Assembly: GCF_009791395.1 (NCBI RefSeq) | Contig: NZ_WSZK01000015.1 | Coordinates: 372,001 to 436,000 of the forward strand | DNA length: 64,000 nucleotides | Direction: 5' to 3' | Source of the DNA: Halomarina oriensis | GTDB taxonomy: Archaea > Halobacteriota > Halobacteria > Halobacteriales > Haloarculaceae | In this document: positions 1 through 64,000 of the stretch, in pieces | Position numbering within the stretch: position 1 is the first letter of the stretch | Layout of the letters: every line of letters starts with the position of its first letter | Translations under genes and position numbers: made by a program | The notes under the pieces: model-generated | Told to the model about the DNA's origin: nothing | The model's database searches: none | What the model saw: only the letters and a program-made list of their open reading frames with translations

Positions 1-342
1 GCACCGATGGCCCAGAACCGTCCCCGGAAGTTCGGCGAGATAATGGGCGAACTGCTGTTCTGGATGGACGAGGACCACGTCCTGTTCGGGTCGGACTACG
101 CGCTGTGGAACCCCGACTGGCTGGTCGAGACGGTGATGAACGCCGAACTCACCCAGGAGCAACGCGACGAGTACGGCGTCGAACTCACCACGGACGTGAT
201 GAAGAAGGTGATGGGTGAGAACGCCGCCGAACTCTACGACATCGACATCGAGGCGAAGAAGGAGGCGTTCGCCAGCGACGACGTCACCGAGGAGTTCGGC
301 CTCGAAGCACACTACGAGGAGACGGGGGCGGCCGCCGACTGA
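1..342 (+). CDS. Amidohydrolase family 2 protein, C-terminal part (cut by window start)
   Basis: The reading frame is open from base 1 (A-P-M-A-Q...), so the internal ATG at 7 is not a start and the gene begins before the window. The C-terminal 113 residues resemble the end of amidohydrolase-2 TIM-barrel proteins: DHVLFGSDYALWNPDW carries the late metal-site Asp region (FGSD), followed by MGENAAELYDI, the usual closing helix with the N-A/x-x-LY pattern. The stop overlaps the start of the next gene (TGATG), so the two are translationally coupled. A protein of this kind followed by a DUF59 protein is the accessory pair found next to soluble di-iron propane/phenol-type monooxygenases (the prm/mim clusters), so the catalytic subunits may lie just upstream. 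The family is fairly sure; the monooxygenase role is inferred from context. Confidence 0.75.
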   Translation, partial: APMAQNRPRKFGEIMGELLFWMDEDHVLFGSDYALWNPDWLVETVMNAELTQEQRDEYGVELTTDVMKKVMGENAAELYDIDIEAKKEAFASDDVTEEFGLEAHYEETGAAAD

Positions 343-1112
343 TGGCGACGAACGCTCGAACGGGAGCGGCCACGACCCGTGCTACCGTCCGCGAGCGCCT
401 GCGGCGAGTGACCGACCCCGAACTCGACGAGTCCATCGTCGACCTGGAGTACGTCGACGAGATTCGACTGCTCGGAAGCAGGGTCCACGTCACCTTCACG
501 CTCCCGACGGCGTGGTGCTCGCCGGCCTTCGCTTGGATGATGGCGACCGACGCCCGCGACGAGGTAGAGACACTGGAGGGCGTCACGCGCTGTACGGTCC
601 GACTGCGCGAACACATGCACGACGACGAGATAACGGCGGGCGTCAACCGCCGGTCGACGTTCGGCACGGTGTTCCCGGACGCCGACGGTGGCGTCGACGA
701 GATTCGGGCGACGCTCGACGCGAAGTCACGACTCGCCCGCCAGTACGACGCCATCGACGCGCTCCGCGAGGCCGGCCTCACCGACGACCAGATTCGGACA
801 CTCACGGCCGCCGACCTCACGCTGGACGACGAGACGGCGACGGTGACGCTCGCGGAGGGCGCGTTCTGTGTCGCCGTCGACCACGACCCCATCGCCGCCT
901 ACCGCCAGCGCGCCGACGTGACGGGCCTGCTCGGCGACGACCACCCGGAGCTGTTCCGGAACCCCGACGGCGACCCCATCGCCGCAGACCGGTTCGACCT
1001 CGTCTACCACCGCTCACGACTCGCCAACGTCAACATGACCGGTCAGGGGTCGGTCTGTGACGCTCTCAACGAGGCGCGCCACGCGCCCGGCCGACCACCG
1101 CTCTCGCGCTGA
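342..1112 (+). CDS. DUF59/MIP18-family metal-sulfur cluster assembly-like protein
   Basis: A 256-residue protein. Residues about 15-90 form a DUF59 (MIP18/PaaD-like) domain: VRERLRRVTDPELDESIVDLEYVDEIRL and HVTFTLPTAWCSPAFAWMMATDAR, with the conserved D-P-E-L start and a Cys in the position used for Fe-S or metal handling. The remaining about 160 residues are acidic and I do not recognise them. The ATG overlaps the stop of the amidohydrolase by one base, so they form one operon. In bacterial propane monooxygenase loci an amidohydrolase, a DUF59 protein and a GroEL-like chaperone assist assembly of the di-iron hydroxylase. The same role is inferred here. Confidence 0.72.
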   Translation: MATNARTGAATTRATVRERLRRVTDPELDESIVDLEYVDEIRLLGSRVHVTFTLPTAWCSPAFAWMMATDARDEVETLEGVTRCTVRLREHMHDDEITAGVNRRSTFGTVFPDADGGVDEIRATLDAKSRLARQYDAIDALREAGLTDDQIRTLTAADLTLDDETATVTLAEGAFCVAVDHDPIAAYRQRADVTGLLGDDHPELFRNPDGDPIAADRFDLVYHRSRLANVNMTGQGSVCDALNEARHAPGRPPLSR

Positions 1113-1148
1113 AGGCTCCACGTTCCGCGTTTCCCCACCGCCTCCGGT

Positions 1149-1646
1149 TCAGTCCCCGTCCCGGTCGAAGACGTACCGGGACTCGGGGTACGACCGACCG
1201 CCGACGGTGGTCTGCCGTTCGTCGGCGTGTTCGAAGCCGAACCCCTCGTAGAACTGTCTCCCCGGTTCGTTCGCGGAGAGCACCATCGCGTTGATGCGGT
1301 CGACGCCGGCGTCGACGAGTTCGGTCGTCGTCCGGTCGAGGAGTGTGCGGCCGACGCCCTCCCGGCGGTGGTCCGGGTCGACGTACAGTCGGAGGATGTA
1401 GCCCTCGCGGTCGGTGACGTTCCAGGTCGCGTGGACGAACCCACGGAGGCCGCCGTCGTCGGCGACGAGGACGAGCGTCCGACTGTCCCTGAGTTCCGCG
1501 GCGAGACGCTCCGGTGCGTACCAGTCGTCGACCGCCTCCTCGGCGGTTTCGCGGGTCACGATGTCCGGATAGTCGGTCGTCCACGAGCGTTTCGCCACCT
1601 CCCGTATCGGCGCTACGTCCCGGTCGGTCGCCCTTCTGACGTGCAT
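1149..1646 (-). CDS. GNAT family N-acetyltransferase
   Basis: The 165-residue protein starting MHVRRATDRDVAPIREVAKRSW has the full GNAT fold: N-terminal beta-alpha unit, motif A as LYVDPDHRREGVGRTLLDR (the R/Q-x-x-G-x-G/A acetyl-CoA loop is RREGVG), and motif B as NEPGRQFYEGFGFEH. The frame is open for 38 more codons upstream, but that stretch is not GNAT-like. The ATG at 1646 places the first beta strand at the N-terminus, so it is the chosen start. Substrate unknown. It is transcribed away from the DUF59 gene (convergent, 36 bp apart), so it belongs to a different unit. Confidence 0.85.
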   Translation of the reverse strand: MHVRRATDRDVAPIREVAKRSWTTDYPDIVTRETAEEAVDDWYAPERLAAELRDSRTLVLVADDGGLRGFVHATWNVTDREGYILRLYVDPDHRREGVGRTLLDRTTTELVDAGVDRINAMVLSANEPGRQFYEGFGFEHADERQTTVGGRSYPESRYVFDRDGD

Positions 1647-1885
1647 GTGAGTAGTCACCACACCAATTCGGTTAGCCCTTCGCTGTGTCACGTCCGTGAG
1701 ACAGTACCACCGAGGGAACTGTCGGCAGGGAGAGTCGGCCGTCAACACTTGCCACGACACGCACCGTCATGTATCGAGAACACGGACGGTCCGTCGTCGA
1801 CGCGACGTCGGCACGGCTATCATTGGAAGGGCGTCCTCGTCACCGCCCTTTTCGGCGCAGAACCGCCGAGCGGCGGCGCTCGGTC

Positions 1886-2752
1886 TCAGTATCGGTCCGT
1901 CGGGTCCGGAGGAGCCGACGCCGCCGCGAACAGCACCTGGTGGACGTTCATCGGCCAGACCGCCAGCGGGTCGCGGGTCCCCTCCTCGACGAACGGTTCC
2001 TCGAACACGCGGTGGGACGCGACGGACTCGAAGCCGCGGTCGGTCAGGCTCTCGGCCAGGTGAGGCCGTGGCTGGAGACCGGGATACTCGTCGAGGAGGT
2101 CACGGACGTACATCCCGTGAGCGCTGAGGCGGGTCATCTCGTCGAGTGCCGCCGTGGCGTGGTCGTCGTCGAGCACCTCGAAGAGACCCATCGCCAGCGA
2201 GTAGTCGAAGAAGTCGTCGGCGTAGCCGAGACCGTCGAGGACGTCGCCCTGCTCGAACCGGACGGTTATCTTCGGGTGGGGCGAGTCGGCGAGTCGACGG
2301 GCGTTCTCGACTCTGGACGCGCTCAGGTCGACCCCGACGACCTCCAGCGGGAAGCCGTCGTAGTCAGCCGCTACCCACCGACCGGCGACGTGTTCGGCCA
2401 CGCGCAGGGTCTGGTCGCCGTCACCACACCCCACGTCGAGGAGGCGGGCGGTGCCGGGCGCGGCGAACCGGTCCCAGCCGACCGGGGGGTGGAACCACGC
2501 CTTTCGGCGTTTCAGGTACGCCCACTTCGGCCGGTCGATGGGCCGCTCCAGCGACCGGAAGTACGACTGTGGGTCGTCGAGGAACGCCTCGGAGGTGTTC
2601 TCGGCGTGTTCGTCGTGCGCTCGCTGGTGCCGTTCGTTCGCCCAGCGTGCCCGCTCACGCGCCTCGCTGTAGTCGGTGATAGCCGCCGTGGGGTCCTCGA
2701 TGATGCCCCAGCGGTCGAGTTCGTGGAAGTCCGCCGGCGTCGGGACGTGCAT
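1886..2752 (-). CDS. Class I SAM-dependent methyltransferase
   Basis: A 288-residue protein with a Rossmann methyltransferase core: motif I ARLLDVGCGDGDQTLRVA (about residues 105-120), the acidic end of strand 2 in VVGVDLSASRVENARRLA, and motif II/III around RFEQGDVLDGLGYADDFFDYSLAMGLFEVL. The N-terminal about 95 residues (aromatic- and Arg-rich, DRWGIIEDPTAAITDYSEARERA...) are an extension I do not recognise. The substrate cannot be told. It lies 87 bp downstream of the PadR regulator on the same strand, so the two may be cotranscribed and the regulator may control it. Confidence 0.8.
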   Translation of the reverse strand: MHVPTPADFHELDRWGIIEDPTAAITDYSEARERARWANERHQRAHDEHAENTSEAFLDDPQSYFRSLERPIDRPKWAYLKRRKAWFHPPVGWDRFAAPGTARLLDVGCGDGDQTLRVAEHVAGRWVAADYDGFPLEVVGVDLSASRVENARRLADSPHPKITVRFEQGDVLDGLGYADDFFDYSLAMGLFEVLDDDHATAALDEMTRLSAHGMYVRDLLDEYPGLQPRPHLAESLTDRGFESVASHRVFEEPFVEEGTRDPLAVWPMNVHQVLFAAASAPPDPTDRY

Positions 2753-2839
2753 AGCTCCGAATGGTGCGCGACCGGGATGGCTGTTCGTCCGCTCGACGGG
2801 TGGGGCCGCCGACGACCCGGCCGAACCGAGCGGACGTCC

Positions 2840-3172
2840 TCAGGGGAGCTGTGAACCGGCCCACTCGTGGTACGCTTCGAGCGCCTCGACACCCGCCTCG
2901 GAGATGGCGTAGTAGTTCGTCCGGCGGTCGATTTCGCCTTTCGTGACGACACCCGTCTCGACGAGCGTGTCGAGGTTGGGGTAGAGACGGCCGTGCGTGA
3001 TCTGGCGGTCGGAGCGACCCTCGAGTTTCTCCTTGATGGACTGTCCCGACGGTCGGTCGAGGCCGGCGATACAGTACAACAGGTCGCGCTGGAAGCCGGT
3101 CAACTGGTGGATAGTCTTGTGGTCTCCTCGCGCCGTGTGCGTCGAAGAGACTCCCGCGTCGGATCGAGACAT
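2840..3172 (-). CDS. PadR family transcriptional regulator
   Basis: A 110-residue protein. After a polar 20-residue lead, residues 22-105 match the PadR winged helix: LTGFQRDLLYCIAGLDRPSGQSI, then the recognition helix region ITHGRLYPNLDTLVETGVVTKGEIDRRTNYYAISEAGVEAL. The GRLYPNLDTL and wing N-YYAIS-x-x-G signatures are typical of the haloarchaeal PadR group. It ends shortly after the winged helix, so it is a short PadR (subfamily 1 type). Upstream (3175-3215) is AT-richer and holds the likely promoter. The ligand is unknown. Confidence 0.88.
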   Translation of the reverse strand: MSRSDAGVSSTHTARGDHKTIHQLTGFQRDLLYCIAGLDRPSGQSIKEKLEGRSDRQITHGRLYPNLDTLVETGVVTKGEIDRRTNYYAISEAGVEALEAYHEWAGSQLP

Positions 3173-3427
3173 GACAGCTCACAGTATTTGTTACGAGGTG
3201 ATTGTTATTGAGCGCCAAGAACGTAGGAGCGTTGCAACGATGACTGTTGCACGGCCGCCTCGGGCCTGTATTGTGACCTTTACCGCAGGCAGCGAACCGG
3301 TCGGCTCCGTCGGTGCAGGAGCGACCCGCGTCGGCGGCCCACGCCGGCGAGCGGCGGGCGGACACGGGCGTCGCCGGCGGCGGACCGTCACCGCGACGCC
3401 GAACCGACCTCCCCGTCCAGTGGGTGG

Positions 3428-4066
3428 CTACTGGTCGGCTAACTCCGTCGTCGGCAGGGCGCTGCTCAACGCCTCGCCGATGAGTTTCCGTTCGCCCTTC
3501 CGGAGGTGTTCGAGGAACGTCGTGTGACTGATACCGAGTTCCGCGGCGAGCGTCTCGGCGTCGGACCTTCGGGGCCAGTCGAAGTAGCCCGACTCGTACG
3601 CGAGCGTGACCACCTCGGACTGGCGGGCCGACAGGGCCGACGTCGGGTTCCCGATGGGGTGGATGCGCGAGAGACGGACGGTGCCGAGGTCACGCAGGTC
3701 GCTGATGATCGCCCTGAGGTCGTCCCGACTGAAGATGATGACGTCGAACGTCCGCCGAGTCCCGTCGAACTGGTTCATCTGCTGTAACATGCCGTGGTGT
3801 TCGCGGATGATGGGCAGGACACCGGAAGACCGCTTCGTGATGACCAGTTGCGTCTCGGGGACGTACTCCAGGTCGTGGACCGCGTCGCTCGCCGCCAGCG
3901 CCTCCGCGATGGCGTCGCGGTGCTCCCCCGCGTCCATGACGAACCGGATGTTCTCGTCGTCGATGGTCTCGAAGTAGTAGATGGGGAACGACCCGTCGTC
4001 GATAGCCGCCAGGTCGCTGAGGACGTAGTCGGCGTCCAGGTCGATGTCGATGGTAGTCGTGAACAT
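3428..4066 (-). CDS. Bacterio-opsin activator-type HTH_10 transcriptional regulator
   Basis: A 212-residue protein with two parts: an N-terminal about 150-residue sensor-like region (MFTTTIDIDLDADYVLSDL..., the BAT/GAF-associated domain seen before HTH_10) and a C-terminal HTH_10 domain (LSARQSEVVTLAYESGYFDW...ETLAAELGISHTTFLEHLRKGERKL, about residues 155-205). The internal ATG at 4066 was preferred because the 30 residues before it are Arg-rich and unlike the family. It is divergent from the CoA-transferase at 4207, so that gene and the lyase-like gene behind it are its likely target. Confidence 0.88.
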   Translation of the reverse strand: MFTTTIDIDLDADYVLSDLAAIDDGSFPIYYFETIDDENIRFVMDAGEHRDAIAEALAASDAVHDLEYVPETQLVITKRSSGVLPIIREHHGMLQQMNQFDGTRRTFDVIIFSRDDLRAIISDLRDLGTVRLSRIHPIGNPTSALSARQSEVVTLAYESGYFDWPRRSDAETLAAELGISHTTFLEHLRKGERKLIGEALSSALPTTELADQ

Positions 4067-4198
4067 GGTGCGTGCTCGTCGTCGCCCTCTTCGACCGAAC
4101 GCATATGAATGGCCGGGAACACGGCACCTTTGCCTTAAGTCAGTCGTATAAACCACCTACACATCTCGGGAAAGACTACATTCACCCACGGTCGCTCA

Positions 4199-4221
4199 AT
4201 CGTGGTATGTCAGACCACGAT
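4199..4221 (+). promoter_or_regulatory. Inverted repeat enclosing the CoA-transferase start codon
   Basis: ATCGTGGT (4199-4206) and ACCACGAT (4214-4221) are perfect 8-bp complements separated by 7 bases that contain the ATG at 4207-4209. In RNA this would be a hairpin with the start codon in the loop. In DNA it is a possible operator for the adjacent divergent HTH_10 regulator. A TATA-like GTATAAAC lies at about 4145-4152 in the same intergenic space. Confidence 0.4.
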
Positions 4222-5424
4222 AGTGGCCCGCCGCTGAGCGGACTCACCGTCGTCGACTGTTCGGGGATGATCAGCGGCGGGTTCGCCACCGCTCAACTCG
4301 CCGACTTCGGCGCGGACGTGGTGATGGTCGAACACCCGGAGGTCGGGGACCCGCTCCGGGAGTGGCCGCCGTTCGACGGCGACACCTCCCTGAAGTGGAA
4401 GTCCATCGGTCGGAACAAACGCTGTGTCACCCTCGACCTGAGCGCCGAGGCGGGCCGCGAGGTGCTGCTGGAGATGGTCTCGGAGGCGGACGTCTTCTTC
4501 GAGAACTTCCGCCCGGGGACGCTCGAACGCTGGGACCTGGACCCGGAGACGCTCCACGAGCACAACCCGGAACTGGTCGTCGTCCGCCTCTCTGGGTACG
4601 GCCAGACCGGCCCCCGCTCGGAGAAACCCGGCTTCGGCACCGTCGCCGAGGGTCTCTCCGGGTGGGCGCACGCCAACGGCTTCCCCGACCGCGAACCGCT
4701 TCTCCCGCCCATCAGTCTCGCGGACCTGATGGCCGCGCTGTTCGCCGTCCAGTCGACGATGTTCGCGCTCTACGAACGCGAGGTGGGCGAAGACGGTGGG
4801 AGCGGCGTCGGTCAGGTCGTCGACGTGAGCCTCTACGAACCGCTGTTCCGCCTGTTCTTCGGCGACGTTGAGGCGTACGACGCGCTCGGAGAGACCCGCG
4901 AGCGGACCGGCAACCGCCACCCGAGCGCCGCCCCCCGGAACGTCTACGAGACCGCAGACGGCCACATGACGCTCTCGGCGTCCTCCCAGCGCATCTTCGA
5001 GAACGTCGCGGAGGCGATGGACCGACCGGACCTCGTCGCGGACCCCCGCTTCGAGACGAACGACGACCGGGTGCGCAACGCCGCGGCGCTCGACGCCGAA
5101 ATCGAGGCGTGGACCCGCGAGCGCACCACCGAGGCAGCCATCGAGACGATGGAGGCCCACGACGCCATCGTCGGCCCCGTCTACGACATGAGCGACGTCT
5201 TCGAGGACGAACAGTACCGCGCCCGCGAGGACGTCGTGGAGGTCGACGACCCGGCGCTCGGGTCGATACGGACCGCCAACACCGTCCCGAAGTTCTCGCG
5301 GACGCCCGGCGAGGTCCGTCACGCCGGCCCGGACCACGGCCAGCACAACGCGGGCTACTTCCTCGAGGACCTCGGTCTCGACCCCGAGCGCTACGACGAA
5401 CTCCGCGAGGCGGGGGTCATCTGA
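4207..5424 (+). CDS. Class III (CaiB/BaiF family) CoA-transferase
   Basis: The 405-residue protein transfers CoA between carboxylic acids. Family marks are GLTVVDCSGMISGGFATAQLADFGADVVMVEHPEVGDPLREW at the N-terminus, the strand-turn DLSAEAGREVLLEMVSEADVFFENFRPGTLERW, and the catalytic Asp in PPISLADLMAALFA (about D173, the acyl-anhydride nucleophile position). The start at 4207 begins the family domain; the upstream in-frame extension is not CoA-transferase-like. The stop overlaps the next ATG (TGATG), coupling it to a homocitrate-synthase-like enzyme. The pair suggests a carboxylic-acid activation and condensation or cleavage step. Acyl donor and acceptor are unknown. Confidence 0.9.
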   Translation: MSDHDSGPPLSGLTVVDCSGMISGGFATAQLADFGADVVMVEHPEVGDPLREWPPFDGDTSLKWKSIGRNKRCVTLDLSAEAGREVLLEMVSEADVFFENFRPGTLERWDLDPETLHEHNPELVVVRLSGYGQTGPRSEKPGFGTVAEGLSGWAHANGFPDREPLLPPISLADLMAALFAVQSTMFALYEREVGEDGGSGVGQVVDVSLYEPLFRLFFGDVEAYDALGETRERTGNRHPSAAPRNVYETADGHMTLSASSQRIFENVAEAMDRPDLVADPRFETNDDRVRNAAALDAEIEAWTRERTTEAAIETMEAHDAIVGPVYDMSDVFEDEQYRAREDVVEVDDPALGSIRTANTVPKFSRTPGEVRHAGPDHGQHNAGYFLEDLGLDPERYDELREAGVI

Positions 5425-6533
5425 TGCTCCTCAACGACGTGACGCTCCGCGAGGGCGACCAGATGCCCGGCCGAGACTACTCCGTCGAGGCGAAGGTCGC
5501 GGCAGGGAAGGCCCTCGACGACCTCGGCGTCGGCTTCGTCCAGGCGGGGTTCCCGGTGACCGGCGAGAAGGACCGCGAGGCGATCCGTCGCCTGAGCGCC
5601 GAGACCGACGCTCCGACCGTCGCGCTCGCCCGGTCGGTCGCCGGCGACGTCGACGCCGCCCTCGACGCCGAGGCCGACGTCGTCGAGGTCATCATCCCGC
5701 TGTCCGAGCGCCAACTGGAGTACGCGCTCGGGAACTCCCGCGAGGAGGCGACGGCGATGGCCCGTGAGGCGGTCGACCGAGCGGTCGACGGCGGCGCGGA
5801 AGCCCACGTCAGCCTCGTCGACGCGTTCCGGACCGACCCCGAGCATCTCGTCGCGTTCGCCGAGCGGTTCGCCGACGTGCCGTACATCACGCTCGCCGAC
5901 ACGGTCGGGGCGCGCGCGCCGCCGTCGGTGGCGTCGCTGCTCGCCGACGTCGAACGGGCGGTCGGTCTCGACCGTATCGGCGTCCACTTCCACGACGACG
6001 TCGGGCTGGCGACGGCCAACGCGCTGACGGCCTACCAGGCCGGCGTGGCGAGAGCCGACGTCAGCGTCGCCTCGCTCGGCGAGCGGGCGGGCAACCCCGC
6101 GCTCGAAGAGGTCGTCGTCGCGGGCGCGACCGAGTACGGCTCCTCGTTCGGCGTCGACGAACGGCGACTCGTCCCGACGTGTGAGGCCGTCCTCGACCAC
6201 CTCGGCGAGTCGGTCGAACCGCGGAAGGGTATCCTCGGCGAGGAGGTGACCGAACACGAGTCGGGCATCCACACCGCGGCGATGCTGCGAGAGCCGAGCG
6301 TCTTCGAGCCGTTCGACCCCGCGGAGTTCGGCGGCGAGCGTCGACTCCTGTTCGGCCGCGGGACCGGTCGGTCGGCGGCACGGGTCCTGCTCGAACGGGT
6401 GGGCGTCGAACCGACACCCGACCACGTCGAGACGTTGCTGGACGCACTGGCCCGCGAGGGACCGATGGGGACCGACGAGGCGCTGGCGTTCACCGACGCG
6501 CAGTTCGCCGACACGGAGTTCACCGACCGGTAG
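5424..6533 (+). CDS. DRE-TIM metallolyase of the homocitrate/isopropylmalate synthase type
   Basis: The 369-residue protein has the DRE-TIM barrel: NDVTLREGDQMPG (the HxxLRDGxQ equivalent with catalytic Arg), the metal-binding HFHDDVGLATANALTAYQAG (H-x-H plus the N of TAN), LGERAGNPALEEVV, and the post-barrel THESGIH-type motif EEVTEHESGIHTAAML. It lacks the C-terminal LeuA regulatory domain, so it resembles homocitrate synthase, (R)-citramalate-synthase-like and NifV-type enzymes rather than full-length LeuA. The ATG overlaps the CoA-transferase stop. Note that the usual aromatic/Asp after T-L-R is Glu (LREGDQ), as in many LeuA/homocitrate relatives. The exact acyl-CoA and keto acid cannot be read. 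Confidence 0.8.
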   Translation: MLLNDVTLREGDQMPGRDYSVEAKVAAGKALDDLGVGFVQAGFPVTGEKDREAIRRLSAETDAPTVALARSVAGDVDAALDAEADVVEVIIPLSERQLEYALGNSREEATAMAREAVDRAVDGGAEAHVSLVDAFRTDPEHLVAFAERFADVPYITLADTVGARAPPSVASLLADVERAVGLDRIGVHFHDDVGLATANALTAYQAGVARADVSVASLGERAGNPALEEVVVAGATEYGSSFGVDERRLVPTCEAVLDHLGESVEPRKGILGEEVTEHESGIHTAAMLREPSVFEPFDPAEFGGERRLLFGRGTGRSAARVLLERVGVEPTPDHVETLLDALAREGPMGTDEALAFTDAQFADTEFTDR

Positions 6534-6634
6534 CGGCGGCGGTTCGGCGCTGCCACTCTCCGCTTTCGAGACGACACGGCGTCGAGCGACGCCGCTCGCG
6601 TCAGAGCGGTCGGACGAAGAGAACGGAGGAGGTC

Positions 6635-7426
6635 TCAGGCCATCTGCGCCGTGTCCGAGCCACGCGACCCGAGGTGGTTCTCCAGCGCGAAGAACCCGAC
6701 GTTGACCACGGTGGCGATGAGCACGAGCACGACGATGATGGCGAGCATCGGGGCGGTCTGGACGCCCGCGATGTACTCGACGAGCGTGTAGCCCAGTCCC
6801 GCCCGCGAGGCGAACATCTCCCCGAGGACGATGCCGAGGAACGTCAGGTTGAACCCCAGTCGCAGACCGATGACCAGCCCCGGCAGGATGGACGGCACGA
6901 CGACGTGTCGGAACGTCTGCCAGCGCGAGAGGCGCAGCGACCGCGCGACGTCGAGGTGGGTGTCCTCGATGGTGGCCATCGCCGACATCGTGAGGATGGC
7001 GACCGGGAAGACGCCGTGGAACCAGCCGAACGCTATCTTCGAGTCCATCCCGAACTGGAAGACGAACAGGAAGATGGGGAACAGCGTCACCTTCGGGATG
7101 GCGTAGGTTCCCAGCACGATGGGTTCGAAGACGTCGTGCCAGAAGTCGTTCAGACCGAGGACGACGCCGACCCAGATGCCGACGACGATGGCCAGAGCGT
7201 AGGCGACGACCAGTTCCGTCATCGTCCGCTGGAGGCCGTCTATCATCCAGCCCGAGCGGAATCCGCCGACCAACGCCTCGAACGTGGCGGCGGGCGTCGC
7301 GAGGGCGAAGCCGCTGACCGACATCGCCAGCACCTGCCACAGCGCGAGGACGACCAGCGGGACGGCCACCCGCCCGAGCAGGACGACGTCGCCGTCGAAC
7401 CGGAACCGCGTACTCCGGGTGCTCAC
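6635..7426 (-). CDS. ABC transporter permease, NitT/TauT type (second permease)
   Basis: A 263-residue inner-membrane permease with six likely helices. The BPD_transp_1 (EAA) loop is recognisable as DVARSLRLSRWQTFRHVVVPSILPGLVIGLRLG (residues about 165-200). The start ATG overlaps the stop of the preceding permease by 4 bases (ATGA). It is the last gene of a four-gene importer operon (binding protein, ATPase, two permeases). The heterodimeric permease arrangement is less usual in this family, where one permease often homodimerises. Substrate unknown. Confidence 0.88.
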   Translation of the reverse strand: MSTRSTRFRFDGDVVLLGRVAVPLVVLALWQVLAMSVSGFALATPAATFEALVGGFRSGWMIDGLQRTMTELVVAYALAIVVGIWVGVVLGLNDFWHDVFEPIVLGTYAIPKVTLFPIFLFVFQFGMDSKIAFGWFHGVFPVAILTMSAMATIEDTHLDVARSLRLSRWQTFRHVVVPSILPGLVIGLRLGFNLTFLGIVLGEMFASRAGLGYTLVEYIAGVQTAPMLAIIVVLVLIATVVNVGFFALENHLGSRGSDTAQMA

Positions 7427-8223
7427 GTCCGGACCCTCCGGTAGAGCCGGTTCTCGACGTAGCTCAGGACACCGTTCATCACGAGTGCGAGCACGACGAC
7501 GAACAGCATCGCGGCGTACATCCCACGCACGTCGAAGTTGTTGTAGTTGTACGCGATGAGCCAGCCCAGTCCGCTGTCGGCGAGGATGAACTCGCTGGCG
7601 ATGGTGCCGATGAGCGCGTAGACGAACCCGAGTTTCAGCCCCGTGAAGACGTAGGGCACCGACGCCGGGAAGTAGACGTGACGTAGCATCTGCCAGGTCG
7701 AGAGGTTCATGTCGCGGCCCGCGAGCACGTACGACTCGGGAATCTCGCCCAGGCCCGACGCCGTGTTCGTCACGATGATGACGACGCTGAACCCGAACGC
7801 GATGAGCAGGATGGGCGCGATACCCAGCCCGATGAGCGAGACGAGCAGCGGGTAGAACGCGAAGAAGGGCACCGCGTAGTAGATGAGCAGGTACGGGTCG
7901 AGCACCTGCTTGAGCGACTCCACCTTCCAGAGGACGACGCCCGCCCCGATACCGACGACGAGTGCGAGCGCGAACGCGCCGAAGACGGCCACGAACGTCT
8001 GTATCAGGTGGGGCGTGAGGTCGCCCGATCCGAGCAGACCGGCGAGTTCGTCGACCATCTCCGACAGCGGGATGAGCGTCGTCGGCGAGACGAGGCCGAG
8101 TCGGGGGGCGAACTCGACGAACCCGACGACGCCGAGGACGACCAGCGCCTGGACGAGGCGGACCTTGTTCGTCCGGGAGAGACCGAGGTCGACGCCGAAC
8201 CCCCTGTCGACCTCGGACATCAC
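7423..8223 (-). CDS. ABC transporter permease, NitT/TauT type (first permease)
   Basis: A 266-residue permease. Hydrophobic segments begin VRLVQALVVLGVVGFVEFAPRLG and continue through LIYYAVPFFAFYPLLVSLIGLGIAPILLIAFGFSVVIIV. The EAA loop is YVLAGRDMNLSTWQMLRHVYFPASVPYVFTGLKLGF. The ATG overlaps the ATPase stop by 4 bases. It partners the following permease to make the channel. The family (SsuC/TauC/ThiX-like) imports sulfonates, nitrate or cyanate, or thiamin precursors; nothing here decides between them. Confidence 0.88.
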   Translation of the reverse strand: MMSEVDRGFGVDLGLSRTNKVRLVQALVVLGVVGFVEFAPRLGLVSPTTLIPLSEMVDELAGLLGSGDLTPHLIQTFVAVFGAFALALVVGIGAGVVLWKVESLKQVLDPYLLIYYAVPFFAFYPLLVSLIGLGIAPILLIAFGFSVVIIVTNTASGLGEIPESYVLAGRDMNLSTWQMLRHVYFPASVPYVFTGLKLGFVYALIGTIASEFILADSGLGWLIAYNYNNFDVRGMYAAMLFVVVLALVMNGVLSYVENRLYRRVRT

Positions 8224-9026
8224 TGCTCGGCCCCGGCCTGCTGGGCCTTCTGGGAGAGCCCCTTCTTGCTCTCGTCTTTCAACACGGTCCAGAGGCGCTG
8301 GACGAGGTCGTTGAACGCGTCGGTCGACATCGTGTCGTCGTCACGGGGCCGGGGGATGTCGTTGTCGACGATGGTCTTGAACGTCCCCGGTCGGGCGCTC
8401 ATCACGGCGATACGGTCCGAGAGCTGGACCGCCTCGTTGATGTTGTGGGTGACGAACAGGATGGTGGCGTTCGTCTCCCGCCAGATACGCAGCAGTTCCT
8501 CGCCGAGGATGAGTCGCGTCTGTTCGTCGAGTGCGCCGAACGGTTCGTCCATGAGGACGATGTCCGGTTCCATCACGAGCGTCCGGGCGATGGCGACACG
8601 CTGGTTCATCCCGCCCGAGAGTTCGGTCGGGTCGGCGTGTTCGAACCCCGAGAGGCCGACGAGTTCGATCATCTCCATCGCACGGTCGCGGGCCTCCCCT
8701 TTCTCGACGCCGCTACGACGCAGGCCGAACTCGACGTTCTCGACGACCGAGAGCCACGGGAACGTGCTGTGGTCCTGGAACACCATCCCGATGCGTTCGT
8801 CGGGGCCGGTGACCGGCGACCCCTCGATGGTCACCTCGCCGGCGGTCGGGTCGACCAGCCCGCCGATGACCTCGAACAGGGTCGACTTCCCACACCCCGT
8901 CGGACCGATGATGGAGACGAACTCCCCGCGGTCGACGGTGAGGTCGATGTCGTCAAGCGCGACGATGGTGCTGACGCGGTCGTCGCCCAGTCCGTACGTC
9001 TTCGAGATGTCGGTGATGTCGAGCAT
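8220..9026 (-). CDS. ABC transporter ATP-binding protein, NitT/TauT type
   Basis: The 268-residue ATPase starts MLDITDISKTYGLGDDRV. Walker A is GPTGCGKST, Q-loop VFQDHSTFPWLSVVENVEFGL, signature LSGGMNQRVAIARTL, Walker B DIVLMDEPFGALDEQTR, and H-loop FVTHNINEAVQLSDRIAVM. All catalytic residues are present. The ATG at 9026 overlaps the stop of the binding-protein gene by one base (TAATG). The longer open frame upstream lies inside the binding-protein gene and is not ATPase-like, so 9026 is the start. It energises the permease pair downstream. Confidence 0.93.
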   Translation of the reverse strand: MLDITDISKTYGLGDDRVSTIVALDDIDLTVDRGEFVSIIGPTGCGKSTLFEVIGGLVDPTAGEVTIEGSPVTGPDERIGMVFQDHSTFPWLSVVENVEFGLRRSGVEKGEARDRAMEMIELVGLSGFEHADPTELSGGMNQRVAIARTLVMEPDIVLMDEPFGALDEQTRLILGEELLRIWRETNATILFVTHNINEAVQLSDRIAVMSARPGTFKTIVDNDIPRPRDDDTMSTDAFNDLVQRLWTVLKDESKKGLSQKAQQAGAEQ

Positions 9027-10138
9027 TACAGCTGTGAGAGGTCGACGTGCTTCTCTTCGGGCAGGTACGACTGGTCGATGATCTCCGTCCACTCGACGTC
9101 CCGGTCGATGAGGTCGATGTTCTTCATCCCCTCCTCGATGGTCCGGAGGCCGCCGACGGAGAACCCGTTCTCCGTGTAGTACTCGTCGGGGCCGACGTTC
9201 TCGATGGCCGCCGCCATCACGTCGGCGTCGTAGCCCTCGTTGTGGGAGGCGAATATCTCGGCCATCTCCTCGGGGTTCTCCCGGACGAACTGGACGCCGC
9301 GAGCGCGAGCGCGCATGAACCCCCGAACCGCCTCCGGGTTCTGTTCGAGGACGTCCCCGCCCGCGATGAGACACGTCTGCTGGAACTCCTCGATGTAGTC
9401 TTTCGCCCAGAAGGCGACCTGCCACTGCTCCTCGCCGGCCTGCTGGGAACTGAACACGGGGTCGAGGTTCGCCGCGGCGGCGATAGAGCCCTTGTCGAGA
9501 GCGGTGAGACCCTCACTGACACCACCCATCGCCTGGAACTCGACGTCGTCGGGACTGATACCGTCGGCGCGTTTGACCGCGAGCGCCGAGGTGTTCTGCG
9601 TCACCGACCCGGCGCTGGTGTAGCCGACCTTCTTCCCGGCGAGGTCGGTGATGGAACTGACGTCCGACCCCTTCGGGGCGACCCAGTTGATCGTCCCCGG
9701 CGTGTTCGTCGCACTGCCGATGATGGTCAGCGGCGCGCCGGCGTAGTAGGCGTTGACCGCCGCCGGCGTCGCCACCTCCCCGAACGCGAGGCCGCCGGTG
9801 ACGACGTTCCGAACCGTCGTCCCGCCGCCCGACGACCCGACGAAGTTCTCGATGTCGACGCCCTCCTCCTCGAAGTACCCCTGGTCGAGCGCCGCCTGGT
9901 ACGGCGGGGAGTACATGAGGATGGGCCAGTGGGTCACCGTCGCCTCGGTGCTGAACGTCCCGCTCGACCCACCGCCGCTGCTGTCACCGGTGGTCTGTCC
10001 GTCGCCGCCGCCACCGCTGTCGTTGCTCTCGTCCCCGTTCCCGAGACATCCCGCGACGCTCGCTGCGAGTGCCGTTCCCGTCGCGCCTAGCACCGTCCGT
10101 CTGGTCGTGTTGCCACAACCCGTGTCACCCTGTTGCAT
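9026..10138 (-). CDS. ABC transporter substrate-binding lipoprotein, NMT1/THI5-like (NitT/TauT family)
   Basis: The 370-residue protein has a Tat lipoprotein signal: NTTRRTVLGATGTALAASVAGC, with the twin Arg and lipobox A-G-C, then a long Gly/Ser/Asp linker typical of haloarchaeal anchored binding proteins. The mature part has the NMT1/SsuA-like fold: YQAALDQGYFEEEGVDIE, then GGTTVRNVVTGGLAFGEV and ITDLAGKKVGYTSAGS. It is the first gene of the importer operon. A TATA-like GTTATAATGG (minus strand, 10191-10200) sits about 55 bp before the ATG. The ligand is unknown; an anion or heterocycle is likely for the family. Confidence 0.88.
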   Translation of the reverse strand: MQQGDTGCGNTTRRTVLGATGTALAASVAGCLGNGDESNDSGGGGDGQTTGDSSGGGSSGTFSTEATVTHWPILMYSPPYQAALDQGYFEEEGVDIENFVGSSGGGTTVRNVVTGGLAFGEVATPAAVNAYYAGAPLTIIGSATNTPGTINWVAPKGSDVSSITDLAGKKVGYTSAGSVTQNTSALAVKRADGISPDDVEFQAMGGVSEGLTALDKGSIAAAANLDPVFSSQQAGEEQWQVAFWAKDYIEEFQQTCLIAGGDVLEQNPEAVRGFMRARARGVQFVRENPEEMAEIFASHNEGYDADVMAAAIENVGPDEYYTENGFSVGGLRTIEEGMKNIDLIDRDVEWTEIIDQSYLPEEKHVDLSQL

Positions 10139-10190
10139 AGAATGCAGAAACACAGCGATTCAGGTATGGCTTTGACCGACACTTGTGGGG

Positions 10191-10201
10191 CCATTATAAC
10201 T
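10191..10201 (-). promoter_or_regulatory. Probable TATA box of the NitT/TauT-type importer operon
   Basis: On the minus strand the sequence reads GTTATAATGG, an AT-rich archaeal TATA-like element in an otherwise G+C-rich upstream region. Transcription would begin about 25 bp on, leaving a leader of roughly 30 nt before the ATG at 10138. Confidence 0.45.
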
Positions 10202-10351
10202 GTAGGGAAATATGATGACGAACGGGCCGTCCGCTTCTGCCAGGATTCCGCGAGGACCGAAGAGCGCACGCCGTCTCGTACGAGACCGAAAGGCGTCACG
10301 ACCGGACCACCGAACGGGACGTCGGCCACCGGTCCGCAGCGAGCGCCCACT

Positions 10352-10996
10352 TCACCTCTCGTACGCGACGATTCGGAGCGACCCGTTGTCCGTCCGGAGG
10401 GTGAGCCGGTTCGACCCGTCGCCGACGGTGCCGCTGGCGGTCCCGGCGGTCTCGTCGACCTCGAAGTCGAACCCTTCGACGGTGAGCGACCCGTTGTCGG
10501 TCGTCGCTTCGACCGTCGCGTCGAGCGCAGGCGAGAGCGCCACCTGCAACGACCCGTTGGCGGTCTGGAACCGGGCCTCGTCGGTGATGGCGGTCACGGC
10601 GACGTCGAACGAGCCGTTGTCGGTCTCGACGCGCGTCACCGGCAGACCGCGGGGGTACCGGACGTCGAGACCGACGCTGACCGACGCGCTCGCGGCGGCC
10701 TCCCGCACCTGCCGGGTGAGCAGGAGTTCGCCGTCGTTCTCCACGGCGACCACCTCGACGCCCTCGATGGCCTCCTGCGACGGGCCGCTGACGGTGGCGG
10801 TCACGTCGAGGACGTCGCCGTCGTACGGGGCGAGACCGACGCTCCCGTTGTCGAGGGCGACCGCGAGCGGCGTGTCCGTCGGGACCTCGAACGTCGCTTC
10901 GGTCGTCCGTGACTCCCGACTCCGGAGGACGCGCTGACACCCGGCGAGCGACGTCGCGCCGGCGGCGAGACCTGCGAGGACCAGGCGGCGGTGCAT
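10352..10996 (-). CDS. DUF4097-type beta-helical lipoprotein
   Basis: The 214-residue protein starts with a short lipoprotein signal (MHRRLVLAGLAAGATSLAGC, lipobox A-G-C), so it is membrane-anchored and faces outside. The mature part carries five spaced copies of an (D/A)NGS motif: LDNGSV, TDNGSF, ANGSL, TDNGSL and TDNGSL, each starting a short beta stretch. This is the pattern of DUF4097 (putative adhesin, right-handed beta-helix). Function unknown. It is a single gene with no clear operon partner. Confidence 0.75.
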   Translation of the reverse strand: MHRRLVLAGLAAGATSLAGCQRVLRSRESRTTEATFEVPTDTPLAVALDNGSVGLAPYDGDVLDVTATVSGPSQEAIEGVEVVAVENDGELLLTRQVREAAASASVSVGLDVRYPRGLPVTRVETDNGSFDVAVTAITDEARFQTANGSLQVALSPALDATVEATTDNGSLTVEGFDFEVDETAGTASGTVGDGSNRLTLRTDNGSLRIVAYER

Positions 10997-11397
10997 GGTC
11001 GACAGTCACGTGACAGTCCTGAAGTACGTTTCGAGACGTCGTTAGCTGCGACCACGTATCGTGACGAGAACGCCGACACGCCCGCTCGCCGCTCTCGGCG
11101 GTCCGGTTCCGGCCGAGAACCGCGTCGGAGAGGAGCGTCGACGAAGCTGCGTCGACAGCTCGGCCTCACGCTCCCGACCGCACTCGTCACCGTCCCGCGA
11201 CTGGCCATCAGAGCGGTCAGAGCACGAGTCTGACGCGGCCGAACACCGACGACCGACCGGACGCCGTGAGACGGCGTTCGTCAACTCATTTCACTTTCTC
11301 GATGACCACCACGTCGCGTGGCGAAACCGCTGGGAGTTTCGGTCGGCGGGCGGCGGTGACAACTGCTTTGGGGACGCCGGGCCTGTGTCCGACACAG
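10997..11397. other. Intergenic region without a convincing gene
   Basis: About 400 bp lie between the divergent DUF4097 lipoprotein and aldehyde dehydrogenase genes. Frames on both strands are Arg/Ser-rich and look like G+C-driven noise. The region probably holds both promoters, but I see no clear TATA box or repeat. Confidence 0.5.
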
Positions 11398-12915
11398 ATG
11401 TCAAGCGACTCCGAGACGGCGACGGCACGGCGAGACGCGGTCCGAGAACGCCACCGGGAGACGGCCGACGAGGTCCTCCCCGAGCACACGGACCTGTACG
11501 TCGGTGGCGAGTTCGTCGCGGCCGACGCGGGCGAGACGTTCGACACTATCGACCCGACGACCGGCGAGGTGCTGGCGTCGGTCGCTCGCGGGACGGAAGC
11601 CGACGTCGACGACGCCGTCGAGGCGGCGTGGACCGCCTTCGACGAGGAGTGGTCGGGGGTCTCGGCGGGCCGCCGCCAGCGCGTCCTGACGAGCATCGCC
11701 GACGCCATCGAGGCGAACGTCGAGGACCTCGCGCGACTGGAGAGTCTCGACAACGGTAAGCCCGTCTCGGAGGCGAAGATCGACGTCCGCGGCGCGGCCG
11801 AGCAGTTCCGCTTCTTCGCGGGCATCGTCCGGGAGAACCCCGGCGAGACGATGAACGCTGGCTCCCGGTACGGGCAGGTCATCAAAGAGCCCTACGGCGT
11901 CGTGGGGCAGGTCATCCCGTGGAACTTCCCGCTGCTGATGGCGTCGTGGAAACTCGCCCCGGCGCTCGCGGCGGGCAACTGCACCGTCCTCAAGCCCGCC
12001 GAGCAGACGCCGCTGTCGGCGCTGCGACTCGTCGAACTCGTCGACGACGTCGTTCCCGACGGCGTCGTCAACGTCGTCCCCGGCTACGGCGAGGAAGCCG
12101 GTGCCGCCGTGACGGGCCACCCCGACGTCCGGAAGGTGGCGTTCACCGGGTCGACGGCCGTCGGCAAGCAGGTGATGAAGAGCGCCGCCGACACCGTCAC
12201 CGACGTCACGCTCGAACTCGGCGGGAAGAGCCCCGTCGTCGTCTTCCCCGACGTCCACCCGAAGAAGGCCGTCGCGCTCGTCAAAGCGGCCATCTTCTAC
12301 AACACCGGCGAGTGCTGTGAGGCCGGGTCGCGCCTGTTCGTCCACGAGGACGTCGCCGACGACGTCCTCGAAGGACTCGTCGCCGCCATCGACGACATGA
12401 CCATCGGCGACCCCCTCGACGAGGAGACGGACCTCGGCCCGAAGGTCTCACGCGAACAGGTCGACCGCACGCTGGAGTTCCTGGAGACGGCCAAGGAGGA
12501 CGGCGGCGAGTTCCTCGCCGGCGGCGGCCAACCGGACGACGAGACGCTCGCCGACGGCTGTTTCGTCGAACCGACGCTCATCGAGGGCCTCGACCACGAC
12601 AGCGAGGCCGTCCAGGAGGAGATTTTCGGCCCGGTCCTCGACGTGTTCCGCTGGGACGACTACGACGAGATGATGGCACTCGCTAACGACGTGGAGTACG
12701 GTCTCGCGGGCGGCGTCATCACCGACGACATCACGAAAGCGAACACGACGGCGCGCGACATCGAGGCGGGCTACATCTGGATCAACAGCTACCACGACCT
12801 GGTTCCGGGCCTCCCGTTCGGCGGCTACAAGCAGTCCGGTATCGGCCGCGAACTGAGCGCCGAGACCCTGGAGCACTACCAGCAGACCAAGACCATCAAC
12901 CTCTCGCTGCGCTGA
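11398..12915 (+). CDS. NAD(P)+-dependent aldehyde dehydrogenase
   Basis: The 505-residue protein has the usual ALDH length. The NAD-binding region includes VVGQVIPWNFPLLMASWKLAPALAAGNCTVLKPAEQTP and FTGSTAVGKQVM. The catalytic Glu lies in TLELGGKSPVVVF and the nucleophilic Cys in FYNTGECCEAGSRLFV (NTGECCxAG; the first or second Cys matches the catalytic site). The C-terminal FGGYKQSGIGRELSAETLEHYQQTKTI is the family end. The start at 11398 was chosen because upstream in-frame residues are not ALDH-like. It resembles betaine/phenylacetaldehyde-type class 1/2 enzymes. It stands alone, so the substrate is open. Confidence 0.92.
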   Translation: MSSDSETATARRDAVRERHRETADEVLPEHTDLYVGGEFVAADAGETFDTIDPTTGEVLASVARGTEADVDDAVEAAWTAFDEEWSGVSAGRRQRVLTSIADAIEANVEDLARLESLDNGKPVSEAKIDVRGAAEQFRFFAGIVRENPGETMNAGSRYGQVIKEPYGVVGQVIPWNFPLLMASWKLAPALAAGNCTVLKPAEQTPLSALRLVELVDDVVPDGVVNVVPGYGEEAGAAVTGHPDVRKVAFTGSTAVGKQVMKSAADTVTDVTLELGGKSPVVVFPDVHPKKAVALVKAAIFYNTGECCEAGSRLFVHEDVADDVLEGLVAAIDDMTIGDPLDEETDLGPKVSREQVDRTLEFLETAKEDGGEFLAGGGQPDDETLADGCFVEPTLIEGLDHDSEAVQEEIFGPVLDVFRWDDYDEMMALANDVEYGLAGGVITDDITKANTTARDIEAGYIWINSYHDLVPGLPFGGYKQSGIGRELSAETLEHYQQTKTINLSLR

Positions 12916-13171
12916 GTCCCGGAGACCGAAGACTCGTCCGACGGTCCTCAGCGTTCCCCGAGAACCCCCGTGAGGCGAGACGGGGCCACGCTCGCTCGAC
13001 GCCGCGTACGCTCCGTCGGGGTTCCAGTCACCGGCGTCCACACCGTCGACCGGGCGGTGAGCGTGGACGGCCGACTCCGAACACCGAATCGGAGGTATCG
13101 AGCCCTCTCGGTCCCGTCCGCTCGTGTTTCACTCGGCGAGGAGCCCGGGGAGCCTAACCGTTTAGGTGAGA

Positions 13172-13180
13172 GATTTAGTC
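13172..13180 (+). promoter_or_regulatory. Probable TATA box for the DUF7344-like gene
   Basis: GATTTAGTC is centred 28 bp before the GTG at 13204, which fits a leaderless haloarchaeal transcript starting at the start codon. Confidence 0.45.
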
Positions 13181-13203
13181 GTGTGTAGGTCAGTGGTTGT
13201 AGT

Positions 13204-13584
13204 GTGAAATACACGGATTCGGACGTGCCGCTGGCGGAGGCGGTGACGCTACTGGAGACGACGACGTGCCGGCAGGTCGTGGCGTTCCTCCTCGAAGTCG
13301 ACGGAGTCTGGGACGTCAGAACGCTCGCGGACGAACTCGTCCGACTCGACCCGACCCTCCCCCCGGATACGGAAGCGGACCGGAACCCGGTCGAGGAGCG
13401 AGCGATTCGGTTGTACCACTGTGCGCTCCCGAAACTCGCGGAGGCGGGCGTGGTCGAGTTCGACGTCGACGAGCAGACCGTCGCGCCGGCCGAGCGACTC
13501 GACGCGCTCGGGGCGCATCTCGGGGAGACCATCGACTACTCGGACGGCGGCGGCCGGTTCGGCGGCGTCTTCGCCAGTAGCTGA
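13204..13584 (+). CDS. Haloarchaeal DUF7344-like winged-helix protein
   Basis: A 126-residue protein from a GTG start (GTG AAA TAC ACG). The pattern is that of the small haloarchaeal DUF7344 group: VTLLETTTCRQVVAFLLEVDGVWDVRTLADELVRLDP, then ERAIRLYHCALPKLAEAGVVEFDVDEQTVAP. This looks like an HTH with an N-R/C-R-x-x-(V/L) helix, a LYH-x-x-LPKL-x-x-x-G-(V/L) helix and a wing. These proteins are presumed transcription regulators, with targets unknown. It is acidic and without membrane segments. It is convergent with the IclR gene, 121 bp apart. Confidence 0.7.
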   Translation: MKYTDSDVPLAEAVTLLETTTCRQVVAFLLEVDGVWDVRTLADELVRLDPTLPPDTEADRNPVEERAIRLYHCALPKLAEAGVVEFDVDEQTVAPAERLDALGAHLGETIDYSDGGGRFGGVFASS

Positions 13585-13624
13585 CACCGACTTCCGACGG
13601 CGTCGACGACCGGTTCGCACCCGT

Positions 13625-13641
13625 GTTCAGTGATACTGAAC
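13625..13641. repeat. Perfect palindrome between convergent genes
   Basis: GTTCAGTGATACTGAAC has 7-bp arms with a 3-base centre. It lies between the DUF7344-like stop (13584) and the IclR stop (13706). It has no following T-run, so it is a weak terminator candidate. The half-site GTTCAGT recurs at 14484-14490 in the IclR/importer promoter region and a variant GTTCACT at 14615-14621, so it could also be a regulator binding site. Confidence 0.35.
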
Positions 13642-13705
13642 GCCAGCGGTCGCTCGGCTTTCGTTCGTCGTCGCTGAACGCGGGGGCCGCCGGTAGTCTC
13701 AGCAC

Positions 13706-14452
13706 TCAGTCGGTCAGAGTCAGTTCGATCTGGTTCGCGGCGCTGATGACGAGACCGGGGAGGTCCTCTTCGAGTCGTTTCCCGGAGAACCGTTCGCCCG
13801 GTCCGAGGACGGAGATCGCTGCGGGAGGGTGATCGGGGAGGCGAACCGGTGCGGCGACCGCCCGCATCCCGGTGAAGGCTTCCCCGCGGTCGTACGCGAG
13901 ACGGCGGTCCGTTATCGTACGGAGTTCGTCGCGGAGCGAGGCGGCGTCGGTGATGGTCCGGTTCGTCCGCCGCTGCAGGCCGTCGGTTTCGACGTAGGCT
14001 TCGACCTCGTCGAGCGAGTACTGGGCGAGCACTGCCTTGCCCGCGGCGGTCGTGTGGAGCGGGAGTCGTGTCCCGAGCCTGACCCGGCGGTCGTTTCGCG
14101 CTGCGTCACAGACGTCCGCGTAGACGGCGTCGCCGTGTTCGGCGACGACGAGGGCGGTCGACTCGTTCGTCGAAGACGCTAGCTCCGCGAGCGGTGACCG
14201 TGCCGTCTGGTACAGTTCCATGCCGTCACGGACCTGCATGCCGACGTCGAGCAACCGGAGGCCGAGCCGATACCGGCCGTCCTCCGCGACGACGACGCCG
14301 AGTCGTTCGAGCGTGGTGAGATGGTTGTGGACAGACCCCTTCGAGAGGTCCAACTCGGTCGCCAGTTCCGTCACGCCGGCGTCGGTCCGCGAGGAGAGCG
14401 CGGCGACGATACGAAGGTTCGTACGTACGGCGCCGACGGGATAGTCGGGCAT
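13706..14452 (-). CDS. IclR family transcriptional regulator, probable galactoside regulon controller
   Basis: A 248-residue protein with an N-terminal winged HTH (LRIVAALSSRTDAGVTELATELDLSKGSVHNHLTTLERLGVVVAEDGRYRLGLRLLDVG, residues about 8-68) and a C-terminal IclR effector domain (LGTRLPLHTTAAGKAVLAQYS..., then AFTGMRAVAAPVRLPDHPPAAISVLGP). The ATG at 14452 begins just before the HTH; the longer frame upstream is not conserved-looking. It is divergent from the sugar importer, 300 bp apart, so it most likely controls that operon. IclR proteins (XacR, GfcR-like functions) are common sugar-pathway regulators in haloarchaea. Confidence 0.92.
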   Translation of the reverse strand: MPDYPVGAVRTNLRIVAALSSRTDAGVTELATELDLSKGSVHNHLTTLERLGVVVAEDGRYRLGLRLLDVGMQVRDGMELYQTARSPLAELASSTNESTALVVAEHGDAVYADVCDAARNDRRVRLGTRLPLHTTAAGKAVLAQYSLDEVEAYVETDGLQRRTNRTITDAASLRDELRTITDRRLAYDRGEAFTGMRAVAAPVRLPDHPPAAISVLGPGERFSGKRLEEDLPGLVISAANQIELTLTD

Positions 14453-14752
14453 CGTCGATATCTGGGTCCGACGGTACAAAACGTTCAGTATGGCAAAACA
14501 TACCGGAGCGACCGCTAACGATAACAACTGACTCCCCCAGGTTCGTCGAACAGCGCAGGGACGAATCAGCAGGCCCGAGAGCACCGAATTCGGCGGTTTT
14601 CTGTGTGAAAAACCGTTCACTATCGCTAAACACCTCGATTATAAATACGCCCGTTCACCACCTTGTATCCGCCCCAGAAGCCTTCAAACGACAGTTCTCT
14701 CCAAGCAACGCAAACATCTAAATACCCGCTCCACAAACGATTGTGATATAGC
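14453..14752. promoter_or_regulatory. Divergent control region between IclR and the galactoside operon
   Basis: This 300-bp AT-richer region holds two plus-strand TATA-like boxes (TTATAAATAC at 14639-14648; TCTAAATAC at 14717-14725, 32 bp before the ATG at 14753). It also holds an inverted repeat GTATG-6-CATAC (14488-14503) close upstream of iclR, and two GTTCA(G/C)T half-sites (14484-14490, 14615-14621). These are natural candidates for IclR operators. No ORF here is believable. Confidence 0.5.
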
Positions 14753-16132
14753 ATGTCAGACGATATCACAACCGAGGTCGATCGACGACGACTACTGAAG
14801 GGTGCAGGCGTCGCGGCGATGGCCGGACTCGCGGGCTGTGCGGGAACCGGTGACCCGAACGACGATTCGACGCAACAGAACGGCGGCGGTGGGGGCGGTG
14901 GCAACGGGACGAGCGGGTCGAGCACCACGGAGGGGCCCGCGATGGCCGACGCCGTCGAAGTCTGGGGCTGGGACGTCGCGGCGAAGTCCCTCGACCTCAT
15001 CAACGACCCCTACGTCGAGGAGCACGGCGGTGAGGTCACCATCACGCAGATCGGTCGTGCGGACCTGAAAGACAAGTTCAAGTCGACACTCCTCTCGGGG
15101 TCGGGCGCACCCTCGGCGGCGATGATGGAGAGCGTCGACGCCGCCTCGTGGGTCGACACCGGCGGACTGCGCGACATCTCCGACTGGCTCTCCGAGTCGG
15201 GCATCAAAGACGAGTTCGTCTCCGGGAAGTGGGGACCCCTCGAGAAAGACGGGAACACCTACGCGCTCCCCTGGGACGTCGGACCGGTGGGCACGTTCTA
15301 CCGGCGTGACGTGATGAGCGAACACGACATCGACCCGTCCAGCGTCGAGACGTGGGACCAGTACATCGAGGAAGGGAAGAAACTGCCCGACGACCAGTAC
15401 CTCCTCAACCTCCCGTCGAACGACTACGACGGGCTCTGGCGGATGATGTTCCGGCAGTTGGGCGGCCAGCCGTTCACCGAGAACGGCGCGGTCAACATCA
15501 ACTCCGAGAAGAGTCTGCAGGTCGCTCGTATCCTCAAGCGCATCCGCGACTCCGGCGTCGCCAACGACCTCGCGTCGTGGTCTTCGGGCTGGTTCACCGC
15601 CTTCGGCGAGGGGACGACCGCCAGTCTCACCGCAGGTGCGTGGATGGAAGGGACGCTGAAGGCCGAACTGGGTGACACCAGCGGGAAGTGGGGCGTCTTC
15701 AAGCCCCCCGCCATCGAGTCGGGCGGACCACGAGCGACCAACTGGGGTGGGTCGAACCTCACGATTCCCACACAGGTCTCCGACGAGACGGCCCGCCGCG
15801 CCTGGGACTACATGGCCTACACGCTCGGCCAGAAGGAACACCAGCTCACGATGTACGAAGAGTACGGTATCTTCCCGGCGCTGAAGTCGACCTACGAGTC
15901 CGACGCCTTCGACCAACCCAACGAGTTCCTCGACGGGCAGGAAGCCGGTCGCATGTTCGCGGATATCGCCCCGGAAATTCCGCCGTACCGCTACACCATC
16001 GACACCCCGGCGGTGACGAAGGCCGTCAACACGCACTTCCGGGACATGATGAACGGCGGGAAGTCGCCGAAGGAGGCCGTCGATGCGGCAGCACAGCAGG
16101 TCGCCGACCGAACCGACCGGGACCTCGCCTGA
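14753..16132 (+). CDS. Sugar ABC transporter substrate-binding lipoprotein (family 1)
   Basis: The 459-residue protein has a Tat lipoprotein signal (VDRRRLLKGAGVAAMAGLAGC, lipobox A-G-C), a Gly/Asn linker, then a MalE/UgpB-type solute-binding fold: VEVWGWDVAAKSLDLINDPYV, ALPWDVGPVGTFYRRDVMSEHDID, WMEGTLKAELGDTSGKWGVFKPPA, and the late FRDMMNGGKSPKEAVDAAAQQV helix. It is the first gene of the galactoside operon and is exported and anchored outside the cell. The enzymes downstream imply alpha- and beta-galactosides or galactose/galactonate as ligand. That is inferred from context. Confidence 0.9.
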   Translation: MSDDITTEVDRRRLLKGAGVAAMAGLAGCAGTGDPNDDSTQQNGGGGGGGNGTSGSSTTEGPAMADAVEVWGWDVAAKSLDLINDPYVEEHGGEVTITQIGRADLKDKFKSTLLSGSGAPSAAMMESVDAASWVDTGGLRDISDWLSESGIKDEFVSGKWGPLEKDGNTYALPWDVGPVGTFYRRDVMSEHDIDPSSVETWDQYIEEGKKLPDDQYLLNLPSNDYDGLWRMMFRQLGGQPFTENGAVNINSEKSLQVARILKRIRDSGVANDLASWSSGWFTAFGEGTTASLTAGAWMEGTLKAELGDTSGKWGVFKPPAIESGGPRATNWGGSNLTIPTQVSDETARRAWDYMAYTLGQKEHQLTMYEEYGIFPALKSTYESDAFDQPNEFLDGQEAGRMFADIAPEIPPYRYTIDTPAVTKAVNTHFRDMMNGGKSPKEAVDAAAQQVADRTDRDLA

Positions 16133-16141
16133 GTCCCGCCC

Positions 16142-17155
16142 ATGGCGACACAAGATACGGCCTCCCAAGCGACCCCGACCGCCAGGGACCGACTCCGGTT
16201 CGTCCGGCAGTCCGTCAGCCACCGGCTTCCGAACGCGGGGGAGGGGCTCGTCGGCTACCTGTTTCTCCTCCCGGCGCTGCTCGTGTTCACCGTCTTCCTC
16301 GGCTTTCCCATCCTCTACACGCTCTACCTCTCCTTTTTCCGGTTCGAAGGTGTGAGCAACGAGACGGTGTTCTGGTTCGACCTCGGCTTCTTCAGCTACG
16401 AACTCACCAGAATCGCCGATCTGACGTTCGTCGGACTGAACAACTACACGGCGCTGCTGTCGGACTCGCTGTTCCACCAGGCGCTGTTCAACACGACGTT
16501 CATCCTGCTCGTGCAGGTGCCGCTGATGGTCGCGCTGGCGCTGGTGTTCGCCGTCGCGTTGAACGCCTCGTTCGTCCGGTTCAAGGGCGTCTTCCGGACG
16601 GTACTGGCGCTGCCCGTCTCCGCGAACCTCGTCGCGTACTCGACGGTGTTCCTGTTGATGATGCAGGACGCCGGCCTCGTCAACTACGTGCTGACGAGCG
16701 TCGGTCTCCCGGCGATTCCGTGGCTCACCAGTTCGTTCTGGTCACGGATGACCATCGTCGGCGCGGTCACCTGGCGCTGGACGGGCTACAACATGATCAT
16801 CCTGCTCGCCGGACTGCAGACCGTCCCCCAACAGCTCTACGAGGCGGCCGAAATCGACGGTGCCAGCCGGTTCGAGAAGTTCCGGTACGTCACCATCCCA
16901 CAGCTTCGGCCGGTGTTGCTGTTCGTCGTCGTCACCTCGACCATCGGGACGTTCAAACTGTTCAGCGAACCGGTCATCATCAACGGCGGTGGCGCGCCGC
17001 TGGACTCGACCATCACCATCGTCCAGTACATCTATCAGACGGCGTTCATCGACTTCCGACTGGGCTACGCGAGCGCGCTCACCTACGTCCTCATCGCCGT
17101 CGTGAGCCTGCTCTCGGCCGTCCAACTCAACGTCGGAGGTGAGGGCGATGCGTGA
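16142..17155 (+). CDS. Sugar ABC transporter permease, MalF/UgpA type
   Basis: A 337-residue permease with about six helices, beginning GYLFLLPALLVFTVFLGFPILYTLYLSFFRF. The EAA loop is QLYEAAEIDGASRFEKFRYVTIPQLRPVLLFVVVTS, a close match to the MalF/UgpA consensus (EAAxxDGAxxxxxFxxItlP). It begins 9 bp after the binding-protein stop and overlaps the next permease by 8 bp. It forms the membrane channel with the MalG-type partner. Confidence 0.92.
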   Translation: MATQDTASQATPTARDRLRFVRQSVSHRLPNAGEGLVGYLFLLPALLVFTVFLGFPILYTLYLSFFRFEGVSNETVFWFDLGFFSYELTRIADLTFVGLNNYTALLSDSLFHQALFNTTFILLVQVPLMVALALVFAVALNASFVRFKGVFRTVLALPVSANLVAYSTVFLLMMQDAGLVNYVLTSVGLPAIPWLTSSFWSRMTIVGAVTWRWTGYNMIILLAGLQTVPQQLYEAAEIDGASRFEKFRYVTIPQLRPVLLFVVVTSTIGTFKLFSEPVIINGGGAPLDSTITIVQYIYQTAFIDFRLGYASALTYVLIAVVSLLSAVQLNVGGEGDA

Positions 17156-18071
17156 AGAGACCCGCCGCGAGGCCGTCTGGCAGTTCCTCGCGTACGCGTT
17201 CATCCTGCTGGGAGCCGTCCTCACGCTCGTCCCGCTGTACTGGATTTTCGTCGCCTCGACGCTCGACGAACAGGAGTTCCTCTCGACGACCGAACCGCGA
17301 CTGATTCCGGGAGACAGCTTCCTCCAGAACTTCGAGTCGCTACAAGCCCGTGGGAACGTCCAGTTCGTCGGCCACCCGGGCGAGATGACGCAGTACGTCG
17401 ACTTCGGGTTCGGCTACGTCTACTACGACGTCTGGCACCTCTGGGACCTGGGGGCCCTAGAGAGCAGCATCTTCGTCGCCGTCGTCTACACCCTGCTGTC
17501 GCTGGTGTTGTGTTCGATGGCCGGCTTCGCGTTCGCGAAGTACGAGTTCCGGTTCAAGAAGCCGATGTTCTACGCCATCCTGGCGACGCTCATCCTCCCC
17601 ATCCAACTGCTTGTCATCCCGCTGTTCCTGTTGATGAGTCAGATCGGGCTGACCAACAGCTACTGGGCCATCATCCTGCCGTGGGCGGCCAACCCGCTGG
17701 GTATCTTCCTGATGCGCCAGAACATGCGCTCGATACCCGACGCGCTGTTGGAGTCCGCCCGGATGGACGGCGCGACCGAGTTCCAGTTGTACTACAAGAT
17801 CGCGCTGCCGACGATGAAGTCCTCGTTGGCCGCGCTCGCCATCATCCTGTTCCTGTTCCAGTGGAACCTGTTCCTGTTCCCGCTGGTCATCCTCGAACAG
17901 GGGAAGTACACCATCCCGGTCGCCATCAACCAACTCGTCGGTGCACAGCGCGTCTACTACGACCAGATCATGGTCGCAGCGACGCTGTCGATCATCCCCA
18001 TCGTCGTGCTGTTCCTGGTGCTCCAGAAGCAGTTCGTCAGCGGGATTCTCGCCGGTTCGGTCAAGGAGTGA
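17148..18071 (+). CDS. Sugar ABC transporter permease, MalG/UgpE type
   Basis: A 307-residue permease. The EAA loop is ALLESARMDGATEFQLYYKIALPTMKSSLAALAIILFL, and the C-terminus KQFVSGILAGSVKE is the classic MalG-type end (xxFvxGltaGavK). The ATG at 17148 was preferred over one 9 bp earlier because GGAGGT lies 7 bases before it, a rare clear Shine-Dalgarno site in this window, inside the end of the preceding gene. It overlaps that gene by 8 bp, so the two permeases are translationally coupled. Confidence 0.92.
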   Translation: MREETRREAVWQFLAYAFILLGAVLTLVPLYWIFVASTLDEQEFLSTTEPRLIPGDSFLQNFESLQARGNVQFVGHPGEMTQYVDFGFGYVYYDVWHLWDLGALESSIFVAVVYTLLSLVLCSMAGFAFAKYEFRFKKPMFYAILATLILPIQLLVIPLFLLMSQIGLTNSYWAIILPWAANPLGIFLMRQNMRSIPDALLESARMDGATEFQLYYKIALPTMKSSLAALAIILFLFQWNLFLFPLVILEQGKYTIPVAINQLVGAQRVYYDQIMVAATLSIIPIVVLFLVLQKQFVSGILAGSVKE

Positions 18072-18074
18072 CCC

Positions 18075-19202
18075 ATGTCAACGATTACACTCGATACACT
18101 ACGAAAGGAGTTCGACTCGGGCGACGAGCGCATCGTCGCCGTCGACGACATCGACTTAGAGATACGGGACGGGGAGTTCCTCGTCCTCGTCGGCCCCTCG
18201 GGCTGTGGCAAGACCACGACCCTCCGCTGTGTGGCCGGCCTCGAAGACGTCACCAGCGGCACGATTCGATTCGGCGACGACGACGTGACCGACCTCCGTG
18301 CCCGTGAGCGGGACGTCGCGATGGTGTTCCAGAACTACGCGCTCTACCCGCACATGAACGTCCGGAAGAACATCGGCTTCGGCCTGAAACTCTCGACACA
18401 GCAGTCGAGTGCCGACATCGACCGACAGGTCGAGGAGGTCGCCGAGATGCTCGGCATCGAGGACCTGCTCGGCCAGAAGCCCAAAGAGCTCTCGGGCGGA
18501 CAACAGCAGCGCGTCGCCCTCGGACGAGCCATCATCCGCGACCCCGAAGCGTTCCTGATGGACGAACCGCTGAGCAACCTGGACGCGAAGCTTCGCTCGC
18601 AGATGCGAACGGAGCTCCAGACGCTCCAGCACGACCTCGACGTGACGACGGTGTACGTCACCCACGACCAGACCGAGGCGATGGCGATGGGCGACCGTAT
18701 CGCCGTCATGAACGACGGGACCCTTCAACAGGTGGGCACCGCCGAGGCGGTCTACAGGTCGCCCGTCAACGAGTTCGTCGCGGACTTCATCGGTTCGCCG
18801 AGCATCAACCTGTTCGACGCGACGGTCGACGGGAATCGCCTCGACGGTCCCGGCGACTTCGGCTACCGACTCGCCGACACCACGCCAGTCGAGGGGTACG
18901 AGTCGGTTCGCGTCGGTGTCCGTCCCGAGGACATCGAACTCGTCGCTGACGGTATCGACATCGAGACGAAGGTGCTCGAACCGATGGGCAACGAGAACTA
19001 CCTGTACGCCGACCTCGGTGGCCACGAACTGACCGCCCGCGTCGCGTCGACGGCCCGGCCCTCGCCCGGCGACGTCGTCTCGTTCACCTTCGACGAAGAC
19101 GCGCTCTACCTGTTCGACCCCGAGACGGGCGAGGCGCTGAAGACGAAAACCGAAGGCGAGCGACCAGGTGAGGACGGTCACGTCGAGGAGGTGGTCGGGT
19201 AG
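18075..19202 (+). CDS. Sugar ABC transporter ATP-binding protein, MalK/UgpC type
   Basis: A 375-residue ATPase. Walker A GPSGCGKTT, Q-loop VFQNYALYPHMNV, signature LSGGQQQRVALGRAI, Walker B AFLMDEPLSNLDAKLR, H-loop YVTHDQTEAMAMGDRIAVM. The C-terminal 130 residues are the TOBE/MalK regulatory domain (VRVGVRPEDIELV). In haloarchaea such MalK proteins can serve several importers. It begins 3 bp after the MalG-type gene, and its stop is followed at once by the dgoD start. Confidence 0.94.
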   Translation: MSTITLDTLRKEFDSGDERIVAVDDIDLEIRDGEFLVLVGPSGCGKTTTLRCVAGLEDVTSGTIRFGDDDVTDLRARERDVAMVFQNYALYPHMNVRKNIGFGLKLSTQQSSADIDRQVEEVAEMLGIEDLLGQKPKELSGGQQQRVALGRAIIRDPEAFLMDEPLSNLDAKLRSQMRTELQTLQHDLDVTTVYVTHDQTEAMAMGDRIAVMNDGTLQQVGTAEAVYRSPVNEFVADFIGSPSINLFDATVDGNRLDGPGDFGYRLADTTPVEGYESVRVGVRPEDIELVADGIDIETKVLEPMGNENYLYADLGGHELTARVASTARPSPGDVVSFTFDEDALYLFDPETGEALKTKTEGERPGEDGHVEEVVG

Positions 19203-20351
19203 ATGCGTATCACGGACTACGAACTCTACCAGGTGCCACCGCGATGGCTGTTCCTCCGCCTCGAAACGAGCGACGGCCGGGTCGGTTGGGGCGAACCGGT
19301 CGTCGAAGGGCGCGCCCGGACGGTCAAGACGGCCGTCGAGGAACTGCTCGACACCTACCTGCTCGGGTCGGACCCCGACCCCATCGAGGACCACTGGCAG
19401 ACGATGTACCGCGGCGGGTTCTACCGCGGTGGCCCGGTGCTCATGTCGGCCATCGCCGGTATCGACCAGGCGCTGTGGGACCTCAAGGGCAAGCAGTTCG
19501 GCGCGCCCGTCTACGAACTGCTCGGCGGGAAGGCACGGAACCGCGTGCAGGTCTATCAGTGGGTCGGCGGGGACCGGCCGGAGGGGGTCGCACAGGCCGC
19601 CGAAGAGAAGGTCGAGGAGGGGTTCGGCGCGCTGAAGATGAACGCCACCTCCGAGATGCGCCGCGTCGACACCCCGGCGGCCATCGCGGAGGCCGAAGAG
19701 CGACTGGCGACCGTCCGCGAGACGGTCGGCCCGGACGTCGACATCGGCGTCGACTTCCACGGCCGCGTCTCGAAGTCGATGGCCAAGCGTCTCGCTCGGG
19801 CACTCGAACCGCACGAACCGATGTTCATCGAGGAACCGGTGCTCCCAGAACACAACGACGCGCTCCCCGAAATCGCGGCGTACACCTCCATCCCCATCGC
19901 CACGGGCGAGCGGATGTACTCTCGGTGGGACTTCAAGGAGGTGTTCGAGAGCGGCGTCGTCGACATCATCCAGCCGGACCTCTCACACGCCGGCGGCATC
20001 ACCGAGGTGAAGAAGATCGTCGGGATGGCCGAAGCTTACGACGTGGCGATGGCTCCCCACTGCCCGCTCGGCCCCATCGCGCTGGCATCGTGTATCCAGG
20101 TCGACGCCTGCTCGCCGAACGTCCTCATCCAGGAGCAGAGTCTCGACATCCACTACAACGAGACGAGTGACGTGCTGGACTACCTCGCGGACCCCTCGGC
20201 GTTCGACTTCCAGGACGGCTACGTCAGCCTCCCCGAGGGGCCGGGGCTGGGTATCGACCTCAACGAGGAGCACATCCGCGAACAGGCCGGCGACATCGAC
20301 TGGCACAACCCCGTCTGGCGTCACGAAGACGGCAGCGTCGCGGAGTGGTGA
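19203..20351 (+). CDS. dgoD: D-galactonate dehydratase
   Basis: A 382-residue enolase-superfamily enzyme that converts D-galactonate to 2-keto-3-deoxygalactonate. It is strikingly close to bacterial DgoD all along: PPRWLFLRLETSDGRVGWGE, MSAIAGIDQALWDLKGK, VDFHGRVSKSMAK, FIEEPVLPE, IQPDLSHAGGITE, APHCPLGPIALA and the identical-looking end WRHEDGSVAEW. Metal ligands (D of DFHGR, E of EEPV, E of TGER) and the His of HCPLGP are present. Such closeness to bacterial DgoD suggests lateral transfer at some time. It abuts the ATPase gene and is followed 2 bp later by an SDR dehydrogenase. It supports a De Ley-Doudoroff (DeLD) galactose route. Confidence 0.93.
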   Translation: MRITDYELYQVPPRWLFLRLETSDGRVGWGEPVVEGRARTVKTAVEELLDTYLLGSDPDPIEDHWQTMYRGGFYRGGPVLMSAIAGIDQALWDLKGKQFGAPVYELLGGKARNRVQVYQWVGGDRPEGVAQAAEEKVEEGFGALKMNATSEMRRVDTPAAIAEAEERLATVRETVGPDVDIGVDFHGRVSKSMAKRLARALEPHEPMFIEEPVLPEHNDALPEIAAYTSIPIATGERMYSRWDFKEVFESGVVDIIQPDLSHAGGITEVKKIVGMAEAYDVAMAPHCPLGPIALASCIQVDACSPNVLIQEQSLDIHYNETSDVLDYLADPSAFDFQDGYVSLPEGPGLGIDLNEEHIREQAGDIDWHNPVWRHEDGSVAEW

Positions 20352-20353
20352 CG

Positions 20354-21142
20354 ATGGACCGATTCACCGACCGCGTCGCCGTCGTGACGGGGTCGACACG
20401 CGGCATCGGCGCGGGCGTCGCCCGACGACTCGCCGACGAGGGGGCGAGCGTCGTCGTCACGGGCCGGAGTCGTGACGCCGGCGAGGCGACGGTCGACGAC
20501 ATCGAAGCGGCGGGCGGCGAGGCGGTGTTCGTCCGGGCGGACATGCGCGACCCCGACGACATCGTCGCGCTGTTCGACGCGTGTGTCGAGGAGTACGGCC
20601 GCCTCGACGTCCTCGTGAACAACGCGGGCGTCGAGACGGACACCGCCGTCGACGAGGCGACGGTCGAGGACTGGGCGTTCGTCGTCGAGACGGACTTTCG
20701 GTCGTTCTGGCTCTGTGCGAAAGCGGCCGCCGAGCGGATGGACGAGGGGGCTATCGTCAACATGTCCTCGAATCACGCCTTCCTCACGATGCCCGGGCTG
20801 TTCCCGTACAACGCGGTCAAGGCCGGCATCAACGGGATGACGCGGGCGATGGCGCTCGATCTGGGACCACGGATTCGCGTCAACACGGTCAACCCCGGCT
20901 GGGTCGCCATCGAGCGGACGACCGACGACATGGACGAAGAGTACCGCGAACACCTCGAATCCATCCACCCGGTCGGCCGGGTCGGGACGCCCGCGGACGT
21001 CGCCGCTGCCGTGGCGTTCCTCGCGAGTGACGAGGCGGGGTACGTCACCGGGACGTCACTGTTGGTCGACGGTGGCCGGACGGCCGTCATGCAAGACGAC
21101 ACGCTGCCCGACTACCGCGCTCGCCGCGAGGAGGAGCCGTGA
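20354..21142 (+). CDS. SDR family oxidoreductase, probable sugar (galactose) dehydrogenase
   Basis: A 262-residue classical SDR. The cofactor loop is VTGSTRGIGAG, then LVNNAGVETD (NNAG), the catalytic Ser region IVNMSSNHAF, the active-site YNAVKAG (Y-x-x-x-K), and the end YVTGTSLLVDGGRT. The ATG at 20354 fits the start of the Rossmann strand (DRFTDRVAVVTG). Set between galactonate dehydratase and the galactosidases, it most likely oxidises galactose (or another aldose) at C1 to feed galactonate to DgoD. The fold is certain; the substrate is inferred. It overlaps the GH36 start by 4 bp. Confidence 0.87.
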   Translation: MDRFTDRVAVVTGSTRGIGAGVARRLADEGASVVVTGRSRDAGEATVDDIEAAGGEAVFVRADMRDPDDIVALFDACVEEYGRLDVLVNNAGVETDTAVDEATVEDWAFVVETDFRSFWLCAKAAAERMDEGAIVNMSSNHAFLTMPGLFPYNAVKAGINGMTRAMALDLGPRIRVNTVNPGWVAIERTTDDMDEEYREHLESIHPVGRVGTPADVAAAVAFLASDEAGYVTGTSLLVDGGRTAVMQDDTLPDYRARREEEP

Positions 21143-23289
21143 CCCGGCTTGACGTGACCACCGGGGCGACGACAGTCCTCGTCGAACAGGAGACCGGCCG
21201 CGTACACGTCGAGAACGAGGAGCAGACACTCCTCGACGGACACCTCGGCGTTCGACTCGCCGATGGAACCGTCGTTCGTCCCGGTGACGACGACGCGTCG
21301 CTCACCACGGCCGTCACCCTCGAAGCCGCCGACGGTGCGGCCGACCTCACGCTGACCGTCACCAACGAGGGCGACGAACCACGACGTATCCAGGCGTTCG
21401 ACCTCCTCGACGGGACGGCGACGTTCGGCCCCGACGACCGGGTGTTCGAACACGGCTACCAGTCGTGGTCGCCGACCGCGACGCTCGGTCTCGACGAGCG
21501 GTTCCCACCCGAAACCGAGCGCGCGAGGCCACAGATGGTCGACCTCGCCGCCCCCGACGACGTACGGACGAGCCACGGTCTGACGGCGTTGACCGGCGAG
21601 CGAGGAACGGTCACGCTCGGCTTTCTCGACCACGAGGCGTACCTGAGTCGCTTCGAGATGGATACTGACGCCGAGGGGACGACACAGGTTCGCGCCTGCT
21701 GTCCGGCCGACGGCGTCACCCTCGAACCGGGCGAATCACGGGCGAGCGCACCGCTCCGTATCGATGCGACACGCTCGCTCCCGGACGCGCTGGCCGCACT
21801 CGCCGAGACTATCGCCGACCGGATGGACGCCCGCGTCCCCGAGCGGGCCCCGACCGGGTGGTGTTCGTGGTACCACTACTTCACCGAGGTGACGGCCGAC
21901 GACGTCCGGACGAACCTCGACGCGCTCGACGCGTGGGACGCCGACTTCGACGTCGTCCAACTCGACGACGGCTACGAGGTGGCGTTCGGCGACTGGCGAA
22001 CGCTCGACGAGGGGTTCGACGACATGCGCGAACTGCGTGAGGACGTCGCCGCCGCGGGCTACACCCCGGGACTGTGGCTCGCGCCGTTCTACGTGCAGGC
22101 GGACTCGGACCTCGCCGCGGCCCACCCCGAGTGGCTCCTGACGCGCGACGGCGAGCCGGTCGATGCGGGGCCGCGTCACGGGCCGATGTACGCGCTCGAC
22201 ACGACTCATCCGGGTGTCGAACGGTGGCTCCGCGAGACGTTCGAGACGGTCGTCGACGAGTGGGGGTTCGACTACCTCAAACTCGACTTCCTCTACGCCG
22301 CCGCGCTTCCGGGCGACCGCACGGAGGACGTCACGCGGGCGACGGCGTACCGCCACGGCCTCGAAGTGATTCGTGAGGCGGTGGGCGAGACGTTCGTGCT
22401 GGGCTGTGGCGCACCACAGTTCGCGAGCGTCGGGCTGGTGGACGCGATGCGCGTCGGCCCCGACACCGCACCGTACTGGCACCGAGCGGGCGAGAGCGCG
22501 AGTCAGCCAGCCCACGAGAACGCGGTTCGGAACGTCCTCAACCGACAGTTCACCCACCGTCGACTGTGGCTGAACGACCCCGACTGCCAGCTCGTCCGGT
22601 CGACGACCGACCTCACGAGCGCCGAACGCGAGTCGTTCGCGGCGCTCGTCGCCCTGACCGGCGGCACGAACGTCCTGAGCGACGCGCTGGCGGAAATCGA
22701 CGACGCCGGTCGGACGCTGTTCGAGCGAACGCTCCCGCCGGTGACCAACGGCCACGTGGACGGCGTGGGCGAGCGCGAGTTCCCGAACCGCGTAGTCTGT
22801 GAGCGGCCGGCCGACGGCGCAGTGGCCGTCGCCGCGTTCAACTGGACCGACGAGCCGCGAACGCTCCGAGTCGACCCGCGAGCACACGTCGACGGGACGG
22901 AGACGCTCGCGTGGGTCACCCTCGCGAGTCCCACCACCGACGGAGAGGGCGATGCCGAGACGACCCCTGTCGTCCACGACGGGGTCGTAGAGCGAACGGT
23001 CGCCCCCCACGGGACGGTCCTCGTCCACTGCGCGTCACGGCCAGCAGCGTCCCGGCCCGTGGTGCTCGGTGCACGCCACCTCGCGAACGCCGCCACGCAG
23101 GTCCGGAGCGTCGAGTGGCGTGACGCCTCGCTTCGGGTCACGCTCGACGCTCCCGCCCCGATGGACCTGGTCGTCTGGACGCCCGACGAGTGGCGACGTG
23201 CCGACACCGACGCGGCGACCACGGGCGAGACGACCATCGTGACGGCGACCCCCGGCGAGAACCGCTTCGCCTTCACGACGAGCGACTGA
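21139..23289 (+). CDS. Alpha-galactosidase, GH36 family
   Basis: A 716-residue protein from a GTG start overlapping the SDR stop (GTGA). The N-terminal beta domain (to about residue 230) is followed by the TIM barrel: PTGWCSWYHYFTEVTADDV, QLDDGYEVAFGDW, and the nucleophile in DYLKLDFLYAAAL (about D383). The acid/base is in RVGPDTAPYW (about D442), and a C-terminal beta sandwich follows. These are clan GH-D marks. There is no signal peptide, so it acts in the cytoplasm on imported alpha-galactosides such as melibiose or raffinose types. Archaeal GH36 enzymes of this kind are uncommon in my recollection. Confidence 0.88.
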   Translation: MTRLDVTTGATTVLVEQETGRVHVENEEQTLLDGHLGVRLADGTVVRPGDDDASLTTAVTLEAADGAADLTLTVTNEGDEPRRIQAFDLLDGTATFGPDDRVFEHGYQSWSPTATLGLDERFPPETERARPQMVDLAAPDDVRTSHGLTALTGERGTVTLGFLDHEAYLSRFEMDTDAEGTTQVRACCPADGVTLEPGESRASAPLRIDATRSLPDALAALAETIADRMDARVPERAPTGWCSWYHYFTEVTADDVRTNLDALDAWDADFDVVQLDDGYEVAFGDWRTLDEGFDDMRELREDVAAAGYTPGLWLAPFYVQADSDLAAAHPEWLLTRDGEPVDAGPRHGPMYALDTTHPGVERWLRETFETVVDEWGFDYLKLDFLYAAALPGDRTEDVTRATAYRHGLEVIREAVGETFVLGCGAPQFASVGLVDAMRVGPDTAPYWHRAGESASQPAHENAVRNVLNRQFTHRRLWLNDPDCQLVRSTTDLTSAERESFAALVALTGGTNVLSDALAEIDDAGRTLFERTLPPVTNGHVDGVGEREFPNRVVCERPADGAVAVAAFNWTDEPRTLRVDPRAHVDGTETLAWVTLASPTTDGEGDAETTPVVHDGVVERTVAPHGTVLVHCASRPAASRPVVLGARHLANAATQVRSVEWRDASLRVTLDAPAPMDLVVWTPDEWRRADTDAATTGETTIVTATPGENRFAFTTSD

Positions 23290-23365
23290 GCGGCCCCGAC
23301 CGTCGGCCGACCACTCACCACACGACTCACGTACTGCCCGACGACCATCCCCCACGTTCGACTCG

Positions 23366-25444
23366 ATGACCGACACCACACCCACCGACGCCGAGGACAG
23401 CACCGACACCAACGCACCGTACGCGAGCGAGACCGAATCACCCCGCATCGGGGTGTGTTACTTCCCCGAGCACTGGCCACGCGAGCGCTGGGCGACGGAC
23501 GTCGAGCAGATGGTCGAGGCGGGCATCGACGTCGTCCGCATGGGCGAGTTCTCCTGGGCACGACTCGAACCCGAGCGCGGCGCGTTCGACTTCGAGTGGC
23601 TCGACACCGCCGTCGAGTTGCTCGGCGAGGCGGGCATCGACGTCGTGCTCTGTACGCCGACGGCGACGCCACCGAAGTGGCTCGTCGACGACCACCCCTC
23701 GATTCTCCAGGAAGAACCGGACGGCACACCGCGTGCGTTCGGCAGCCGTCGCCACTACTGTTTCAACTCCGCCGTCTACCGCGAGGAGACCGAGCGCGTG
23801 GTCCGCGAGATGGCCGACCACTACGCCGAGAACCCACACGTCGTCGGCTGGCAGACGGACAACGAGTACGGCTGTCACGACACCGTCCGGTGTTACTGCG
23901 ACGACTGCGCGAGCGCGTTCCGGGAGTGGTGTCGCGAGCGCTACGACGGCATCGACGACCTGAACGAGACGTGGGGGACGACGTTCTGGAGCCAGCGTTA
24001 CGGCTCGTTCGAGGAACTCGACCCGCCACGCCACACCGCCGCCGAACACCATCCCTCACGGCTGCTCGACTACGGCCGGTTCGCCAGCGACAGCGTCGTC
24101 GCGTACAACCGACTCCAGACCGACCTCCTGCGAGCGGCCGACGACGACTGGTTCGTGACGCACAACTTCATGGGGACCTTCTCGACGCTCGACTCCTACG
24201 ACGTCGGCGAGCCCCTGGAGTTCGGGACGTGGGACTCCTACCCGACCGGGTTCGCACAGGACCGCCGGCTCGGCCCGACGACACCCGACCGACTGCGAGC
24301 GGGCGACCCCGACCAGGTGTCGCTGAACCACGACCTCTACCGGGGGGAGAACGGCTTCTGGGTGATGGAACAGCAACCGGGCGACATCAACTGGCCGCCA
24401 CACTCCCCCCAGCCAGGTGAGGGCGCGATGCGCCTCTGGGCACACCAGGCGGTCGCCCACGGCGCGAACGCGGTCTGTTACTTCCGCTGGCGGCGCTGCC
24501 GTGAAGGGCAGGAGCAGTACCACGCCGGCCTGCGGCGACAGGACGGCTCACCGGACCGTGGCTACCACGACGCCCGACAGGCGGCGACGGACCTCGCCGA
24601 CCTCGACCTCGGACCGGTCGACGCACCCGTCGCCCTCCTGCACCGCTACGACGACTGCTGGGCACTCTCGGAACAGCCCCACTCCCCCGAGTTCGACTAC
24701 TGGGGCCTGCTCGGCGCGTTCTACCGCGGCCTTCGCGGGCGGGGGGTACAGGTCGACGTCGTCTCGCCGGGCGACACGCTCGACGACTACGCCGCCGTCG
24801 TCGCGCCGTCGCTCCACCTCGCCGACGAGTCGCTGGCGGACCGTCTCGGCGAGTACGTCGAAGCGGGCGGCCACCTCTTCCTCGGACCACGCTCGGGGGC
24901 CAAACTCCCGGGCAACAAGCTCCAGCCGACCCTCGCGCCGGGGCCGCTCACCGACCTCGTCGGTGGCCAGGTCGACCAGCACGAGTCGCCACCGGAGACG
25001 CTCACCACACGCGTGACGTATTGCGGGGAGTCCTACGACTACACGACCTGGGGAGAGTGGCTCGACGCGGAGACGGCGACCGTCGTCGGCCGACACGACG
25101 AGGGCGTCGGGGACGGGAAGCCGGCAGTGCTGGAGCACTCCACTGGAGACGGGTCGGTCGCGTACTGTGGCGTCTGGCCGGGGACCGACCTGGCCGACGC
25201 GCTGGCGGTGGCCCTCCTCGAACGGGCGGGAGTCGCTCACAGCGAGCGCTTCCCCGAGACACTCCGAGTGGCAGAGCGCGACGGCTACACCTGGGTGTTG
25301 AACTTCGGGAGTGACCCCGTGACGGTCGAGACTTCGGGGGAGTCGACTGCAACCTGGCTCGTCGGCAGCGAGACCGTCCCCCCGTACGGCGTGAGCGTCG
25401 CCGAGGAGACGAGTGCGGTCGACCTCTCGGTCACGTCCGAGTGA
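23366..25444 (+). CDS. bgaH: Beta-galactosidase, GH42 family (BgaH-like)
   Basis: A 692-residue protein closely resembling haloarchaeal BgaH. The N-terminal about 25 residues are a disordered Thr/Asp lead, then IGVCYFPEHWPRERWATDVEQM, FSWARLEPE and CTPTATPPKWLVD. The acid/base Glu is in WQTDNEYGCH (about E167) and the nucleophile Glu in FWVMEQQPGDINWPP (about E335). A zinc-type cluster C-Y-C-D-D-C (about 176-181) follows the acid/base, as in GH42. The C-terminal half holds the trimerisation (GATase-like) domain and small beta domain. It has no signal peptide. It lies 76 bp after the GH36 gene and is probably the last gene of the galactoside operon. Confidence 0.95.
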   Translation: MTDTTPTDAEDSTDTNAPYASETESPRIGVCYFPEHWPRERWATDVEQMVEAGIDVVRMGEFSWARLEPERGAFDFEWLDTAVELLGEAGIDVVLCTPTATPPKWLVDDHPSILQEEPDGTPRAFGSRRHYCFNSAVYREETERVVREMADHYAENPHVVGWQTDNEYGCHDTVRCYCDDCASAFREWCRERYDGIDDLNETWGTTFWSQRYGSFEELDPPRHTAAEHHPSRLLDYGRFASDSVVAYNRLQTDLLRAADDDWFVTHNFMGTFSTLDSYDVGEPLEFGTWDSYPTGFAQDRRLGPTTPDRLRAGDPDQVSLNHDLYRGENGFWVMEQQPGDINWPPHSPQPGEGAMRLWAHQAVAHGANAVCYFRWRRCREGQEQYHAGLRRQDGSPDRGYHDARQAATDLADLDLGPVDAPVALLHRYDDCWALSEQPHSPEFDYWGLLGAFYRGLRGRGVQVDVVSPGDTLDDYAAVVAPSLHLADESLADRLGEYVEAGGHLFLGPRSGAKLPGNKLQPTLAPGPLTDLVGGQVDQHESPPETLTTRVTYCGESYDYTTWGEWLDAETATVVGRHDEGVGDGKPAVLEHSTGDGSVAYCGVWPGTDLADALAVALLERAGVAHSERFPETLRVAERDGYTWVLNFGSDPVTVETSGESTATWLVGSETVPPYGVSVAEETSAVDLSVTSE

Positions 25445-25675
25445 GCGAAGGTGGTCGTGACGGAGTCAGACTGGCCGCTAGGTAAACCGGTCGTGGGACT
25501 CTGCTGACAGTCTCGTTACGAGTGCACCTTCCCCGACGAACCGCTACCGAGAGAGTGCAGTGCGAATCGGTCGGAAGCCCCGAGACGGTGTCTATCGCTG
25601 AAGCAGTTGCCGAACAACGCGATTCACCCACGAGAGCGACAACGACCGGACAGTGTGACAGCGGGTACGCTGCAC

Positions 25676-28600
25676 TCAGTTCGACTCCGCTTCCTCAGCA
25701 CAGGGCAGAGACCTGTGTGGACACCACCTGCAGTGCTCACCAGGGGTGTACTCCTCGAACGAACTGGTGTCGGCCGCACGAAGCTGCTCGACGAGACGTG
25801 TCTCGGACGTCTCGACGTCCTCCGCTGTGAACGAGCGAGTCTCGACTGCCGGACCGACCTCGCCAACGTACGCGTAGCCGGCCTGTCGGATCGGCTCATC
25901 GAACAGTTCCTCACAGGCCAGCACGTAGAGTGGGAGTTGGAGATCCTCGGCCAGAGAGCGCTTTTTCGTGGTGGCTTTGTAGTCGAGAATCACCAACTCG
26001 CCGGTCGGTGATCGACAGACGGCGTCGATTACACCGGTGACGGCGAAGCCGTCGAGTTCGAGCGCGAACGCACGCTCCGCGGCGACGACCTCCCACTCGC
26101 TCGCCTCGCACTCGAAGTAGCGTTCGATGCAGTCGACCGCATCGTCGAGGGCGTGATTCAGTCCGCGTGTGGCCGCGAGTTGCGATGCGATTTCGATCCA
26201 CTCTGTAGGAGAAGCAGCACCACGAATAGCAGCTCGCTCAGCAGTCTCGTGAAAGAGGACACCGATCTCACGTACCGACGGAGCGTCGCTGCTCGTTCCT
26301 CCAGTAGTACGCTCTCCAGCATCGACACCCGCCGGATCGTCGAACGCCCAGAGCACGTGGTCGAGGTAGTGCTTTCGCTCACACCTCGAGAGCGTGTCCA
26401 ACGACGTGTAGCTGTGTCGTCGACGGAGCCTCGGTGTGTCGAGTGGGTCGAGCGCCTCGACCGGAATACCGACCGTCGTCGGATCGACGGCGTCGAGATC
26501 ACCGTCGAGCAGTGAACGCGCCAACGAGAGGACGCGCTTGCGGGCAGGACCTCGTGCCAACGCGTCTCCGTCGTGGGTTCCAGTCACGACACCAGTCGTG
26601 TCCATCGGTGTTGCGAGCGTCTCCGTTCCGTCGTCGAAGTCCGCCGGGAGACAGCTCTGAATCAGCTCCCAGATCGGGAACTCGACACCACCGACTTCCC
26701 ACGGGATCGATTCCGGCAACCCCGCTTCGACGACCGAGTCCGGAAGGTTCTCGCCGTCGTCTTCGGTCCTCTCATCACTCCCACCGACGAGTATCGACAG
26801 CTCTTCGGCACGAGTGAGTGCCACGTGGAACACGCGACGCGTCTCGTGCTCGTCTCGGCGGGCGAAGTCGGTGTCGAGAACCGACCCACCAGAGAGGACG
26901 TGTTCGAGCGTATCGTACGGTCGCTCGTTGGGCGACCACTCGTCGGCGGTCAACTGTGGAAGAACGACGACCGGGAAGTCGAGCCCTTTGCTCTTGTGGA
27001 TGGTCATGACGTCGACCGCCGAGTCTTCGGTGTCGGGTTGGTCCTCGGACGAAGCCGCGGCACTCTCCGTGATCTCCCCGTGCAGTCGAAGGAAGTCGAC
27101 GAACTCCCGAGAGAGTTCGGGCTCGATCGCCCCATCGTCGAACGACGCGATCAGCTCGTCTAACTGGGCGAGGTCACGACGCTCTTGCTCGGACAGGAAC
27201 CACTCGACCGAGGTAACGTCCTTCAACTCGCGGTACAGCCGCGTCAGCGAGTACGTATCACGGAGATCGAGGAGTTGCGTGAAGTCGTCGCGAGCGGCCT
27301 CGACGCGCTCGGGCTCACGGAACCGCTCGGGCGGCGTCGACTGTAGCTCTTCGAGCAGTGGTTCGTCAGTCGCGTTCAGTCGAGCGACGTCGGTCTCGTG
27401 GAGCCGATATCGCATCGTCAGCACGCGATTGAGGCTGATCTCGTCAGTCGGGTCGGCCAGTGCTTTCAGGTACGCCAGCACCGTCCGGACGCCAATCGAC
27501 TCGTCTGCGAGATCGCCAGCGAGTTCGTACGGGATACCAGCCCGCTCTAGCGAGCGAACGATGGGTTGGGCGTGTGTGTTCTTCCGGACGAGGATCGCCA
27601 CGTCACCCGCGCTGTACTCTTCGTCGGCCAACTCCGACTCACCGGCCAGCAGTCGTGTGATCGCGTTCGTGATCTGCTGTGCTTCGTCCGCGGGCTCTTC
27701 TGCCCTATCGATCGTCACGACTCCCGTCGTCGCCTCGCGTTTCTCGCCGATCGCCTCCAGTTCCTTCGTCGACCCTCGTGAGTCGAGGTGTTCGAGTGCC
27801 TCGTTGGCGAGGTCGAGGATCGGCTGGCGAGAGCGGAAGTTCTCCTCCAACGTCTCGTCGGTGAGATCATCGAAGGCCGCAGAGAGCCGTGAGCCGATGT
27901 TCTCGATGTTCGCCCCACGCCACTCGTAGATCGCCTGGTCGTCGTCGCCGACGACGAACAACCGGTCTTCGGTCACGAACTGCTGGACGAGTTCGAACTG
28001 GACGGTGTCGGTGTCCTGGTACTCGTCACAGAACACGTAGTCCCACTGGCTGGTGATCCACTCTCGGACCGCCTCGTCTTCGAGGAGCGCGTTCGCTCGA
28101 ACGACGAGATCGTCGAAGTCCAGCAGTGTCTCCTCACTCAGCCGACGCTCGTAGGCTGCGTACCCCGCTGTGAGATCAGACGCCACCTGGCAGTTGCCGA
28201 TGAACGACTGGAGCTTCCCAGTCAGCGTGAACCCTACCTTGGGGATGCCCTTCGGTGGGCTGGAGTACGCCCCGAACAGGTATGCAGGAAGCTTGAACGC
28301 CGGTTCGAGATCGCCGTCGACGATCTCGTCTGCCCGGTCGGTCAGCAGCGTGGCGAGCCGGTCACACGTCGCCTCGAGTTCAGAACAGAACGACCGTACG
28401 TCTGCAGCCACTCCATCGGTCTCCAGTGACTCACGCTCCGTCGCGATCGCTTGCTTGAGCGCATCGAGCCCATCGCACATCTCGTCAAGGCGGTCGTGTG
28501 TGGGCCTGCGCCAGCTGACTTTGACGTGCTCTTCTGCCGCTGCTTCGATCCGTTCGATCAGTTCATCGAGCGCCAGCAGATCTGCCGGTTCGCCCAGATA

Positions 28601-29149
28601 CGCCTCCAGTTCCTCGGGGAAGATACCGGAGCGCTTCATCGCTGGGATGAACCTTAGCAGTCGCTTGGCTGCCCCTTTCCCGTAGCCGTCGGGGTCGAAC
28701 ACCTCCGGTTTGGTGAACCGGTAGGGCATCTCGTCGAGGACGTCGTAGACGATCGCGAACTGGTCGGCCTCGGTCGCAATATCGTAGCGAGGATCGAGGT
28801 CAGCGTGGTAGGCGAACTCCTGGAGTAGCTCGTGGCAGATGGCGTGGTACGTGTACGCCTCGATATCGTGGCCCCGTGACCCGAGCTTCTCGACCAGTTT
28901 CTCGCGCATCGAGTCGGCGGCGTTGTTGGTGAACGTCAACGCCAAAATCCGGTCGGGAGGGGTGCCGTCTTCAACGAGGCGTTCGATCTTCCGCACCATC
29001 GTGAACGTCTTTCCAGTGCCAGCACCGGCGAGCACCCGCATGGGGTAGTCATCAGAGTCAATGATCCTCTGCTGGTCTGGTCGGGGAGTGTTCTCCTCCG
29101 ATTCCTCGTCGGACGTGGCCGCCTCGACGGACACGTCTCGGTCACTCAT
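25676..29149 (-). CDS. UvrD/AddA-like ATP-dependent DNA helicase with C-terminal PD-(D/E)XK Fe-S nuclease
   Basis: A 1157-residue protein. SF1A helicase motifs are PRPDQQRIID (Q motif), Walker A AGAGTGKT (41-48), ALTFTNNAADSMREKL (Ia), FCDEYQDTD (Walker B, about 375), VGDDDQAIYEWRGA (III), VMTIHKSKGLDFPVVVLP (V) and RRVFHVALTRAEELSILVG (VI). The C-terminal about 270 residues hold a RecB-like nuclease (GVIDAVC...LVILDYKATTK). An iron-sulfur-type Cys set is seen: one Cys in LSRCERKHYLD, then C-x2-C-x6-C in CRWCPHRSLPC at the end. Third gene of an overlapping three-gene operon, so likely the motor of an AddAB-like end-resection complex. G+C is lower than in the flanks. Confidence 0.88.
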   Translation of the reverse strand: MSDRDVSVEAATSDEESEENTPRPDQQRIIDSDDYPMRVLAGAGTGKTFTMVRKIERLVEDGTPPDRILALTFTNNAADSMREKLVEKLGSRGHDIEAYTYHAICHELLQEFAYHADLDPRYDIATEADQFAIVYDVLDEMPYRFTKPEVFDPDGYGKGAAKRLLRFIPAMKRSGIFPEELEAYLGEPADLLALDELIERIEAAAEEHVKVSWRRPTHDRLDEMCDGLDALKQAIATERESLETDGVAADVRSFCSELEATCDRLATLLTDRADEIVDGDLEPAFKLPAYLFGAYSSPPKGIPKVGFTLTGKLQSFIGNCQVASDLTAGYAAYERRLSEETLLDFDDLVVRANALLEDEAVREWITSQWDYVFCDEYQDTDTVQFELVQQFVTEDRLFVVGDDDQAIYEWRGANIENIGSRLSAAFDDLTDETLEENFRSRQPILDLANEALEHLDSRGSTKELEAIGEKREATTGVVTIDRAEEPADEAQQITNAITRLLAGESELADEEYSAGDVAILVRKNTHAQPIVRSLERAGIPYELAGDLADESIGVRTVLAYLKALADPTDEISLNRVLTMRYRLHETDVARLNATDEPLLEELQSTPPERFREPERVEAARDDFTQLLDLRDTYSLTRLYRELKDVTSVEWFLSEQERRDLAQLDELIASFDDGAIEPELSREFVDFLRLHGEITESAAASSEDQPDTEDSAVDVMTIHKSKGLDFPVVVLPQLTADEWSPNERPYDTLEHVLSGGSVLDTDFARRDEHETRRVFHVALTRAEELSILVGGSDERTEDDGENLPDSVVEAGLPESIPWEVGGVEFPIWELIQSCLPADFDDGTETLATPMDTTGVVTGTHDGDALARGPARKRVLSLARSLLDGDLDAVDPTTVGIPVEALDPLDTPRLRRRHSYTSLDTLSRCERKHYLDHVLWAFDDPAGVDAGERTTGGTSSDAPSVREIGVLFHETAERAAIRGAASPTEWIEIASQLAATRGLNHALDDAVDCIERYFECEASEWEVVAAERAFALELDGFAVTGVIDAVCRSPTGELVILDYKATTKKRSLAEDLQLPLYVLACEELFDEPIRQAGYAYVGEVGPAVETRSFTAEDVETSETRLVEQLRAADTSSFEEYTPGEHCRWCPHRSLPCAEEAESN

Positions 29150-30065
29150 CGACGCTCACCTCCCCAGCGAGGTAGTCGGGACACATCGCCTGGAACGTGC
29201 AGTCGTCACAGGCGTGTTCTTTCTGGAGTGCGACGGAGTCGGGGACGTAGTCACCTGCCTCGATGGCGTCGTAGTACTCCCCGATGAGCTCCCAGATCTC
29301 GTCGTAACAAGTATCGTAAATCTGTCCGACATCCCGCCCTCTGCCACGGACAGAAACCTGAACGCCATCGACTCCCGGTTTCGTCTCAGTGTCGGAGAGC
29401 AAACCGTAGTACGTGAACTCGACATCCATTCCTGGCTCGTACTCGGGATGCTCTTTGACGCCCTCGACGTACGTGGCCGCCTGAAACGTACTCTTGACCC
29501 GCTGAGGGCTGTGATCATCACCGGCGTGGTGAGCCACGACAGCGTCCTTCGAATAATCGGAGATGATCCCTTTGAGATTGCTCTTGTAGTCGATGACTCT
29601 GATCCCCTCAGCCGTTTTCACGATGTTGTCGGCACGCCCACGCAACGCGACACCTTCTCGCTGGCACTCGAGCCACTCTTCGGTAGCGATCGAGTTTCGA
29701 GCGTGGTCGAGGCCCACACCATCGAAGTAGTCCTCGATCGTCGCGACACACAACAGGTAGTCGTATCGGTAGTGAGCATCGGAGGCGTACTCGCTCCTGT
29801 CCGTTTCCTCGTCCCACCGAGCGTCGATGGCGTCACTCGCCATCGTTCGGATGTCCTCGTCAGTAATCGCAGCCCCCTCACGAACTGTCTCGCAGGTATC
29901 TTCGATCGCACCGTGGAGCGCCAAGCCCCGGTCCAAGTAGCGTCGCGTCTCGTCGGGGGAACCGACCTTCCAGACCTTCTCGTACTGGTAGCGCCGTGGG
30001 CAGTCGGCGTAGACGCCCAATCGCGACGGTGAGACCGTGAAGAGGTCGTCATCGCTCTTACTCAC
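29142..30065 (-). CDS. Stand-alone PD-(D/E)XK nuclease with Fe-S cluster motif (Cas4/AddB-C-terminal-like)
   Basis: A 307-residue protein. SPSRLGVYADCPRRYQYEKVW (first Cys) and HACDDCTFQAMCPDYL (C-x2-C-x5-C) frame the nuclease core LRGRADNIVKTAEGIRVIDYKSN, with Asp and D-Y-K as catalytic residues. This is the arrangement in Cas4, AddB and related RecB-family nucleases. The GTG at 30065 was preferred (VSKSDDDLF...); it overlaps the end of the upstream gene by 8 bp, and a longer frame runs to 30122. It overlaps the helicase gene by 8 bp. Here the nuclease half normally fused to AddB is a separate protein. Confidence 0.82.
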   Translation of the reverse strand: MSKSDDDLFTVSPSRLGVYADCPRRYQYEKVWKVGSPDETRRYLDRGLALHGAIEDTCETVREGAAITDEDIRTMASDAIDARWDEETDRSEYASDAHYRYDYLLCVATIEDYFDGVGLDHARNSIATEEWLECQREGVALRGRADNIVKTAEGIRVIDYKSNLKGIISDYSKDAVVAHHAGDDHSPQRVKSTFQAATYVEGVKEHPEYEPGMDVEFTYYGLLSDTETKPGVDGVQVSVRGRGRDVGQIYDTCYDEIWELIGEYYDAIEAGDYVPDSVALQKEHACDDCTFQAMCPDYLAGEVSVDE

Positions 30066-32190
30066 GACGGACCACCCCCTCAGCGAAGTCAGTGCGAGAC
30101 TCGATTGCTCGCTGGAGACCATCAGGCGGGTCGTTCGCCAGTAGCGATTGGATCACACCGAACTCGCGTTCGATCTCGTCGATATCGATCGGATCGTCGG
30201 TCACACCCGCGAGTCGGATCTCTTCGAGTGCGTCCTCGGTTCTCGTCAGTGCGAACGAAACCGCCTCACCGTGGGTATGAATCTCGTCGCTCTCTCGTCG
30301 GTCCAGTTCACCGAACTCCTCTTCGACAGCGGTGAGGAATCTCGAAGGCTGGAGTCGACTGCCTGTTCCGCCCTCGGTCTCGGTGTACGTACCGAAGTAG
30401 AGACGGTCGGAGGCAGTGCGTGCACCGACCGCGAGCATCCGCCTGCTCAGTTCGGCGTAGTACGCCTTGAGCGGGCGTCGACCGTCCGAACCAGCAGTCT
30501 CGAACGTCTCGTGAACGTCTTCCGGGCTTGGTGCCGTGAAGGCGGGGTAGCCGGGGAGTTCTTCCAGGTGCGGTGTGGGAAAGAGCGCGTTGAACTGCGG
30601 GTCTGCAGGGAACTCTTCGTCGACGACGTCGAGGAGGAACACCGCCTCGCGGGAGAGGTCCTTCGCTACTCGGACGGCGTCGACGAGGACACCGTCTTCC
30701 GGAACCTCCAGTTCGGTCGCTATCTTGTCGGAGGTCGTATGCTGGAACTCCCGTTCGAGTGCCCGTGCGAACACGCTCCACGAGGCGTCGACGAGCGGTG
30801 ATTCGTCGACGAACCGTGCCAGCTGGAGGACGTCGCTGACGTGGCGGAACTGTGTTTTCGCATCGACCGACGAGTCGAGTTCGGCGATTCGCTGTTTGAG
30901 GCCGGATTCGAGCAGCCACGTCTGGAGCGCGGCTTCGAGGCCATCAGCGTCTCCAGCATGTCGGATCCGCTCGAGGAGTTCGTCGCCGATCGTCGGGCTT
31001 CGTGCAGCGAGGACGCTCCGTGCACGAGTCGGACTCCACTCGCGTTCCTCGTCGTCACTGCACCAACAGACCACCGCGTAGAGTTCCCGCGCTGTGGGAT
31101 CGTGGATTAGCCCTCCGACCGTCGCAGAGGCTGTCGGAATCCCTGCCGTTCTGAGGATTCGTAGTGCATCTCCGACGGGTGCGTTGGAGTCTCGAAGGAC
31201 GACCGCACACTCGCTGTACGGAACGCCCTCGACCCGGTGCAGACGCTCGATCTCCTCGGCGACGGTTCGCACCTGCGCAGTGAACGTCTCTTCGTCGATG
31301 ACGGTCAGCGAACCGCCCTCGGCCGTGGTCGGGGAGTGATCGCTCGCGAGAAACGATGCACAAGCGGCGGGGAGCGGGACGTCTCCGTTACGATCGGACG
31401 GCTGCTGTGTCTCGTGTTCCGCTACACTCGTGAGTTCGGTCGCGTAGTCGTCGATAGTACCCGGTTCGTTCCACGTTCGCTGAATCGCACTGTTCCGTTC
31501 GGCGATGCAGACGAGATCGACGCCCTCGGTCAGTCGAGCGAGATACGCTCGGTCGATCGGAGTGAACTCCTCGAACTCCAAGACCAGTACGGCATCGACC
31601 CCTCGTCGAACTCGCGCTCGACGATCGGCGTCAGCGAGCGCTACTGCAGCGTTCGAGAGGACCGCCGACGGGTCGAGGAGGCCGTTCTCACCGAGCCACT
31701 CGTGAAAGCCATCGTTGAACGCCGTGAGCTCGGCCAGTGCGGGCTCGTCGGTCTCGATCTCGCCACCCTGCCAGGTCGCCTCAGCGACGAAGCGTCCCAC
31801 GTCAGACTCGAACGACTCCTGTCGGGCGGCCCGTTGTAGATAGGGCGTCTCCCACTCGTGCTCTGCCAGATACTGGCCCAGTAGCAGGCCCTGCTCGCTG
31901 GGCGTGAGGAGTCGCGGCGGGGACGGAAGCTCTGCGATCGTGTCGCGGGCGTGAGCCGAGAGTCCCCGGATCCGGGGCTGTTCGATACCACCGATCGACT
32001 CACCAACTGCGTTGGCGATCTCATCGACTCCGGTGGGGAACCGCTTGAGAACGAGAACGTTCGACTGCCCGTGTTCTTCGATCAATCCCCGATACGCCGG
32101 GACTACGTGAGCGGCAAGTCCATCGCCAAGGAACGGAACGAGACGGAGGTTCCCCCGAAGCGACGGCCGATCGTCGAGGCCGTAGGTCAT
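30058..32190 (-). CDS. AddB/RecC-like inactivated helicase subunit
   Basis: A 710-residue protein of a diverged SF1-helicase fold without a Walker A lysine: the N-terminus reads LRLVPFLGDGLAAHVVPAYRG where AddB has a G-x-G-K-T loop. Helicase-like pieces follow: VDAVLVLEFEEFTPIDRAYLARL (Walker B position), VPYSECAVVLRDSNAPVGDALRILRTAGIP, and the late DAVRVAKDLSREAVFLLDVVDEEFP (motif V position, cf. AddB/RecC). It has no C-terminal nuclease or Cys cluster; these are supplied by the next gene. As first gene of the operon it is the probable DNA-scanning partner of the helicase-nuclease. The AddB-like call rests on pattern and context and is not certain. Confidence 0.68.
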   Translation of the reverse strand: MTYGLDDRPSLRGNLRLVPFLGDGLAAHVVPAYRGLIEEHGQSNVLVLKRFPTGVDEIANAVGESIGGIEQPRIRGLSAHARDTIAELPSPPRLLTPSEQGLLLGQYLAEHEWETPYLQRAARQESFESDVGRFVAEATWQGGEIETDEPALAELTAFNDGFHEWLGENGLLDPSAVLSNAAVALADADRRARVRRGVDAVLVLEFEEFTPIDRAYLARLTEGVDLVCIAERNSAIQRTWNEPGTIDDYATELTSVAEHETQQPSDRNGDVPLPAACASFLASDHSPTTAEGGSLTVIDEETFTAQVRTVAEEIERLHRVEGVPYSECAVVLRDSNAPVGDALRILRTAGIPTASATVGGLIHDPTARELYAVVCWCSDDEEREWSPTRARSVLAARSPTIGDELLERIRHAGDADGLEAALQTWLLESGLKQRIAELDSSVDAKTQFRHVSDVLQLARFVDESPLVDASWSVFARALEREFQHTTSDKIATELEVPEDGVLVDAVRVAKDLSREAVFLLDVVDEEFPADPQFNALFPTPHLEELPGYPAFTAPSPEDVHETFETAGSDGRRPLKAYYAELSRRMLAVGARTASDRLYFGTYTETEGGTGSRLQPSRFLTAVEEEFGELDRRESDEIHTHGEAVSFALTRTEDALEEIRLAGVTDDPIDIDEIEREFGVIQSLLANDPPDGLQRAIESRTDFAEGVVRRE

Positions 32191-32253
32191 TCTGTCAAGT
32201 TGTGTGATCGGACGATATGTAGGTACTGGGTGGCAGGGTTGTCATGGCCTAGT

Positions 32254-32264
32254 GAGTATTTACC
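32254..32264 (+). promoter_or_regulatory. Probable TATA box for the NucS-like nuclease gene
   Basis: GAGTATTTACC is centred about 29 bp before the ATG at 32288, fitting a leaderless or near-leaderless transcript and supporting that start over earlier in-frame codons. Confidence 0.5.
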
Positions 32265-32287
32265 CCAGAGTCCAGTCAGTAGATCGG

Positions 32288-33463
32288 ATGAACGACGCGA
32301 TCTATCTCAGGCAGGGCGAGCGACTCGTCGAAATGACCGAGCAGCCATACGAGTACGAGCGAGTGCTCCAGGATCGATTAGCCAACTATCCCCGGTTACT
32401 CGCTGGGGGCCAGATGTCTGACGAAGGGATCGATCGATGGGCACTGATCGGCCGCGAGAAATCTGTCCCGGACAAAGAAGGCGGTAACGAGCGCTGGTCT
32501 GCGGACCACCTCTTCGTCGATCAGAACGGTGTCCCCACCATCGTCGAAGTGAAACGAAGCGAGAACACGGAGATTCGACGCCGAGTCGTGGGACAGATGT
32601 TCGACTACGTCGCCCACGCGAGTATCTACTGGGACGCGGAGACGCTCAGTGAACGATTCATCGAGACGTGCGAGGAACGCGGCATAGACCCCGACGAGAC
32701 ACTCACAGAGGTAGTTGGTGATAGCTCGGTAGACGATTTCTGGGACACGGTCGAGAAGAACCTCCGCTCGAAGAAGATTCGGCTCGTGTTCGTCGCCGAC
32801 GACGTCCCGAGCGAACTGAAGCGTGTCGTCGAGTTCCTGAACGAAGCGATGCAGGACGTCGAAGTGCTGGCCATCGAGGTCGTGCAGTACACGAGTGATG
32901 GAGAATCCGTGTTCGTCCCTCGACTGCACGGCCAAACCGAGGAAGCGAAGGCGTCGACTTCGTCGACGACGACTCGAAGTGGGAGTGAGTACGTCCAGAC
33001 AGAGGCAGAGTTGTACGAGGACTTAGAGCAGAAGGTGGCGAACGGAGCGATCACTCGTGAAGTAGCCGATTCGTTCGAGCATCTCTATGAGTTCTCGAAG
33101 AGTCTCGGGGACGAAGTCGACATCGGCGGAGCGAAGAACGCGAACTTCGGGCTTCGCGTGAGCGCTCACCAGGGGGATCACAGCGGTCGACCGAGCGTCT
33201 TCACAGCGAACGTCAGTGGCCATCTCAAGGTGTGGACGGCGAAGATGCCCCTCGACGGTGATAATCCAGCAGCGTCGCCAGTCCCCTGGAATCCGAGTGC
33301 GTACGAAGAGTACGAGGAAGCCTTCGGTTCACTGGATGGGGTACCCGCTGGCGAGGCGAAGGCGCCATTCGAGATACTGGCCCGTGACGACAACCTCGAA
33401 GAGTTCAAGCGAATCGTCACCGAGTTCGTTGCACACTGCCGAGAAGCTGCTGATCAGCAGTAG
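32288..33463 (+). CDS. PD-(D/E)XK (NucS/DUF91-like) nuclease-domain protein
   Basis: A 391-residue protein starting MNDAIYLRQGERLVEMTEQPYEYE. Residues about 25-110 look like a NucS/DUF91-type nuclease: VLQDRLANYPRLLAGG, then the core DHLFVDQNGVPTIVEVKRSENTEIRRRVVGQMFDYVAHAS (Asp plus E-V-K). Residues about 145-200 (KNLRSKKIRLVFVADDVPSELKRVVEFLNEAM) are a second alpha/beta unit. The C-terminal 150 residues (ANFGLRVSAH...LKVWTAKM) are unrecognised. It is divergent from the AddB-like gene, 97 bp apart, and G+C is low as in its neighbours. A role in DNA repair or defence is inferred. Confidence 0.72.
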   Translation: MNDAIYLRQGERLVEMTEQPYEYERVLQDRLANYPRLLAGGQMSDEGIDRWALIGREKSVPDKEGGNERWSADHLFVDQNGVPTIVEVKRSENTEIRRRVVGQMFDYVAHASIYWDAETLSERFIETCEERGIDPDETLTEVVGDSSVDDFWDTVEKNLRSKKIRLVFVADDVPSELKRVVEFLNEAMQDVEVLAIEVVQYTSDGESVFVPRLHGQTEEAKASTSSTTTRSGSEYVQTEAELYEDLEQKVANGAITREVADSFEHLYEFSKSLGDEVDIGGAKNANFGLRVSAHQGDHSGRPSVFTANVSGHLKVWTAKMPLDGDNPAASPVPWNPSAYEEYEEAFGSLDGVPAGEAKAPFEILARDDNLEEFKRIVTEFVAHCREAADQQ

Positions 33464-33492
33464 TCGTTTTCAGCAGACGTCGTCCGTTGAGA

Positions 33493-34407
33493 CTACGTAT
33501 GGATGCGGTCTGTCGCGAGCGTAGTCGCCAGGCTGGTGAGTTCTTGACGACACGTGAGTTCTTCGAGCCACCGCTCGGGAAGCGTATCTGCACCGAACCG
33601 AGCCCCAGCGACGGCTCCTGCGACTGCTCCGATCGTATCGGCGTCACCGCCCATGTTCACTGCATCCACGATGGCTTCCTCGGCCGATTCGGCAGTCAGT
33701 CCGTGGTACAGTCCTACCTGAAGTGTCGTCACCACGTAGCCCGTGTTCTCGAGATCTTCTGGACCAAGGTCGGTCGATATTCGCTCTAATGCACCGACGA
33801 GTTCGGCAGGGATTTGATCGACGTCTGCGAGCGCCAACGCTAACGGGTTGTTCACTCCGTCGAGTAGCCCAACGATAGTCGTGTTCAATATCGCACAGCC
33901 AGCCGTACACCGTGGGTCGGCGTGCGTGATCTGAGAGGACTGGCGGCTGATCCGTTCGAGGGCCTCCAAGTCGTCGCCGAAGGCGATCGCGTGTGGCGCA
34001 CACCGCATCACGCTCCCGTTGCCCGCGTTTCCACCTTCGTGACTCTGCTCCCAGACACGCTGGCCTGCTTCGTCCCACGGCGTGTCCTGCTTGAGCAACC
34101 GAATCGACTCGGCGGTCATTCCTCCGATATCGAACGGCCCACTGTCGTACCACTCGACGAACCGTCGAGCAATGTCTTCGGGGTCGAACTGACCCCGCTC
34201 TACGAGACTCCGAGCGACACACAGCGCCATCTCGGTGTCGTCGGTGATCGTTCCCGCTGGCTGGCCGTGCGTCCCGTAACCGAGCATCTCCGTCACGATG
34301 CCGTGCTCGCGTTCGATCGACGCCGGGGACATGAACTCGATCGGTCGCCCGAGAGCGTCGCCACAGGCGAGACCCAGTAGTGTCCCAGCCGCTTTGTCGT
34401 CACTCAT
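33493..34407 (-). CDS. ADP-ribosylglycohydrolase (DraG-like)
   Basis: The 304-residue enzyme cleaves ADP-ribose from proteins or nucleic acids. The binuclear metal site is complete: LACGDALGRPIEF, GTITDDTEMALCVARSL (T-D-D-T/S), EGGNAGNGSVMRCAPHAIAF and the late AVNMGGDADTIGAVAGAVAGARFG. The ATG at 34407 starts the family domain (MSDDKAAGTLLGLACGDALG), and a minus-strand TATA-like GCTTACT about 27 bp upstream supports it. It lies inside the low-G+C island between nuclease genes. Its substrate (an ADP-ribosylated target, possibly a toxin product) is unknown, and no ADP-ribosyltransferase is visible nearby. Confidence 0.9.
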   Translation of the reverse strand: MSDDKAAGTLLGLACGDALGRPIEFMSPASIEREHGIVTEMLGYGTHGQPAGTITDDTEMALCVARSLVERGQFDPEDIARRFVEWYDSGPFDIGGMTAESIRLLKQDTPWDEAGQRVWEQSHEGGNAGNGSVMRCAPHAIAFGDDLEALERISRQSSQITHADPRCTAGCAILNTTIVGLLDGVNNPLALALADVDQIPAELVGALERISTDLGPEDLENTGYVVTTLQVGLYHGLTAESAEEAIVDAVNMGGDADTIGAVAGAVAGARFGADTLPERWLEELTCRQELTSLATTLATDRIHT

Positions 34408-34544
34408 GTCCGAGAAGATAACGACACCCGAGTAAGCTCTTGTCCCGACACGATAGAGACGAGGACGCCAAGGAAGGACGAGCACGACCCAGAAGCCCGT
34501 GCCACCCATACGCTTACCACACTCGGTAAAGACAGTCAGCTGTA

Positions 34545-35018
34545 ATGAAACGGCGATGGGTGACCGCATCCAGTACGACGTTCGAGGCGATGGTCAACCC
34601 GATCGCCGCCGCCTGTACCGAGGGGTACGTTCCAGACGAGTACCACATCCTCGTCACGCCGGGGTCGGCCGAGGACGTCGAGCGAGCGATTCCACTGATC
34701 GAGACGACAGTCGCGGAGTACGGCGGCGACCTCGACGTCACCCGCCAGACGCTCGACGACGAGATGGACTTTGCCACCATCGTCGAGTACTATCAGGGTG
34801 CCATCCAGACGACGACAGCGCGTGACGATACAGTCGCCGTCGACGTCACCCCCGGTCGGAAGTTCATGTCCGCGATCGCCTTCCGCGCTGGCTTGCAGTA
34901 CGACGCCACACACGTCTTCTACCTCTTTCTCGACTCGTCGGATTTCTACGGGCAACCCTACGACGCGATTCCACGACCGGCCATCTCGCTCGTCGACTTC
35001 ACGGAGGTGGTCGGGTGA
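34545..35018 (+). CDS. CARF-like (CRISPR-associated Rossmann fold) sensor-domain protein
   Basis: The 157-residue protein is a single Rossmann-like domain. It opens KRRWVTASSTTFEAMVNPIAAAC (beta1 and ligand loop), then DEYHILVTPGSAEDVERAIPLIETTVAEYG (beta2-alpha2), and the most telling part DDTVAVDVTPGRKFMSAIAFRAGLQYDATHVFYLFL (about 96-130). The D-V-T-P-G-R-K-x-M-S set (D100-S109) parallels the D/N-x-T-G-G-T-K-x-M-S motif of Csx1/Card1-type CARF domains, which bind cyclic oligoadenylates. There is no effector domain in the protein itself; the next gene, overlapping by 4 bp (GTGA), encodes a PIN-like nuclease. Domain call is by motif only; ligand unknown. Confidence 0.6.
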   Translation: MKRRWVTASSTTFEAMVNPIAAACTEGYVPDEYHILVTPGSAEDVERAIPLIETTVAEYGGDLDVTRQTLDDEMDFATIVEYYQGAIQTTTARDDTVAVDVTPGRKFMSAIAFRAGLQYDATHVFYLFLDSSDFYGQPYDAIPRPAISLVDFTEVVG

Positions 35019-36055
35019 AGCTCCAACGTCGGCACTTCACGACGCTCCTCAACGCGTTCTACGACGACGGTATCACCACCATCCCGGTCGAGCATCCTTG
35101 CGAAGACGTCGGTGAACTCGTCCGGTTCGAACTCGGCGACTACCGAGGAAGTACGGTTCGATTCACCTGTGGACCGCTCTCGTACGAGGACCGACGAGAC
35201 GACCTCGAGCGCGAGTACGACGAGCAGATCGTCGCCGATCTCCCCGGTCCCGAGCACTACATGCGGGCGCTCGTCGGCGGCGGTGTCGCACCGCTCGAAA
35301 ACCACGACGAGGTCGAGACGTTCGTCCGCCGCTACGGCTATCCCGACCTCGAAGCGGGTCATCGTCCAGTGTTCGCGGGGATCGACACCAACCTCCTCAT
35401 GTGGCGACCGGAGTCACTCCTCTCACTCGATCCCTCGAACGGCGACGAGCGTGGTCGGTCGCCCGTGAACGGATATGCGCTCTCGGCGGGCGTGAAGGAG
35501 GAACTCGACTTCCACTTTCGACACGGCGAGTCGCGTCGGTTGGTGGACGCCTTCGGACCAGAGTTCGACCGACTGAAGGGCCAACCGACGAGCGACAACA
35601 GACAGGGGTTGCTCGGACTGTACGCCTACCGCCAGTTCATGGCCGAGCGTAACGTCGACGTCGTCCCCGGCGAGAAGGGCGACAGAGCGATCGTCGATAG
35701 CTATCACGACTACCACGAGGAGGACCGCAACCGCGTCGTCCTGTTCAGCAACGACCACGGCTTCGTCGACCGCGCTCACGAGTGTGGACTCCTCGCCCAA
35801 CACGTCTCGTTCCCGGTCGACACGCGTCGGAAAGCGACGGTGTCGTGGCGAGACATCGAGGAGACGCTCTACCTGCTCACCGTCGTCTTCGGCGTCCTCG
35901 TCCTCCCGAAGGTCACGCTCTATGGCGCGTGGGAGGGCAAGGACGGCCGGGACTGGCAGACCGAGACGGTCGATGTCGACTGTCGGAGTCCGAAGTACCA
36001 GAGAGAGTTGAAGCGGCGAGAGCGGATCGTCACTGCGTTCGACGCCGCGATGTAG
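35015..36055 (+). CDS. PIN-domain ribonuclease-like protein coupled to the CARF-like gene
   Basis: A 346-residue protein from a GTG start overlapping the previous stop. The N-terminal about 115 residues are unrecognised. From about 118 a PIN-like fold appears: FAGIDTNLLMW (D124, the first PIN acidic residue), a long helical insert, GEKGDRAIVDSYHDY (E220, D223, D228) and RVVLFSNDHGFVDRAHECGL (D247, D252). These acidic residues are in the order expected for a metal-dependent PIN ribonuclease active site. The C-terminus has a hydrophobic stretch (ETLYLLTVVFGVLVLPKVTLYGAW) and a basic tail. Together with the CARF-like partner it may form a ligand-gated RNase. Confidence 0.6.
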   Translation: MKLQRRHFTTLLNAFYDDGITTIPVEHPCEDVGELVRFELGDYRGSTVRFTCGPLSYEDRRDDLEREYDEQIVADLPGPEHYMRALVGGGVAPLENHDEVETFVRRYGYPDLEAGHRPVFAGIDTNLLMWRPESLLSLDPSNGDERGRSPVNGYALSAGVKEELDFHFRHGESRRLVDAFGPEFDRLKGQPTSDNRQGLLGLYAYRQFMAERNVDVVPGEKGDRAIVDSYHDYHEEDRNRVVLFSNDHGFVDRAHECGLLAQHVSFPVDTRRKATVSWRDIEETLYLLTVVFGVLVLPKVTLYGAWEGKDGRDWQTETVDVDCRSPKYQRELKRRERIVTAFDAAM

Positions 36056-36099
36056 TCGACCACCGGGGCGGCCACCAGACCTCGTCTCGACCGGAGGTT

Positions 36100-36345
36100 C
36101 TACTCGTACGCGGCGAGAGACTCGTCGAACGACGCATCGAGGAACTCCGTATCCATACCGTGTGGCTCCTCGGGGTCGAGCAGATACCGCAACAGCCGAT
36201 TCACGTAGACCTCGGCTCGCCGTCGCTTTCCGAGGCCGTATTCGACGACGTTCATCGTCGAGCGAGGCGATCCAGGGCGCTCGGTGATGACTTCCCATCG
36301 CTCACTGAGCGCACGCAGTCTCGGCGTCAGGTCGTCGGGGTCCAT
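36100..36345 (-). pseudogene. Truncated PD-(D/E)XK family protein, N-terminal remnant
   Basis: Only 81 residues remain (MDPDDLTPRLRALSERW...). RRRAEVYVNRLLRYLLDPEEPHGMDTEFLDASF matches the conserved N-terminal block of PDDEXK_4-type nucleases (E-x-x-(h)-N-x-L-L-x-x-L-L-D-P-x-x-x-H-G-x-x-x-x-F-L). That family normally runs several hundred residues with the catalytic D/E-x-K after this block. Here the frame stops, and the region beyond is occupied by the convergent PIN gene, so the catalytic part is lost. A longer start at 36384 is possible. Probably a decayed defence or repair gene. Confidence 0.6.
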
Positions 36346-36413
36346 CGTCTCACTCTCCTCGTCATCTCGACGGATCCGTATCAACTCACCGCCACACGTC
36401 GTTCAGCGACCGC

Positions 36414-37097
36414 TCATCGAGGGTGGATCTCGGTGAGTTCGATAGAGCTACGCCGGCACTCCTCCCTGACGAGATCGAATCGCTGTCGAGCCTTCTCGGT
36501 GCTTCGGTCGTCCGTTTCACCCTGCTGGAACGGGTTCTTGTTCGTCACGACGACGAGATGCCGAGAGTCCGCCCCGTCGAGCGCACCGAGTTTCCGCAGG
36601 TCCGCGGAGAAGTGTGGCCACTCGTCGATATCCGGGTTCTCGAACGCCGCACCGGCAACGTCGACGTTCTTGATGTATTTGAGCTCTATCGCGTGTTCGA
36701 TTGCTCCCGCCGGAAAGTACTTGCTCCCGTCGACGAGTCGGACCGTGAGCACCGGTTCGTCGCTCTCGGGGACGCAGTCGAGGCCGGCGTACTCCGAACT
36801 CGCCTCGGGATCCAAGACGGCCACGTCGAGGCTCGTGTTCCCCACACCGGACGTTCCGAAGTTGACCTCGGCCTGGACGTTGCTGATCTCGTGGGGAGCA
36901 GCGATTCGATCGAGATACTTCCGTTTGTAGCCGGTCACGTCGCCCAGATCGTAGCCTCCACGCGCTCGAATCGACTCACCCATCCGTCTTCGAAGGAGCG
37001 TGAGTAGTCGGGCTTGGAGCGCGGCCTCCACCGTGAAATCGAGCGGTGTCGTCTGAAACTCGGCGTCGAGGTCGTCGATCGCCAACCGGATACTCAT
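36414..37097 (-). CDS. Putative PD-(D/E)XK nuclease-like protein
   Basis: A 227-residue protein starting MSIRLAIDDLDAEF. A possible nuclease core is seen: NVQAEVNFGTSGVGNTSLDVAVLD (E and D), then EHAIELKYIKN (E-L-K), the D...(E/x)-x-K spacing of restriction-like folds. A helix with HLVVVTNKNPFQQ follows, and the tail RRSSIELTEIHPR is basic. I do not recognise a named family. It precedes the truncated PD-(D/E)XK remnant on the same strand. A minus-strand TATA-like ATTTATCC at about 37163-37170 may drive it. Confidence 0.55.
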   Translation of the reverse strand: MSIRLAIDDLDAEFQTTPLDFTVEAALQARLLTLLRRRMGESIRARGGYDLGDVTGYKRKYLDRIAAPHEISNVQAEVNFGTSGVGNTSLDVAVLDPEASSEYAGLDCVPESDEPVLTVRLVDGSKYFPAGAIEHAIELKYIKNVDVAGAAFENPDIDEWPHFSADLRKLGALDGADSRHLVVVTNKNPFQQGETDDRSTEKARQRFDLVREECRRSSIELTEIHPR

Positions 37098-37480
37098 AGT
37101 GGACGGGCACTCGCAACCGGGAGAAGTCACTTCCGAACGACCGATGGTTCGTGGACTTCGGGGATAAATCCGGGAGTCCGCCTCCGGGGCTTCCGGAGCG
37201 GTCTCTGTAGCAGCGTCCCGAGCGGTAGAAGCTCGGAACCACGGGTGGAGTCAGCGGCCGGGAAACTGTCGATCCAACGCGGTGAGAGGCTTCGGATCGA
37301 CACCGCGCGAGGGAAGTAGACGAACCACGGTTTCCGAGGGTTCGTCTCTGAAAAGTCGGATGAGAATACTGAGACCGGGTGCGAGAATCGCCCGTGGTCG
37401 CTCGCTGCGGTCGCTGCGGTCGCTCCCAGATTCGATTTTCTGTGGACACCCGTCGCTCACGAACGTGTTCACGACAGGAG
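37098..37480. other. Gene-free junction between the island and tRNA-His
   Basis: About 380 bp without a believable ORF. It holds a hairpin (arms CCG-C-CTCCGG and CCGGAGCGG, 37178-37201), the partial tRNA-His copy at 37373-37390, and a 9-bp tandem repeat TCGCTGCGG x2 (37402-37419) followed by a partial third unit. It looks like the attachment end of a former integrated element. Confidence 0.5.
37373..37390. repeat. Partial copy of the tRNA-His 3' end (attachment-site-like direct repeat)
   Basis: 17 of 18 bases here match 37481-37498, the last 18 bases of the tRNA-His gene read on the plus strand; the shared 16-base run is CCGGGTGCGAGAATCG. The copy lies 108 bp downstream of the tRNA 3' end, on the side of the low-G+C island. 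Tyrosine-recombinase elements leave such a repeat when they integrate into a tRNA 3' end. Confidence 0.6.
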
Positions 37481-37553
37481 GTCCGGGTGCGAGAATCGAA
37501 CCCGCGTCTCAGCCTCCACAAGGCTGAAGGATGACCACTACCCCAACCCGGAC
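37481..37553 (-). tRNA. tRNA-His (anticodon GTG)
   Basis: Read on the minus strand, 73 nt fold into a full cloverleaf. The acceptor stem is GTCCGGGT paired with ACCCGGAC, 8 bp because the extra G-1 of tRNA-His is encoded and pairs with C73. The anticodon arm is CAGCC-TTGTGGA-GGCTG, giving anticodon GTG (His). The T arm is GCGGG-TTCGATT-CTCGC. CCA is not encoded. It stands alone between the low-G+C island (its 3' side) and the CHAT region. Confidence 0.96.
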
Positions 37554-38390
37554 GCGCATCCGCTAGTATCCGGCGTCCCTTTGAATACGTTACGACTCGG
37601 GGTTGGGCGTGCCACTCGGTTGCGCGGGAAATACGAAGAGAGAAGCAGTCGGGAGAGCGGCGACCGGCTACTCGACTCGGGTCGGTCGGAGGCACTCGAT
37701 GGCGAGCAGTCGACCGAGAGGTGACACCACGACCGGCGACTCCATCGTCGAGTTCGGCCGAGAAGTCGGGCCGAACGCGCGGTGGTAGAGCGAGTTCACG
37801 ACGAGGGCGTTCACGGGGGGTTCGGCAAACTCCGGCCGACTACCCGGCCGGGCACGCACACCGAGTCCGGAGAACCCCCAGACGACAGCAGGAGCGAACG
37901 CGAAGAGGTCGACCAACTCCGTGGAGTCGACGACCGTGACAGACCCGTGAGCGTCCCGCCGATGGTGGTTTGCTCGATAGTGAAGGAGGCGAGACCGGTA
38001 GATCGAGTCCTCCACCCTCGTCGAACCGGGGTCCGTCGAAGCCCGTTCGAACGGACCGCTCGTGTGCAGGCGAGAGACTTTATGTCGAATGAGCCACTAC
38101 GATTAGACGACGCTTCGTCTGGAGGGCCGAAGCGTCAGCGGGGACCATTTAGAACAGTCGGCCCGGCGGGTCTTTTCTGCCCGCTCGGGCCGGTGTTCTG
38201 TTCGGCGATAGGACCGGCGAGTCACACCCATCTCGGCGGCCGGTGAGTGTCCAGTTCCTCGCTGGTGAACAGCTAAAGCAGGGTCAGCACCAGTCTCCGC
38301 GTTCACGACCACCGTCCGGAGATTGTTGCAACCCACACGTGTTATATTGTTTCAGATAAATTTTTGTAAAAACGCAGACAAGTGTGGAGT
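37554..38390. other. Non-coding stretch with several hairpins, upstream of the DUF7503-like gene
   Basis: About 840 bp have no convincing gene; a 115-codon minus-strand frame (37668-38015) has no recognisable domain. From 38109 to about 38220 there are successive inverted repeats: GACGCTTCG/CGAAGCGTC (38109-38117, 38128-38136); GGCCCGGCGGG with CCCGCTCGGGCC (38160-38170, 38180-38191) around a T-rich loop; and GCCGGT/ACCGGC just after. A structured RNA or terminator cluster is possible. The end (38331-38390) is AT-rich promoter DNA. Confidence 0.4.
38355..38363 (+). promoter_or_regulatory. Probable TATA box of the DUF7503-like small gene
   Basis: GATAAATTT in an AT-rich patch, centred about 32 bp before the ATG at 38391. 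This gives a leader of only a few bases, typical of haloarchaea. Confidence 0.5.
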
Positions 38391-38528
38391 ATGTCCGATA
38401 CCCAATCGGCGTCCGAGGCGTTCGCACAGAACCCAAGCATGATCGGCAACCTGTTCGCGCTGCTCACACTGCGTGACGACTCTATGACGGCGTCGCTAGC
38501 GAACAGCGGCGGTACCACTGGCCCGTAA
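38391..38528 (+). CDS. Small DUF7503-like protein (45 residues)
   Basis: A short ORF starting MSDTQSASEAFAQNPSMIG, then NLFALLTLRDDSMTASLANS and ending GGTTGP. It resembles the tiny haloarchaeal DUF7503 proteins: a polar lead, an N/H-P-x-M-I-G-x-L-F hydrophobic helix, and a short Gly/Thr-rich end closing in G-P. The function of that family is unknown. A TATA-like box precedes it, and its stop lies only 8 bp from the convergent CHAT protease stop. The family recall is moderate, but promoter, composition and position support a real gene. Confidence 0.6.
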   Translation: MSDTQSASEAFAQNPSMIGNLFALLTLRDDSMTASLANSGGTTGP

Positions 38529-38536
38529 GAGCGAGA

Positions 38537-40642
38537 TCATTCGATGAGGTCGGCAGAGACGGACTCGCTCCAAGAAAGCGTCCCATTGACCGTTACTGGC
38601 ACTCGTTCACTCATCGTCAGCAGTTCATCGAGTTCATCCGTCGAGGCGGTCAAGGTGGTGAGGTGCCCCGACCCCAGATGCCGTGTGGTATTGTCTGCGA
38701 GATACGGTGTCACCATCGAGCCGACCGGCCACTGTGACGTTGGATAGGCGAAGTATCCCACCTCGAACGAGTCGGGGCCGGTCCGTTCGATATCGAGTCG
38801 GTTTGCTGCCCCGCTTTTCGTGCTCGTGAGACGCGCGTTACCCGACCCGACGATGACGTACTGCCGCCCCGTGATGGTCTCTCGACCGATGACGGCCAAC
38901 GCCGCGGCCAGCGAGAACCCGCTGTTCAGCAATCGAGCGATCTGTAACCCGACCATCGTTGCGGGGTCGTTCGCCACCTCCTCCAGTGTCACGACGCCAC
39001 CGGTCGCCCCCGCATCGACGAGCGCACGGCCCTGAACGTACGACTGGCACGCGTTGAGGACGAACGCTCGCCCACCGAACGAGTCGAGCGTCCGAACGTC
39101 GAGATGCCCGTCCGCGCACGCCAGTCCGTCCGACGTCGCGTGACCGATGTAGTGGAGCAGGTCGTGGTTCGCTTCGAGCAGCGCACGCGTCTCCGCGACG
39201 GTCTGCTCCTCGTGAATCGTGACGTCCATCTCGACGAGTTCGCGGACGCCGTACAGTTCGCCCACGGAACGCTCTTCGGTCATCTCGGGGGCGTTGGCGA
39301 TGACCTGCACCCGTGTCGGCCCGTTGCCGACGGCGTCGAGTTGGCGGAGGGAGGCGTCGGCGGTCGGAATCGACGCACCGACCGGGACACCGTCGCCGAG
39401 CCAGGCGTGTTCCAGACTGTCGACCGGGGGAGCGCTCACCCGTCGGGGGACGAGGTCCTCGTCCGGCCGGAACGGCTGGACGTTCGTCGGCGGACCCGCA
39501 CCGTCGGCCCGGTAGAAATCCGCGACGCTGTTGCCGATTTCCGTGGCGATGCTAGCTGGCTCGCTCGGAGTGGTCGTGATGGGTCGGACGTGTGCGAGGT
39601 CGTGCGCCGCGAACGGGAGGTACGGTGCGTGCTGTGGGTCCGGCGCGACGTCGGCGGTCAGCTTCCACGTCGGGACGAGGTCGGCGACGTCCTCCCACGG
39701 CACTGCGAGGGCGGCGTCGACCTGCTCGGGGAGCGAGCGGTCGTACAGCGCCGGGAAGTCGACGTCGACACGTCGTTCGAGCACCCGCCGCTCGTGGAGG
39801 TCGACCGGGAACAGCCCTTCCGTCCGTGTGACGCAGTCGAACAGGAACAGCCGTTCGAGCGTTCGCTGGACGCCGGTACTCATCCCGTCGGGATGCGTCA
39901 GGGCGTGCTCAGTTCCATCCGCGACTAGCGCCGGCTTCGGTCCCGGACGAACCTGTGCGTTCAGATAGTACGCCAAGGATGCGACCGAGAAGACGTGGCC
40001 GTACTCGACCGGGACCTCGATGTGGACGGGTGTGTCACGCCGCTCCAGCCCCTCGGGGGCGCTGAACGGGCCCGGTTCGACGTCGACGAGCGGCGGGCAC
40101 CCGCGCAGCGACGGCCAGGCGCGTTCGGGGGAGGTGGTCTTGAGCGCCGACCCGAAACACGAGACGGCTCGCATCAGGTCTCGGGGACGCTCGCTCGTGT
40201 GGACGGTCGCCTGCGGACGAGTGTGGAGGGACCGAAGCCCGATCTGAACGCCGCCACCCGGCAGTCGGACGATGCGGTGGCCGTCGTCGACGGTCGATTC
40301 GATCGGGCCGTCGACGCGACAGTAACACTTCACCCCGAGGGATTCGATCTGCACGAGATACTCGCCGTCGGGCATCGTGACCGCCTCGCGGTTGGTCGCC
40401 GCTTCGAGGAGTTCCCCCTCCGTCGTGCGGACGTACAGTTCACACAGTATCGGCAGAACGAGTTCGTGACACACGACGTCGACCGCCGTCTCGACCGGAA
40501 ACGCGAACCGCTCGACCGACACCGCTCGTGGCGAGACCGGTCGGTCGGTGCGGACGACGAGGTCGACGCCCTCGGCGGGGTCCGCGAGGCGAATACCAGT
40601 GGGCGTCTCGACCGCAGCGATCGAGGGGCCAGACGGTGTCAT
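38537..40642 (-). CDS. CHAT-domain (caspase-like) cysteine protease
   Basis: A 701-residue protein. The first about 430 residues are beta-rich and unrecognised. Residues about 440-620 form a CHAT peptidase: RVQVIANAPEMTEERSVGELYGVRELVEMDVTIHEEQ, the catalytic His in DLLHYIGHATSDG (about H501), the catalytic Cys in FVLNACQSYVQGRALVDAGATGGV (about C532), and the closing LARLLNSGF-type helix with YVIVGSGNARLT. The dyad is intact. CHAT proteases act as regulated, gasdermin- or partner-cleaving enzymes in several bacterial immune systems and in other signalling roles. It begins 30 bp after the DUF7504-like gene on the same strand, so they are cotranscribed. Confidence 0.82.
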   Translation of the reverse strand: MTPSGPSIAAVETPTGIRLADPAEGVDLVVRTDRPVSPRAVSVERFAFPVETAVDVVCHELVLPILCELYVRTTEGELLEAATNREAVTMPDGEYLVQIESLGVKCYCRVDGPIESTVDDGHRIVRLPGGGVQIGLRSLHTRPQATVHTSERPRDLMRAVSCFGSALKTTSPERAWPSLRGCPPLVDVEPGPFSAPEGLERRDTPVHIEVPVEYGHVFSVASLAYYLNAQVRPGPKPALVADGTEHALTHPDGMSTGVQRTLERLFLFDCVTRTEGLFPVDLHERRVLERRVDVDFPALYDRSLPEQVDAALAVPWEDVADLVPTWKLTADVAPDPQHAPYLPFAAHDLAHVRPITTTPSEPASIATEIGNSVADFYRADGAGPPTNVQPFRPDEDLVPRRVSAPPVDSLEHAWLGDGVPVGASIPTADASLRQLDAVGNGPTRVQVIANAPEMTEERSVGELYGVRELVEMDVTIHEEQTVAETRALLEANHDLLHYIGHATSDGLACADGHLDVRTLDSFGGRAFVLNACQSYVQGRALVDAGATGGVVTLEEVANDPATMVGLQIARLLNSGFSLAAALAVIGRETITGRQYVIVGSGNARLTSTKSGAANRLDIERTGPDSFEVGYFAYPTSQWPVGSMVTPYLADNTTRHLGSGHLTTLTASTDELDELLTMSERVPVTVNGTLSWSESVSADLIE

Positions 40643-40672
40643 GCGTACGTCGGTGTCGGAACAGCGTCGGCC

Positions 40673-41410
40673 TCAGCGGTCGAGCGGGAGCCATCCCGAG
40701 GTCTCACCGTGGTCGAGGAGGTGCCACGACTGTTCCGGTTCGCTCTCCGGTCGGTCACGCAGTCGGATATGTATATCGACGGTTGGTAACAGTGCATCGA
40801 CCAGTGGGTCCGACGACGGAATCGGGAGCAGGAAGTGTGCGTATCCTCGGGAGCGAGCGACCTCGTCACCGACGATTCGGACGAACCGTCGGACCGCTGG
40901 ACGGGGGTGTTCGTCGAGGAGTGGCCGGAGTGTCACGACACCGACGCGCAGTGCGGCCGGTCGAACGCCGTCGGCGCGTTCACGGTGGGCGGCGACGACG
41001 TCGACGAGTGCGGCCCGGAGGTCGACGAGTGGTGTCCGCTCGCGTTCGAACACCGCGTCGGTCTCTCCGGATACGGCCACGTTCGTCGACGCGCTACCCG
41101 ACGAGGCGGCCGTCGAACCGTCTCGGACGCTCCGGTATCGGACGAGACGCGTTCCGCCGTCCGCAGCGGCGGCCTCGGGGACGTGTTCGGCCACTCGCGT
41201 GTCGCCGACGTCGACGACTGCGAGGGTCCGTTCGCGGCCGGCCGCTTCCGGGCCGAGAAGCAACCGGTTCTGGAGCGCCACGACCGACCGGTCGACGGCA
41301 CCCGTGACCAGAATCCGACAGCCCTGCCGCTTGTGTTCCGCGAGGAGGTCCTGGAACCGCCGCGGACCGCGGGGGCGCTCACCCGAGTCCGACGGCGACC
41401 GATTAGTCAT
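40673..41410 (-). CDS. DUF7504-like protein, CHAT operon partner
   Basis: A 245-residue protein starting MTNRSPSDSGERPRG. PRRFQDLLAEHKRQGCRILVTGAVDRSVVALQNRLLLGPE resembles the haloarchaeal DUF7504 family. It looks like a RecA/KaiC-type first strand and loop (ILVTGAV) but has no G-K-(S/T), so nucleotide hydrolysis is unlikely. Later strands TLAVVDVGD, RVGVVTLRPLLDE and YAHFLLPIPSSDPLVDALLPTVDIHIRLR fit a RecA-like sheet. The ATG at 41410 sits about 27 bp after a strong TATA box, so the transcript is leaderless and earlier in-frame codons are excluded. Role unknown; coupling with CHAT suggests a sensor or adaptor. Confidence 0.68.
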   Translation of the reverse strand: MTNRSPSDSGERPRGPRRFQDLLAEHKRQGCRILVTGAVDRSVVALQNRLLLGPEAAGRERTLAVVDVGDTRVAEHVPEAAAADGGTRLVRYRSVRDGSTAASSGSASTNVAVSGETDAVFERERTPLVDLRAALVDVVAAHRERADGVRPAALRVGVVTLRPLLDEHPRPAVRRFVRIVGDEVARSRGYAHFLLPIPSSDPLVDALLPTVDIHIRLRDRPESEPEQSWHLLDHGETSGWLPLDR

Positions 41411-41432
41411 TGGAGAGTAATCCTTTTCAACC

Positions 41433-41442
41433 AATATAAATC
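41433..41442 (-). promoter_or_regulatory. Strong TATA box of the DUF7504-CHAT operon
   Basis: The minus strand reads GATTTATATT, the best TATA match in the window, centred about 27 bp before the ATG at 41410. Transcription should start at or next to that ATG. Confidence 0.7.
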
Positions 41443-41538
41443 ACCGCACTACGAAGCGGTCGGCGTTCGGCAGTGGCCGGCGTTCCGACTGGCGAGCGAG
41501 ACGACGTGGAAGTGGCCCGGCGAGTCAGGCGCCGGGGG

Positions 41539-42552
41539 TCACCCACGGTCCTCGGAGAGGTTGAGCGCAGCGACGAGGCGGTCGGTGATGACCTGCGCGA
41601 CCATCGAGACCAGTCGGTCCTTGTCTTCGTAGCTCGCGAACACGCCGAGTGGAACCTCGCCGCCAGCCATCTCTCGGTGGCCACCGGCGCTGCCGACGTT
41701 CGAGAACGCCTCTCGGAGCAGTGACCCGACGTGGATGCGAGGGTCCGTCGAACGCGCACTCATGTGGATGGAGTCGTCGATGATGCCGAAGACGACGGCC
41801 GTCTGAATCCCTTCGAGGGTCGCGAGGTAGTCCGCCGCCTGCGGGAGGGCGTCGCGTTCACTCGTCCGTCCGACGTGCGAGATGAGGACGGAGCCTCGAA
41901 CGTCACGGGTCCGGATGGCCTCCGCGATGGCGTCGACGGTCGCTCCACTGACCGACGGTGTCGCGAGCGTTCGGAGGAGGTCACGGTCGGCCAGCGAGTG
42001 GAGGTGCCCCGCCGCGGCGTACTCGGCTTCGGTCGCACCACGGAGGAAGCCCAGCGTCTCCCTGCGAACCGCGAACAGGAGCGCCGTTGCGAGCGACGTC
42101 TGGACCGGGAGGTCCAGTTCGCGGACGTACTCGGTGAGGATGGTCGCGGTCGCACCGATGGACTCGCGGTGGTCGACGAATCGGGCGGCGACGTCGTCGG
42201 CGGGGTGGTGGTCGATGACGATGTCGATTGGCGTCCCCTCGGGGACCTCGTTGTTCGCGCCGGGGGTGGAGTGGTCGACGAACGCGACCAGCGAGTCCGA
42301 CGACCGGTCGACCACCGCGTCGGCGTCGAACGCCCTGAGGTTCATCTCGAGGAGGTTGATGAACGCACGGTTCTGCTGATGGGAGATGTCGCCGCTGTAG
42401 AGGATGCGCCGCTCGTCGATGCCGGCGTTCGCGGCGATTCGACCGAGCGCGAACGCACTCGCGAGACAGTCGGGGTCCGGGTTGTTGTGACAGACGATGG
42501 TGAGTTCGTCGCCGTCCGCGAGCATGGACTGCAGTGATTCTGGCCCAGTCAT
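41539..42552 (-). CDS. DHH/DHHA1 family phosphoesterase
   Basis: A 337-residue protein. The DHH part has TIVCHNNPDPDCLASAFAL (motif with N-x-D-x-D metal ligands, NrnA/recJ-like group), SLVAFVDHS and DIVIDHHPADDVAARFVD (the D-H-H motif). The C-terminal DHHA1 part ends with NVGSAGGHREMAGGEVPLGVF (G-G-H-x-x-A/M-A-G). It hydrolyses nucleotide phosphodiesters such as oligonucleotides, pAp or cyclic dinucleotides; which of these cannot be read. It has no N-terminal TrkA domain. A TATA-like CCCTTACG on the minus strand is about 32 bp upstream. Confidence 0.9.
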   Translation of the reverse strand: MTGPESLQSMLADGDELTIVCHNNPDPDCLASAFALGRIAANAGIDERRILYSGDISHQQNRAFINLLEMNLRAFDADAVVDRSSDSLVAFVDHSTPGANNEVPEGTPIDIVIDHHPADDVAARFVDHRESIGATATILTEYVRELDLPVQTSLATALLFAVRRETLGFLRGATEAEYAAAGHLHSLADRDLLRTLATPSVSGATVDAIAEAIRTRDVRGSVLISHVGRTSERDALPQAADYLATLEGIQTAVVFGIIDDSIHMSARSTDPRIHVGSLLREAFSNVGSAGGHREMAGGEVPLGVFASYEDKDRLVSMVAQVITDRLVAALNLSEDRG

Positions 42553-42671
42553 CGGTTACTGTAGCCGATAGGAGACCACTCGTAAGGGTCTATCTACCCG
42601 AACACTCCGACCCGAACCGGTCCACTCGGACCTGTCCGCCCTCGTATCTGCCGTTCGGAACGGGGCGGACG

Positions 42672-43694
42672 TCAGGTGAGCCCGACGCCCTCCGCCAGCA
42701 GTTCGTGCGACCGGAGCGCCTGCTCGTGCGTCCCGGTGACGTGCTGAATCATCACCTCGCCGACGCCGGTTCGCTCGGAGAGTTGGTCGAGCAACCCGGC
42801 GAGCGTCTCCGGACTACCCGAAATCGCACGCGGCCACTCGTCGTCGTCGAGCGTCGCGGGCGTCGGGTCGGGGACGCCACCGAGTTCGTCGACGGCCTCC
42901 TCGATGGAGGGTCGCGTGCCGACGACGCCACGTCGCATCCGCTGGTAGGTCGCTTCGGCGACGGCACGGAGCCGTGCGGCCTCGTGGTCGGTCTCCGCAC
43001 AGACGGCGTTCAGCGCGACGATGCCCCGGGGTTCGTCGACGCCACCGACCGACCGAGACGCCGCGAACCGCTCGCGGTACTGCTCGAACGAGCGAACCGC
43101 GAGCCGTGGACGGATGAACGCCGCGAAGCAGTACGGCAGCCCCAGTTCGCCCGCGATGGCCGCGCTGGACGGACTCGATCCGAGCGCCCACGGGACCGGT
43201 GGCTCCCGGTTCGAACGTGGAATACCCAGTTCGCTGTACGGATGGTCGTCGGGGAAGCCGCCGTGGAGGTGGTTGACGACGGCTTCGAGCTTCTCGGCGT
43301 GGTCCTCGTCGGGGTTCTCGACGCGCCGACTCGTCCCGAGGGCGCGGTCGGCCGCCGGCGAGTTGTTGGCTCGACCTAGCCCCGCGTCGATGCGACCCGG
43401 TGCGAGGGCGTCGAGCGTGCCGAACTGCTCGGCGACCTTGAACGGACTGTAGTGGTTCAGCAACACCGCTCCGGAGCCGAGTCTGATCTCGTCGGTCTCG
43501 GCGGCCAGGTAGCCGAGCAGGACCTCCGGGGTCGTGCCGGCGATGGAGTCGGTCATCCCGTGGTGTTCGGCGACCCAGAAGCGCGAGAACCCGAGTCGCT
43601 CGGCGTGCCGGGCGGCCTCGACGGTGGCTGCGAACGCGTCGGTGGCGTTCCCGCCGTCGGGAACGGGCGAGAGGTCGACCGCGGAGAGATTCAC
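42672..43694 (-). CDS. Luciferase-like (LLM class) flavin-dependent oxidoreductase
   Basis: A 340-residue protein from a GTG start (GTG AAT CTC TCC). It belongs to the MsnO8-type LLM group: LSAVDLSPVPDGGNATDAFAATVEAARHAERLGFSRFWVAEHHGM, IRLGSGAVLLNHYSPFKVAEQFGTLDALAPGRIDAGLGRA, and PVPWALGSSPSSAAIAGELGLPYCFAAF. The AEHH and LGRA motifs are diagnostic. It is an FMNH2- or F420-using monooxygenase with unknown substrate. It is 119 bp from the DHH gene on the same strand and otherwise alone. Confidence 0.9.
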   Translation of the reverse strand: MNLSAVDLSPVPDGGNATDAFAATVEAARHAERLGFSRFWVAEHHGMTDSIAGTTPEVLLGYLAAETDEIRLGSGAVLLNHYSPFKVAEQFGTLDALAPGRIDAGLGRANNSPAADRALGTSRRVENPDEDHAEKLEAVVNHLHGGFPDDHPYSELGIPRSNREPPVPWALGSSPSSAAIAGELGLPYCFAAFIRPRLAVRSFEQYRERFAASRSVGGVDEPRGIVALNAVCAETDHEAARLRAVAEATYQRMRRGVVGTRPSIEEAVDELGGVPDPTPATLDDDEWPRAISGSPETLAGLLDQLSERTGVGEVMIQHVTGTHEQALRSHELLAEGVGLT

Positions 43695-44326
43695 ACCACT
43701 GCTCGGGGACTGTGAGGGGTAACGGTTTGGTTAGCGCGAGCGACCACGACGCTTCCCGTGCCGACCGGACCCCGAGACGGCCCTCCTCGGGCGGCGTCAC
43801 CGGACACCCCGACCGTGAGAGATACCGTCGACCGGTTCGGGTCGAAGTCACCGGAGTGAGCGAACGGTTCGACCGGTGACATCGTTCGTCGGGAGAGTTC
43901 GGCGAGGAGTGGAGAGTACCTGCAGAAAGCATTTACCACAGCGTCATCTACCGAACGTGACACGCACACTGGCCTCCCGAAAAGCGGGACGGTGAGACGG
44001 TCGTTACAGACCGTCCGCGATCCCGTCGTCGCCCCGACATGTCTCAAGCAACACTGGCGCCGTAACGGCAGCCAGTGTGCGTGGCTCTTTGCTTGGTCCG
44101 GAATAAACGTTAGTACTGACGGCGTGACGATGTGGTCTCCGCCGAGGAGAGTACAGTGGGGTGTCACGACCGGAGAGTCCGGGCCGGGTGAGCCGAGAAC
44201 CACACTCGTCCGGTCCGACAGAACCGGGAGGGTCACCGCCGACGCTGACACCGACGTGACCCCCCGAATCGGGTCGGCCGCCCACTGTGTGAGCACGCCC
44301 GCGAACGGGGAGTCGTGGGCCGCACG
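43695..44326. other. Intergenic region without a convincing gene
   Basis: About 630 bp of G+C-rich DNA. Frames on both strands are Arg/Ser/Pro-rich noise without domains. I see no strong repeat or RNA gene. Parts around 43920-44120 are somewhat AT-richer and may carry a promoter or untranslated RNA, but nothing specific can be supported. Confidence 0.45.
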
Positions 44327-44455
44327 TCAGGAGTCGAAGCGACGGGTCGCTCGGCGTTTCGCGGGGCGGAACTGCTCGACACCGACGAGTCCGGCACCGA
44401 GACAGACGCCGCTGGCGAGGAGGGACCGACGAGTGAGAGGAACCTCGGGAGCCAT
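44327..44455 (-). CDS. Small ORF with a twin-arginine (Tat-like) signal
   Basis: A 42-residue frame starting MAPEVPLTRRSLLASGVCLG. It has R-R-S-L-L, then a hydrophobic run ending LVGVEQF and a basic tail RPAKRRATRRFDS. GGAGGT directly precedes the ATG. This is the shape of a Tat signal with almost nothing after it, so it is either a tiny exported or membrane peptide or the remnant of a Tat substrate whose body was lost. It lies between unrelated genes. Confidence 0.4.
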   Translation of the reverse strand: MAPEVPLTRRSLLASGVCLGAGLVGVEQFRPAKRRATRRFDS

Positions 44456-44539
44456 ACCTCCGCTCGTGTGCCGACGGGGACAAACGTACCGATCGTCTGA
44501 CCGTTCGACCCGACGGGGGAGACGCGGCGTCCGTCGAGG

Positions 44540-44818
44540 TCATCCACCCCGGACCGCGTCGAGATGTGCCGAGAGCGCGCCGTTGGCTCTGTCGTACTCC
44601 GAGCGTCGGTAGAGACCGAACCCGCTCGGGTCGGAGACCGCCCAGTAGCGCTCGTCGGTGGTCCGGACGGCCAGCACGACGAACTCGCCGAAGTCCGTCG
44701 TCAGTTGCTGGACGATACGGATGGCTTCGGCCGAGCGTCCGGTCGTACGGTCGACGAACCGCTGGGTCCGCCAGTAGAGGTTCGGTTCGACGTCCGTCAC
44801 CGACGCTGCCAGGGCCAT
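44540..44818 (-). CDS. Hypothetical haloarchaeal protein (92 residues)
   Basis: The frame begins MALAASVTDVEPNLYWRTQR and continues with RSAEAIRIVQQLTTDFGEFVVLAVRTTDERYWAVSDPSGFGLYRRSEYDRANGALSAHLD. It has believable protein composition (alternating helix and strand, few Arg runs), unlike the overlapping frames. No domain is recognised, and there is no signal or membrane segment. The start was chosen at 44818 because upstream residues lose this character. Confidence 0.55.
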   Translation of the reverse strand: MALAASVTDVEPNLYWRTQRFVDRTTGRSAEAIRIVQQLTTDFGEFVVLAVRTTDERYWAVSDPSGFGLYRRSEYDRANGALSAHLDAVRGG

Positions 44819-45038
44819 AGCAGTGACGGATAGTCGTTGTAGAGTGACAAAAACGTGGTGACACGACGAGGAGAGTGAGAGACTCCGGAGACAGTCACGC
44901 GGTCGATTCGGTCGACGGTCGTCGTCGATCGAGTCGTCCTCGGCCACGTAGCCGTCCCTCCGGCCCCGACGGGCGAGAGCCGACGCTCGCCGGGGACCCG
45001 TTAGTTTAGAGTAGCCACCAGCACGCGTGCTACGATAG

Positions 45039-45830
45039 ATGCCCTCCATCGAGACGACGGACCTGACCAAACGATTCGGCGACACCGTCGCCGTCGAGAC
45101 GCTGAACCTGACCGTCGACACCGGGACCGTCTTCGGCTTTCTCGGGCCGAACGGGGCCGGGAAGACGACGACCATGCGGATGCTGACGGGCCTGACCCGC
45201 CCCACGCGGGGCCGGGGGACGGTCGGGGGTGCCGACGTCACCGACCGGGACGCCCTCCGCCCGCACATCGGCTACCTCCCCGAGGAACCGCCACTGTACG
45301 ACCACGCGACGGCCTACGAGCAGTTGGAGTACGCCGCCGGCCTGCGTGACCTCGACCCGACGGTCGCCAAGGAGCGCGTCGACAGCCTGCTCGACCGCCT
45401 CGACCTCCCACCCGAGGACGCCAGCACACGGATCAGCGACTACTCGAAGGGGATGCGCCAGAAGGTGGCGTTCGTCCAGGCGGTGCTCCACGACCCGAGC
45501 GTCGTCTTCCTCGACGAACCCACCTCGGGGCTCGACCCGCGGGCCGCCCGGACGCTCCGGAGCCTTGTCGCCGAACTCGCCGACGACGGGACGACGGTGT
45601 TCCTCTCGACGCACATCCTCCCGGTCGTCGAGGAGGTGGCCGACACCGTCGGTATCCTCTACGACGGCGAACTGGTCGCCGAGGGCACACCCGGTGAACT
45701 CGAACAGCGTGCCGAGACCGGCGAGACCCGCTCGCTGGAAGACGCCTTCCTCGAACTCACGACCGACGAGGAGCGCGTGGACGTCGACGCGGACGGCCGA
45801 GCGGTCGCCACGGAGCAGCGCGATGGCTGA
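45039..45830 (+). CDS. ABC transporter ATP-binding protein (export or regulatory type)
   Basis: A 263-residue ATPase. Walker A GPNGAGKTT, Q-loop GYLPEEPPLYDHATAYEQLEYAAGL, signature ISDYSKGMRQKVAFVQAVL (the SKGMRQK variant of ABC2-type exporters), Walker B SVVFLDEPTSGLDPRAAR, and H-loop TVFLSTHILPVVEEVADTVGIL. The C-terminus is DrrA/NatA-like. TTAGTTTAGAG at 45001-45011 is a likely TATA box about 32 bp before the ATG. It overlaps the permease gene by 8 bp, so the two form one exporter. Confidence 0.93.
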   Translation: MPSIETTDLTKRFGDTVAVETLNLTVDTGTVFGFLGPNGAGKTTTMRMLTGLTRPTRGRGTVGGADVTDRDALRPHIGYLPEEPPLYDHATAYEQLEYAAGLRDLDPTVAKERVDSLLDRLDLPPEDASTRISDYSKGMRQKVAFVQAVLHDPSVVFLDEPTSGLDPRAARTLRSLVAELADDGTTVFLSTHILPVVEEVADTVGILYDGELVAEGTPGELEQRAETGETRSLEDAFLELTTDEERVDVDADGRAVATEQRDG

Positions 45831-47565
45831 GGCGGGGTGGCTCGGCCACGCCCTCCGGATGGGCTGGTTCGACTTCCGGCGGTCCGCCCGCGCGATGCGT
45901 GAGGACACGGGCCGACTGGTCCTGCTGGCCGGCGGGGTGCTGTTCCCGACGCTGCTGCTGGCGGGACTGGCGGTGCTGTTCGTCCCGGAACTGCGCGGCA
46001 GCGACGTCGACTTCGCGCTCGGTCGGTCCGCACGCGGGTCGTTCGCGCTGTTCTGGCTGTTCGGGACGTTCATGCTCGCCCAGCGGACGACGGCCGCCCA
46101 CCGGGAGCCCGTCGCCGACGCGTTCGTCCTGACGACGGTGTCGCCCCGAACCGCCGTCGTCGGTGGCGTCCTCGCCGAGAGCCTGCGGGCGCTGACCTAC
46201 GCGCTCCCGGTCGGCCTGCTGGTCGCCGTCGCCACAGCCTACGCGTTCTCCGCGCCGGTGAGCCTGTTCGTCGTTCCGCTGGTCGGCGGCCTGTTCGTCG
46301 CCAGCGCCGTCACCGCCGGGCGAGTGCTGGGGTACACCGCGGCGTGGCTCGTCGCCACCGTACCGTGGGTCGCGCGACACAAGACCGCGCTCGGCATCGG
46401 CGTCGTCGTCGCCTTCTTCGGCGGCTACACGCTGTTGCAGGTGCCACAGCTTCCGGTTTCGGTGAGTCCGGCCCTCCTCGGCGTCCTCCCGGTGGGCTGG
46501 CTCGTCGACCTCGTCGCCGTCGGCACACCCGTCGGCTGGTCGCCGGGCCACGCAGTGGGTGGGGTGGCCACCGCCACCACGGTCCTCCTCGGCGGTGGCT
46601 GGCTGGCCGAGCGCATCGCCACGTCGCTCTGGTTCGGCGAACCGGTCGACGTCACCGACACCGACGACGGGCCACCGACCCGCCCGGCGACCGACCGCCG
46701 CGCACTCGAACGCGCCGTCGGTCCGCTCGGTGTCCCGGTCGTATCGGGGCCGACGCGGGCCGTCACCGAGTGGACGCTGCTCCGCGCCCGCCGCGAGCCA
46801 CAGCGCCTGAACTTCCTCATGATTCCGGTGTTCGGCGGTGGCTCCGCCCTGGGGAACCTCCTCCTCCAGGGAAGCGTCTCGCTGGCGGTACTCGGACCGG
46901 TCACCGCCGTCCTCGCGGCGTGGGCCGTCGGGGCGGCGTTCGGCCTCAACCCGTTCGGCGACGAGGGGGCCGTCCTCCCGTCGACGCTGACCGCGGTGTC
47001 CGGGCGCGCCTTCGTCCGGGGACTCGTCGCCCCGAGCCTGCTGTTTCTCCCCGTCGTCGCCGTGCTCACGCTCGTCGCCGCGGTCGGTGGGGGTCACGGT
47101 CCGCCCGTCGCACTGGCGCTGACGCTCGTCGCCTGCTTTCTCACCGTCGTCGGCGCGGCGCTCGCCCCGCTCGTCGGGATGTGGTTCCCACGGTTCAGCG
47201 CCATCCGTATCGGGAACAGCGACGGCGTCCGCCCACCGCGACTGCTCGCCGGCGCACTCCACGTCGCGCTGGTCTGGGTGCCCGGCGCGGCGCTCGTCGG
47301 CCTCGTCGTCGCTCCCGAACTGGTTCGACTGGTCCTCTCGGGCGTCGGCTACGTCCCCGCACTCCTCCTCTCGCTGGTCGCCCGCGGCGGCGAGGTGGCC
47401 GCGCTCGCGGCGACACTGACGGGCGTCGGGGAGACGATTCTGGGCCTGCCGCTACCGGCGTTCCGAGTCGGCGTCGGTGCGCTGCTGGTCCTCGGTGGCC
47501 TGCTCGTGGCCCGAGCAGCACTCGGACGGGCGGTCCGGCGGTTCGACCGCTACGAGGTCCACTGA
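45823..47565 (+). CDS. ABC-2-type exporter membrane subunit
   Basis: A 580-residue, very hydrophobic protein with roughly 12 membrane segments: LVLLAGGVLFPTLLLAGLAVLFV, ALTYALPVGLLVAVATAYAFS, VSLFVVPLVGGLFVASAVTAG, LFLPVVAVLTLVAAVGGG and others. There is a soluble loop with Asp/Arg near residues 280-330. The length and two-half layout suggest a permease with duplicated halves. It is translationally coupled to the ATPase (ATG at 45823 inside that gene's end). The cargo is unknown. Confidence 0.8.
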   Translation: MAEAGWLGHALRMGWFDFRRSARAMREDTGRLVLLAGGVLFPTLLLAGLAVLFVPELRGSDVDFALGRSARGSFALFWLFGTFMLAQRTTAAHREPVADAFVLTTVSPRTAVVGGVLAESLRALTYALPVGLLVAVATAYAFSAPVSLFVVPLVGGLFVASAVTAGRVLGYTAAWLVATVPWVARHKTALGIGVVVAFFGGYTLLQVPQLPVSVSPALLGVLPVGWLVDLVAVGTPVGWSPGHAVGGVATATTVLLGGGWLAERIATSLWFGEPVDVTDTDDGPPTRPATDRRALERAVGPLGVPVVSGPTRAVTEWTLLRARREPQRLNFLMIPVFGGGSALGNLLLQGSVSLAVLGPVTAVLAAWAVGAAFGLNPFGDEGAVLPSTLTAVSGRAFVRGLVAPSLLFLPVVAVLTLVAAVGGGHGPPVALALTLVACFLTVVGAALAPLVGMWFPRFSAIRIGNSDGVRPPRLLAGALHVALVWVPGAALVGLVVAPELVRLVLSGVGYVPALLLSLVARGGEVAALAATLTGVGETILGLPLPAFRVGVGALLVLGGLLVARAALGRAVRRFDRYEVH

Positions 47566-47644
47566 GTGCGAACGAGCACGTCCGGTGGCTCCCGGACGGG
47601 GACCGCTCGCTTCCGGTCGAGCGACCGACCCGGAACGGTGTGAG

Positions 47645-48907
47645 TCAGGCCGGACAGCCCGTCCCGTCGCCCGTCCCGTCGTCGTCGGAGTCGTAGTCGA
47701 GGGCGGCGGCCACATCGAGGAGGCCCGCACCCTGCTCGTCCTCGGCGTTCCCGATGTCCTCCGCGCTGTCGAGCAGTCGGTCACGGACCTCTTCAGGGGA
47801 GGTCCCCGCGGCGAGCAGTTGGGCGACCCCACCGGCGACGTGCGGCGAGGCCATCGAGGTACCGTCGAGGACGTCGTGGCCGTCGACGACGGCCGAACAG
47901 ACGCTCTCGCCGGGTGCGGCGACGTCCACCTCGGGACCGGTCGAGGAGAACGACGCGATGCCGTCGTCGATGGTCGTCGCGGAGACGGCGACGAACTCGT
48001 CGTAGGCCGCGGGGTAGCCCACCGAGTCGGGTCGACCGGCGTTCCCGGCCGCGGCGACGAGGACGACTCCCGAGTCGCGGGCGTACTCCCCGGCGGCCTG
48101 CAGCGCCGGCGACTCCGAGGGGCCGCCGAGACTCAGGTTCACCACGTCCCAGCCCTGGTCGGCCGCGTAGCGAATCGCACCGGCGATGTCGGAGGTACGA
48201 CAGCCACCCGCGCCGCCACACACCTTCAGCGCGTGGAGGGTCGCCTCGGGGGCGACGCCGACGACGCCGCTGTCGCCCTCGGTGGCCGCGACGGTGCCCG
48301 CGACGTGCGTGCCGTGGTCGCCGTCGTCCGACCACGGATGCTCGCAGTCGTCGCCCGAACACTCGACCCACGCCCTGTGGTTCCCCTCGACGCTCGGGTC
48401 CGCGAGGTTGGCTTCGAGGTCCGGGTGACTCGCGGTGATACCACCGTCGACGATACCGACGTGGACGCCCTCCCCCGTCGCACCCTCGGCGTGAGCCACG
48501 TCGGCGTCCACGCGGTCGATACCCCACGGGAGCACCTGGTCGCTCGGCTGCTGGTCCTCGCCGCTCTGCTGGTCGCTGGCGGGTGGCGTCTCGCTCGCCG
48601 GCGCATCGACGTACGACAGTTCGTGGTCGGGGTGGACGAACGCGACGTCCTCGCGGGAGAACAGCGACTGGCGCGTCGCCTTCGAGTACGCGCCGACGAC
48701 GAGCGTCAGACCGGTGTACTTCGAGAGGTCGATACGCTCCTCGCGGGTGTCGGAGACGGACGCGGCGGCGAGGGTGGCGTCGGCGTCACGTGCCCCGACG
48801 ATGTACCGGTCCATCCGGTCGAGGGCGACCGCACCGACCCCGAGGCCGACCGCACCGACCCCGACGGTCTTCAGCACGTCCCGGCGGGACCACTCCGGAT
48901 TCGACAT
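47645..48907 (-). CDS. Tat-exported subtilisin-like serine protease (S8, halolysin-like)
   Basis: A 420-residue protein. The Tat signal is EWSRRDVLKTVGVGAVGLGVGAVAL; a propeptide to about residue 120 ends near DQVLPWGIDRVDAD. The catalytic triad is intact: Asp in VHVGIVDGGITASHPD, His in DHGTHVAGTVAATEG, and Ser in GTSMASPHVAGGVAQL. The oxyanion Asn is in LVAAAGNAGR. A Cys pair region (ECSGDDCEHPW; VCGGAGGCRTS) suggests disulfides, typical of extracellular halolysins. No C-terminal PPC domain is seen; the protein ends shortly after the catalytic domain. It acts outside the cell at high salt. Confidence 0.93.
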   Translation of the reverse strand: MSNPEWSRRDVLKTVGVGAVGLGVGAVALDRMDRYIVGARDADATLAAASVSDTREERIDLSKYTGLTLVVGAYSKATRQSLFSREDVAFVHPDHELSYVDAPASETPPASDQQSGEDQQPSDQVLPWGIDRVDADVAHAEGATGEGVHVGIVDGGITASHPDLEANLADPSVEGNHRAWVECSGDDCEHPWSDDGDHGTHVAGTVAATEGDSGVVGVAPEATLHALKVCGGAGGCRTSDIAGAIRYAADQGWDVVNLSLGGPSESPALQAAGEYARDSGVVLVAAAGNAGRPDSVGYPAAYDEFVAVSATTIDDGIASFSSTGPEVDVAAPGESVCSAVVDGHDVLDGTSMASPHVAGGVAQLLAAGTSPEEVRDRLLDSAEDIGNAEDEQGAGLLDVAAALDYDSDDDGTGDGTGCPA

Positions 48908-48973
48908 ACCTGTGCTTGTCAGTCATCCGTGATAAGTGTTCGAACGGGGACGAGTGTCGCGGGGCCGGCGCGG

Positions 48974-49369
48974 TCAGACGTCCGACCGGTTGCCGGACTC
49001 GTCGACGGGGCGGGTGAGGCCGTCCCTGAGGTCGTTGCCGAAGTGCGCGCCGAGCATCCCCGTGGTGAGACTGAGCGCCGCCGCCATCACGAGCAGTTGT
49101 GGCTGGAGGGCGATGAGGCCGAGGATGGCGTCGACGATGCTGCCACCGATTAGCTTCGAGACGAACAGGACGCCCATCCCGGCGAACAGGCCGGCGAGTC
49201 CCGACTCCAGCAGCGGGCGCTGCTCGAAGGCGAGGCCGGCGACGAACCCGCCGAGGAGCGTGCCGACGAACGCACCGACCAGCGGGACGAACTGTATCCC
49301 GAGGGCGGTGCAGACGCCGACGACGAGGAGGGCGACGGCGAACCGCTTGAACGAGAACCACGAGGGCAT
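48974..49369 (-). CDS. Small integral membrane protein (DUF5518-like or similar)
   Basis: A 131-residue protein with about four helices: FAVALLVVGVCTALGIQFVPLVGAFVGTLLGGFVAGLAF, ESGLAGLFAGMGVLFVSKLIGG and LLVMAAALSLTTGMLGAHFG. It is Gly-rich (GTLLGGFVAG), like the small haloarchaeal DUF5518 group, but the family is not certain. The C-terminus is short and acidic. Function unknown. Confidence 0.65.
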   Translation of the reverse strand: MPSWFSFKRFAVALLVVGVCTALGIQFVPLVGAFVGTLLGGFVAGLAFEQRPLLESGLAGLFAGMGVLFVSKLIGGSIVDAILGLIALQPQLLVMAAALSLTTGMLGAHFGNDLRDGLTRPVDESGNRSDV

Positions 49370-49452
49370 ACTCCGGAGATATGTCTGTGGTGTAATGTGT
49401 GTTTCCCCGAGACGAACGGGGAGTCCGAGCGGTTAGCCCGGAACCGAGCCGT

Positions 49453-51207
49453 TCAGAAGTAGATGTCGCCGATTCGGTCGGCCGTCCGGAGCGCGAGTGC
49501 CTGCCCGGTGTTCGTCGGGTTCGGGCCGCCGATGCCGTTGGCCATCGCGGAGTGGTCGGCGACGAACAGCCGCGAGACGTTCTTCGCCTCGGCGTTCGCG
49601 TCGAGCACCTTCCCCATCCGCATCGACGACTGCATGTGCAAGAGGAGCGGCGGCCACTCCGCACGGTGGACGTGCGACGCCCCCGCCTCACGGTGGATAC
49701 GGGCCGCGATACGCGCGAGTTCGTCGCGCTTGGCGTCGTCGTCCGGGTGCGGTTCCCACTTCACCTTCGGCACCGCGCCGTGTTCGTCGCTGAACGTGGT
49801 GTCCAGCGAGACGCCGTTGTCCTGCCGGGGCAGGTCGTCGGTGAGGATGAGCAGCGCCTTCGTCTGGCGGTAGTTCGACATCTTCCGCTTGAGTTCCTCG
49901 CCGACGAGGTAGCCGCGGGTGTCCCACGGTTCGTCCGGGTCGGTCGGCGTGTCGAAGCTGTAGCCCGCCTCGGTGAACAGGTAGTCGGCGTAGGAGACGA
50001 GGCCGGGCGACATGCCGATGTCCTCCATCCCACCGACGCCGGGTTTGTCGAACCGGACCGCGGAGTTCTGCCCGACGTACGGGTCCATGTGTTCTTCCTC
50101 GGGGTTGATGGCGGCGACGGCGTCGTCGTCGTAGACGCCGACGACCCAGTCGAACCAGTGGGTGGTGAGGCCCTTGCCGACCCAGCCGTCGTCGGGGAGT
50201 CCGGCGTTGAGCCAGAGCCGTGGCGTCTCGATACAGCCACCGGCGAGGACGACGGTGTCCGCCGAGACGCGCTGGGACTGCCCGGACCACGAGTCACGGA
50301 ACGTGACACCCGTCGCCTCCATCGTCCCCGCACCCTCCTCCGTGTGGATGTCGGTGACGAAGGCGTTCGGACGGATGGCGACGTTGCCCGACTCCGGTTC
50401 GGTGTTGGTGTCGAGCGCTCGGGGCACCCAACTGACGTTGCTCGACTTGCGAGCCTTGTCGCGGACGGGTGCGTCGACGGGCGTCGACGACCCCTGGAAG
50501 TGGTCGCCGACGAGCGTGTCGCCGCGGAAGCCGTCGTCGTAGCTGAACGACCCGTCGTAGTCGGCGTCGAGCGGTTGACCGGTCGACGTCTCGCGGCCCG
50601 GCACCTCGACGGCGTTGGCCTGTGGCCGCCACCCCGTCGACGTGACGTTCTTCGTGTCGATACGGTCGTAGCCCGCACCTTTCGCCCCCTCGATGAACAC
50701 CTCCTCCTTGGCAGTCATGGGCGCTTGCTGGGTGAACGTCACCTCCTCGTTGAGCTGGAAGTACGGGACGAGGTCCTCGTAGGAGATGGGCCAGTGTGGC
50801 TGCTCGTCGATGGCGTAGGGGTACGCTCGCGGGTGGTTCGAGAAGTAGTGCAGCGAGGTGCCACCGACCGCACCGACCTGCCAGATGAACGCGTTCTGGT
50901 GGAGGTTGCGGAACCACGGCGCACGCGAGTGGTCCGAGGGGCCGACGCGGAGGTAGCCCCACGTGGGGTCGTTGGCGTCGGCCTCGCGGTGGGTGAACTG
51001 CTCGTCGAGCAGTTTCCCGTCGAGGTCGTCGGGGTCCGTACTGACCGTCCCGCCCGAGTCCGCGTGTGGTTTCGGCCACTTGCTGTTGCCGTGCCACGGA
51101 CCGCCTTCGAGGATGAGTACGTCCAGTCCGTGTTCGCGGGCGAGACGCGAGGCCGTGGCGGGACCGTCCGCACCCGCACCGACGACGACGACGTCCGGGT
51201 CACGCAT
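49453..51207 (-). CDS. GMC-family FAD oxidoreductase (gluconate 2-dehydrogenase large subunit-like)
   Basis: A 584-residue flavoprotein. The FAD-binding start is DPDVVVVGAGADGPATASRLAREHGLDVLILEGGP (G-x-G-x-x-G, ending in Glu). The mid-domain GMC segment is VVLAGGCIETPRLWLNAGLPDDGWVGKG, and the C-terminal GMC_oxred_C has LLLHMQSSMRMGKVLDANAEAKNVSRLFVADHSAMANGIGGPNPTNTGQALALRTADRI. It is coupled to the upstream subunit-3-like gene: ATG at 51207 in TGATG, with GGAGGT just before and an alternative GTG at 51210. It has no signal of its own, so it may be co-exported with its Tat-signal-bearing partner. Confidence 0.85.
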   Translation of the reverse strand: MRDPDVVVVGAGADGPATASRLAREHGLDVLILEGGPWHGNSKWPKPHADSGGTVSTDPDDLDGKLLDEQFTHREADANDPTWGYLRVGPSDHSRAPWFRNLHQNAFIWQVGAVGGTSLHYFSNHPRAYPYAIDEQPHWPISYEDLVPYFQLNEEVTFTQQAPMTAKEEVFIEGAKGAGYDRIDTKNVTSTGWRPQANAVEVPGRETSTGQPLDADYDGSFSYDDGFRGDTLVGDHFQGSSTPVDAPVRDKARKSSNVSWVPRALDTNTEPESGNVAIRPNAFVTDIHTEEGAGTMEATGVTFRDSWSGQSQRVSADTVVLAGGCIETPRLWLNAGLPDDGWVGKGLTTHWFDWVVGVYDDDAVAAINPEEEHMDPYVGQNSAVRFDKPGVGGMEDIGMSPGLVSYADYLFTEAGYSFDTPTDPDEPWDTRGYLVGEELKRKMSNYRQTKALLILTDDLPRQDNGVSLDTTFSDEHGAVPKVKWEPHPDDDAKRDELARIAARIHREAGASHVHRAEWPPLLLHMQSSMRMGKVLDANAEAKNVSRLFVADHSAMANGIGGPNPTNTGQALALRTADRIGDIYF

Positions 51208-52322
51208 CACCGACCACCTCCGAGGCCGTCGATGACGTCGTCACCGGTCAGGTCGTCGGGGAGGTCGAGGTTCTCCGCGTCCGGGTCCGCGAACCCACCC
51301 GGAACGGCGTGTCGCCAGTTGGCCGCGTAGCCGTCGGCCGGTCCGGGGTAGCCGCTCTGTCGGCGACTCTGGACCTCGCCGGCAGGGGTCTGCAGTTCGC
51401 GCTCGGTCGGCGTGTCGGTCTTGGTCGTCCCGTAGCCACCCCACTCGGTGTAGTAGCCGAAGCCGTGGAGACCGTTGACCGCCATCACGACGTACTTCAG
51501 GATGCCGAGGTCGGGGACGAACGGCGAGAGCAGTTCGTCCAGGTCGTCGACGACGCTCCCGTCGACGATGGTCCAGAGACAGCGCAGTCGGTCCTCACGA
51601 GAGAGTTTGGTGAACGTGCCGCCGCCGGGGAACTGCTCGTTCGCGGAGAGGGGGTCCTCGTTGTTCCCCCGGACGATGAACTCCGCGGCGACGATGTCGA
51701 AGACGAGCGTGAACACCGGCGCGTAGGGGTAGTTCTGGAGGACGCGGTGGGTCGACTCGTTCGCCGTCTCGACCACCACGTCGAACTCGGCGGTGTCCGC
51801 GTCGAGGTCCGAGACCGACACCTCGAAGCGTTCGACCGAACCGAACGTGAGTTCGTCCTCCAGTTCGTCGGCGTCGAGACCCAGGTCGAGCAGGTCGAGC
51901 AGACCGAGGTCCGTGAGGTCGAGGACGCCGTCGAGTGTCGACCCGAGCAGCGGCAGGTCGTACTCCACCTCGAACATCGCCCGAGGCATGAGCGGGTGGG
52001 CCGGGTCGAGTTTCTCCGAGACCATCTCCGCACGAATCTCCTGGAAGTGGTTGAAGTCCCAGATGAGGAACTTCTCCAGTTCGATGTCCAACCCGCCGGG
52101 GACGTGTTCGGGGCCGAGTTCGGCCTCCAGTTCGGGGGTTCGTGGGACGATAGCGTCCACGATGGACCGATAGGTGTCCGCGGTGTGCGGGTCGCTTTCG
52201 AGCGGTGCATCCATCGCCGCCTGTGCCTGGCCGAACGTCGCGTTGGACATCGAGAGCGCCGCGAGTCCCCCGATGCCTTTCACCACGTTCCGCCGTGTGA
52301 CTGAGTCGAGTTTGTCGTCCAT
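51207..52322 (-). CDS. Gluconate 2-dehydrogenase subunit 3-like protein with Tat signal
   Basis: A 371-residue protein. The Tat signal is DSVTRRNVVKGIGGLAALSMSNATF. The first mature part (TYRSIVDAIVPRTPELEAELGPEHVPGGLDIELEKFL) matches the subunit-3 pattern of gluconate 2-dehydrogenases, and ANEQFPGGGTFTKLSREDRLRCLWTI is its later part. It is longer than usual (about 200), with an inserted middle region. The ATG at 52322 is the first Met before the Tat motif. It carries the partner flavoprotein across the membrane in known systems. The upstream 52398-52450 is AT-rich and likely the promoter. Confidence 0.75.
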   Translation of the reverse strand: MDDKLDSVTRRNVVKGIGGLAALSMSNATFGQAQAAMDAPLESDPHTADTYRSIVDAIVPRTPELEAELGPEHVPGGLDIELEKFLIWDFNHFQEIRAEMVSEKLDPAHPLMPRAMFEVEYDLPLLGSTLDGVLDLTDLGLLDLLDLGLDADELEDELTFGSVERFEVSVSDLDADTAEFDVVVETANESTHRVLQNYPYAPVFTLVFDIVAAEFIVRGNNEDPLSANEQFPGGGTFTKLSREDRLRCLWTIVDGSVVDDLDELLSPFVPDLGILKYVVMAVNGLHGFGYYTEWGGYGTTKTDTPTERELQTPAGEVQSRRQSGYPGPADGYAANWRHAVPGGFADPDAENLDLPDDLTGDDVIDGLGGGR

Positions 52323-52543
52323 AGCAGTCGCTGTTGTCGAGTTCGAACACGGTTGCCCCAACAGCGTGCCAACCGTGCCCACAACCCGGTACTATCGTTC
52401 ATTAAGGATTTCCCCTAATAATTATTGTATTCAGACTTAGTTTCACTTTTGAAGTGGAGTTACTAACCTAGCAGGCGGCCGGAGTCGTCGCTCGGGGTGA
52501 ACGGACGACGACGACACCGACGCGGTCGCCGGTCGGCGGCCGA

Positions 52544-53854
52544 CTACGTGACGACGACCTTCCGGATGCGCGTCCCGTCGACCTCGACGACCTGCAACTG
52601 GCGACCGTCGACGGTCACCGTGTCCTCGGGTTCGGGCGCACGACCCAACTCGTCGAGGACCAACCCGCCGATGGTCTCGAACCCTTCGCTCTCGAACTGG
52701 GTGCCGAGCGCCTCGTTGACCTCGGTGAGCGAGACGCCGCCGTCGATGGCGTAGGTGCCGTCGCTCCGCTCTTCGATGGCGGGTTCCTCGGTGCGGATGT
52801 CGAACTGGTCGCGGATGTCGCCGACGATCTCCTCGACGACGTCCTCGACGGTGACGAGACCCTCGAACGTCCCCCACTCGTCGATGACGGCGGCCATCTG
52901 GCGCTGTTCGCGCTGGAACTCCTCGAGCAGTTCGTCGACGAACAGCGTCTCGGGGACGACGACGATGTCACGCGCGAGGTCGCCGGCGGTGACCGTCTCG
53001 TCGTCGCCGTCGAACGACTCGCCGATGCGGAGGATGTCCTTCACGTCGACGAAGCCGACGACCTGGTCGCCGTCGTCCTCGACCACGGGAAACCGGGTGA
53101 AGTCGGCGGCGACGACCATCGTCCGAAGCTTCGGCAACGGCGTGTCGACCGGGACGCTCGTCACGTCGGGGCGCGGACGCATTATCTCACGAACCGGCGT
53201 GTCGTCGAGGTCGAACACGCCACGGATCATCAACACCTCCTCGCTGTCGACCTCTCCGGCCGCGCCCGACTCGGCGAGGATGGCGAGGATCTCCTCTTCG
53301 GTGTGGGTCTCGTCGCTCTCCGAGGCGGAGGAGACGCCGACGAGTCGCGTCGAGAGGTTCGCGATGCCGTTGAAAACGATGATACCCGGCATGAAGAGGT
53401 AGTAGAAGAACTTCATCGGCGGCGCGACGAGCAGCGAGATGCGTTCGGCCTCCTGGATGGCGAGCGTCTTCGGTGCGAGTTCGCCGTAGACGACGTGCAG
53501 GAACGTGATGATGCCGAAGCCGATGGCGACGCTCACGGTGTGGACCGAGGAGTCGGGGAGGTACTCGCCGAGAATCGGGTCGATGAGCGCCGCGATGGCG
53601 GGTTCGCCGGCCCACCCCAGCCCGAGCGAGGCCAGCGTGATACCCAGCTGACAGACCGCGAGGTAGTCGTCGAGGTTGTCGGTGGCCTCCTTGACGAGAC
53701 CCGCCGACCGTCCCCCTTCCTCGGCCATCCTGTCGACGGTGGTCGAGCGCAGGCGGACCAGCGCGAACTCCGCGGCGACGAAAAAGCCGTTGAGGACGAC
53801 GAGGAACAACGCGAGTGCGATGCGGCCGCCCGCCGAGACGAGGTCTATCTGCAT
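52544..53854 (-). CDS. CNNM/CorC (HlyC) family membrane protein with CBS domains
   Basis: A 436-residue protein. The N-terminal DUF21 transmembrane domain (MQIDLVSAGGRIALALFLVVLNGFFVAAEFALVRLRSTTVD, then VCQLGITLASLGLGWAGEPAIA) is followed by a CBS pair (VREIMRPRPDVTSVPVDTPLPKLRTMV and KDILRIGESFD...). The C-terminal CorC_HlyC domain is ERSDGTYAIDGGVSLTEVNEALGTQFESEGFETIGGLVLDELGRAPEPED. The start at 53854 begins the first helix. The family handles Mg2+/Co2+ efflux; the exact ion is unknown. It is divergent from the MFS gene. Confidence 0.92.
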   Translation of the reverse strand: MQIDLVSAGGRIALALFLVVLNGFFVAAEFALVRLRSTTVDRMAEEGGRSAGLVKEATDNLDDYLAVCQLGITLASLGLGWAGEPAIAALIDPILGEYLPDSSVHTVSVAIGFGIITFLHVVYGELAPKTLAIQEAERISLLVAPPMKFFYYLFMPGIIVFNGIANLSTRLVGVSSASESDETHTEEEILAILAESGAAGEVDSEEVLMIRGVFDLDDTPVREIMRPRPDVTSVPVDTPLPKLRTMVVAADFTRFPVVEDDGDQVVGFVDVKDILRIGESFDGDDETVTAGDLARDIVVVPETLFVDELLEEFQREQRQMAAVIDEWGTFEGLVTVEDVVEEIVGDIRDQFDIRTEEPAIEERSDGTYAIDGGVSLTEVNEALGTQFESEGFETIGGLVLDELGRAPEPEDTVTVDGRQLQVVEVDGTRIRKVVVT

Positions 53855-54073
53855 CGTGAGCGTGTCGGACGTGACGGTCGTGAACGGGTCGACGCGAGGC
53901 GAGAACGGAACATACGGTGGCAGTATCCGCCTCCACGGTAAAACCGTACCGCCGGCGTGTCCCGCCTCGACGTTGCCACTGTTCGACGACCGCCGACCGT
54001 CCGTTTCCATCGGTAGCGGAACCAGCCGCCGGACTCGCTACGCTTACGCCGGAGACGGCCCGAACGGGGAGTA

Positions 54074-55258
54074 GTGGCATTCGAGTCGGCAGGGGACGCG
54101 TCGCGGAACTGGCGGTCGGTGGCGACGGTCGCCGGCTGGCAGGCCGCCGCGAGTCTCTGTTACTACACCATCTTCGCGGCGACGGGCGTCATCCGCGACG
54201 TGTTCTCGCTGAGCGAGACGCTCGTGGGCGTCTTCCTGACCGCCGCGCTACTCGGCTACACCGTCGGGCTGTTCCCGAGCGGCGCGGCCGTCGACGGGTT
54301 CGGCGAGAAGCGGACGATGGTCGTCGGACTGATAGCGCTCGCCGTCGCCGCGGTCGGTGTCTCGCTCGCCCCGTCGTACCCCCTGTTGCTGGGCGCTGGC
54401 TGCCTGCTCGGGGCGGCGTACTCGACGGCGATGCCGGCCTCGAATCGCGCCATCGTCGTCAGCGCCCCGCCCGGTCGGCAGGGACTGGCGATGGGACTCA
54501 AGCAGGTCGGCGTCACCGCCGGGAGCGCCGTCGCCTCGCTGCTCGTCACGGGCATCGCCGCCGTCGCCGTCTGGAAACTGGGGTTCTGGGTCGTCGCGGC
54601 GCTCGCCGGTGGCTACGCGCTGAGCTTCGCCGTCCTCTACGACGGGTCGCCGGGCAACGGGTCGCTCGCGCTCCCGGACCTCTCGGGGTTGTGGGCGAAC
54701 CGGGCGTACGTCCTGCTCGTTCTCGCGGGCCTGTTCGTCGGCGCGTCCATCTTCTCGATGCTCGGCTACACCGTCCTCTACGTCCAGGACGCGGTCGGGC
54801 AGAGCGCCGCCGTCGGCGGGGCGGTGCTCGCACTGACGCAGGTGACCGGGAGCGCCGGCCGTATCGGTGCGGGTAGCCTCGCCGACCGCCTCGGCGGGGC
54901 GACGGGGGCCGCGACCGTCGCCCTCGGGCAGATGGCGCTCGCCGTCGCCCTGTTCACGACCATCGCCGTCGGCGACTGGTCGTTCCCCGTCGTCGTCGTC
55001 CTGTTCGTCGGTCTCGGTCTGTCGATTCACGGCTCGACGGGCGTGTTCTACTCCTGTCTCTCCGACCTCGTCGACGACGGTGACATCGGCGGTGCGACGG
55101 CGGGCGGCCAGACCGCCATCAACGTCGGCGGCCTCCTCGCCCCGCCGCTGTTCGGCCTGCTGGTCGAGACGAGCGGCTACGACCTCGCGTGGGGGTTGCT
55201 GGCGGCGACGACGCTCGCGGCGACGCTGTTGCTCCTCGCGGTCAGACGGCAGGCCTGA
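54074..55258 (+). CDS. MFS transporter
   Basis: A 394-residue protein with 12 predicted helices, from a GTG start. MFS marks are ASLCYYTIFAATGVIRDVFSLSETLVGVFLTAALLGYTVGLFPSGAAVDGFGEKRTMVVGL (loop 2-3 G-x-x-x-D-x-x-G-x-K/R) and the second-half copy GRIGAGSLADRLGG. The nitrate/oxalate-type subgroup is possible, but the substrate cannot be fixed. It lies 94 bp before the DJ-1/PfpI gene on the same strand. Confidence 0.9.
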   Translation: MAFESAGDASRNWRSVATVAGWQAAASLCYYTIFAATGVIRDVFSLSETLVGVFLTAALLGYTVGLFPSGAAVDGFGEKRTMVVGLIALAVAAVGVSLAPSYPLLLGAGCLLGAAYSTAMPASNRAIVVSAPPGRQGLAMGLKQVGVTAGSAVASLLVTGIAAVAVWKLGFWVVAALAGGYALSFAVLYDGSPGNGSLALPDLSGLWANRAYVLLVLAGLFVGASIFSMLGYTVLYVQDAVGQSAAVGGAVLALTQVTGSAGRIGAGSLADRLGGATGAATVALGQMALAVALFTTIAVGDWSFPVVVVLFVGLGLSIHGSTGVFYSCLSDLVDDGDIGGATAGGQTAINVGGLLAPPLFGLLVETSGYDLAWGLLAATTLAATLLLLAVRRQA

Positions 55259-55352
55259 GCGGACGGCCGGGCGACGCGACGCCGTCCGTCGGCGGCCGTT
55301 GCACGGGCAGGCCGAGCGGGTACCCACGCTCCGCGAGTCCGTCGGGACACCG

Positions 55353-55907
55353 ATGCCCGACCAACTGGAGGGGACGGCGGTCGCCGTCCTGCTCGCACAA
55401 CGTGGCACCGAGGAACCGGAGTTCACCGAACCGCGCGACGCGCTCACCGACGCCGGCGCGGACGTCACCGTCGTCGGGACCGAGACCGGCGAGGGCGAGA
55501 CGGTGAACGACGACCTCGACCCCGGCGACAGCTACGACATAACGACGACGTTCGAGGAGGCCAGTGTCGACGACTACGACGCGCTCGTGATTCCCGGCGG
55601 CTGTGTCGGAGCCGACACCCTCCGAGCGGACGACGAGGCGGTCTCGTTCGTGGAGGGGTTCGACGACGCCGGCAAGCCGATGGGCGTCGTCTGCCACGCG
55701 CCGTGGCTGCTCGTCGAGGCCGACGTCCTCGACGGCCGGACGCTGACCTCCTATCACAGCATCGAGACCGACCTCCGCAACGCCGGCGCGGAGTGGGTCG
55801 ACGAGGAGGTGGTCACCGACGACGGCCTCGTGACGAGTCGCAACCCCGACGACCTCGACGCGTTCTGCGAGGCCATCGTCGAGACGTTCACCGAGGGCGA
55901 CGGGTAG
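55353..55907 (+). CDS. DJ-1/PfpI family protein
   Basis: The 184-residue protein has the flavodoxin-like PfpI fold: AVAVLLAQRGTEEPEFTEPRDALTDAGADVTVVG, then DDYDALVIPGGCVGADTLRADDEAVSFV. The nucleophile elbow is GVVCHAPWLLVEADVLDGRTLTSYHSIETDLRNAGAEWVDEEVVTDDGLVTSRNPDDLDAF, where C-H-A-P-W-L-L holds the catalytic Cys and His. The conserved Glu is near EEPEF. It acts as a protease, chaperone or glyoxalase-type deglycase in relatives. The ATG at 55353 was chosen over the longer Arg-rich frame. Confidence 0.92.
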   Translation: MPDQLEGTAVAVLLAQRGTEEPEFTEPRDALTDAGADVTVVGTETGEGETVNDDLDPGDSYDITTTFEEASVDDYDALVIPGGCVGADTLRADDEAVSFVEGFDDAGKPMGVVCHAPWLLVEADVLDGRTLTSYHSIETDLRNAGAEWVDEEVVTDDGLVTSRNPDDLDAFCEAIVETFTEGDG

Positions 55908-55994
55908 CGCCGGTCGGCGTCGTGCGGACAGCGGCGTCGGCACCGGCGTCCGACCGCCGCGCTTTTGCTCGCCGACCGAGTACCGGGGACAACC

Positions 55995-56447
55995 GTGGCC
56001 ATCACGGACAAGATATACCTCAAGAACCACCGCCAGCTCTCCTCGCAACTGGAGACGAACCTCCCCAAGAGCGCGTTCTCGGGGGCGACGCTCGACCTGC
56101 TGTTCCAGAGCGAGAACCTCGCTAACCTCGACGACGCGACCCAAGAGCGGGTGCTGGACTTCGCCACCGACTTCCTCGACTGCGACTGCGACTCGAACCC
56201 CCACTGTGGCCACCCCGAGCGCAAGTTCATGCGCTACCTGCTCGAACTGCGCGAACAGGGTCTCGGCCCCGACGCCATCGTCGACGTGATGGGCGACGAC
56301 TACATGCTCTACGCCTACTCCGGCGACGTCCTCTCCTTTCTCGACCAGTCGGTCCGCACCCTCGAAGCCGTCGAGGAACTCGCAGAGGTCGAAGGCTATC
56401 GTGAGGCCGCCGACGAGGCCCACGAGCGCAAACGACGGCTCTCCTGA
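55995..56447 (+). CDS. DUF5814 family protein
   Basis: A 150-residue protein from GTG (GTG GCC ATC ACG GAC). It fits the archaeal DUF5814 pattern closely: AITDKIYLKNHRQLSSQLETNLPKSAFSGATLDLL, then FATDFLDCDCDSNPHCGHPERKFMRYLLELREQGLGPDAIVDVMGDDYMLYAYSGDVLSFLD. A Cys/His set (C-D-C-x4-H-C-x-H) suggests metal binding. In other archaea the domain accompanies DEAD-box helicases; its role is unknown. A longer ATG start (55965) would add an unmatched lead. Confidence 0.85.
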   Translation: MAITDKIYLKNHRQLSSQLETNLPKSAFSGATLDLLFQSENLANLDDATQERVLDFATDFLDCDCDSNPHCGHPERKFMRYLLELREQGLGPDAIVDVMGDDYMLYAYSGDVLSFLDQSVRTLEAVEELAEVEGYREAADEAHERKRRLS

Positions 56448-56546
56448 CCGACCGACGGACGCGACGGCCCGTCCCCACGACCCGACTCCGAGCCGCGACG
56501 CCTGAGATACATTGACGTAGCCGGCGTCGAAACGGAGTGGTAACCG

Positions 56547-57791
56547 ATGGAGTCCGCCCCGACGACCGACCGGACGTTCGACGCCTACGCGCCACTGCTC
56601 GACGACGAGACGCGACGCGAGATTCGTGACGGGGCGACCGCGGTGTCGGACCTGCGCGTCGCGCACGTCAACACGACGGCCAGCGGCGGCGGCGTCGCCG
56701 AGATGCTCGGCCCGCTGGTGGCGCTCTCGAACGACCTCGGCGTCGACACCGACTGGCACCTGATGACCGCTCCGGACGCCTTCTACGAGGTGACGAAGGC
56801 CATCCACAACGGGTTGCAGGGCGACGGCGACCCGCTGACGGAGACGATGGGCGCGACCTACCGCGAGACCGTCGCCGAGAACGCCGCCGCGTTCCGGGGC
56901 GACTACGACGTCGTCGTCCTTCACGACCCCCAGACGCTCGGGATGGCCGACGCACTCCACGAGCGGTTCCCCGAGACGGTGTTCGTCTGGCGCTGCCACA
57001 TCGACCTCACCGACCCCTCGCCGGCGTACCTCGACTTCTTCGACGAGGACCTCGCGGCCGTCGACCACGTCGTCGTCAGCCGAGACGCGTACGCCACGTC
57101 GCTCCCCGACGTCGGGACGACCGTCGTCCACCCCGCCATCGACCCGCTCACGGCGAAGAACCGACCGCTCGACGAACTGACGGGCGACGACGCGGCGGCC
57201 GCCGCGCTGGACCGGTACCCGGTCGACCCCGGTCGCCCGCTGCTGTTGCAGGTGTCGCGGTTCGACCCGTGGAAGGACCCGCTGGGCGTCGTCGACGCCT
57301 ACCGGCAGGTCCGCGAGTCGGTCCCCGGCGTGCAACTGGCGTTCGTCGGCGGGATGCCCGACGACGACCCCGAGGGACTGGAGGTGTACGAGGCGGTCGA
57401 AGCCGAGACCATCGACGACCCGGACGTCCACCTGCTGACGAACCTGCCCGACGCCGGCGTCAACGTGATGCAGCGAGTCGCCGACGTGGTGCTCCAGAAA
57501 TCCCTCCGTGAGGGGTTCGCGCTCACCGTCTCGGAGGCGCTGTGGAAGGAGACACCGGTCGTCGGGACGGACGTCGGCGGCATCCCCCTCCAGGTCGAGG
57601 ACGGCGAGAACGGCTACCTCGTCGGGCCGGAGGACATCGACGCGACCGCCGACCGGTGTCGTCGACTCCTCGAAGACGACGCGCTGGCCGAGCGACTCGG
57701 AGAACAGGGTCGGGAGACGGTCCGACGGAAGTTCCTCATCCCGCGCCTGCTCGCGGACTACTGTGACCTGTTCGAGCGGGTCACCGACTGA
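56547..57791 (+). CDS. treT: Trehalose glycosyltransferring synthase (TreT, GT4)
   Basis: A 414-residue protein with two Rossmann domains. VAHVNTTASGGGVAEMLGPLVALSNDLGVDTDWHLM is the TreT start (G-G-G-V-A-E-(M/L)-L), RGDYDVVVLHDPQTLGM and FVWRCHIDLTDPSPAYLDFF are substrate-site signatures, and LQKSLREGFALTVSEALWKETPVVGTDVGGIPLQV holds the E-x7-E motif of GT4 enzymes. It makes trehalose from NDP-glucose and glucose in one step, serving as a compatible solute. It is a single gene; the AT-rich leader at about 56505-56520 is the likely promoter. Confidence 0.9.
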   Translation: MESAPTTDRTFDAYAPLLDDETRREIRDGATAVSDLRVAHVNTTASGGGVAEMLGPLVALSNDLGVDTDWHLMTAPDAFYEVTKAIHNGLQGDGDPLTETMGATYRETVAENAAAFRGDYDVVVLHDPQTLGMADALHERFPETVFVWRCHIDLTDPSPAYLDFFDEDLAAVDHVVVSRDAYATSLPDVGTTVVHPAIDPLTAKNRPLDELTGDDAAAAALDRYPVDPGRPLLLQVSRFDPWKDPLGVVDAYRQVRESVPGVQLAFVGGMPDDDPEGLEVYEAVEAETIDDPDVHLLTNLPDAGVNVMQRVADVVLQKSLREGFALTVSEALWKETPVVGTDVGGIPLQVEDGENGYLVGPEDIDATADRCRRLLEDDALAERLGEQGRETVRRKFLIPRLLADYCDLFERVTD

Positions 57792-57823
57792 CGAGGTGGA
57801 ACCGGACCGAACGAGTCGGCGGG

Positions 57824-58465
57824 CTACCGCCGGCCGACGTCGACCGGACAGCCGTTTATCTCGCCGCCGCGCATCCCGTCTGCCAGCCAGAACGTCGAGA
57901 GGAGCACGGCGACGAGTCCCAGAAGCGCGAACTCCAGACCGTCGAGCGGGAGGAAGCCGAGACCACCGATACCGACCAGCGACAGCACGCCCGCGAGCAC
58001 CGCAGAGCCACAGGCCGCACAGCCAGCGCCGAGCGTCCCGAGGACGACCCCCGCGACGCCGCCACCGCTCCCCGACACCGTCAGGCCGTGTTCGCGGACG
58101 TGGTACGCGACCATGGCGAGGTTGACGCCCATCAGTGCCGCGAGCGTCAGGACGGCGATACCGGGCAACGGGTCGATGGCCGTTCCGGAGAACGACGTCC
58201 CGACGAACGGGTAGAGTTCGACGAGGACGCCGAGACGATTTTTGAGGGGAAGCGACCCGCCGACCACGAGTTCGGAGACGATGGTGAGGTTCTGCGCGAG
58301 GACGAAGACGGTGAGCGCGAGGAGTGCGGCGACGACGGCGAACGCGAGGTACGCCGGAATCGAGAGGACGAGGCGAGCGGTTCGGGCGGCGAGTCGCCAG
58401 TCGTCGCTCCGGGTCGGCAGTGAGACGCCGCGAACCGCACCACGGAACCGACTCGCGCCGCTCAT
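57824..58465 (-). CDS. Integral membrane protein with G-C-x2-C-G motif, partner of a DsbA-like lipoprotein
   Basis: A 213-residue protein with about five helices. LSIPAYLAFAVVAALLALTVFVLAQNL, PGIAVLTLAALMGVNLAMVAYHV and VVLGTLGAGCAACGSAVLAGVLSLVGIGG (two Cys spaced C-A-A-C in a membrane helix) are seen. A further single Cys is near the end (EINGCPVD). The overlap with the thioredoxin-like gene (4 bp, ATGA) suggests it exchanges electrons with it across the membrane, as DsbB/CcdA-type proteins do, though it is not a recognisable member of either family. Confidence 0.7.
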   Translation of the reverse strand: MSGASRFRGAVRGVSLPTRSDDWRLAARTARLVLSIPAYLAFAVVAALLALTVFVLAQNLTIVSELVVGGSLPLKNRLGVLVELYPFVGTSFSGTAIDPLPGIAVLTLAALMGVNLAMVAYHVREHGLTVSGSGGGVAGVVLGTLGAGCAACGSAVLAGVLSLVGIGGLGFLPLDGLEFALLGLVAVLLSTFWLADGMRGGEINGCPVDVGRR

Positions 58466-59190
58466 AGGTTCAGGGCGCTCGTGATGAGGTCGTAGCTCAC
58501 GCTGCCGGTCGCACGAGACTGGTACTGGCCGTCGCGGAACATGACGACGGTGGGCGTCCCGTTGATGCCCTCCGCTTCACCGATGTCGAGGTTCGACTGG
58601 ACGGGCGCGGGGAAGCCGTCGGCTTCGGCCGCGTTCACCACCGCGTCGACGTCGACGCTCGTCTCCGCGTCGAGCCACGAACGCGTCCGGTCGACGACGT
58701 TCGACTCGTCGAACGACCCCTGCTCGGTGAAGTAGTGGTCGAGCAGGCTCCAGAACGCCTCGGCGTCCCGCTCGTAGGTCGCCCACAGCGCCCGCGTCGC
58801 CGGTTCGCCCCACGCGTAGACGATGGGGTAGGGGCGGACGACGTAGGTCGCCCGCCCGGTGTCGACGAGTTCCGAGCGAATCCGCGGGACGGTGTCGCGG
58901 TGGAACGCCGCACAGCGAGGACAGGAGGGGTCCTCGAAGGCGACGAGCGTCGCTTCGGCCGTCCCCGCCGCGGGACCGAGCGTGGGTTGGCCGTCGATTC
59001 CGTCGCCGACGGGGTGGTCGAGACCCGACGCGCCCGTGCCGCCGGAACCGCCGGTCCCGTTCCCGCTCGCCTCACCCGACCCACCGTCACCGCTCTCGCC
59101 CCCGCCGACGCCGAGACACCCGGCGAGCGCCGCGGTACCGAGGCCGAGGCTGGCGAGGACCCGTCGCCGACTGACTCGTCGTTCGTTCAT
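58462..59190 (-). CDS. DsbA-like thioredoxin-fold lipoprotein
   Basis: A 242-residue protein. The Tat lipoprotein signal is RRRVLASLGLGTAALAGC (lipobox A-G-C), followed by a Gly/Ser linker and a thioredoxin fold: LVAFEDPSCPRCAAFHRDTVPRI (active site C-P-R-C) and the cis-Pro loop GINGTPTVVMFRDGQY. A DsbA-type helical insert lies between. It is anchored outside and likely reduces or oxidises disulfides. The ATG at 59190 begins the signal; an upstream in-frame stretch lacks signal character. It comes first in a two-gene operon with the C-A-A-C membrane protein. Confidence 0.9.
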   Translation of the reverse strand: MNERRVSRRRVLASLGLGTAALAGCLGVGGGESGDGGSGEASGNGTGGSGGTGASGLDHPVGDGIDGQPTLGPAAGTAEATLVAFEDPSCPRCAAFHRDTVPRIRSELVDTGRATYVVRPYPIVYAWGEPATRALWATYERDAEAFWSLLDHYFTEQGSFDESNVVDRTRSWLDAETSVDVDAVVNAAEADGFPAPVQSNLDIGEAEGINGTPTVVMFRDGQYQSRATGSVSYDLITSALNL

Positions 59191-59368
59191 CGCTACGTAC
59201 TGTGCGAGGACGGGGAATCGGTATTGCTCGGTCGTGCGTGGCTCACTCACAGACGGTCGGCGCGCGGTCGCCCACCGGTTCGGACGGACGGACGGACGGG
59301 ACTGCTGGTCGAGGGAGACGGTGTGGCGAGGAGGGGTCGGTCGCTTCGGTCGGCGCGGTGGACGGCGG

Positions 59369-59776
59369 TCAGCCCAGACGGAAGGTGTGGTCGTCGTCGT
59401 CGGCCGGGTCGAGGTCCTCCAGTTGGATGACCTCCTCGTCGTCGGCCTCCTCGACACGCTGACTGAGTTTCGTCACGTAACGTTTGTACTCGTCGAGCTG
59501 GTCACGGAGGTGTTCGGCCTCCAGTTCGAGGCGCTCGTGTTCGCGGATGAAGCTCTTGGGCACCTCGACCTTCGGGGGGAAACTCTCCTGTTTGGCGGGT
59601 TCGTCGTACTCGTGTTCGGGGACGACGCGGACCTGACCGTCGTGGGCAACGAGGGTGTCGACGTAGTCGCGGAACACGGCAGACAGCGAGATGTCACGCT
59701 CCTCGGCGATGTCCCGCAGGGTCTCGAACACGTCTTCGTTGACGCGAAACGAGATGGTCTTGTTCTTGTTGCCCAT
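59369..59776 (-). CDS. Ribbon-helix-helix (CopG-type) protein with coiled-coil tail
   Basis: A 135-residue protein. Residues 4-45 form an RHH DNA-binding unit: NKTISFRVNEDVFETLRDIAEERDISLSAVFRDYVDTL, with the I-S-F-R beta strand. Residues about 78-112 form a coiled coil (EHERLELEAEHLRDQLDEYKRYVTKLSQRVEE), and the tail is very acidic (DLDPADDDDHTF). Likely a dimeric regulator. A minus-strand TATA-like ATTAAGTACT (59801-59810) about 30 bp upstream suits a leaderless message and possible autoregulation. Confidence 0.8.
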   Translation of the reverse strand: MGNKNKTISFRVNEDVFETLRDIAEERDISLSAVFRDYVDTLVAHDGQVRVVPEHEYDEPAKQESFPPKVEVPKSFIREHERLELEAEHLRDQLDEYKRYVTKLSQRVEEADDEEVIQLEDLDPADDDDHTFRLG

Positions 59777-59800
59777 AGTCGGACGAAGGTTACAACTCCT

Positions 59801-59810
59801 AGTACTTAAT
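59801..59810 (-). promoter_or_regulatory. Probable TATA box of the ribbon-helix-helix gene
   Basis: The minus strand reads ATTAAGTACT, centred about 30 bp before the ATG at 59776 in a short AT-rich patch. Confidence 0.5.
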
Positions 59811-59939
59811 CGTTCGTCAGACGCTCACACGGGTGTCGTACCGGCGAAACAATCCCTCTCGTCGACAGGAGAGACCCGTACGCGGTAGAGAACGTTCGTT
59901 TCCGAGGGTACGACGCCGACGGGACGCCACCGGGAGGTG

Positions 59940-60584
59940 TCACCGGAGGTACGACACCAGTGCGGCGGCGAGTTTGTTCTCGGCCCGCCGGAGGTGTTCC
60001 TCGGCGGTTCGGCGTTCGACGCCGAGTACGTCGGCGATGGCGTCGGTGGTCGTCGCCCGTGGAATCTCGTAGTAGCCCTGCTCGTAGGCCGTCACGAACG
60101 CCTCACGCTGGCGGGCCGTGAGGTCGGGGAGCAGTTCGTCGACGCCCAGCGGCGACCCCGGCGTCACCGTCCCGACCGACCGCTTCTGCTCGACGGTCAC
60201 CCGGTGGCCGTCGTCGAGCAGCGCCCGGAAACACGCCGAGAGGTCCGCGGCGTCGAGCGCGAGCAGTCGGCACAGTTTCGCCCCACCGACGTACCGGAGC
60301 GGCGGGACGAGCAGACAGTCGTGGCGTTCGAGGTAGCGGTCGACGTGCGCGGGGTCGTCGCGTCGGAGACAGCGCTCGGTGACGACGACCAGACTCCCCG
60401 CCCGAGCGAGCGACTCGCGGACGCCGAACCGCTCGTCGAGGCGGGCCGCCAGCGCGTCGTCACCCCCGGTGACCGACAGCAGGTCACAGTGGTCGTTACA
60501 CCACAACTCGATGCGCGCCTCGCCGTCGGCGGTCAGCGCCGCCAACCCCCCGGCGTCGGCGATGCGGACCGTCGCTTCGTACAT
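59940..60584 (-). CDS. HTH_10 (bacterio-opsin activator-type) regulator, probable hut regulator
   Basis: A 214-residue protein. The N-terminal sensor-like part (MYEATVRIADAGGLAALTADG...IELWCNDHCDLLSV) has Cys residues at about 30-34 and later. The C-terminal HTH_10 is LTARQREAFVTAYEQGYYEIPRATTTDAIADVLGVERRTAEEHLRRAENKLAAALV. It is divergent from hutU with only 59 bp between, so it is the natural candidate to control the histidine utilisation operon, sensing histidine or urocanate. That is inferred from position. Confidence 0.85.
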   Translation of the reverse strand: MYEATVRIADAGGLAALTADGEARIELWCNDHCDLLSVTGGDDALAARLDERFGVRESLARAGSLVVVTERCLRRDDPAHVDRYLERHDCLLVPPLRYVGGAKLCRLLALDAADLSACFRALLDDGHRVTVEQKRSVGTVTPGSPLGVDELLPDLTARQREAFVTAYEQGYYEIPRATTTDAIADVLGVERRTAEEHLRRAENKLAAALVSYLR

Positions 60585-60609
60585 GAACCCCCCACCGTGT
60601 GCGGGGTCG

Positions 60610-60619
60610 AAAGTATTTG
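60610..60619 (+). promoter_or_regulatory. Probable TATA box of the hut operon
   Basis: AAAGTATTTG lies about 30 bp before the hutU ATG at 60644 and 26 bp from the divergent regulator start. The short spacing leaves room for one regulator site overlapping both promoters. Confidence 0.45.
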
Positions 60620-60643
60620 CGACGCGCTAGCTATGGACGACAC

Positions 60644-62418
<1,775 letters not shown>

Positions 62419-62422
<4 letters not shown>

Positions 62423-63414
62423 GCGACCACGCGGACCGGACGGGCGGCCCGAGTCTCACGGCCGCCCCGACGTGGGAACCGACCTCGTCGGACCCGAACG
62501 ACGAGCAGTTCGGCGACGTCGTCCGCTCGCGCGACGGCGACCCGACACCGGCGCTCGCCAGCGCGGACGTGGCGCTCCTCGGCGAACCGTTCGACGAGGC
62601 CGTCGTCGGCAGGAGGGGCGCGAGACACGGCCCCGACGCGCTCCGCGAGGCACTCGCGTCGGTCAAGACCCACCACTTCACGAACGGAACGGTCGGCGAG
62701 ATGCTCGACCTCGGGGACGTGGCGTTCGACGGCGAGTCCCGACCGGCCGTGAGCGACCTCCAGCGGGCGGTCGAGGACTTCGCACGCCACCTCCACGACA
62801 GCGACGCGTTCCCCGTCTTCCTCGGTGGTGACAACTCACTGACCTACCCGAACGTCGCGCCGCTGCTCGACTCGGACAGCGTCGGCGTCCTGAACGTCGA
62901 CGCTCACCTCGACGTCCGCGAGGTCCACGACGACCCGACGAGCGGAACGCCGTACCGCCAACTGCTCGAGGACGGACTCGCAGCCTACGCCTGCGTCGGC
63001 GCACGGCACTTCGAGACGACCGGCGAGTACGCCGCGTTCGTCGACGAGCACGACGGCGTCGTGGTGACGAGCGAGGCGGTCGGCAGGAGCCTCGACGACG
63101 CACTCGACCGGGCGCTCGCGGCGATGGGCGGCGTCGACACGCTCTACGTCAGCGTCGACCTGGACGTGCTGGACGCCGCACACGCGCCGGGGGTCAGCGC
63201 CCCGACACCGGGCGGCCTCTCGACCCGCGAACTGTTCGCCCTCCTCCGGCGTATCGGGGCGGACGACCGCCTCGCGGGCTTCGAGGTGGTCGAGTGTGCG
63301 CCGCCGCTAGACCGCGAGGAACTGACCGCCCGCGCCGGGGCACGGGCCATCGCCCACCTGCTCGCGGGACGACGGGACGGGACGCTCGCCGACGCCTCGG
63401 GGGTGGAGCGATGA
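62419..63414 (+). CDS. hutG: Formimidoylglutamase
   Basis: The 331-residue ureohydrolase cleaves N-formimidoyl-L-glutamate to glutamate and formamide. Arginase-family motifs are [30 protein letters not shown] (D-x-H-x-D) and [26 protein letters not shown] (S-x-D-x-D-x-x-D-P/A). The first metal motif is G-G-D-N rather than the usual G-G-(D/G)-H, so one metal ligand is Asn. Position between hutU and hutI (4-bp overlaps on both sides) fixes the function better than sequence alone. Confidence 0.92.
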
Positions 63415-64000
63415 GTTCCTCGACGACGCTCGTCGTCCACGATGCCACGGAGGTGTTCACGAGCGACGACGACGTCATCGAGAACGGTGCGGTGGTCGTC
63501 GAGGACGGCAAAATCGTCGCCGTCGGCCGGAGCGACGAGGTGACCCGTGAGTACCCCGCAGCGAACGCCGACCGGGTCGTCGACGCGTCCGGAAAGGCCG
63601 TCCTGCCGGGGTTCGCCGACTCGCACACCCACGCGCTGTTCGCTGGCGACCGCTCGGACGAGTTCGCCGCGAAGTTACGAGGGAAGGCGTATCAGGACAT
63701 CCTCGCCGAGGGCGGCGGTATCCTGCGAACCGTCCGCGCCGTCCGGGAGGCCAGCGACGAGGAGTTGCTGGCGGCGATGCTCGACCGCCTCGACGCGATG
63801 TGCGCCCACGGGACGACCACCGTCGAGGTGAAGTCGGGCTACGGCCTCGACACCGAGACCGAACTGCGGATGCTCGACGTCCTCGCTCGCGCTGACGACG
63901 CCCACCCGGTCGACGTGGTGCCGACGTTCATGGGCGCGCACGCGATTCCCGAGGGCGGCGACGCCGAGTCCTACACCGAGCAGGTCGTCGACGAACAGCT
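63411..64000 (+). CDS. hutI: Imidazolonepropionase, N-terminal part (cut by window end)
   Basis: The ATG overlaps the hutG stop (ATGA) and the frame stays open to the window end (196 codons visible). HutI marks are [37 protein letters not shown] (H-x-H metal motif), [49 protein letters not shown] and [13 protein letters not shown]. It hydrolyses imidazolonepropionate to formimidoylglutamate. Histidine ammonia-lyase (hutH) is expected just downstream. Confidence 0.95.

What the first reader, a model, noticed from the sequence alone, without database searches (positions are those of the whole stretch)
34545..36055. CARF-like sensor gene overlapping a PIN-type nuclease gene: candidate cyclic-nucleotide-gated RNase pair
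The first protein is a lone Rossmann-like domain with D-V-T-P-G-R-K-x-M-S (residues 100-109), parallel to the D/N-x-T-G-G-T-K-x-M-S ligand motif of Csx1/Card1-type CARF domains. The second, overlapping by 4 bp, has ordered acidic residues D124, D223/D228, D247 and D252 of a PIN nuclease after an unknown 115-residue domain. Known CARF effectors usually fuse sensor and nuclease and sit near type III CRISPR loci. Here they are split and no CRISPR genes are seen within the window, so the activating signal could be a cyclic oligoadenylate from elsewhere or another nucleotide. The pair sits in a tRNA-adjacent island of nuclease genes.
Basis: partly seen in the sequence, partly recalled or inferred. 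Interest (0 to 1): 0.78.

Follow-up and report, generated by a model that had tools for sequence, protein, structure and literature searches.

The report
CRISPR-free signal-gated RNA-cutting gene pair
Two overlapping genes in a salt-loving archaeon encode a sensor and an RNA-cutting enzyme of the kind that CRISPR systems normally switch on with a small messenger molecule, yet this genome and 56 sampled relatives with the pair lack the enzyme that makes that messenger, so the real trigger is unknown.

Summary
Window 34545-35018 (+) is a lone CARF domain. Window 35015-36055 (+) overlaps it by 4 bp and is a 115-residue domain plus a PIN nuclease. Both are members of an already named clade, CARF_m1 (PADLOC E=1.4e-53 and 3e-28). 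Confident models (pLDDT 96 and 93) match CARF structures, and both proteins match one solved protein, the cA4-binding fused CARF-PIN SiRe_0806. PIN residues D124, E163, R196, D223 and D247 are conserved in essentially all 141 archaeal homologues. The pair is a unit: 139 side-by-side split pairs and 5 fusions in 152 partly redundant loci, with dN/dS 0.02-0.22.

What stands out is the context. Of 394 halobacterial genomes, 57 carry the CARF and none of those has Cas10 or RAMP genes; this genome also lacks Cas1, SMODS and mCpol. Six of the seven closest non-halophile relatives sit 5-6 kb from Cas10. So a type III effector module appears to have been detached from CRISPR and kept under selection. 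It often lies in defence-like islands with an ADP-ribosylglycohydrolase (24/62 loci vs 0/40 controls) and a UvrD/PD-(D/E)XK helicase (30/62 vs 2/40). Best reading: a ligand-gated RNase for defence or dormancy whose messenger does not come from Cas10. Ligand and RNase activity are inferred, not shown.

The parts
34545..35018 (+). stand-alone CARF domain protein (157 aa), CARF_m1 clade
   Evidence: PADLOC CARF_m1--CARF 1.4e-53; AF2 pLDDT 96; Foldseek PDB top hits are CARF domains
34557..34586 (+). CARF motif 1, loop after strand 1 (W5-V-T-A-S-S-T-T-F-E14)
   Evidence: W5 and T7 nearly invariant in 39 CARFs; strand 3-8 then helix 13-25
34842..34871 (+). CARF motif 2, D100-V-T-P-G-R-K-F-M-S109, loop after strand 96-100 and start of helix 106-118; predicted ligand site
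   Evidence: invariant or nearly invariant; position in the model
35015..36055 (+). PIN-domain nuclease protein (346 aa, GTG start) with an N-terminal ~115-residue domain
   Evidence: PIN_4 9e-5; CARF_m1--CARF_PIN 3.3e-28; AF2 pLDDT 93; Foldseek to SiRe_0806 4.5e-7
35015..35018 (+). 4-bp GTGA overlap: start of the PIN gene and stop of the CARF gene
   Evidence: sequence; homologous pairs also overlap or abut
35384..35386 (+). PIN catalytic D124
   Evidence: 141/141 homologues
35501..35503 (+).
   Evidence: 141/141 homologues
35681..35683 (+). PIN catalytic D223
   Evidence: 140/141 homologues, the other a gap
35753..35755 (+). PIN catalytic D247
   Evidence: 140/141 homologues, the other a gap
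33493..34413 (-). ADP-ribosylglycohydrolase (ARH/DRAG-like), divergent neighbour; recurrent companion of the pair
   Evidence: Pfam PF03747 1.9e-78; ARH in 24/62 CARF loci vs 0/40 control regions
25676..29149 (-). UvrD-like helicase with C-terminal PD-(D/E)XK (AddA-like), recurrent companion
   Evidence: Pfam; 30/62 loci vs 2/40 controls
29142..30122 (-). PD-(D/E)XK nuclease of the AddAB-like set
   Evidence: PF12705 3.3e-23
30058..32190 (-). AddB-like protein of the same set (710 aa)
   Evidence: weak UvrD_C match; recurrent three-gene order in L012, L047, L057, L089, L090

Best explanation
The two genes encode one split effector: a CARF sensor and a CARF-gated PIN ribonuclease, descended from a type III CRISPR ancillary effector of the CARF_m1 CARF-PIN family. 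In haloarchaea it travels on plasmids and in defence-like islands without any Cas10. The likely mechanism is that the CARF proteins dimerise, bind a small nucleotide ligand in a pocket built from motif 1 (residues 5-14) and motif 2 (100-109), and allosterically switch on the metal-dependent PIN site (D124, E163, D223, D247) of the partner. The partner then cuts cellular RNA and halts growth or blocks an invader. Because no Cas10 is present, the ligand must come from another source, such as an unidentified cellular synthase, an invader-derived or damaged nucleotide, or RNA ends. Shown here: domain identities, folds, conserved residues, obligate pairing, natural fusions, purifying selection and Cas10 absence. 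Inferred: complex formation, ligand, RNase activity and the role in defence.
For: CARF_m1 profile 1.4e-53 and CARF_m1 CARF_PIN profile matched by both genes. Confident models with CARF folds as best PDB hits and SiRe_0806, solved with cA4, as the only sub-1e-3 PDB match of the PIN protein. PIN D124/E163/R196/D223/D247 conserved in 140-141 of 141 homologues. 139 adjacent split pairs and 5 fusions in 152 loci (fused examples L094, L095, L137, L141). dN/dS 0.02-0.22 for both genes. 57/394 halobacterial genomes carry the CARF and none of the 57 has Cas10 or RAMP. The closest non-halophile relatives have Cas10 5.3-5.9 kb away in 6/7, and the haloarchaeal clade groups with the Cas10-linked archaeal sequences. 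Found on 12 haloarchaeal plasmids; neighbours enriched in island genes.
Against: No activity, complex or ligand has been tested. The PIN protein has an extra N-terminal domain of unknown role that could mediate another regulation. A related clade in methanogens is chromosomal and linked to HAD and beta-CASP RNase genes, which looks less like defence. A Cas10 too divergent for PF22335 cannot be wholly excluded, though RAMPs are absent too.
Confidence: 0.66

Rival explanations
1. Toxin-antitoxin-like pair: the CARF protein is a bound inhibitor (antitoxin) of the PIN RNase and releases it when it is lost or when it binds a ligand.
For: Small upstream gene overlapping a PIN gene by 4 bp and mobile, plasmid-borne distribution, as in VapBC operons; CARF almost always accompanied by PIN.
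Against: No DNA-binding antitoxin domain; the PIN protein is 346 aa with an extra domain; the CARF ligand motif is almost invariant; natural single-chain fusions and fold similarity to ligand-binding SiRe_0806 favour allosteric activation.
Confidence: 0.15
2. It is still a Cas10-dependent effector that waits for cyclic oligoadenylate made by a type III system acquired in trans or carried by an incoming element.
For: Ancestry and fold point to cA4-type ligands; 2 of 394 haloarchaeal genomes do have Cas10.
Against: None of 57 CARF+ halobacterial genomes has Cas10 or RAMPs; 37 of 51 tested have no Cas1; dN/dS of 0.02-0.22 implies continuous use.
Confidence: 0.06
3. Housekeeping, metabolite-sensing RNA-decay module rather than defence, as suggested by the methanogen CARF-PIN-HAD operons.
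For: In Cas10-less methanogens the pair is followed by a HAD hydrolase in 29 loci and lies near a beta-CASP RNase in 13.
Against: In haloarchaea it is patchy (57/394 genomes), on plasmids and next to nuclease/helicase islands and lacks the HAD gene; the HAD-linked sequences form a separate clade.
Confidence: 0.09
4. Non-functional relic of a lost type III locus.
For: Cas10 is lost; a few copies are broken (L009, L092).
Against: Low dN/dS in both genes and conserved catalytic residues in nearly all copies.
Confidence: 0.02

Closest known systems
SiRe_0806 of Sulfolobus islandicus (PDB 9jxw apo, 9jxx with cA4)
   Same: CARF plus PIN; top fold match of the PIN protein and among the top matches of the CARF protein
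   Different: One fused chain with low sequence similarity (PIN profile E=0.17); a cA4 ligand is known there; the window pair is split and its genome has no Cas10
CARF_m1 CARF and CARF_PIN families (PADLOC-DB PDLC01971, PDLC01972, PDLC01973)
   Same: The window CARF matches PDLC01972 at 1.4e-53; both genes match PDLC01973
   Different: PDLC01973 models the fused form; here sensor and nuclease are separate overlapping genes. No experimental report on the clade was found in the held library
Csx1/Csm6 (CARF-HEPN) and Card1/Can2 (CARF-PD-(D/E)XK) type III effectors
   Same: CARF sensor controlling a nuclease; related ligand motif
   Different: PIN instead of HEPN or PD-(D/E)XK, split genes, no type III locus
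Crn1 ring nucleases (Sso2081, Sis0811)
   Same: Stand-alone CARF; profile and fold matches; NCBI annotation calls some homologues 'CRISPR-associated ring nuclease'
   Different: Near-obligate pairing with a PIN nuclease and no cOA producer in the genome; ring-nuclease activity untested
VapBC toxin-antitoxin modules
   Same: Small gene overlapping a PIN nuclease gene, mobile distribution
   Different: CARF instead of a DNA-binding antitoxin; PIN protein much larger
RtcR (CARF-AAA-HTH)
   Same: A CARF used outside CRISPR, proposed to sense RNA 2',3'-cyclic phosphate ends (PMC4012209)
   Different: Transcription activator, not a nuclease pair

Membership tests
CARF domain superfamily, CARF_m1 clade | Match to CARF_m1 profiles and CARF Rossmann fold | tested here: met
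   PADLOC 1.4e-53; Foldseek CARF hits E down to 1.4e-7
CARF domain superfamily, CARF_m1 clade | Conserved ligand motifs after strand 1 and the fourth parallel strand | tested here: met
   W5, T7 and D100-T102-P-G-R-K-F-M108 conserved across archaea, located after strands 3-8 and 96-100
CARF domain superfamily, CARF_m1 clade | Homodimer binding a cyclic oligonucleotide | not testable with these tools
   Monomer prediction only; no binding assay
PIN nuclease | PIN fold with four acidic metal-binding residues | tested here: met
   PIN_4 9e-5; D124, E163, D223, D247 in 140-141/141 homologues; SMG6 and EST1A PIN domains are the next fold matches after SiRe_0806, at weak E-values of 0.01-0.02
PIN nuclease | Metal-dependent RNase activity | not testable with these tools
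   No assay
Type III CRISPR-Cas ancillary effector | Cas10/type III locus in the same genome | tested here: not met
   No Cas10, RAMP or Cas1 in the own genome; 0 of 57 CARF+ halobacteria have Cas10
Type III CRISPR-Cas ancillary effector | Evolutionary origin within type III loci | tested here: met
   Closest non-halophile relatives lie 5.3-5.9 kb from Cas10 in 6/7; Cmr2/Cmr6 and RAMP genes beside L135 and L130; tree
CBASS or mCpol signalling system | CD-NTase (SMODS) or minimal CRISPR polymerase present | tested here: not met
   Absent from the own genome; SMODS above cut-off in only 5/53 CARF+ genomes
VapBC-type toxin-antitoxin | Antitoxin with a DNA-binding domain and a small (~130-150 aa) PIN toxin | tested here: not met
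   Upstream partner is a CARF with no DNA-binding domain found; PIN protein is 346 aa

The most novel reading that the evidence does not exclude
Haloarchaea run CARF-based messenger signalling with no Cas10 at all. A still unknown, non-CRISPR synthase or an infection-derived nucleotide activates the split CARF-PIN RNase, and perhaps also the Csa3-type CARF regulator found elsewhere in this genome. The frequently adjacent ADP-ribosylglycohydrolase may act on an ADP-ribose-containing signal or modification as part of the same circuit.
Probability: 0.3. Interest if true: 0.85.

Novelty: new variant of a known kind. Interest (0 to 1): 0.62.

Why it matters
CARF sensors are read almost automatically as receivers of Cas10-made cyclic oligoadenylate. 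A sensor-nuclease pair that is kept under selection in 57 of 394 sampled halobacterial genomes, none with Cas10, means either that CARF proteins have another natural ligand or that an unrecognised synthase exists. Because the module is small, intact and present in haloarchaeal genera used in the laboratory such as Haloferax, the question can be answered directly: purify the CARF from cells and identify what it carries. It also warns against naming such genes 'CRISPR-associated ring nuclease', as current annotation does.

Tried and rejected
Non-CARF Rossmann identity was rejected. A relic was rejected by dN/dS. CBASS or mCpol as the signal source was rejected for this genome and as a general explanation. 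A link to type I CRISPR gave no positive association: Cas1 in 14/51 CARF+ versus 11/29 CARF- haloarchaea (the CARF- set was whatever the tool listed, not a matched sample). A viral source of the pair: none found in IMG/VR. Single-sequence PDB searches gave only chance hits; the profile of A3 gave false TAL-effector matches from repeat alignment. A single-sequence scan of genome contigs found nothing; the alignment scan worked. The key CARF classification paper (Makarova 2020, doi 10.1093/nar/gkaa635) is not held, and no paper on SiRe_0806 was found, so priority claims could not be checked. No paper in the library links CARF with ADP-ribosylglycohydrolase beyond a passing co-mention. PIN occurrence without CARF was not surveyed across the class.

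Full report
OBSERVATION. The motif D100-V-T-P-G-R-K-F-M-S109 is exact. tRNA-His lies at 37480-37552 on the minus strand. The segment from 25 to 39 kb has lower G+C (58-65%) than both sides (67-71%), as expected for an acquired island.

WHAT THE PROTEINS ARE. PADLOC profiles put the first protein in CARF_m1 (1.4e-53) and match both genes to the fused CARF_m1 CARF_PIN profile (4e-25 and 3e-28). Pfam finds PIN_4 in the second at 9e-5. AlphaFold2 models built from the window and relatives are confident (pLDDT 96 and 93). Foldseek against the PDB gives CARF domains as the best matches of the first protein (Cad1-CARF, SiRe_0806, Sso2081, Cam1). For the second protein, the only matches below 1e-3 are SiRe_0806 of Sulfolobus islandicus, solved with cA4, followed at weak E-values (0.01-0.02) by SMG6/EST1A PIN domains. 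The CARF therefore has a solved relative that binds a cyclic oligoadenylate, and that relative carries a PIN nuclease.

CONSERVED RESIDUES. Across 39 diverse archaeal CARFs, D100 and T102-M108 are invariant and W5, T7 and S109 nearly so; in the model they lie after strands 3-8 and 96-100, the usual CARF ligand side. In 141 PIN homologues D124, E163 and R196 are present in all and D223 and D247 in 140.

THE PAIR IS ONE UNIT. Among 152 loci (some redundant between collections) 139 have CARF and PIN adjacent on one strand and 5 are fused; fused examples are L094, L095, L137 and L141. In the 62 haloarchaeal case loci, PIN is found in 60; the two exceptions are a contig end (L082) and a broken copy (L092). 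dN/dS for thirteen pairs of related haloarchaeal loci, one of them identical and so uninformative, is 0.02-0.22 for both genes. Several haloarchaeal copies (for example L055, L060, L064, L071) lack all of the recurrent companion families within 10 kb, so the minimal unit is two genes.

DETACHED FROM CRISPR. The CARF occurs in 57 of 394 sampled halobacterial genomes and 33 of 86 genera. Cas10 occurs in 2 of the 394 and RAMPs in 3, none of them CARF-positive. The own genome (99.6% complete) has no Cas10, RAMP, Cas1, SMODS or mCpol. Only 14 of 51 tested CARF+ haloarchaea have Cas1 and 5 of 53 have a SMODS cyclase above cut-off. By contrast, among the seven best-scoring non-halophile relatives in the phylum, six have Cas10 on the same contig 5.3-5.9 kb away and the seventh is cut by a contig end (Fisher p=9e-8 against 0/57; the seven were picked by score after the fact). 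Across all 50 non-halophile CARF+ genomes tested, 15 have Cas10. Other archaeal relatives sit beside Cmr2/Cmr6, RAMPs or Csx1, and CRISPR-like arrays lie within 10 kb in 12 of 52 non-halophile loci. A tree groups the haloarchaeal sequences in one clade next to the Cas10-linked ones (quick method, some long branches, midpoint root). The simplest history is a type III effector module that lost its cyclase on entering or spreading in haloarchaea. This is inference from the tree and context.

NEIGHBOURS. Compared with 40 control regions from the same genomes, mostly the same replicons, the 62 case loci are enriched in an ADP-ribosylglycohydrolase (24 vs 0), an AddA-like UvrD/PD-(D/E)XK helicase (30 vs 2), and a VWA / HEAT-repeat / AAA_14-DUF4143 set (17-21 vs 0). 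Related loci are not independent, so the p-values overstate the evidence, but the companions recur in several clades. In some plasmids the order is VWA-HEAT-ARH-CARF-PIN with 3 bp between ARH and CARF; in the window the ARH is divergent with a 131-bp gap. ARH is absent from many copies, so it is an optional partner.

MECHANISM. Most likely a CARF dimer binds a nucleotide and allosterically turns on the PIN RNase, giving RNA cleavage and growth arrest or interference. Domain identity, conservation, pairing and Cas10 absence are shown; complex formation, ligand and RNase action are inferred. Possible non-Cas10 ligands include RNA ends, as proposed for RtcR-type CARFs (PMC4012209); adenosine tails, reported to activate S. 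islandicus Csx1 (PMC7694759); and an unknown synthase product. The own genome also has a Csa3-type CARF regulator (C24:95258) in an island with DpdA- and BrxD-like genes, a second CARF receptor without Cas10.

WHAT IS AND IS NOT NEW. Family membership is not new: CARF_m1, stand-alone and PIN-fused, is already in PADLOC, and CARF-PIN architectures were noted in 2014 (PMC4012209). I could not read Makarova 2020, which may discuss this clade's CRISPR-free distribution. What this work adds is the split pair as a conserved two-gene unit, its complete separation from Cas10 in sampled haloarchaea with continued selection, its type III ancestry, and its recurrent companions. It should not be filed as a type III effector, because that defining feature was tested and not met; that it works like one remains the best hypothesis.

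Noticed in passing
L190-L222 (e.g. L195:9903-12059): In Cas10-less methanogens and relatives the CARF_m1 CARF-PIN pair is followed by a third conserved gene, a HAD hydrolase (29 loci), and often lies near a beta-CASP/MBL RNase (13 loci) and a Csa3-like CARF-wHTH. This is a distinct, apparently CRISPR-independent operon with motif D-I-T-P/S-G-R-K.
   Followed up: partly
L224 (G000:C24:86001-105900): The window's own genome carries a Csa3/CARF3 wHTH regulator beside DpdA-like (7-deazaguanine DNA modification) and BrxD-like genes, with no Cas10 in the genome; in L004 a Csa3 with similar neighbours sits directly upstream of the CARF-PIN pair.
   Followed up: partly
window 37375-37390: 16-bp copy of part of the tRNA-His 3' half, about 90-105 bp beyond the tRNA gene; possible attachment-site scar.
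   Followed up: no
L005, L007, L010: Public annotation names some of these CARF proteins 'CRISPR-associated ring nuclease'; such genomes that fall in the scanned set have no Cas10, so the name is doubtful.
   Followed up: partly
L094, L095, L093: Fused or divergent haloarchaeal CARF-PIN forms have a degenerate ligand motif (SISSGSRL in place of DVTPGRKF), suggesting a different or lost ligand while the PIN part is kept.
   Followed up: no
L009:8001-9000, L092: Broken copies of the pair (stop codons, truncation) on a plasmid and a contig, showing that the pair is sometimes lost.
   Followed up: no
window 32204-33463 +: 419-aa protein matching PADLOC candidate defence models PDC-S11 (1e-10), between the helicase set and the ADP-ribosylglycohydrolase.
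   Followed up: no
window 38537-40642 -: 701-aa CHAT-domain (caspase-like protease) protein just beyond the tRNA-His gene.
   Followed up: no
L005:291-6064 and many haloarchaeal loci: Recurrent VWA / HEAT-repeat / AAA_14-DUF4143 three-gene set upstream of the ADP-ribosylglycohydrolase and CARF-PIN on haloarchaeal plasmids; uncharacterised here.
   Followed up: partly

Follow-up and report, generated by a model that had tools for sequence, protein, structure and literature searches.

A haloarchaeal caspase-fold protease family and its facing Gly-Pro micropeptide look like an undescribed peptide-protease partnership

Background

The described proteins closest to the protease analysed here are SAVED-CHAT, Craspase (TPR-CHAT/Csx29) and separase, which are its best structural matches and share with it a caspase-like fold and the placement of the catalytic histidine and cysteine. 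In contrast to these, the haloarchaeal CHAT proteins have neither a SAVED domain nor TPRs nor a CRISPR partner, carry different N-terminal domains, are accompanied by a micropeptide, and fall below the Pfam cut-off for CHAT. The micropeptides and a KaiC-like protein of the same module correspond to two uncharacterised Pfam families, DUF7503 (PF24335) and DUF7504 (PF24336), respectively, on which we found no literature; the Pfam model of DUF7503 captures neither the link to CHAT nor the Gly-Pro end, and it misses relatives that lack the helix or end in AKRVSTYGGP.

With respect to gene organisation, the RRNPP systems (Rap-Phr, PlcR-PapR, AimR-AimP) are the most similar: in them, too, a micro-gene of 40-50 codons adjoins the gene of its partner, and the tail varies while the leader is kept. 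Their export signal and short C-terminal peptide have a putative counterpart in the haloarchaeal micropeptides, most of which have an export-like leader with an enriched A-x-A-like site, although helix-less copies exist. They differ in that the receptor is a TPR protein, whereas the haloarchaeal pair consists of a caspase-fold protease and a micropeptide encoded by convergent genes in an archaeal host.

Haloferax volcanii shows a caspase-like activity which is cysteine-protease-like, inhibited by zVAD-fmk, and prefers Asp at P1 (PMC3615174). The gene behind this activity is unassigned owing to a 'lack of gene homologues' (PMC3615174); no homologues were recognised, and the strong caspase-like activity of haloarchaea was therefore never assigned to a gene. 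We found no literature on CHAT in Haloferax. Here we describe a module of CHAT protease, DUF7504 protein and micropeptide in a 64,000-nucleotide stretch of Halomarina oriensis DNA (the window), together with its relatives in the same genome and in other haloarchaea.

Results and discussion

Organisation of the locus

The three genes lie in the arrangement and at the coordinates given for them in an earlier note on this DNA (Table 1), and the facing stops of the CHAT gene and the mini-gene are separated by 8 bp, as that note had also stated. The DUF7504 gene comes first in its unit and ends 30 bp from the CHAT start; cotranscription and leaderless expression of the DUF7504-CHAT unit are suggested by spacing. 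A scan for bacterial-type promoters found none, as expected for an archaeon.

Table 1. Positions of the module's features, counted from the first nucleotide of the window
Feature	Position	Strand	Remarks
AT-rich promoter-like stretch 5' of micropeptide gene	38341..38372	+	TATA-like AAATTTTTGT ~24-33 nt before ATG
DUF7503-type micropeptide gene	38391..38528	+	45 aa; end ...NSGGTTGP; degenerate copy
C-terminal tail codons (NSGGTTGP) of micropeptide gene	38502..38525	+	Gly-Pro end is the family's most conserved feature
CHAT (caspase-fold) protease, predicted	38537..40642	-	701 aa
Catalytic Cys532 codon of CHAT	39047..39049	-	
Catalytic His501 codon of CHAT	39140..39142	-	
DUF7504 protein	40673..41410	-	245 aa; KaiC/RecA-like fold without Walker A
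TATA box TTTATATTGG of DUF7504-CHAT unit	41431..41440	-	21-30 nt before DUF7504 ATG

The protease

The window protein scores 19.9 bits against the Pfam CHAT profile PF12770 (cut-off 24), only 2 of 25 CHAT homologues match this profile at E<=0.01, and the profile has no match in the H. volcanii control genome. The protein is thus divergent by sequence, and its filing under CHAT rests on fold and dyad. An AlphaFold model built from 25 homologues (mean pLDDT 81) retrieved SAVED-CHAT (8tl0, E 3e-7) in a Foldseek search, and also separase, gingipain RgpB and Craspase. The model comprises an N-terminal beta domain (residues ~1-150), an alpha/beta domain (~183-354), the protease domain (~409-600) and a C-terminal beta domain (~612-691), so that the ~430 residues N-terminal to the protease domain consist of the first two domains and a low-confidence linker; no TPR was found in this region. 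Both catalytic residues named in the earlier note are present, H501 in YIGHAT and C532 in NACQS. The same note had regarded loss of the dyad in most homologues as evidence against its proposal; the first 35 homologues all have the histidine and the cysteine, and 143 of 144 keep both. By fold and dyad the window CHAT is a caspase-fold (clan CD) protease, with predicted activity.

The micropeptide family

The window mini-protein matches DUF7503 with an E value of 8.7e-5 and 22.5 bits, below the Pfam cut-off of 27, which is exceeded by its paralogues at C7:32744 and C8:43076. Against a profile built from the family itself, which we also used for counting DUF7503-type genes, it reaches 54.8 bits, with the window copy included in the profile alignment. 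Its probable homology to DUF7503 is based on position, the Gly-Pro end and this family-built profile.

Gly-Pro forms the C-terminal end of 103 of 109 distinct micropeptides (41-49 aa). Upstream of it come, in this order, five to six residues under loose constraint, an Ala-rich A/V-x-A stretch, a hydrophobic segment and finally Pro-Lys/Arg. Information is low at tail positions -3 to -8; Gly-Pro itself is invariant, with every codon combination in use and a pN of 0 against a pS of 0.65. An A/V/T-x-A-like site 7-10 residues before the end occurs in 95 of 103 micropeptides (shuffled sequences: mean 63, maximum 77). Some Natrialbaceae tails lack Gly-Pro and end in NGGSIY, NGGAIS or GGI. Upstream of 109 homologous micropeptide genes there is an AT-rich block at about -28 to -70, with a TATA-like box ~30 nt before the ATG. 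The tail seemed to evolve faster (pN/pS 0.41 versus 0.17-0.30 elsewhere), but this is not relied on because the sequence pairs had been chosen by similarity of the remainder. Covariation of the peptide's Lys/Arg with a residue of a CHAT pocket (window: A451) found no support, as only three peptides are without Lys/Arg and two of the CHATs facing them keep D451.

The mini-protein had been described as hydrophobic and helix-bearing, which is true for the family (median hydropathy of the best 19-residue segment 1.67) and does not hold for the window copy, whose hydrophobic segment is broken by RDD (0.79). The window copy also has a serine where 113 of 116 micropeptides have lysine or arginine directly after the conserved proline. 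By its sequence it is atypical and degenerate, and it may be decaying.

Linkage of protease and micropeptide

In the Halomarina genome and 60 relatives, 75 of 78 DUF7503-type genes are convergent with a CHAT gene and lie within 600 bp of its stop, at a median distance of ~20 bp between the matches, related genomes entering these and the other locus counts repeatedly, so that the loci are not phylogenetically independent. This runs counter to the absence of co-occurrence by which the earlier note would have judged its module refuted, and agrees with its view of a compact, conserved haloarchaeal module in which the link between CHAT and mini-protein looks obligate. Paralogues, plasmids and tens of genera all show the convergent adjacency, compared with 0.8% for other genes, and of 80 named haloarchaeal CHAT loci, drawn from many genera, nearly all are accompanied by a DUF7503-type gene.

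Seven CHAT matches at six loci were found in the Halomarina genome. Four of the loci possess both partners, DUF7504 on the upstream side and a convergent DUF7503-type gene on the downstream side: two are on contig C7, among them that of the window, one is on C8 and one on C30; the locus on C18 has the mini-gene without DUF7504, and that on C33 has neither. In a tree of 144 CHAT proteins a DUF7503-type gene is found beside 116: one clade of 11 has no DUF7503 match, and all others fall into a single supported clade, 17 of whose 133 members are exceptions. The label changes 12 times on this tree versus 26 times when shuffled, nearly always within the clade of 133, where the changes mix true loss with unrecognised micropeptide copies. 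The tree is compatible with a single origin of the DUF7503-type gene. In a sample of the phylum this gene was detected in 44 of ~53 Halobacteriales genomes and in none of ~240 others, four of which contain distant CHAT relatives. Three Haloferax species other than H. volcanii have the module; in H. volcanii we saw DUF7504, probably DUF7503, and no other part of it. Judging from gene order and phylogeny, CHAT and micropeptide are inherited together through many duplications.

Retention of the C-terminal tail

We re-examined CHATs without a DUF7503 match for micro-ORFs at the equivalent position. A Haloplanus metagenome-assembled genome (locus L116) has a helix-less micro-ORF, MSDSDSQTVAPTSETEQRIITADGNGGAVSGPYNADGNGGAVSGP, which contains the unit ADGNGGAVSGP twice and retains the AT-rich promoter; that of Halococcus thailandensis (L108) is also helix-less and ends in ASACTYSGP, and L115 and others likewise have a micro-ORF without the hydrophobic helix and with the Gly-Pro end. 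At many loci of a second CHAT clade there are unrelated micro-ORFs with quite different leaders which end in AK[RG][VI]S[TS]Y[GSR]GP, many of them in AKRVSTYGGP, and most of which are preceded by a TATA box. Because their codons differ synonymously and their stop codons differ, it is the peptide and not the DNA that is conserved in this clade. Where CHAT lacks a DUF7503 match, a convergent ORF ending in Gly-Pro was detected in 7 of 28 and 13 of 29 cases, many of these positives coming from one family and hence being non-independent, compared with 5 of 595 control genes, which were unrelated genes within the same loci. For several CHATs no micropeptide could be recognised. On this comparison the constant part of the micropeptide is its C-terminus with Gly-Pro and not the helix to which the earlier note had pointed, and the tail persists where the remainder is replaced or lost.

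The DUF7504 protein and the gene neighbourhood

The RecA-like protein without Walker A motif that had been described as DUF7504-like indeed belongs to this family: it matches PF24336 with an E value of 9e-34 and 118 bits (cut-off 27), and none of 47 homologues has a Walker A motif. A structural model (pLDDT 87) matches the CI domain of KaiC (E ~1e-6). By this model and the missing motif DUF7504 is a pseudo-ATPase with an inactive KaiC-like fold. Its standing as a partner within the module could be retained in part: it is found at 48 of 107 CHAT loci, directly before CHAT at 38 and beyond the micropeptide at 10, and is thus frequent; however, 58 of 60 genomes encode DUF7504, with up to 15 copies, and because most of these genes lie away from CHAT, it is a non-defining partner. 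The DUF7504 protein that precedes CHAT in Halostagnicola larsenii is a fusion with a HalOD1 output domain. The suggested role as a sensor fits this fusion and the predicted inactive KaiC fold.

Two families, of 15 and 11 loci, have recurrent response-regulator genes downstream of CHAT, and the second, deeply branching CHAT clade has a fixed chromosomal neighbourhood in which it adjoins the transcription regulator TbsP at most loci. Together with the HalOD1-DUF7504 fusion, this setting points to signalling rather than defence. The defence context that had been considered for the module was not borne out, since PADLOC gave no match for the three module proteins. A phage or virus origin was also rejected, as relatives were absent from phage records and none was confirmed in a scan of viral contigs. 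A CARF/PIN gene pair is located ~2.3 kb from the module and is absent from the recurring neighbourhood.

A possible role of the pair and alternative explanations

The haloarchaeal CHAT family and its facing Gly-Pro micropeptide look, by sequence, like an undescribed peptide-protease partnership. The explanation which we favour as a whole, tentatively and with slightly less than even confidence, is a dedicated caspase-micropeptide pair with the C-terminal tail as its working part and DUF7504 as a probable adaptor or regulator, placed in a signalling setting; the window module would be one of several paralogous copies of this pair within one genome. The last ~8-17 residues of the micropeptide would act on, or be made by, the cognate CHAT, most likely as its dedicated ligand or regulator, and DUF7504, where present, would probably couple CHAT to the state of the cell. 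The leader of most copies (n-region, Pro-Lys/Arg, hydrophobic stretch, A-x-A) resembles an export signal or membrane anchor, and the peptide is therefore probably displayed on or outside the membrane, while leaderless copies would work intracellularly. If exported, however, the peptide would be on the opposite side of the membrane from the cytosolic CHAT unless it is re-imported or acts via its N-terminal part, which counts against this explanation. Archaeal peptide signalling, in which a mostly exported Gly-Pro peptide switches its cognate CHAT receptor and many such pairs run in parallel in each cell, seems to us conceivable but doubtful.

The main rival to a dedicated ligand or regulator is that the micropeptide is a substrate, one of the two roles offered for it in the earlier note, which CHAT cuts, most simply behind the Pro-Lys/Arg that marks the membrane boundary, or else after Lys-Arg (AKR/VSTYGGP, cut at the slash), so that a membrane peptide, or its tail, is freed or destroyed. 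Cleavage after Arg or Lys is common among clan CD proteases, a preference which fits both the basic residue that almost always follows the invariant proline (113/116) and the two basic residues that immediately precede the conserved octapeptide in the second clade; moreover, the micropeptide almost never occurs without CHAT, whereas CHAT can occur without the micropeptide. However, membrane topology explains the Lys/Arg equally well, helix-less L116 and L108 lack it, the window pair has serine in its place with the dyad still intact, and a substrate would not need an exact C-terminus, and we therefore consider a substrate role possible but on the unlikely side. It is improbable, in our view, that the N-terminal part of the micropeptide anchors or inhibits CHAT at the membrane in the manner of securin or a pseudosubstrate: a single hydrophobic helix with a basic flank does predict an N-inside topology, and N-terminus and helix are more conserved than a plain signal peptide requires, but both have been lost or replaced in some lineages which retain the tail.

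The other role proposed earlier was that of a toxin, with CHAT and DUF7504 controlling a membrane-active micropeptide in cell suicide or antiviral defence. The micropeptide is small and hydrophobic and has its own strong promoter-like region, and CHAT proteases are effectors of several bacterial conflict systems. Yet helix-less copies persist, and this dispensability of the helix makes a toxin less likely; nor do the lack of PADLOC matches and of phage-record or viral-contig relatives, the fixed chromosomal place of one deeply branching CHAT clade beside TbsP, and the signalling genes in the neighbourhood lend it any support, so that we regard it as highly improbable. That shared descent alone, without any joint function, keeps the three genes side by side would agree with the location of most DUF7504 genes elsewhere and with CHATs lacking a micropeptide, but is scarcely credible given that the convergent arrangement has persisted in paralogues, on plasmids and in tens of genera.

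Implications

The activity reported for H. volcanii and the CHAT family are both haloarchaeal and of the cysteine-protease type, whereas the preference for Asp is known for the activity only (PMC3615174). We put forward as a hypothesis that the CHAT family is the source of the caspase-like activity of Haloferax (PMC3615174). The family occurs in the majority of the haloarchaeal genomes searched and almost escapes the standard CHAT model; together with the predicted caspase fold, this provides named, deletable candidates for the orphan activity. Retaining a facing micropeptide for the sake of its exact C-terminus would, if true, be an unusual means of controlling a caspase-like enzyme, and such a caspase-micropeptide pair would make archaeal peptide signalling testable.

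Neighbourhood of the module in the window

Some 2.3 kb from the module, which comprises the CHAT protease, DUF7504 and DUF7503-type micropeptide genes, lies a CARF gene followed immediately by a CARF-PIN match, that is, a split CARF/PIN pair; it is adjoined by a gene whose product resembles an ADP-ribosylglycohydrolase. The smaller of two nearby ORFs, whose match to the PADLOC candidate PDC-S26 is weak and partial, is perhaps a broken defence gene.

Features in the window and in homologous haloarchaeal loci (L-numbers; positions within the locus)
Feature	Location	Strand	Remarks
ADP-ribosylglycohydrolase-like protein	33493-34569	-	read by eye
CARF gene and CARF-PIN-type gene	34545-36055	+	PADLOC CARF_m1, E 1e-53; CARF-PIN, E 3e-28
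Two unknown ORFs, side by side	36100-37130	-	smaller: PDC-S26, E 7e-5
HalOD1 output domain-DUF7504 fusion	L237 1016-2398		Halostagnicola larsenii plasmid
Micropeptide with tandem Gly-Pro unit	L116 3727-3882
DUF7503-type genes, no directly adjoining CHAT	L176 4217-4348; L174 3437-3568; L175 2576-2716
CHAT clade without DUF7503 matches, beside TbsP	L054, L181-L189, L191-L192, L204-L231
Response-regulator genes downstream of CHAT	L060 8128-8757; L065 7698-8639

Variation among homologous loci

In the L116 micropeptide, which lacks the hydrophobic helix, the Gly-Pro unit ADGNGGAVSGP is duplicated in tandem. A subset of micropeptides without Gly-Pro (L237-L240, L038, L047, L103, L129) ends in ...NGGSI-like sequences, as if the tail had been shortened. 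Two of the three DUF7503-type genes not directly adjoining CHAT have one within about 2.2 kb; no CHAT was found in the 8.5 kb of locus L176. Beyond Halobacteriales, CHAT relatives (E 1e-61 to 1e-67) occur in four genomes of another Halobacteriota family, f25 (G067, G076, G086, G095), none of which gave a DUF7503-type match.

Directly upstream of CHAT on the H. larsenii plasmid, DUF7504 is fused to a HalOD1 output domain. The haloarchaeal transcription regulator TbsP adjoins CHAT at about 30 loci of the clade without DUF7503 matches. Two families of named loci, with 15 and 11 members, repeatedly carry response-regulator genes on the downstream side of the protease gene.
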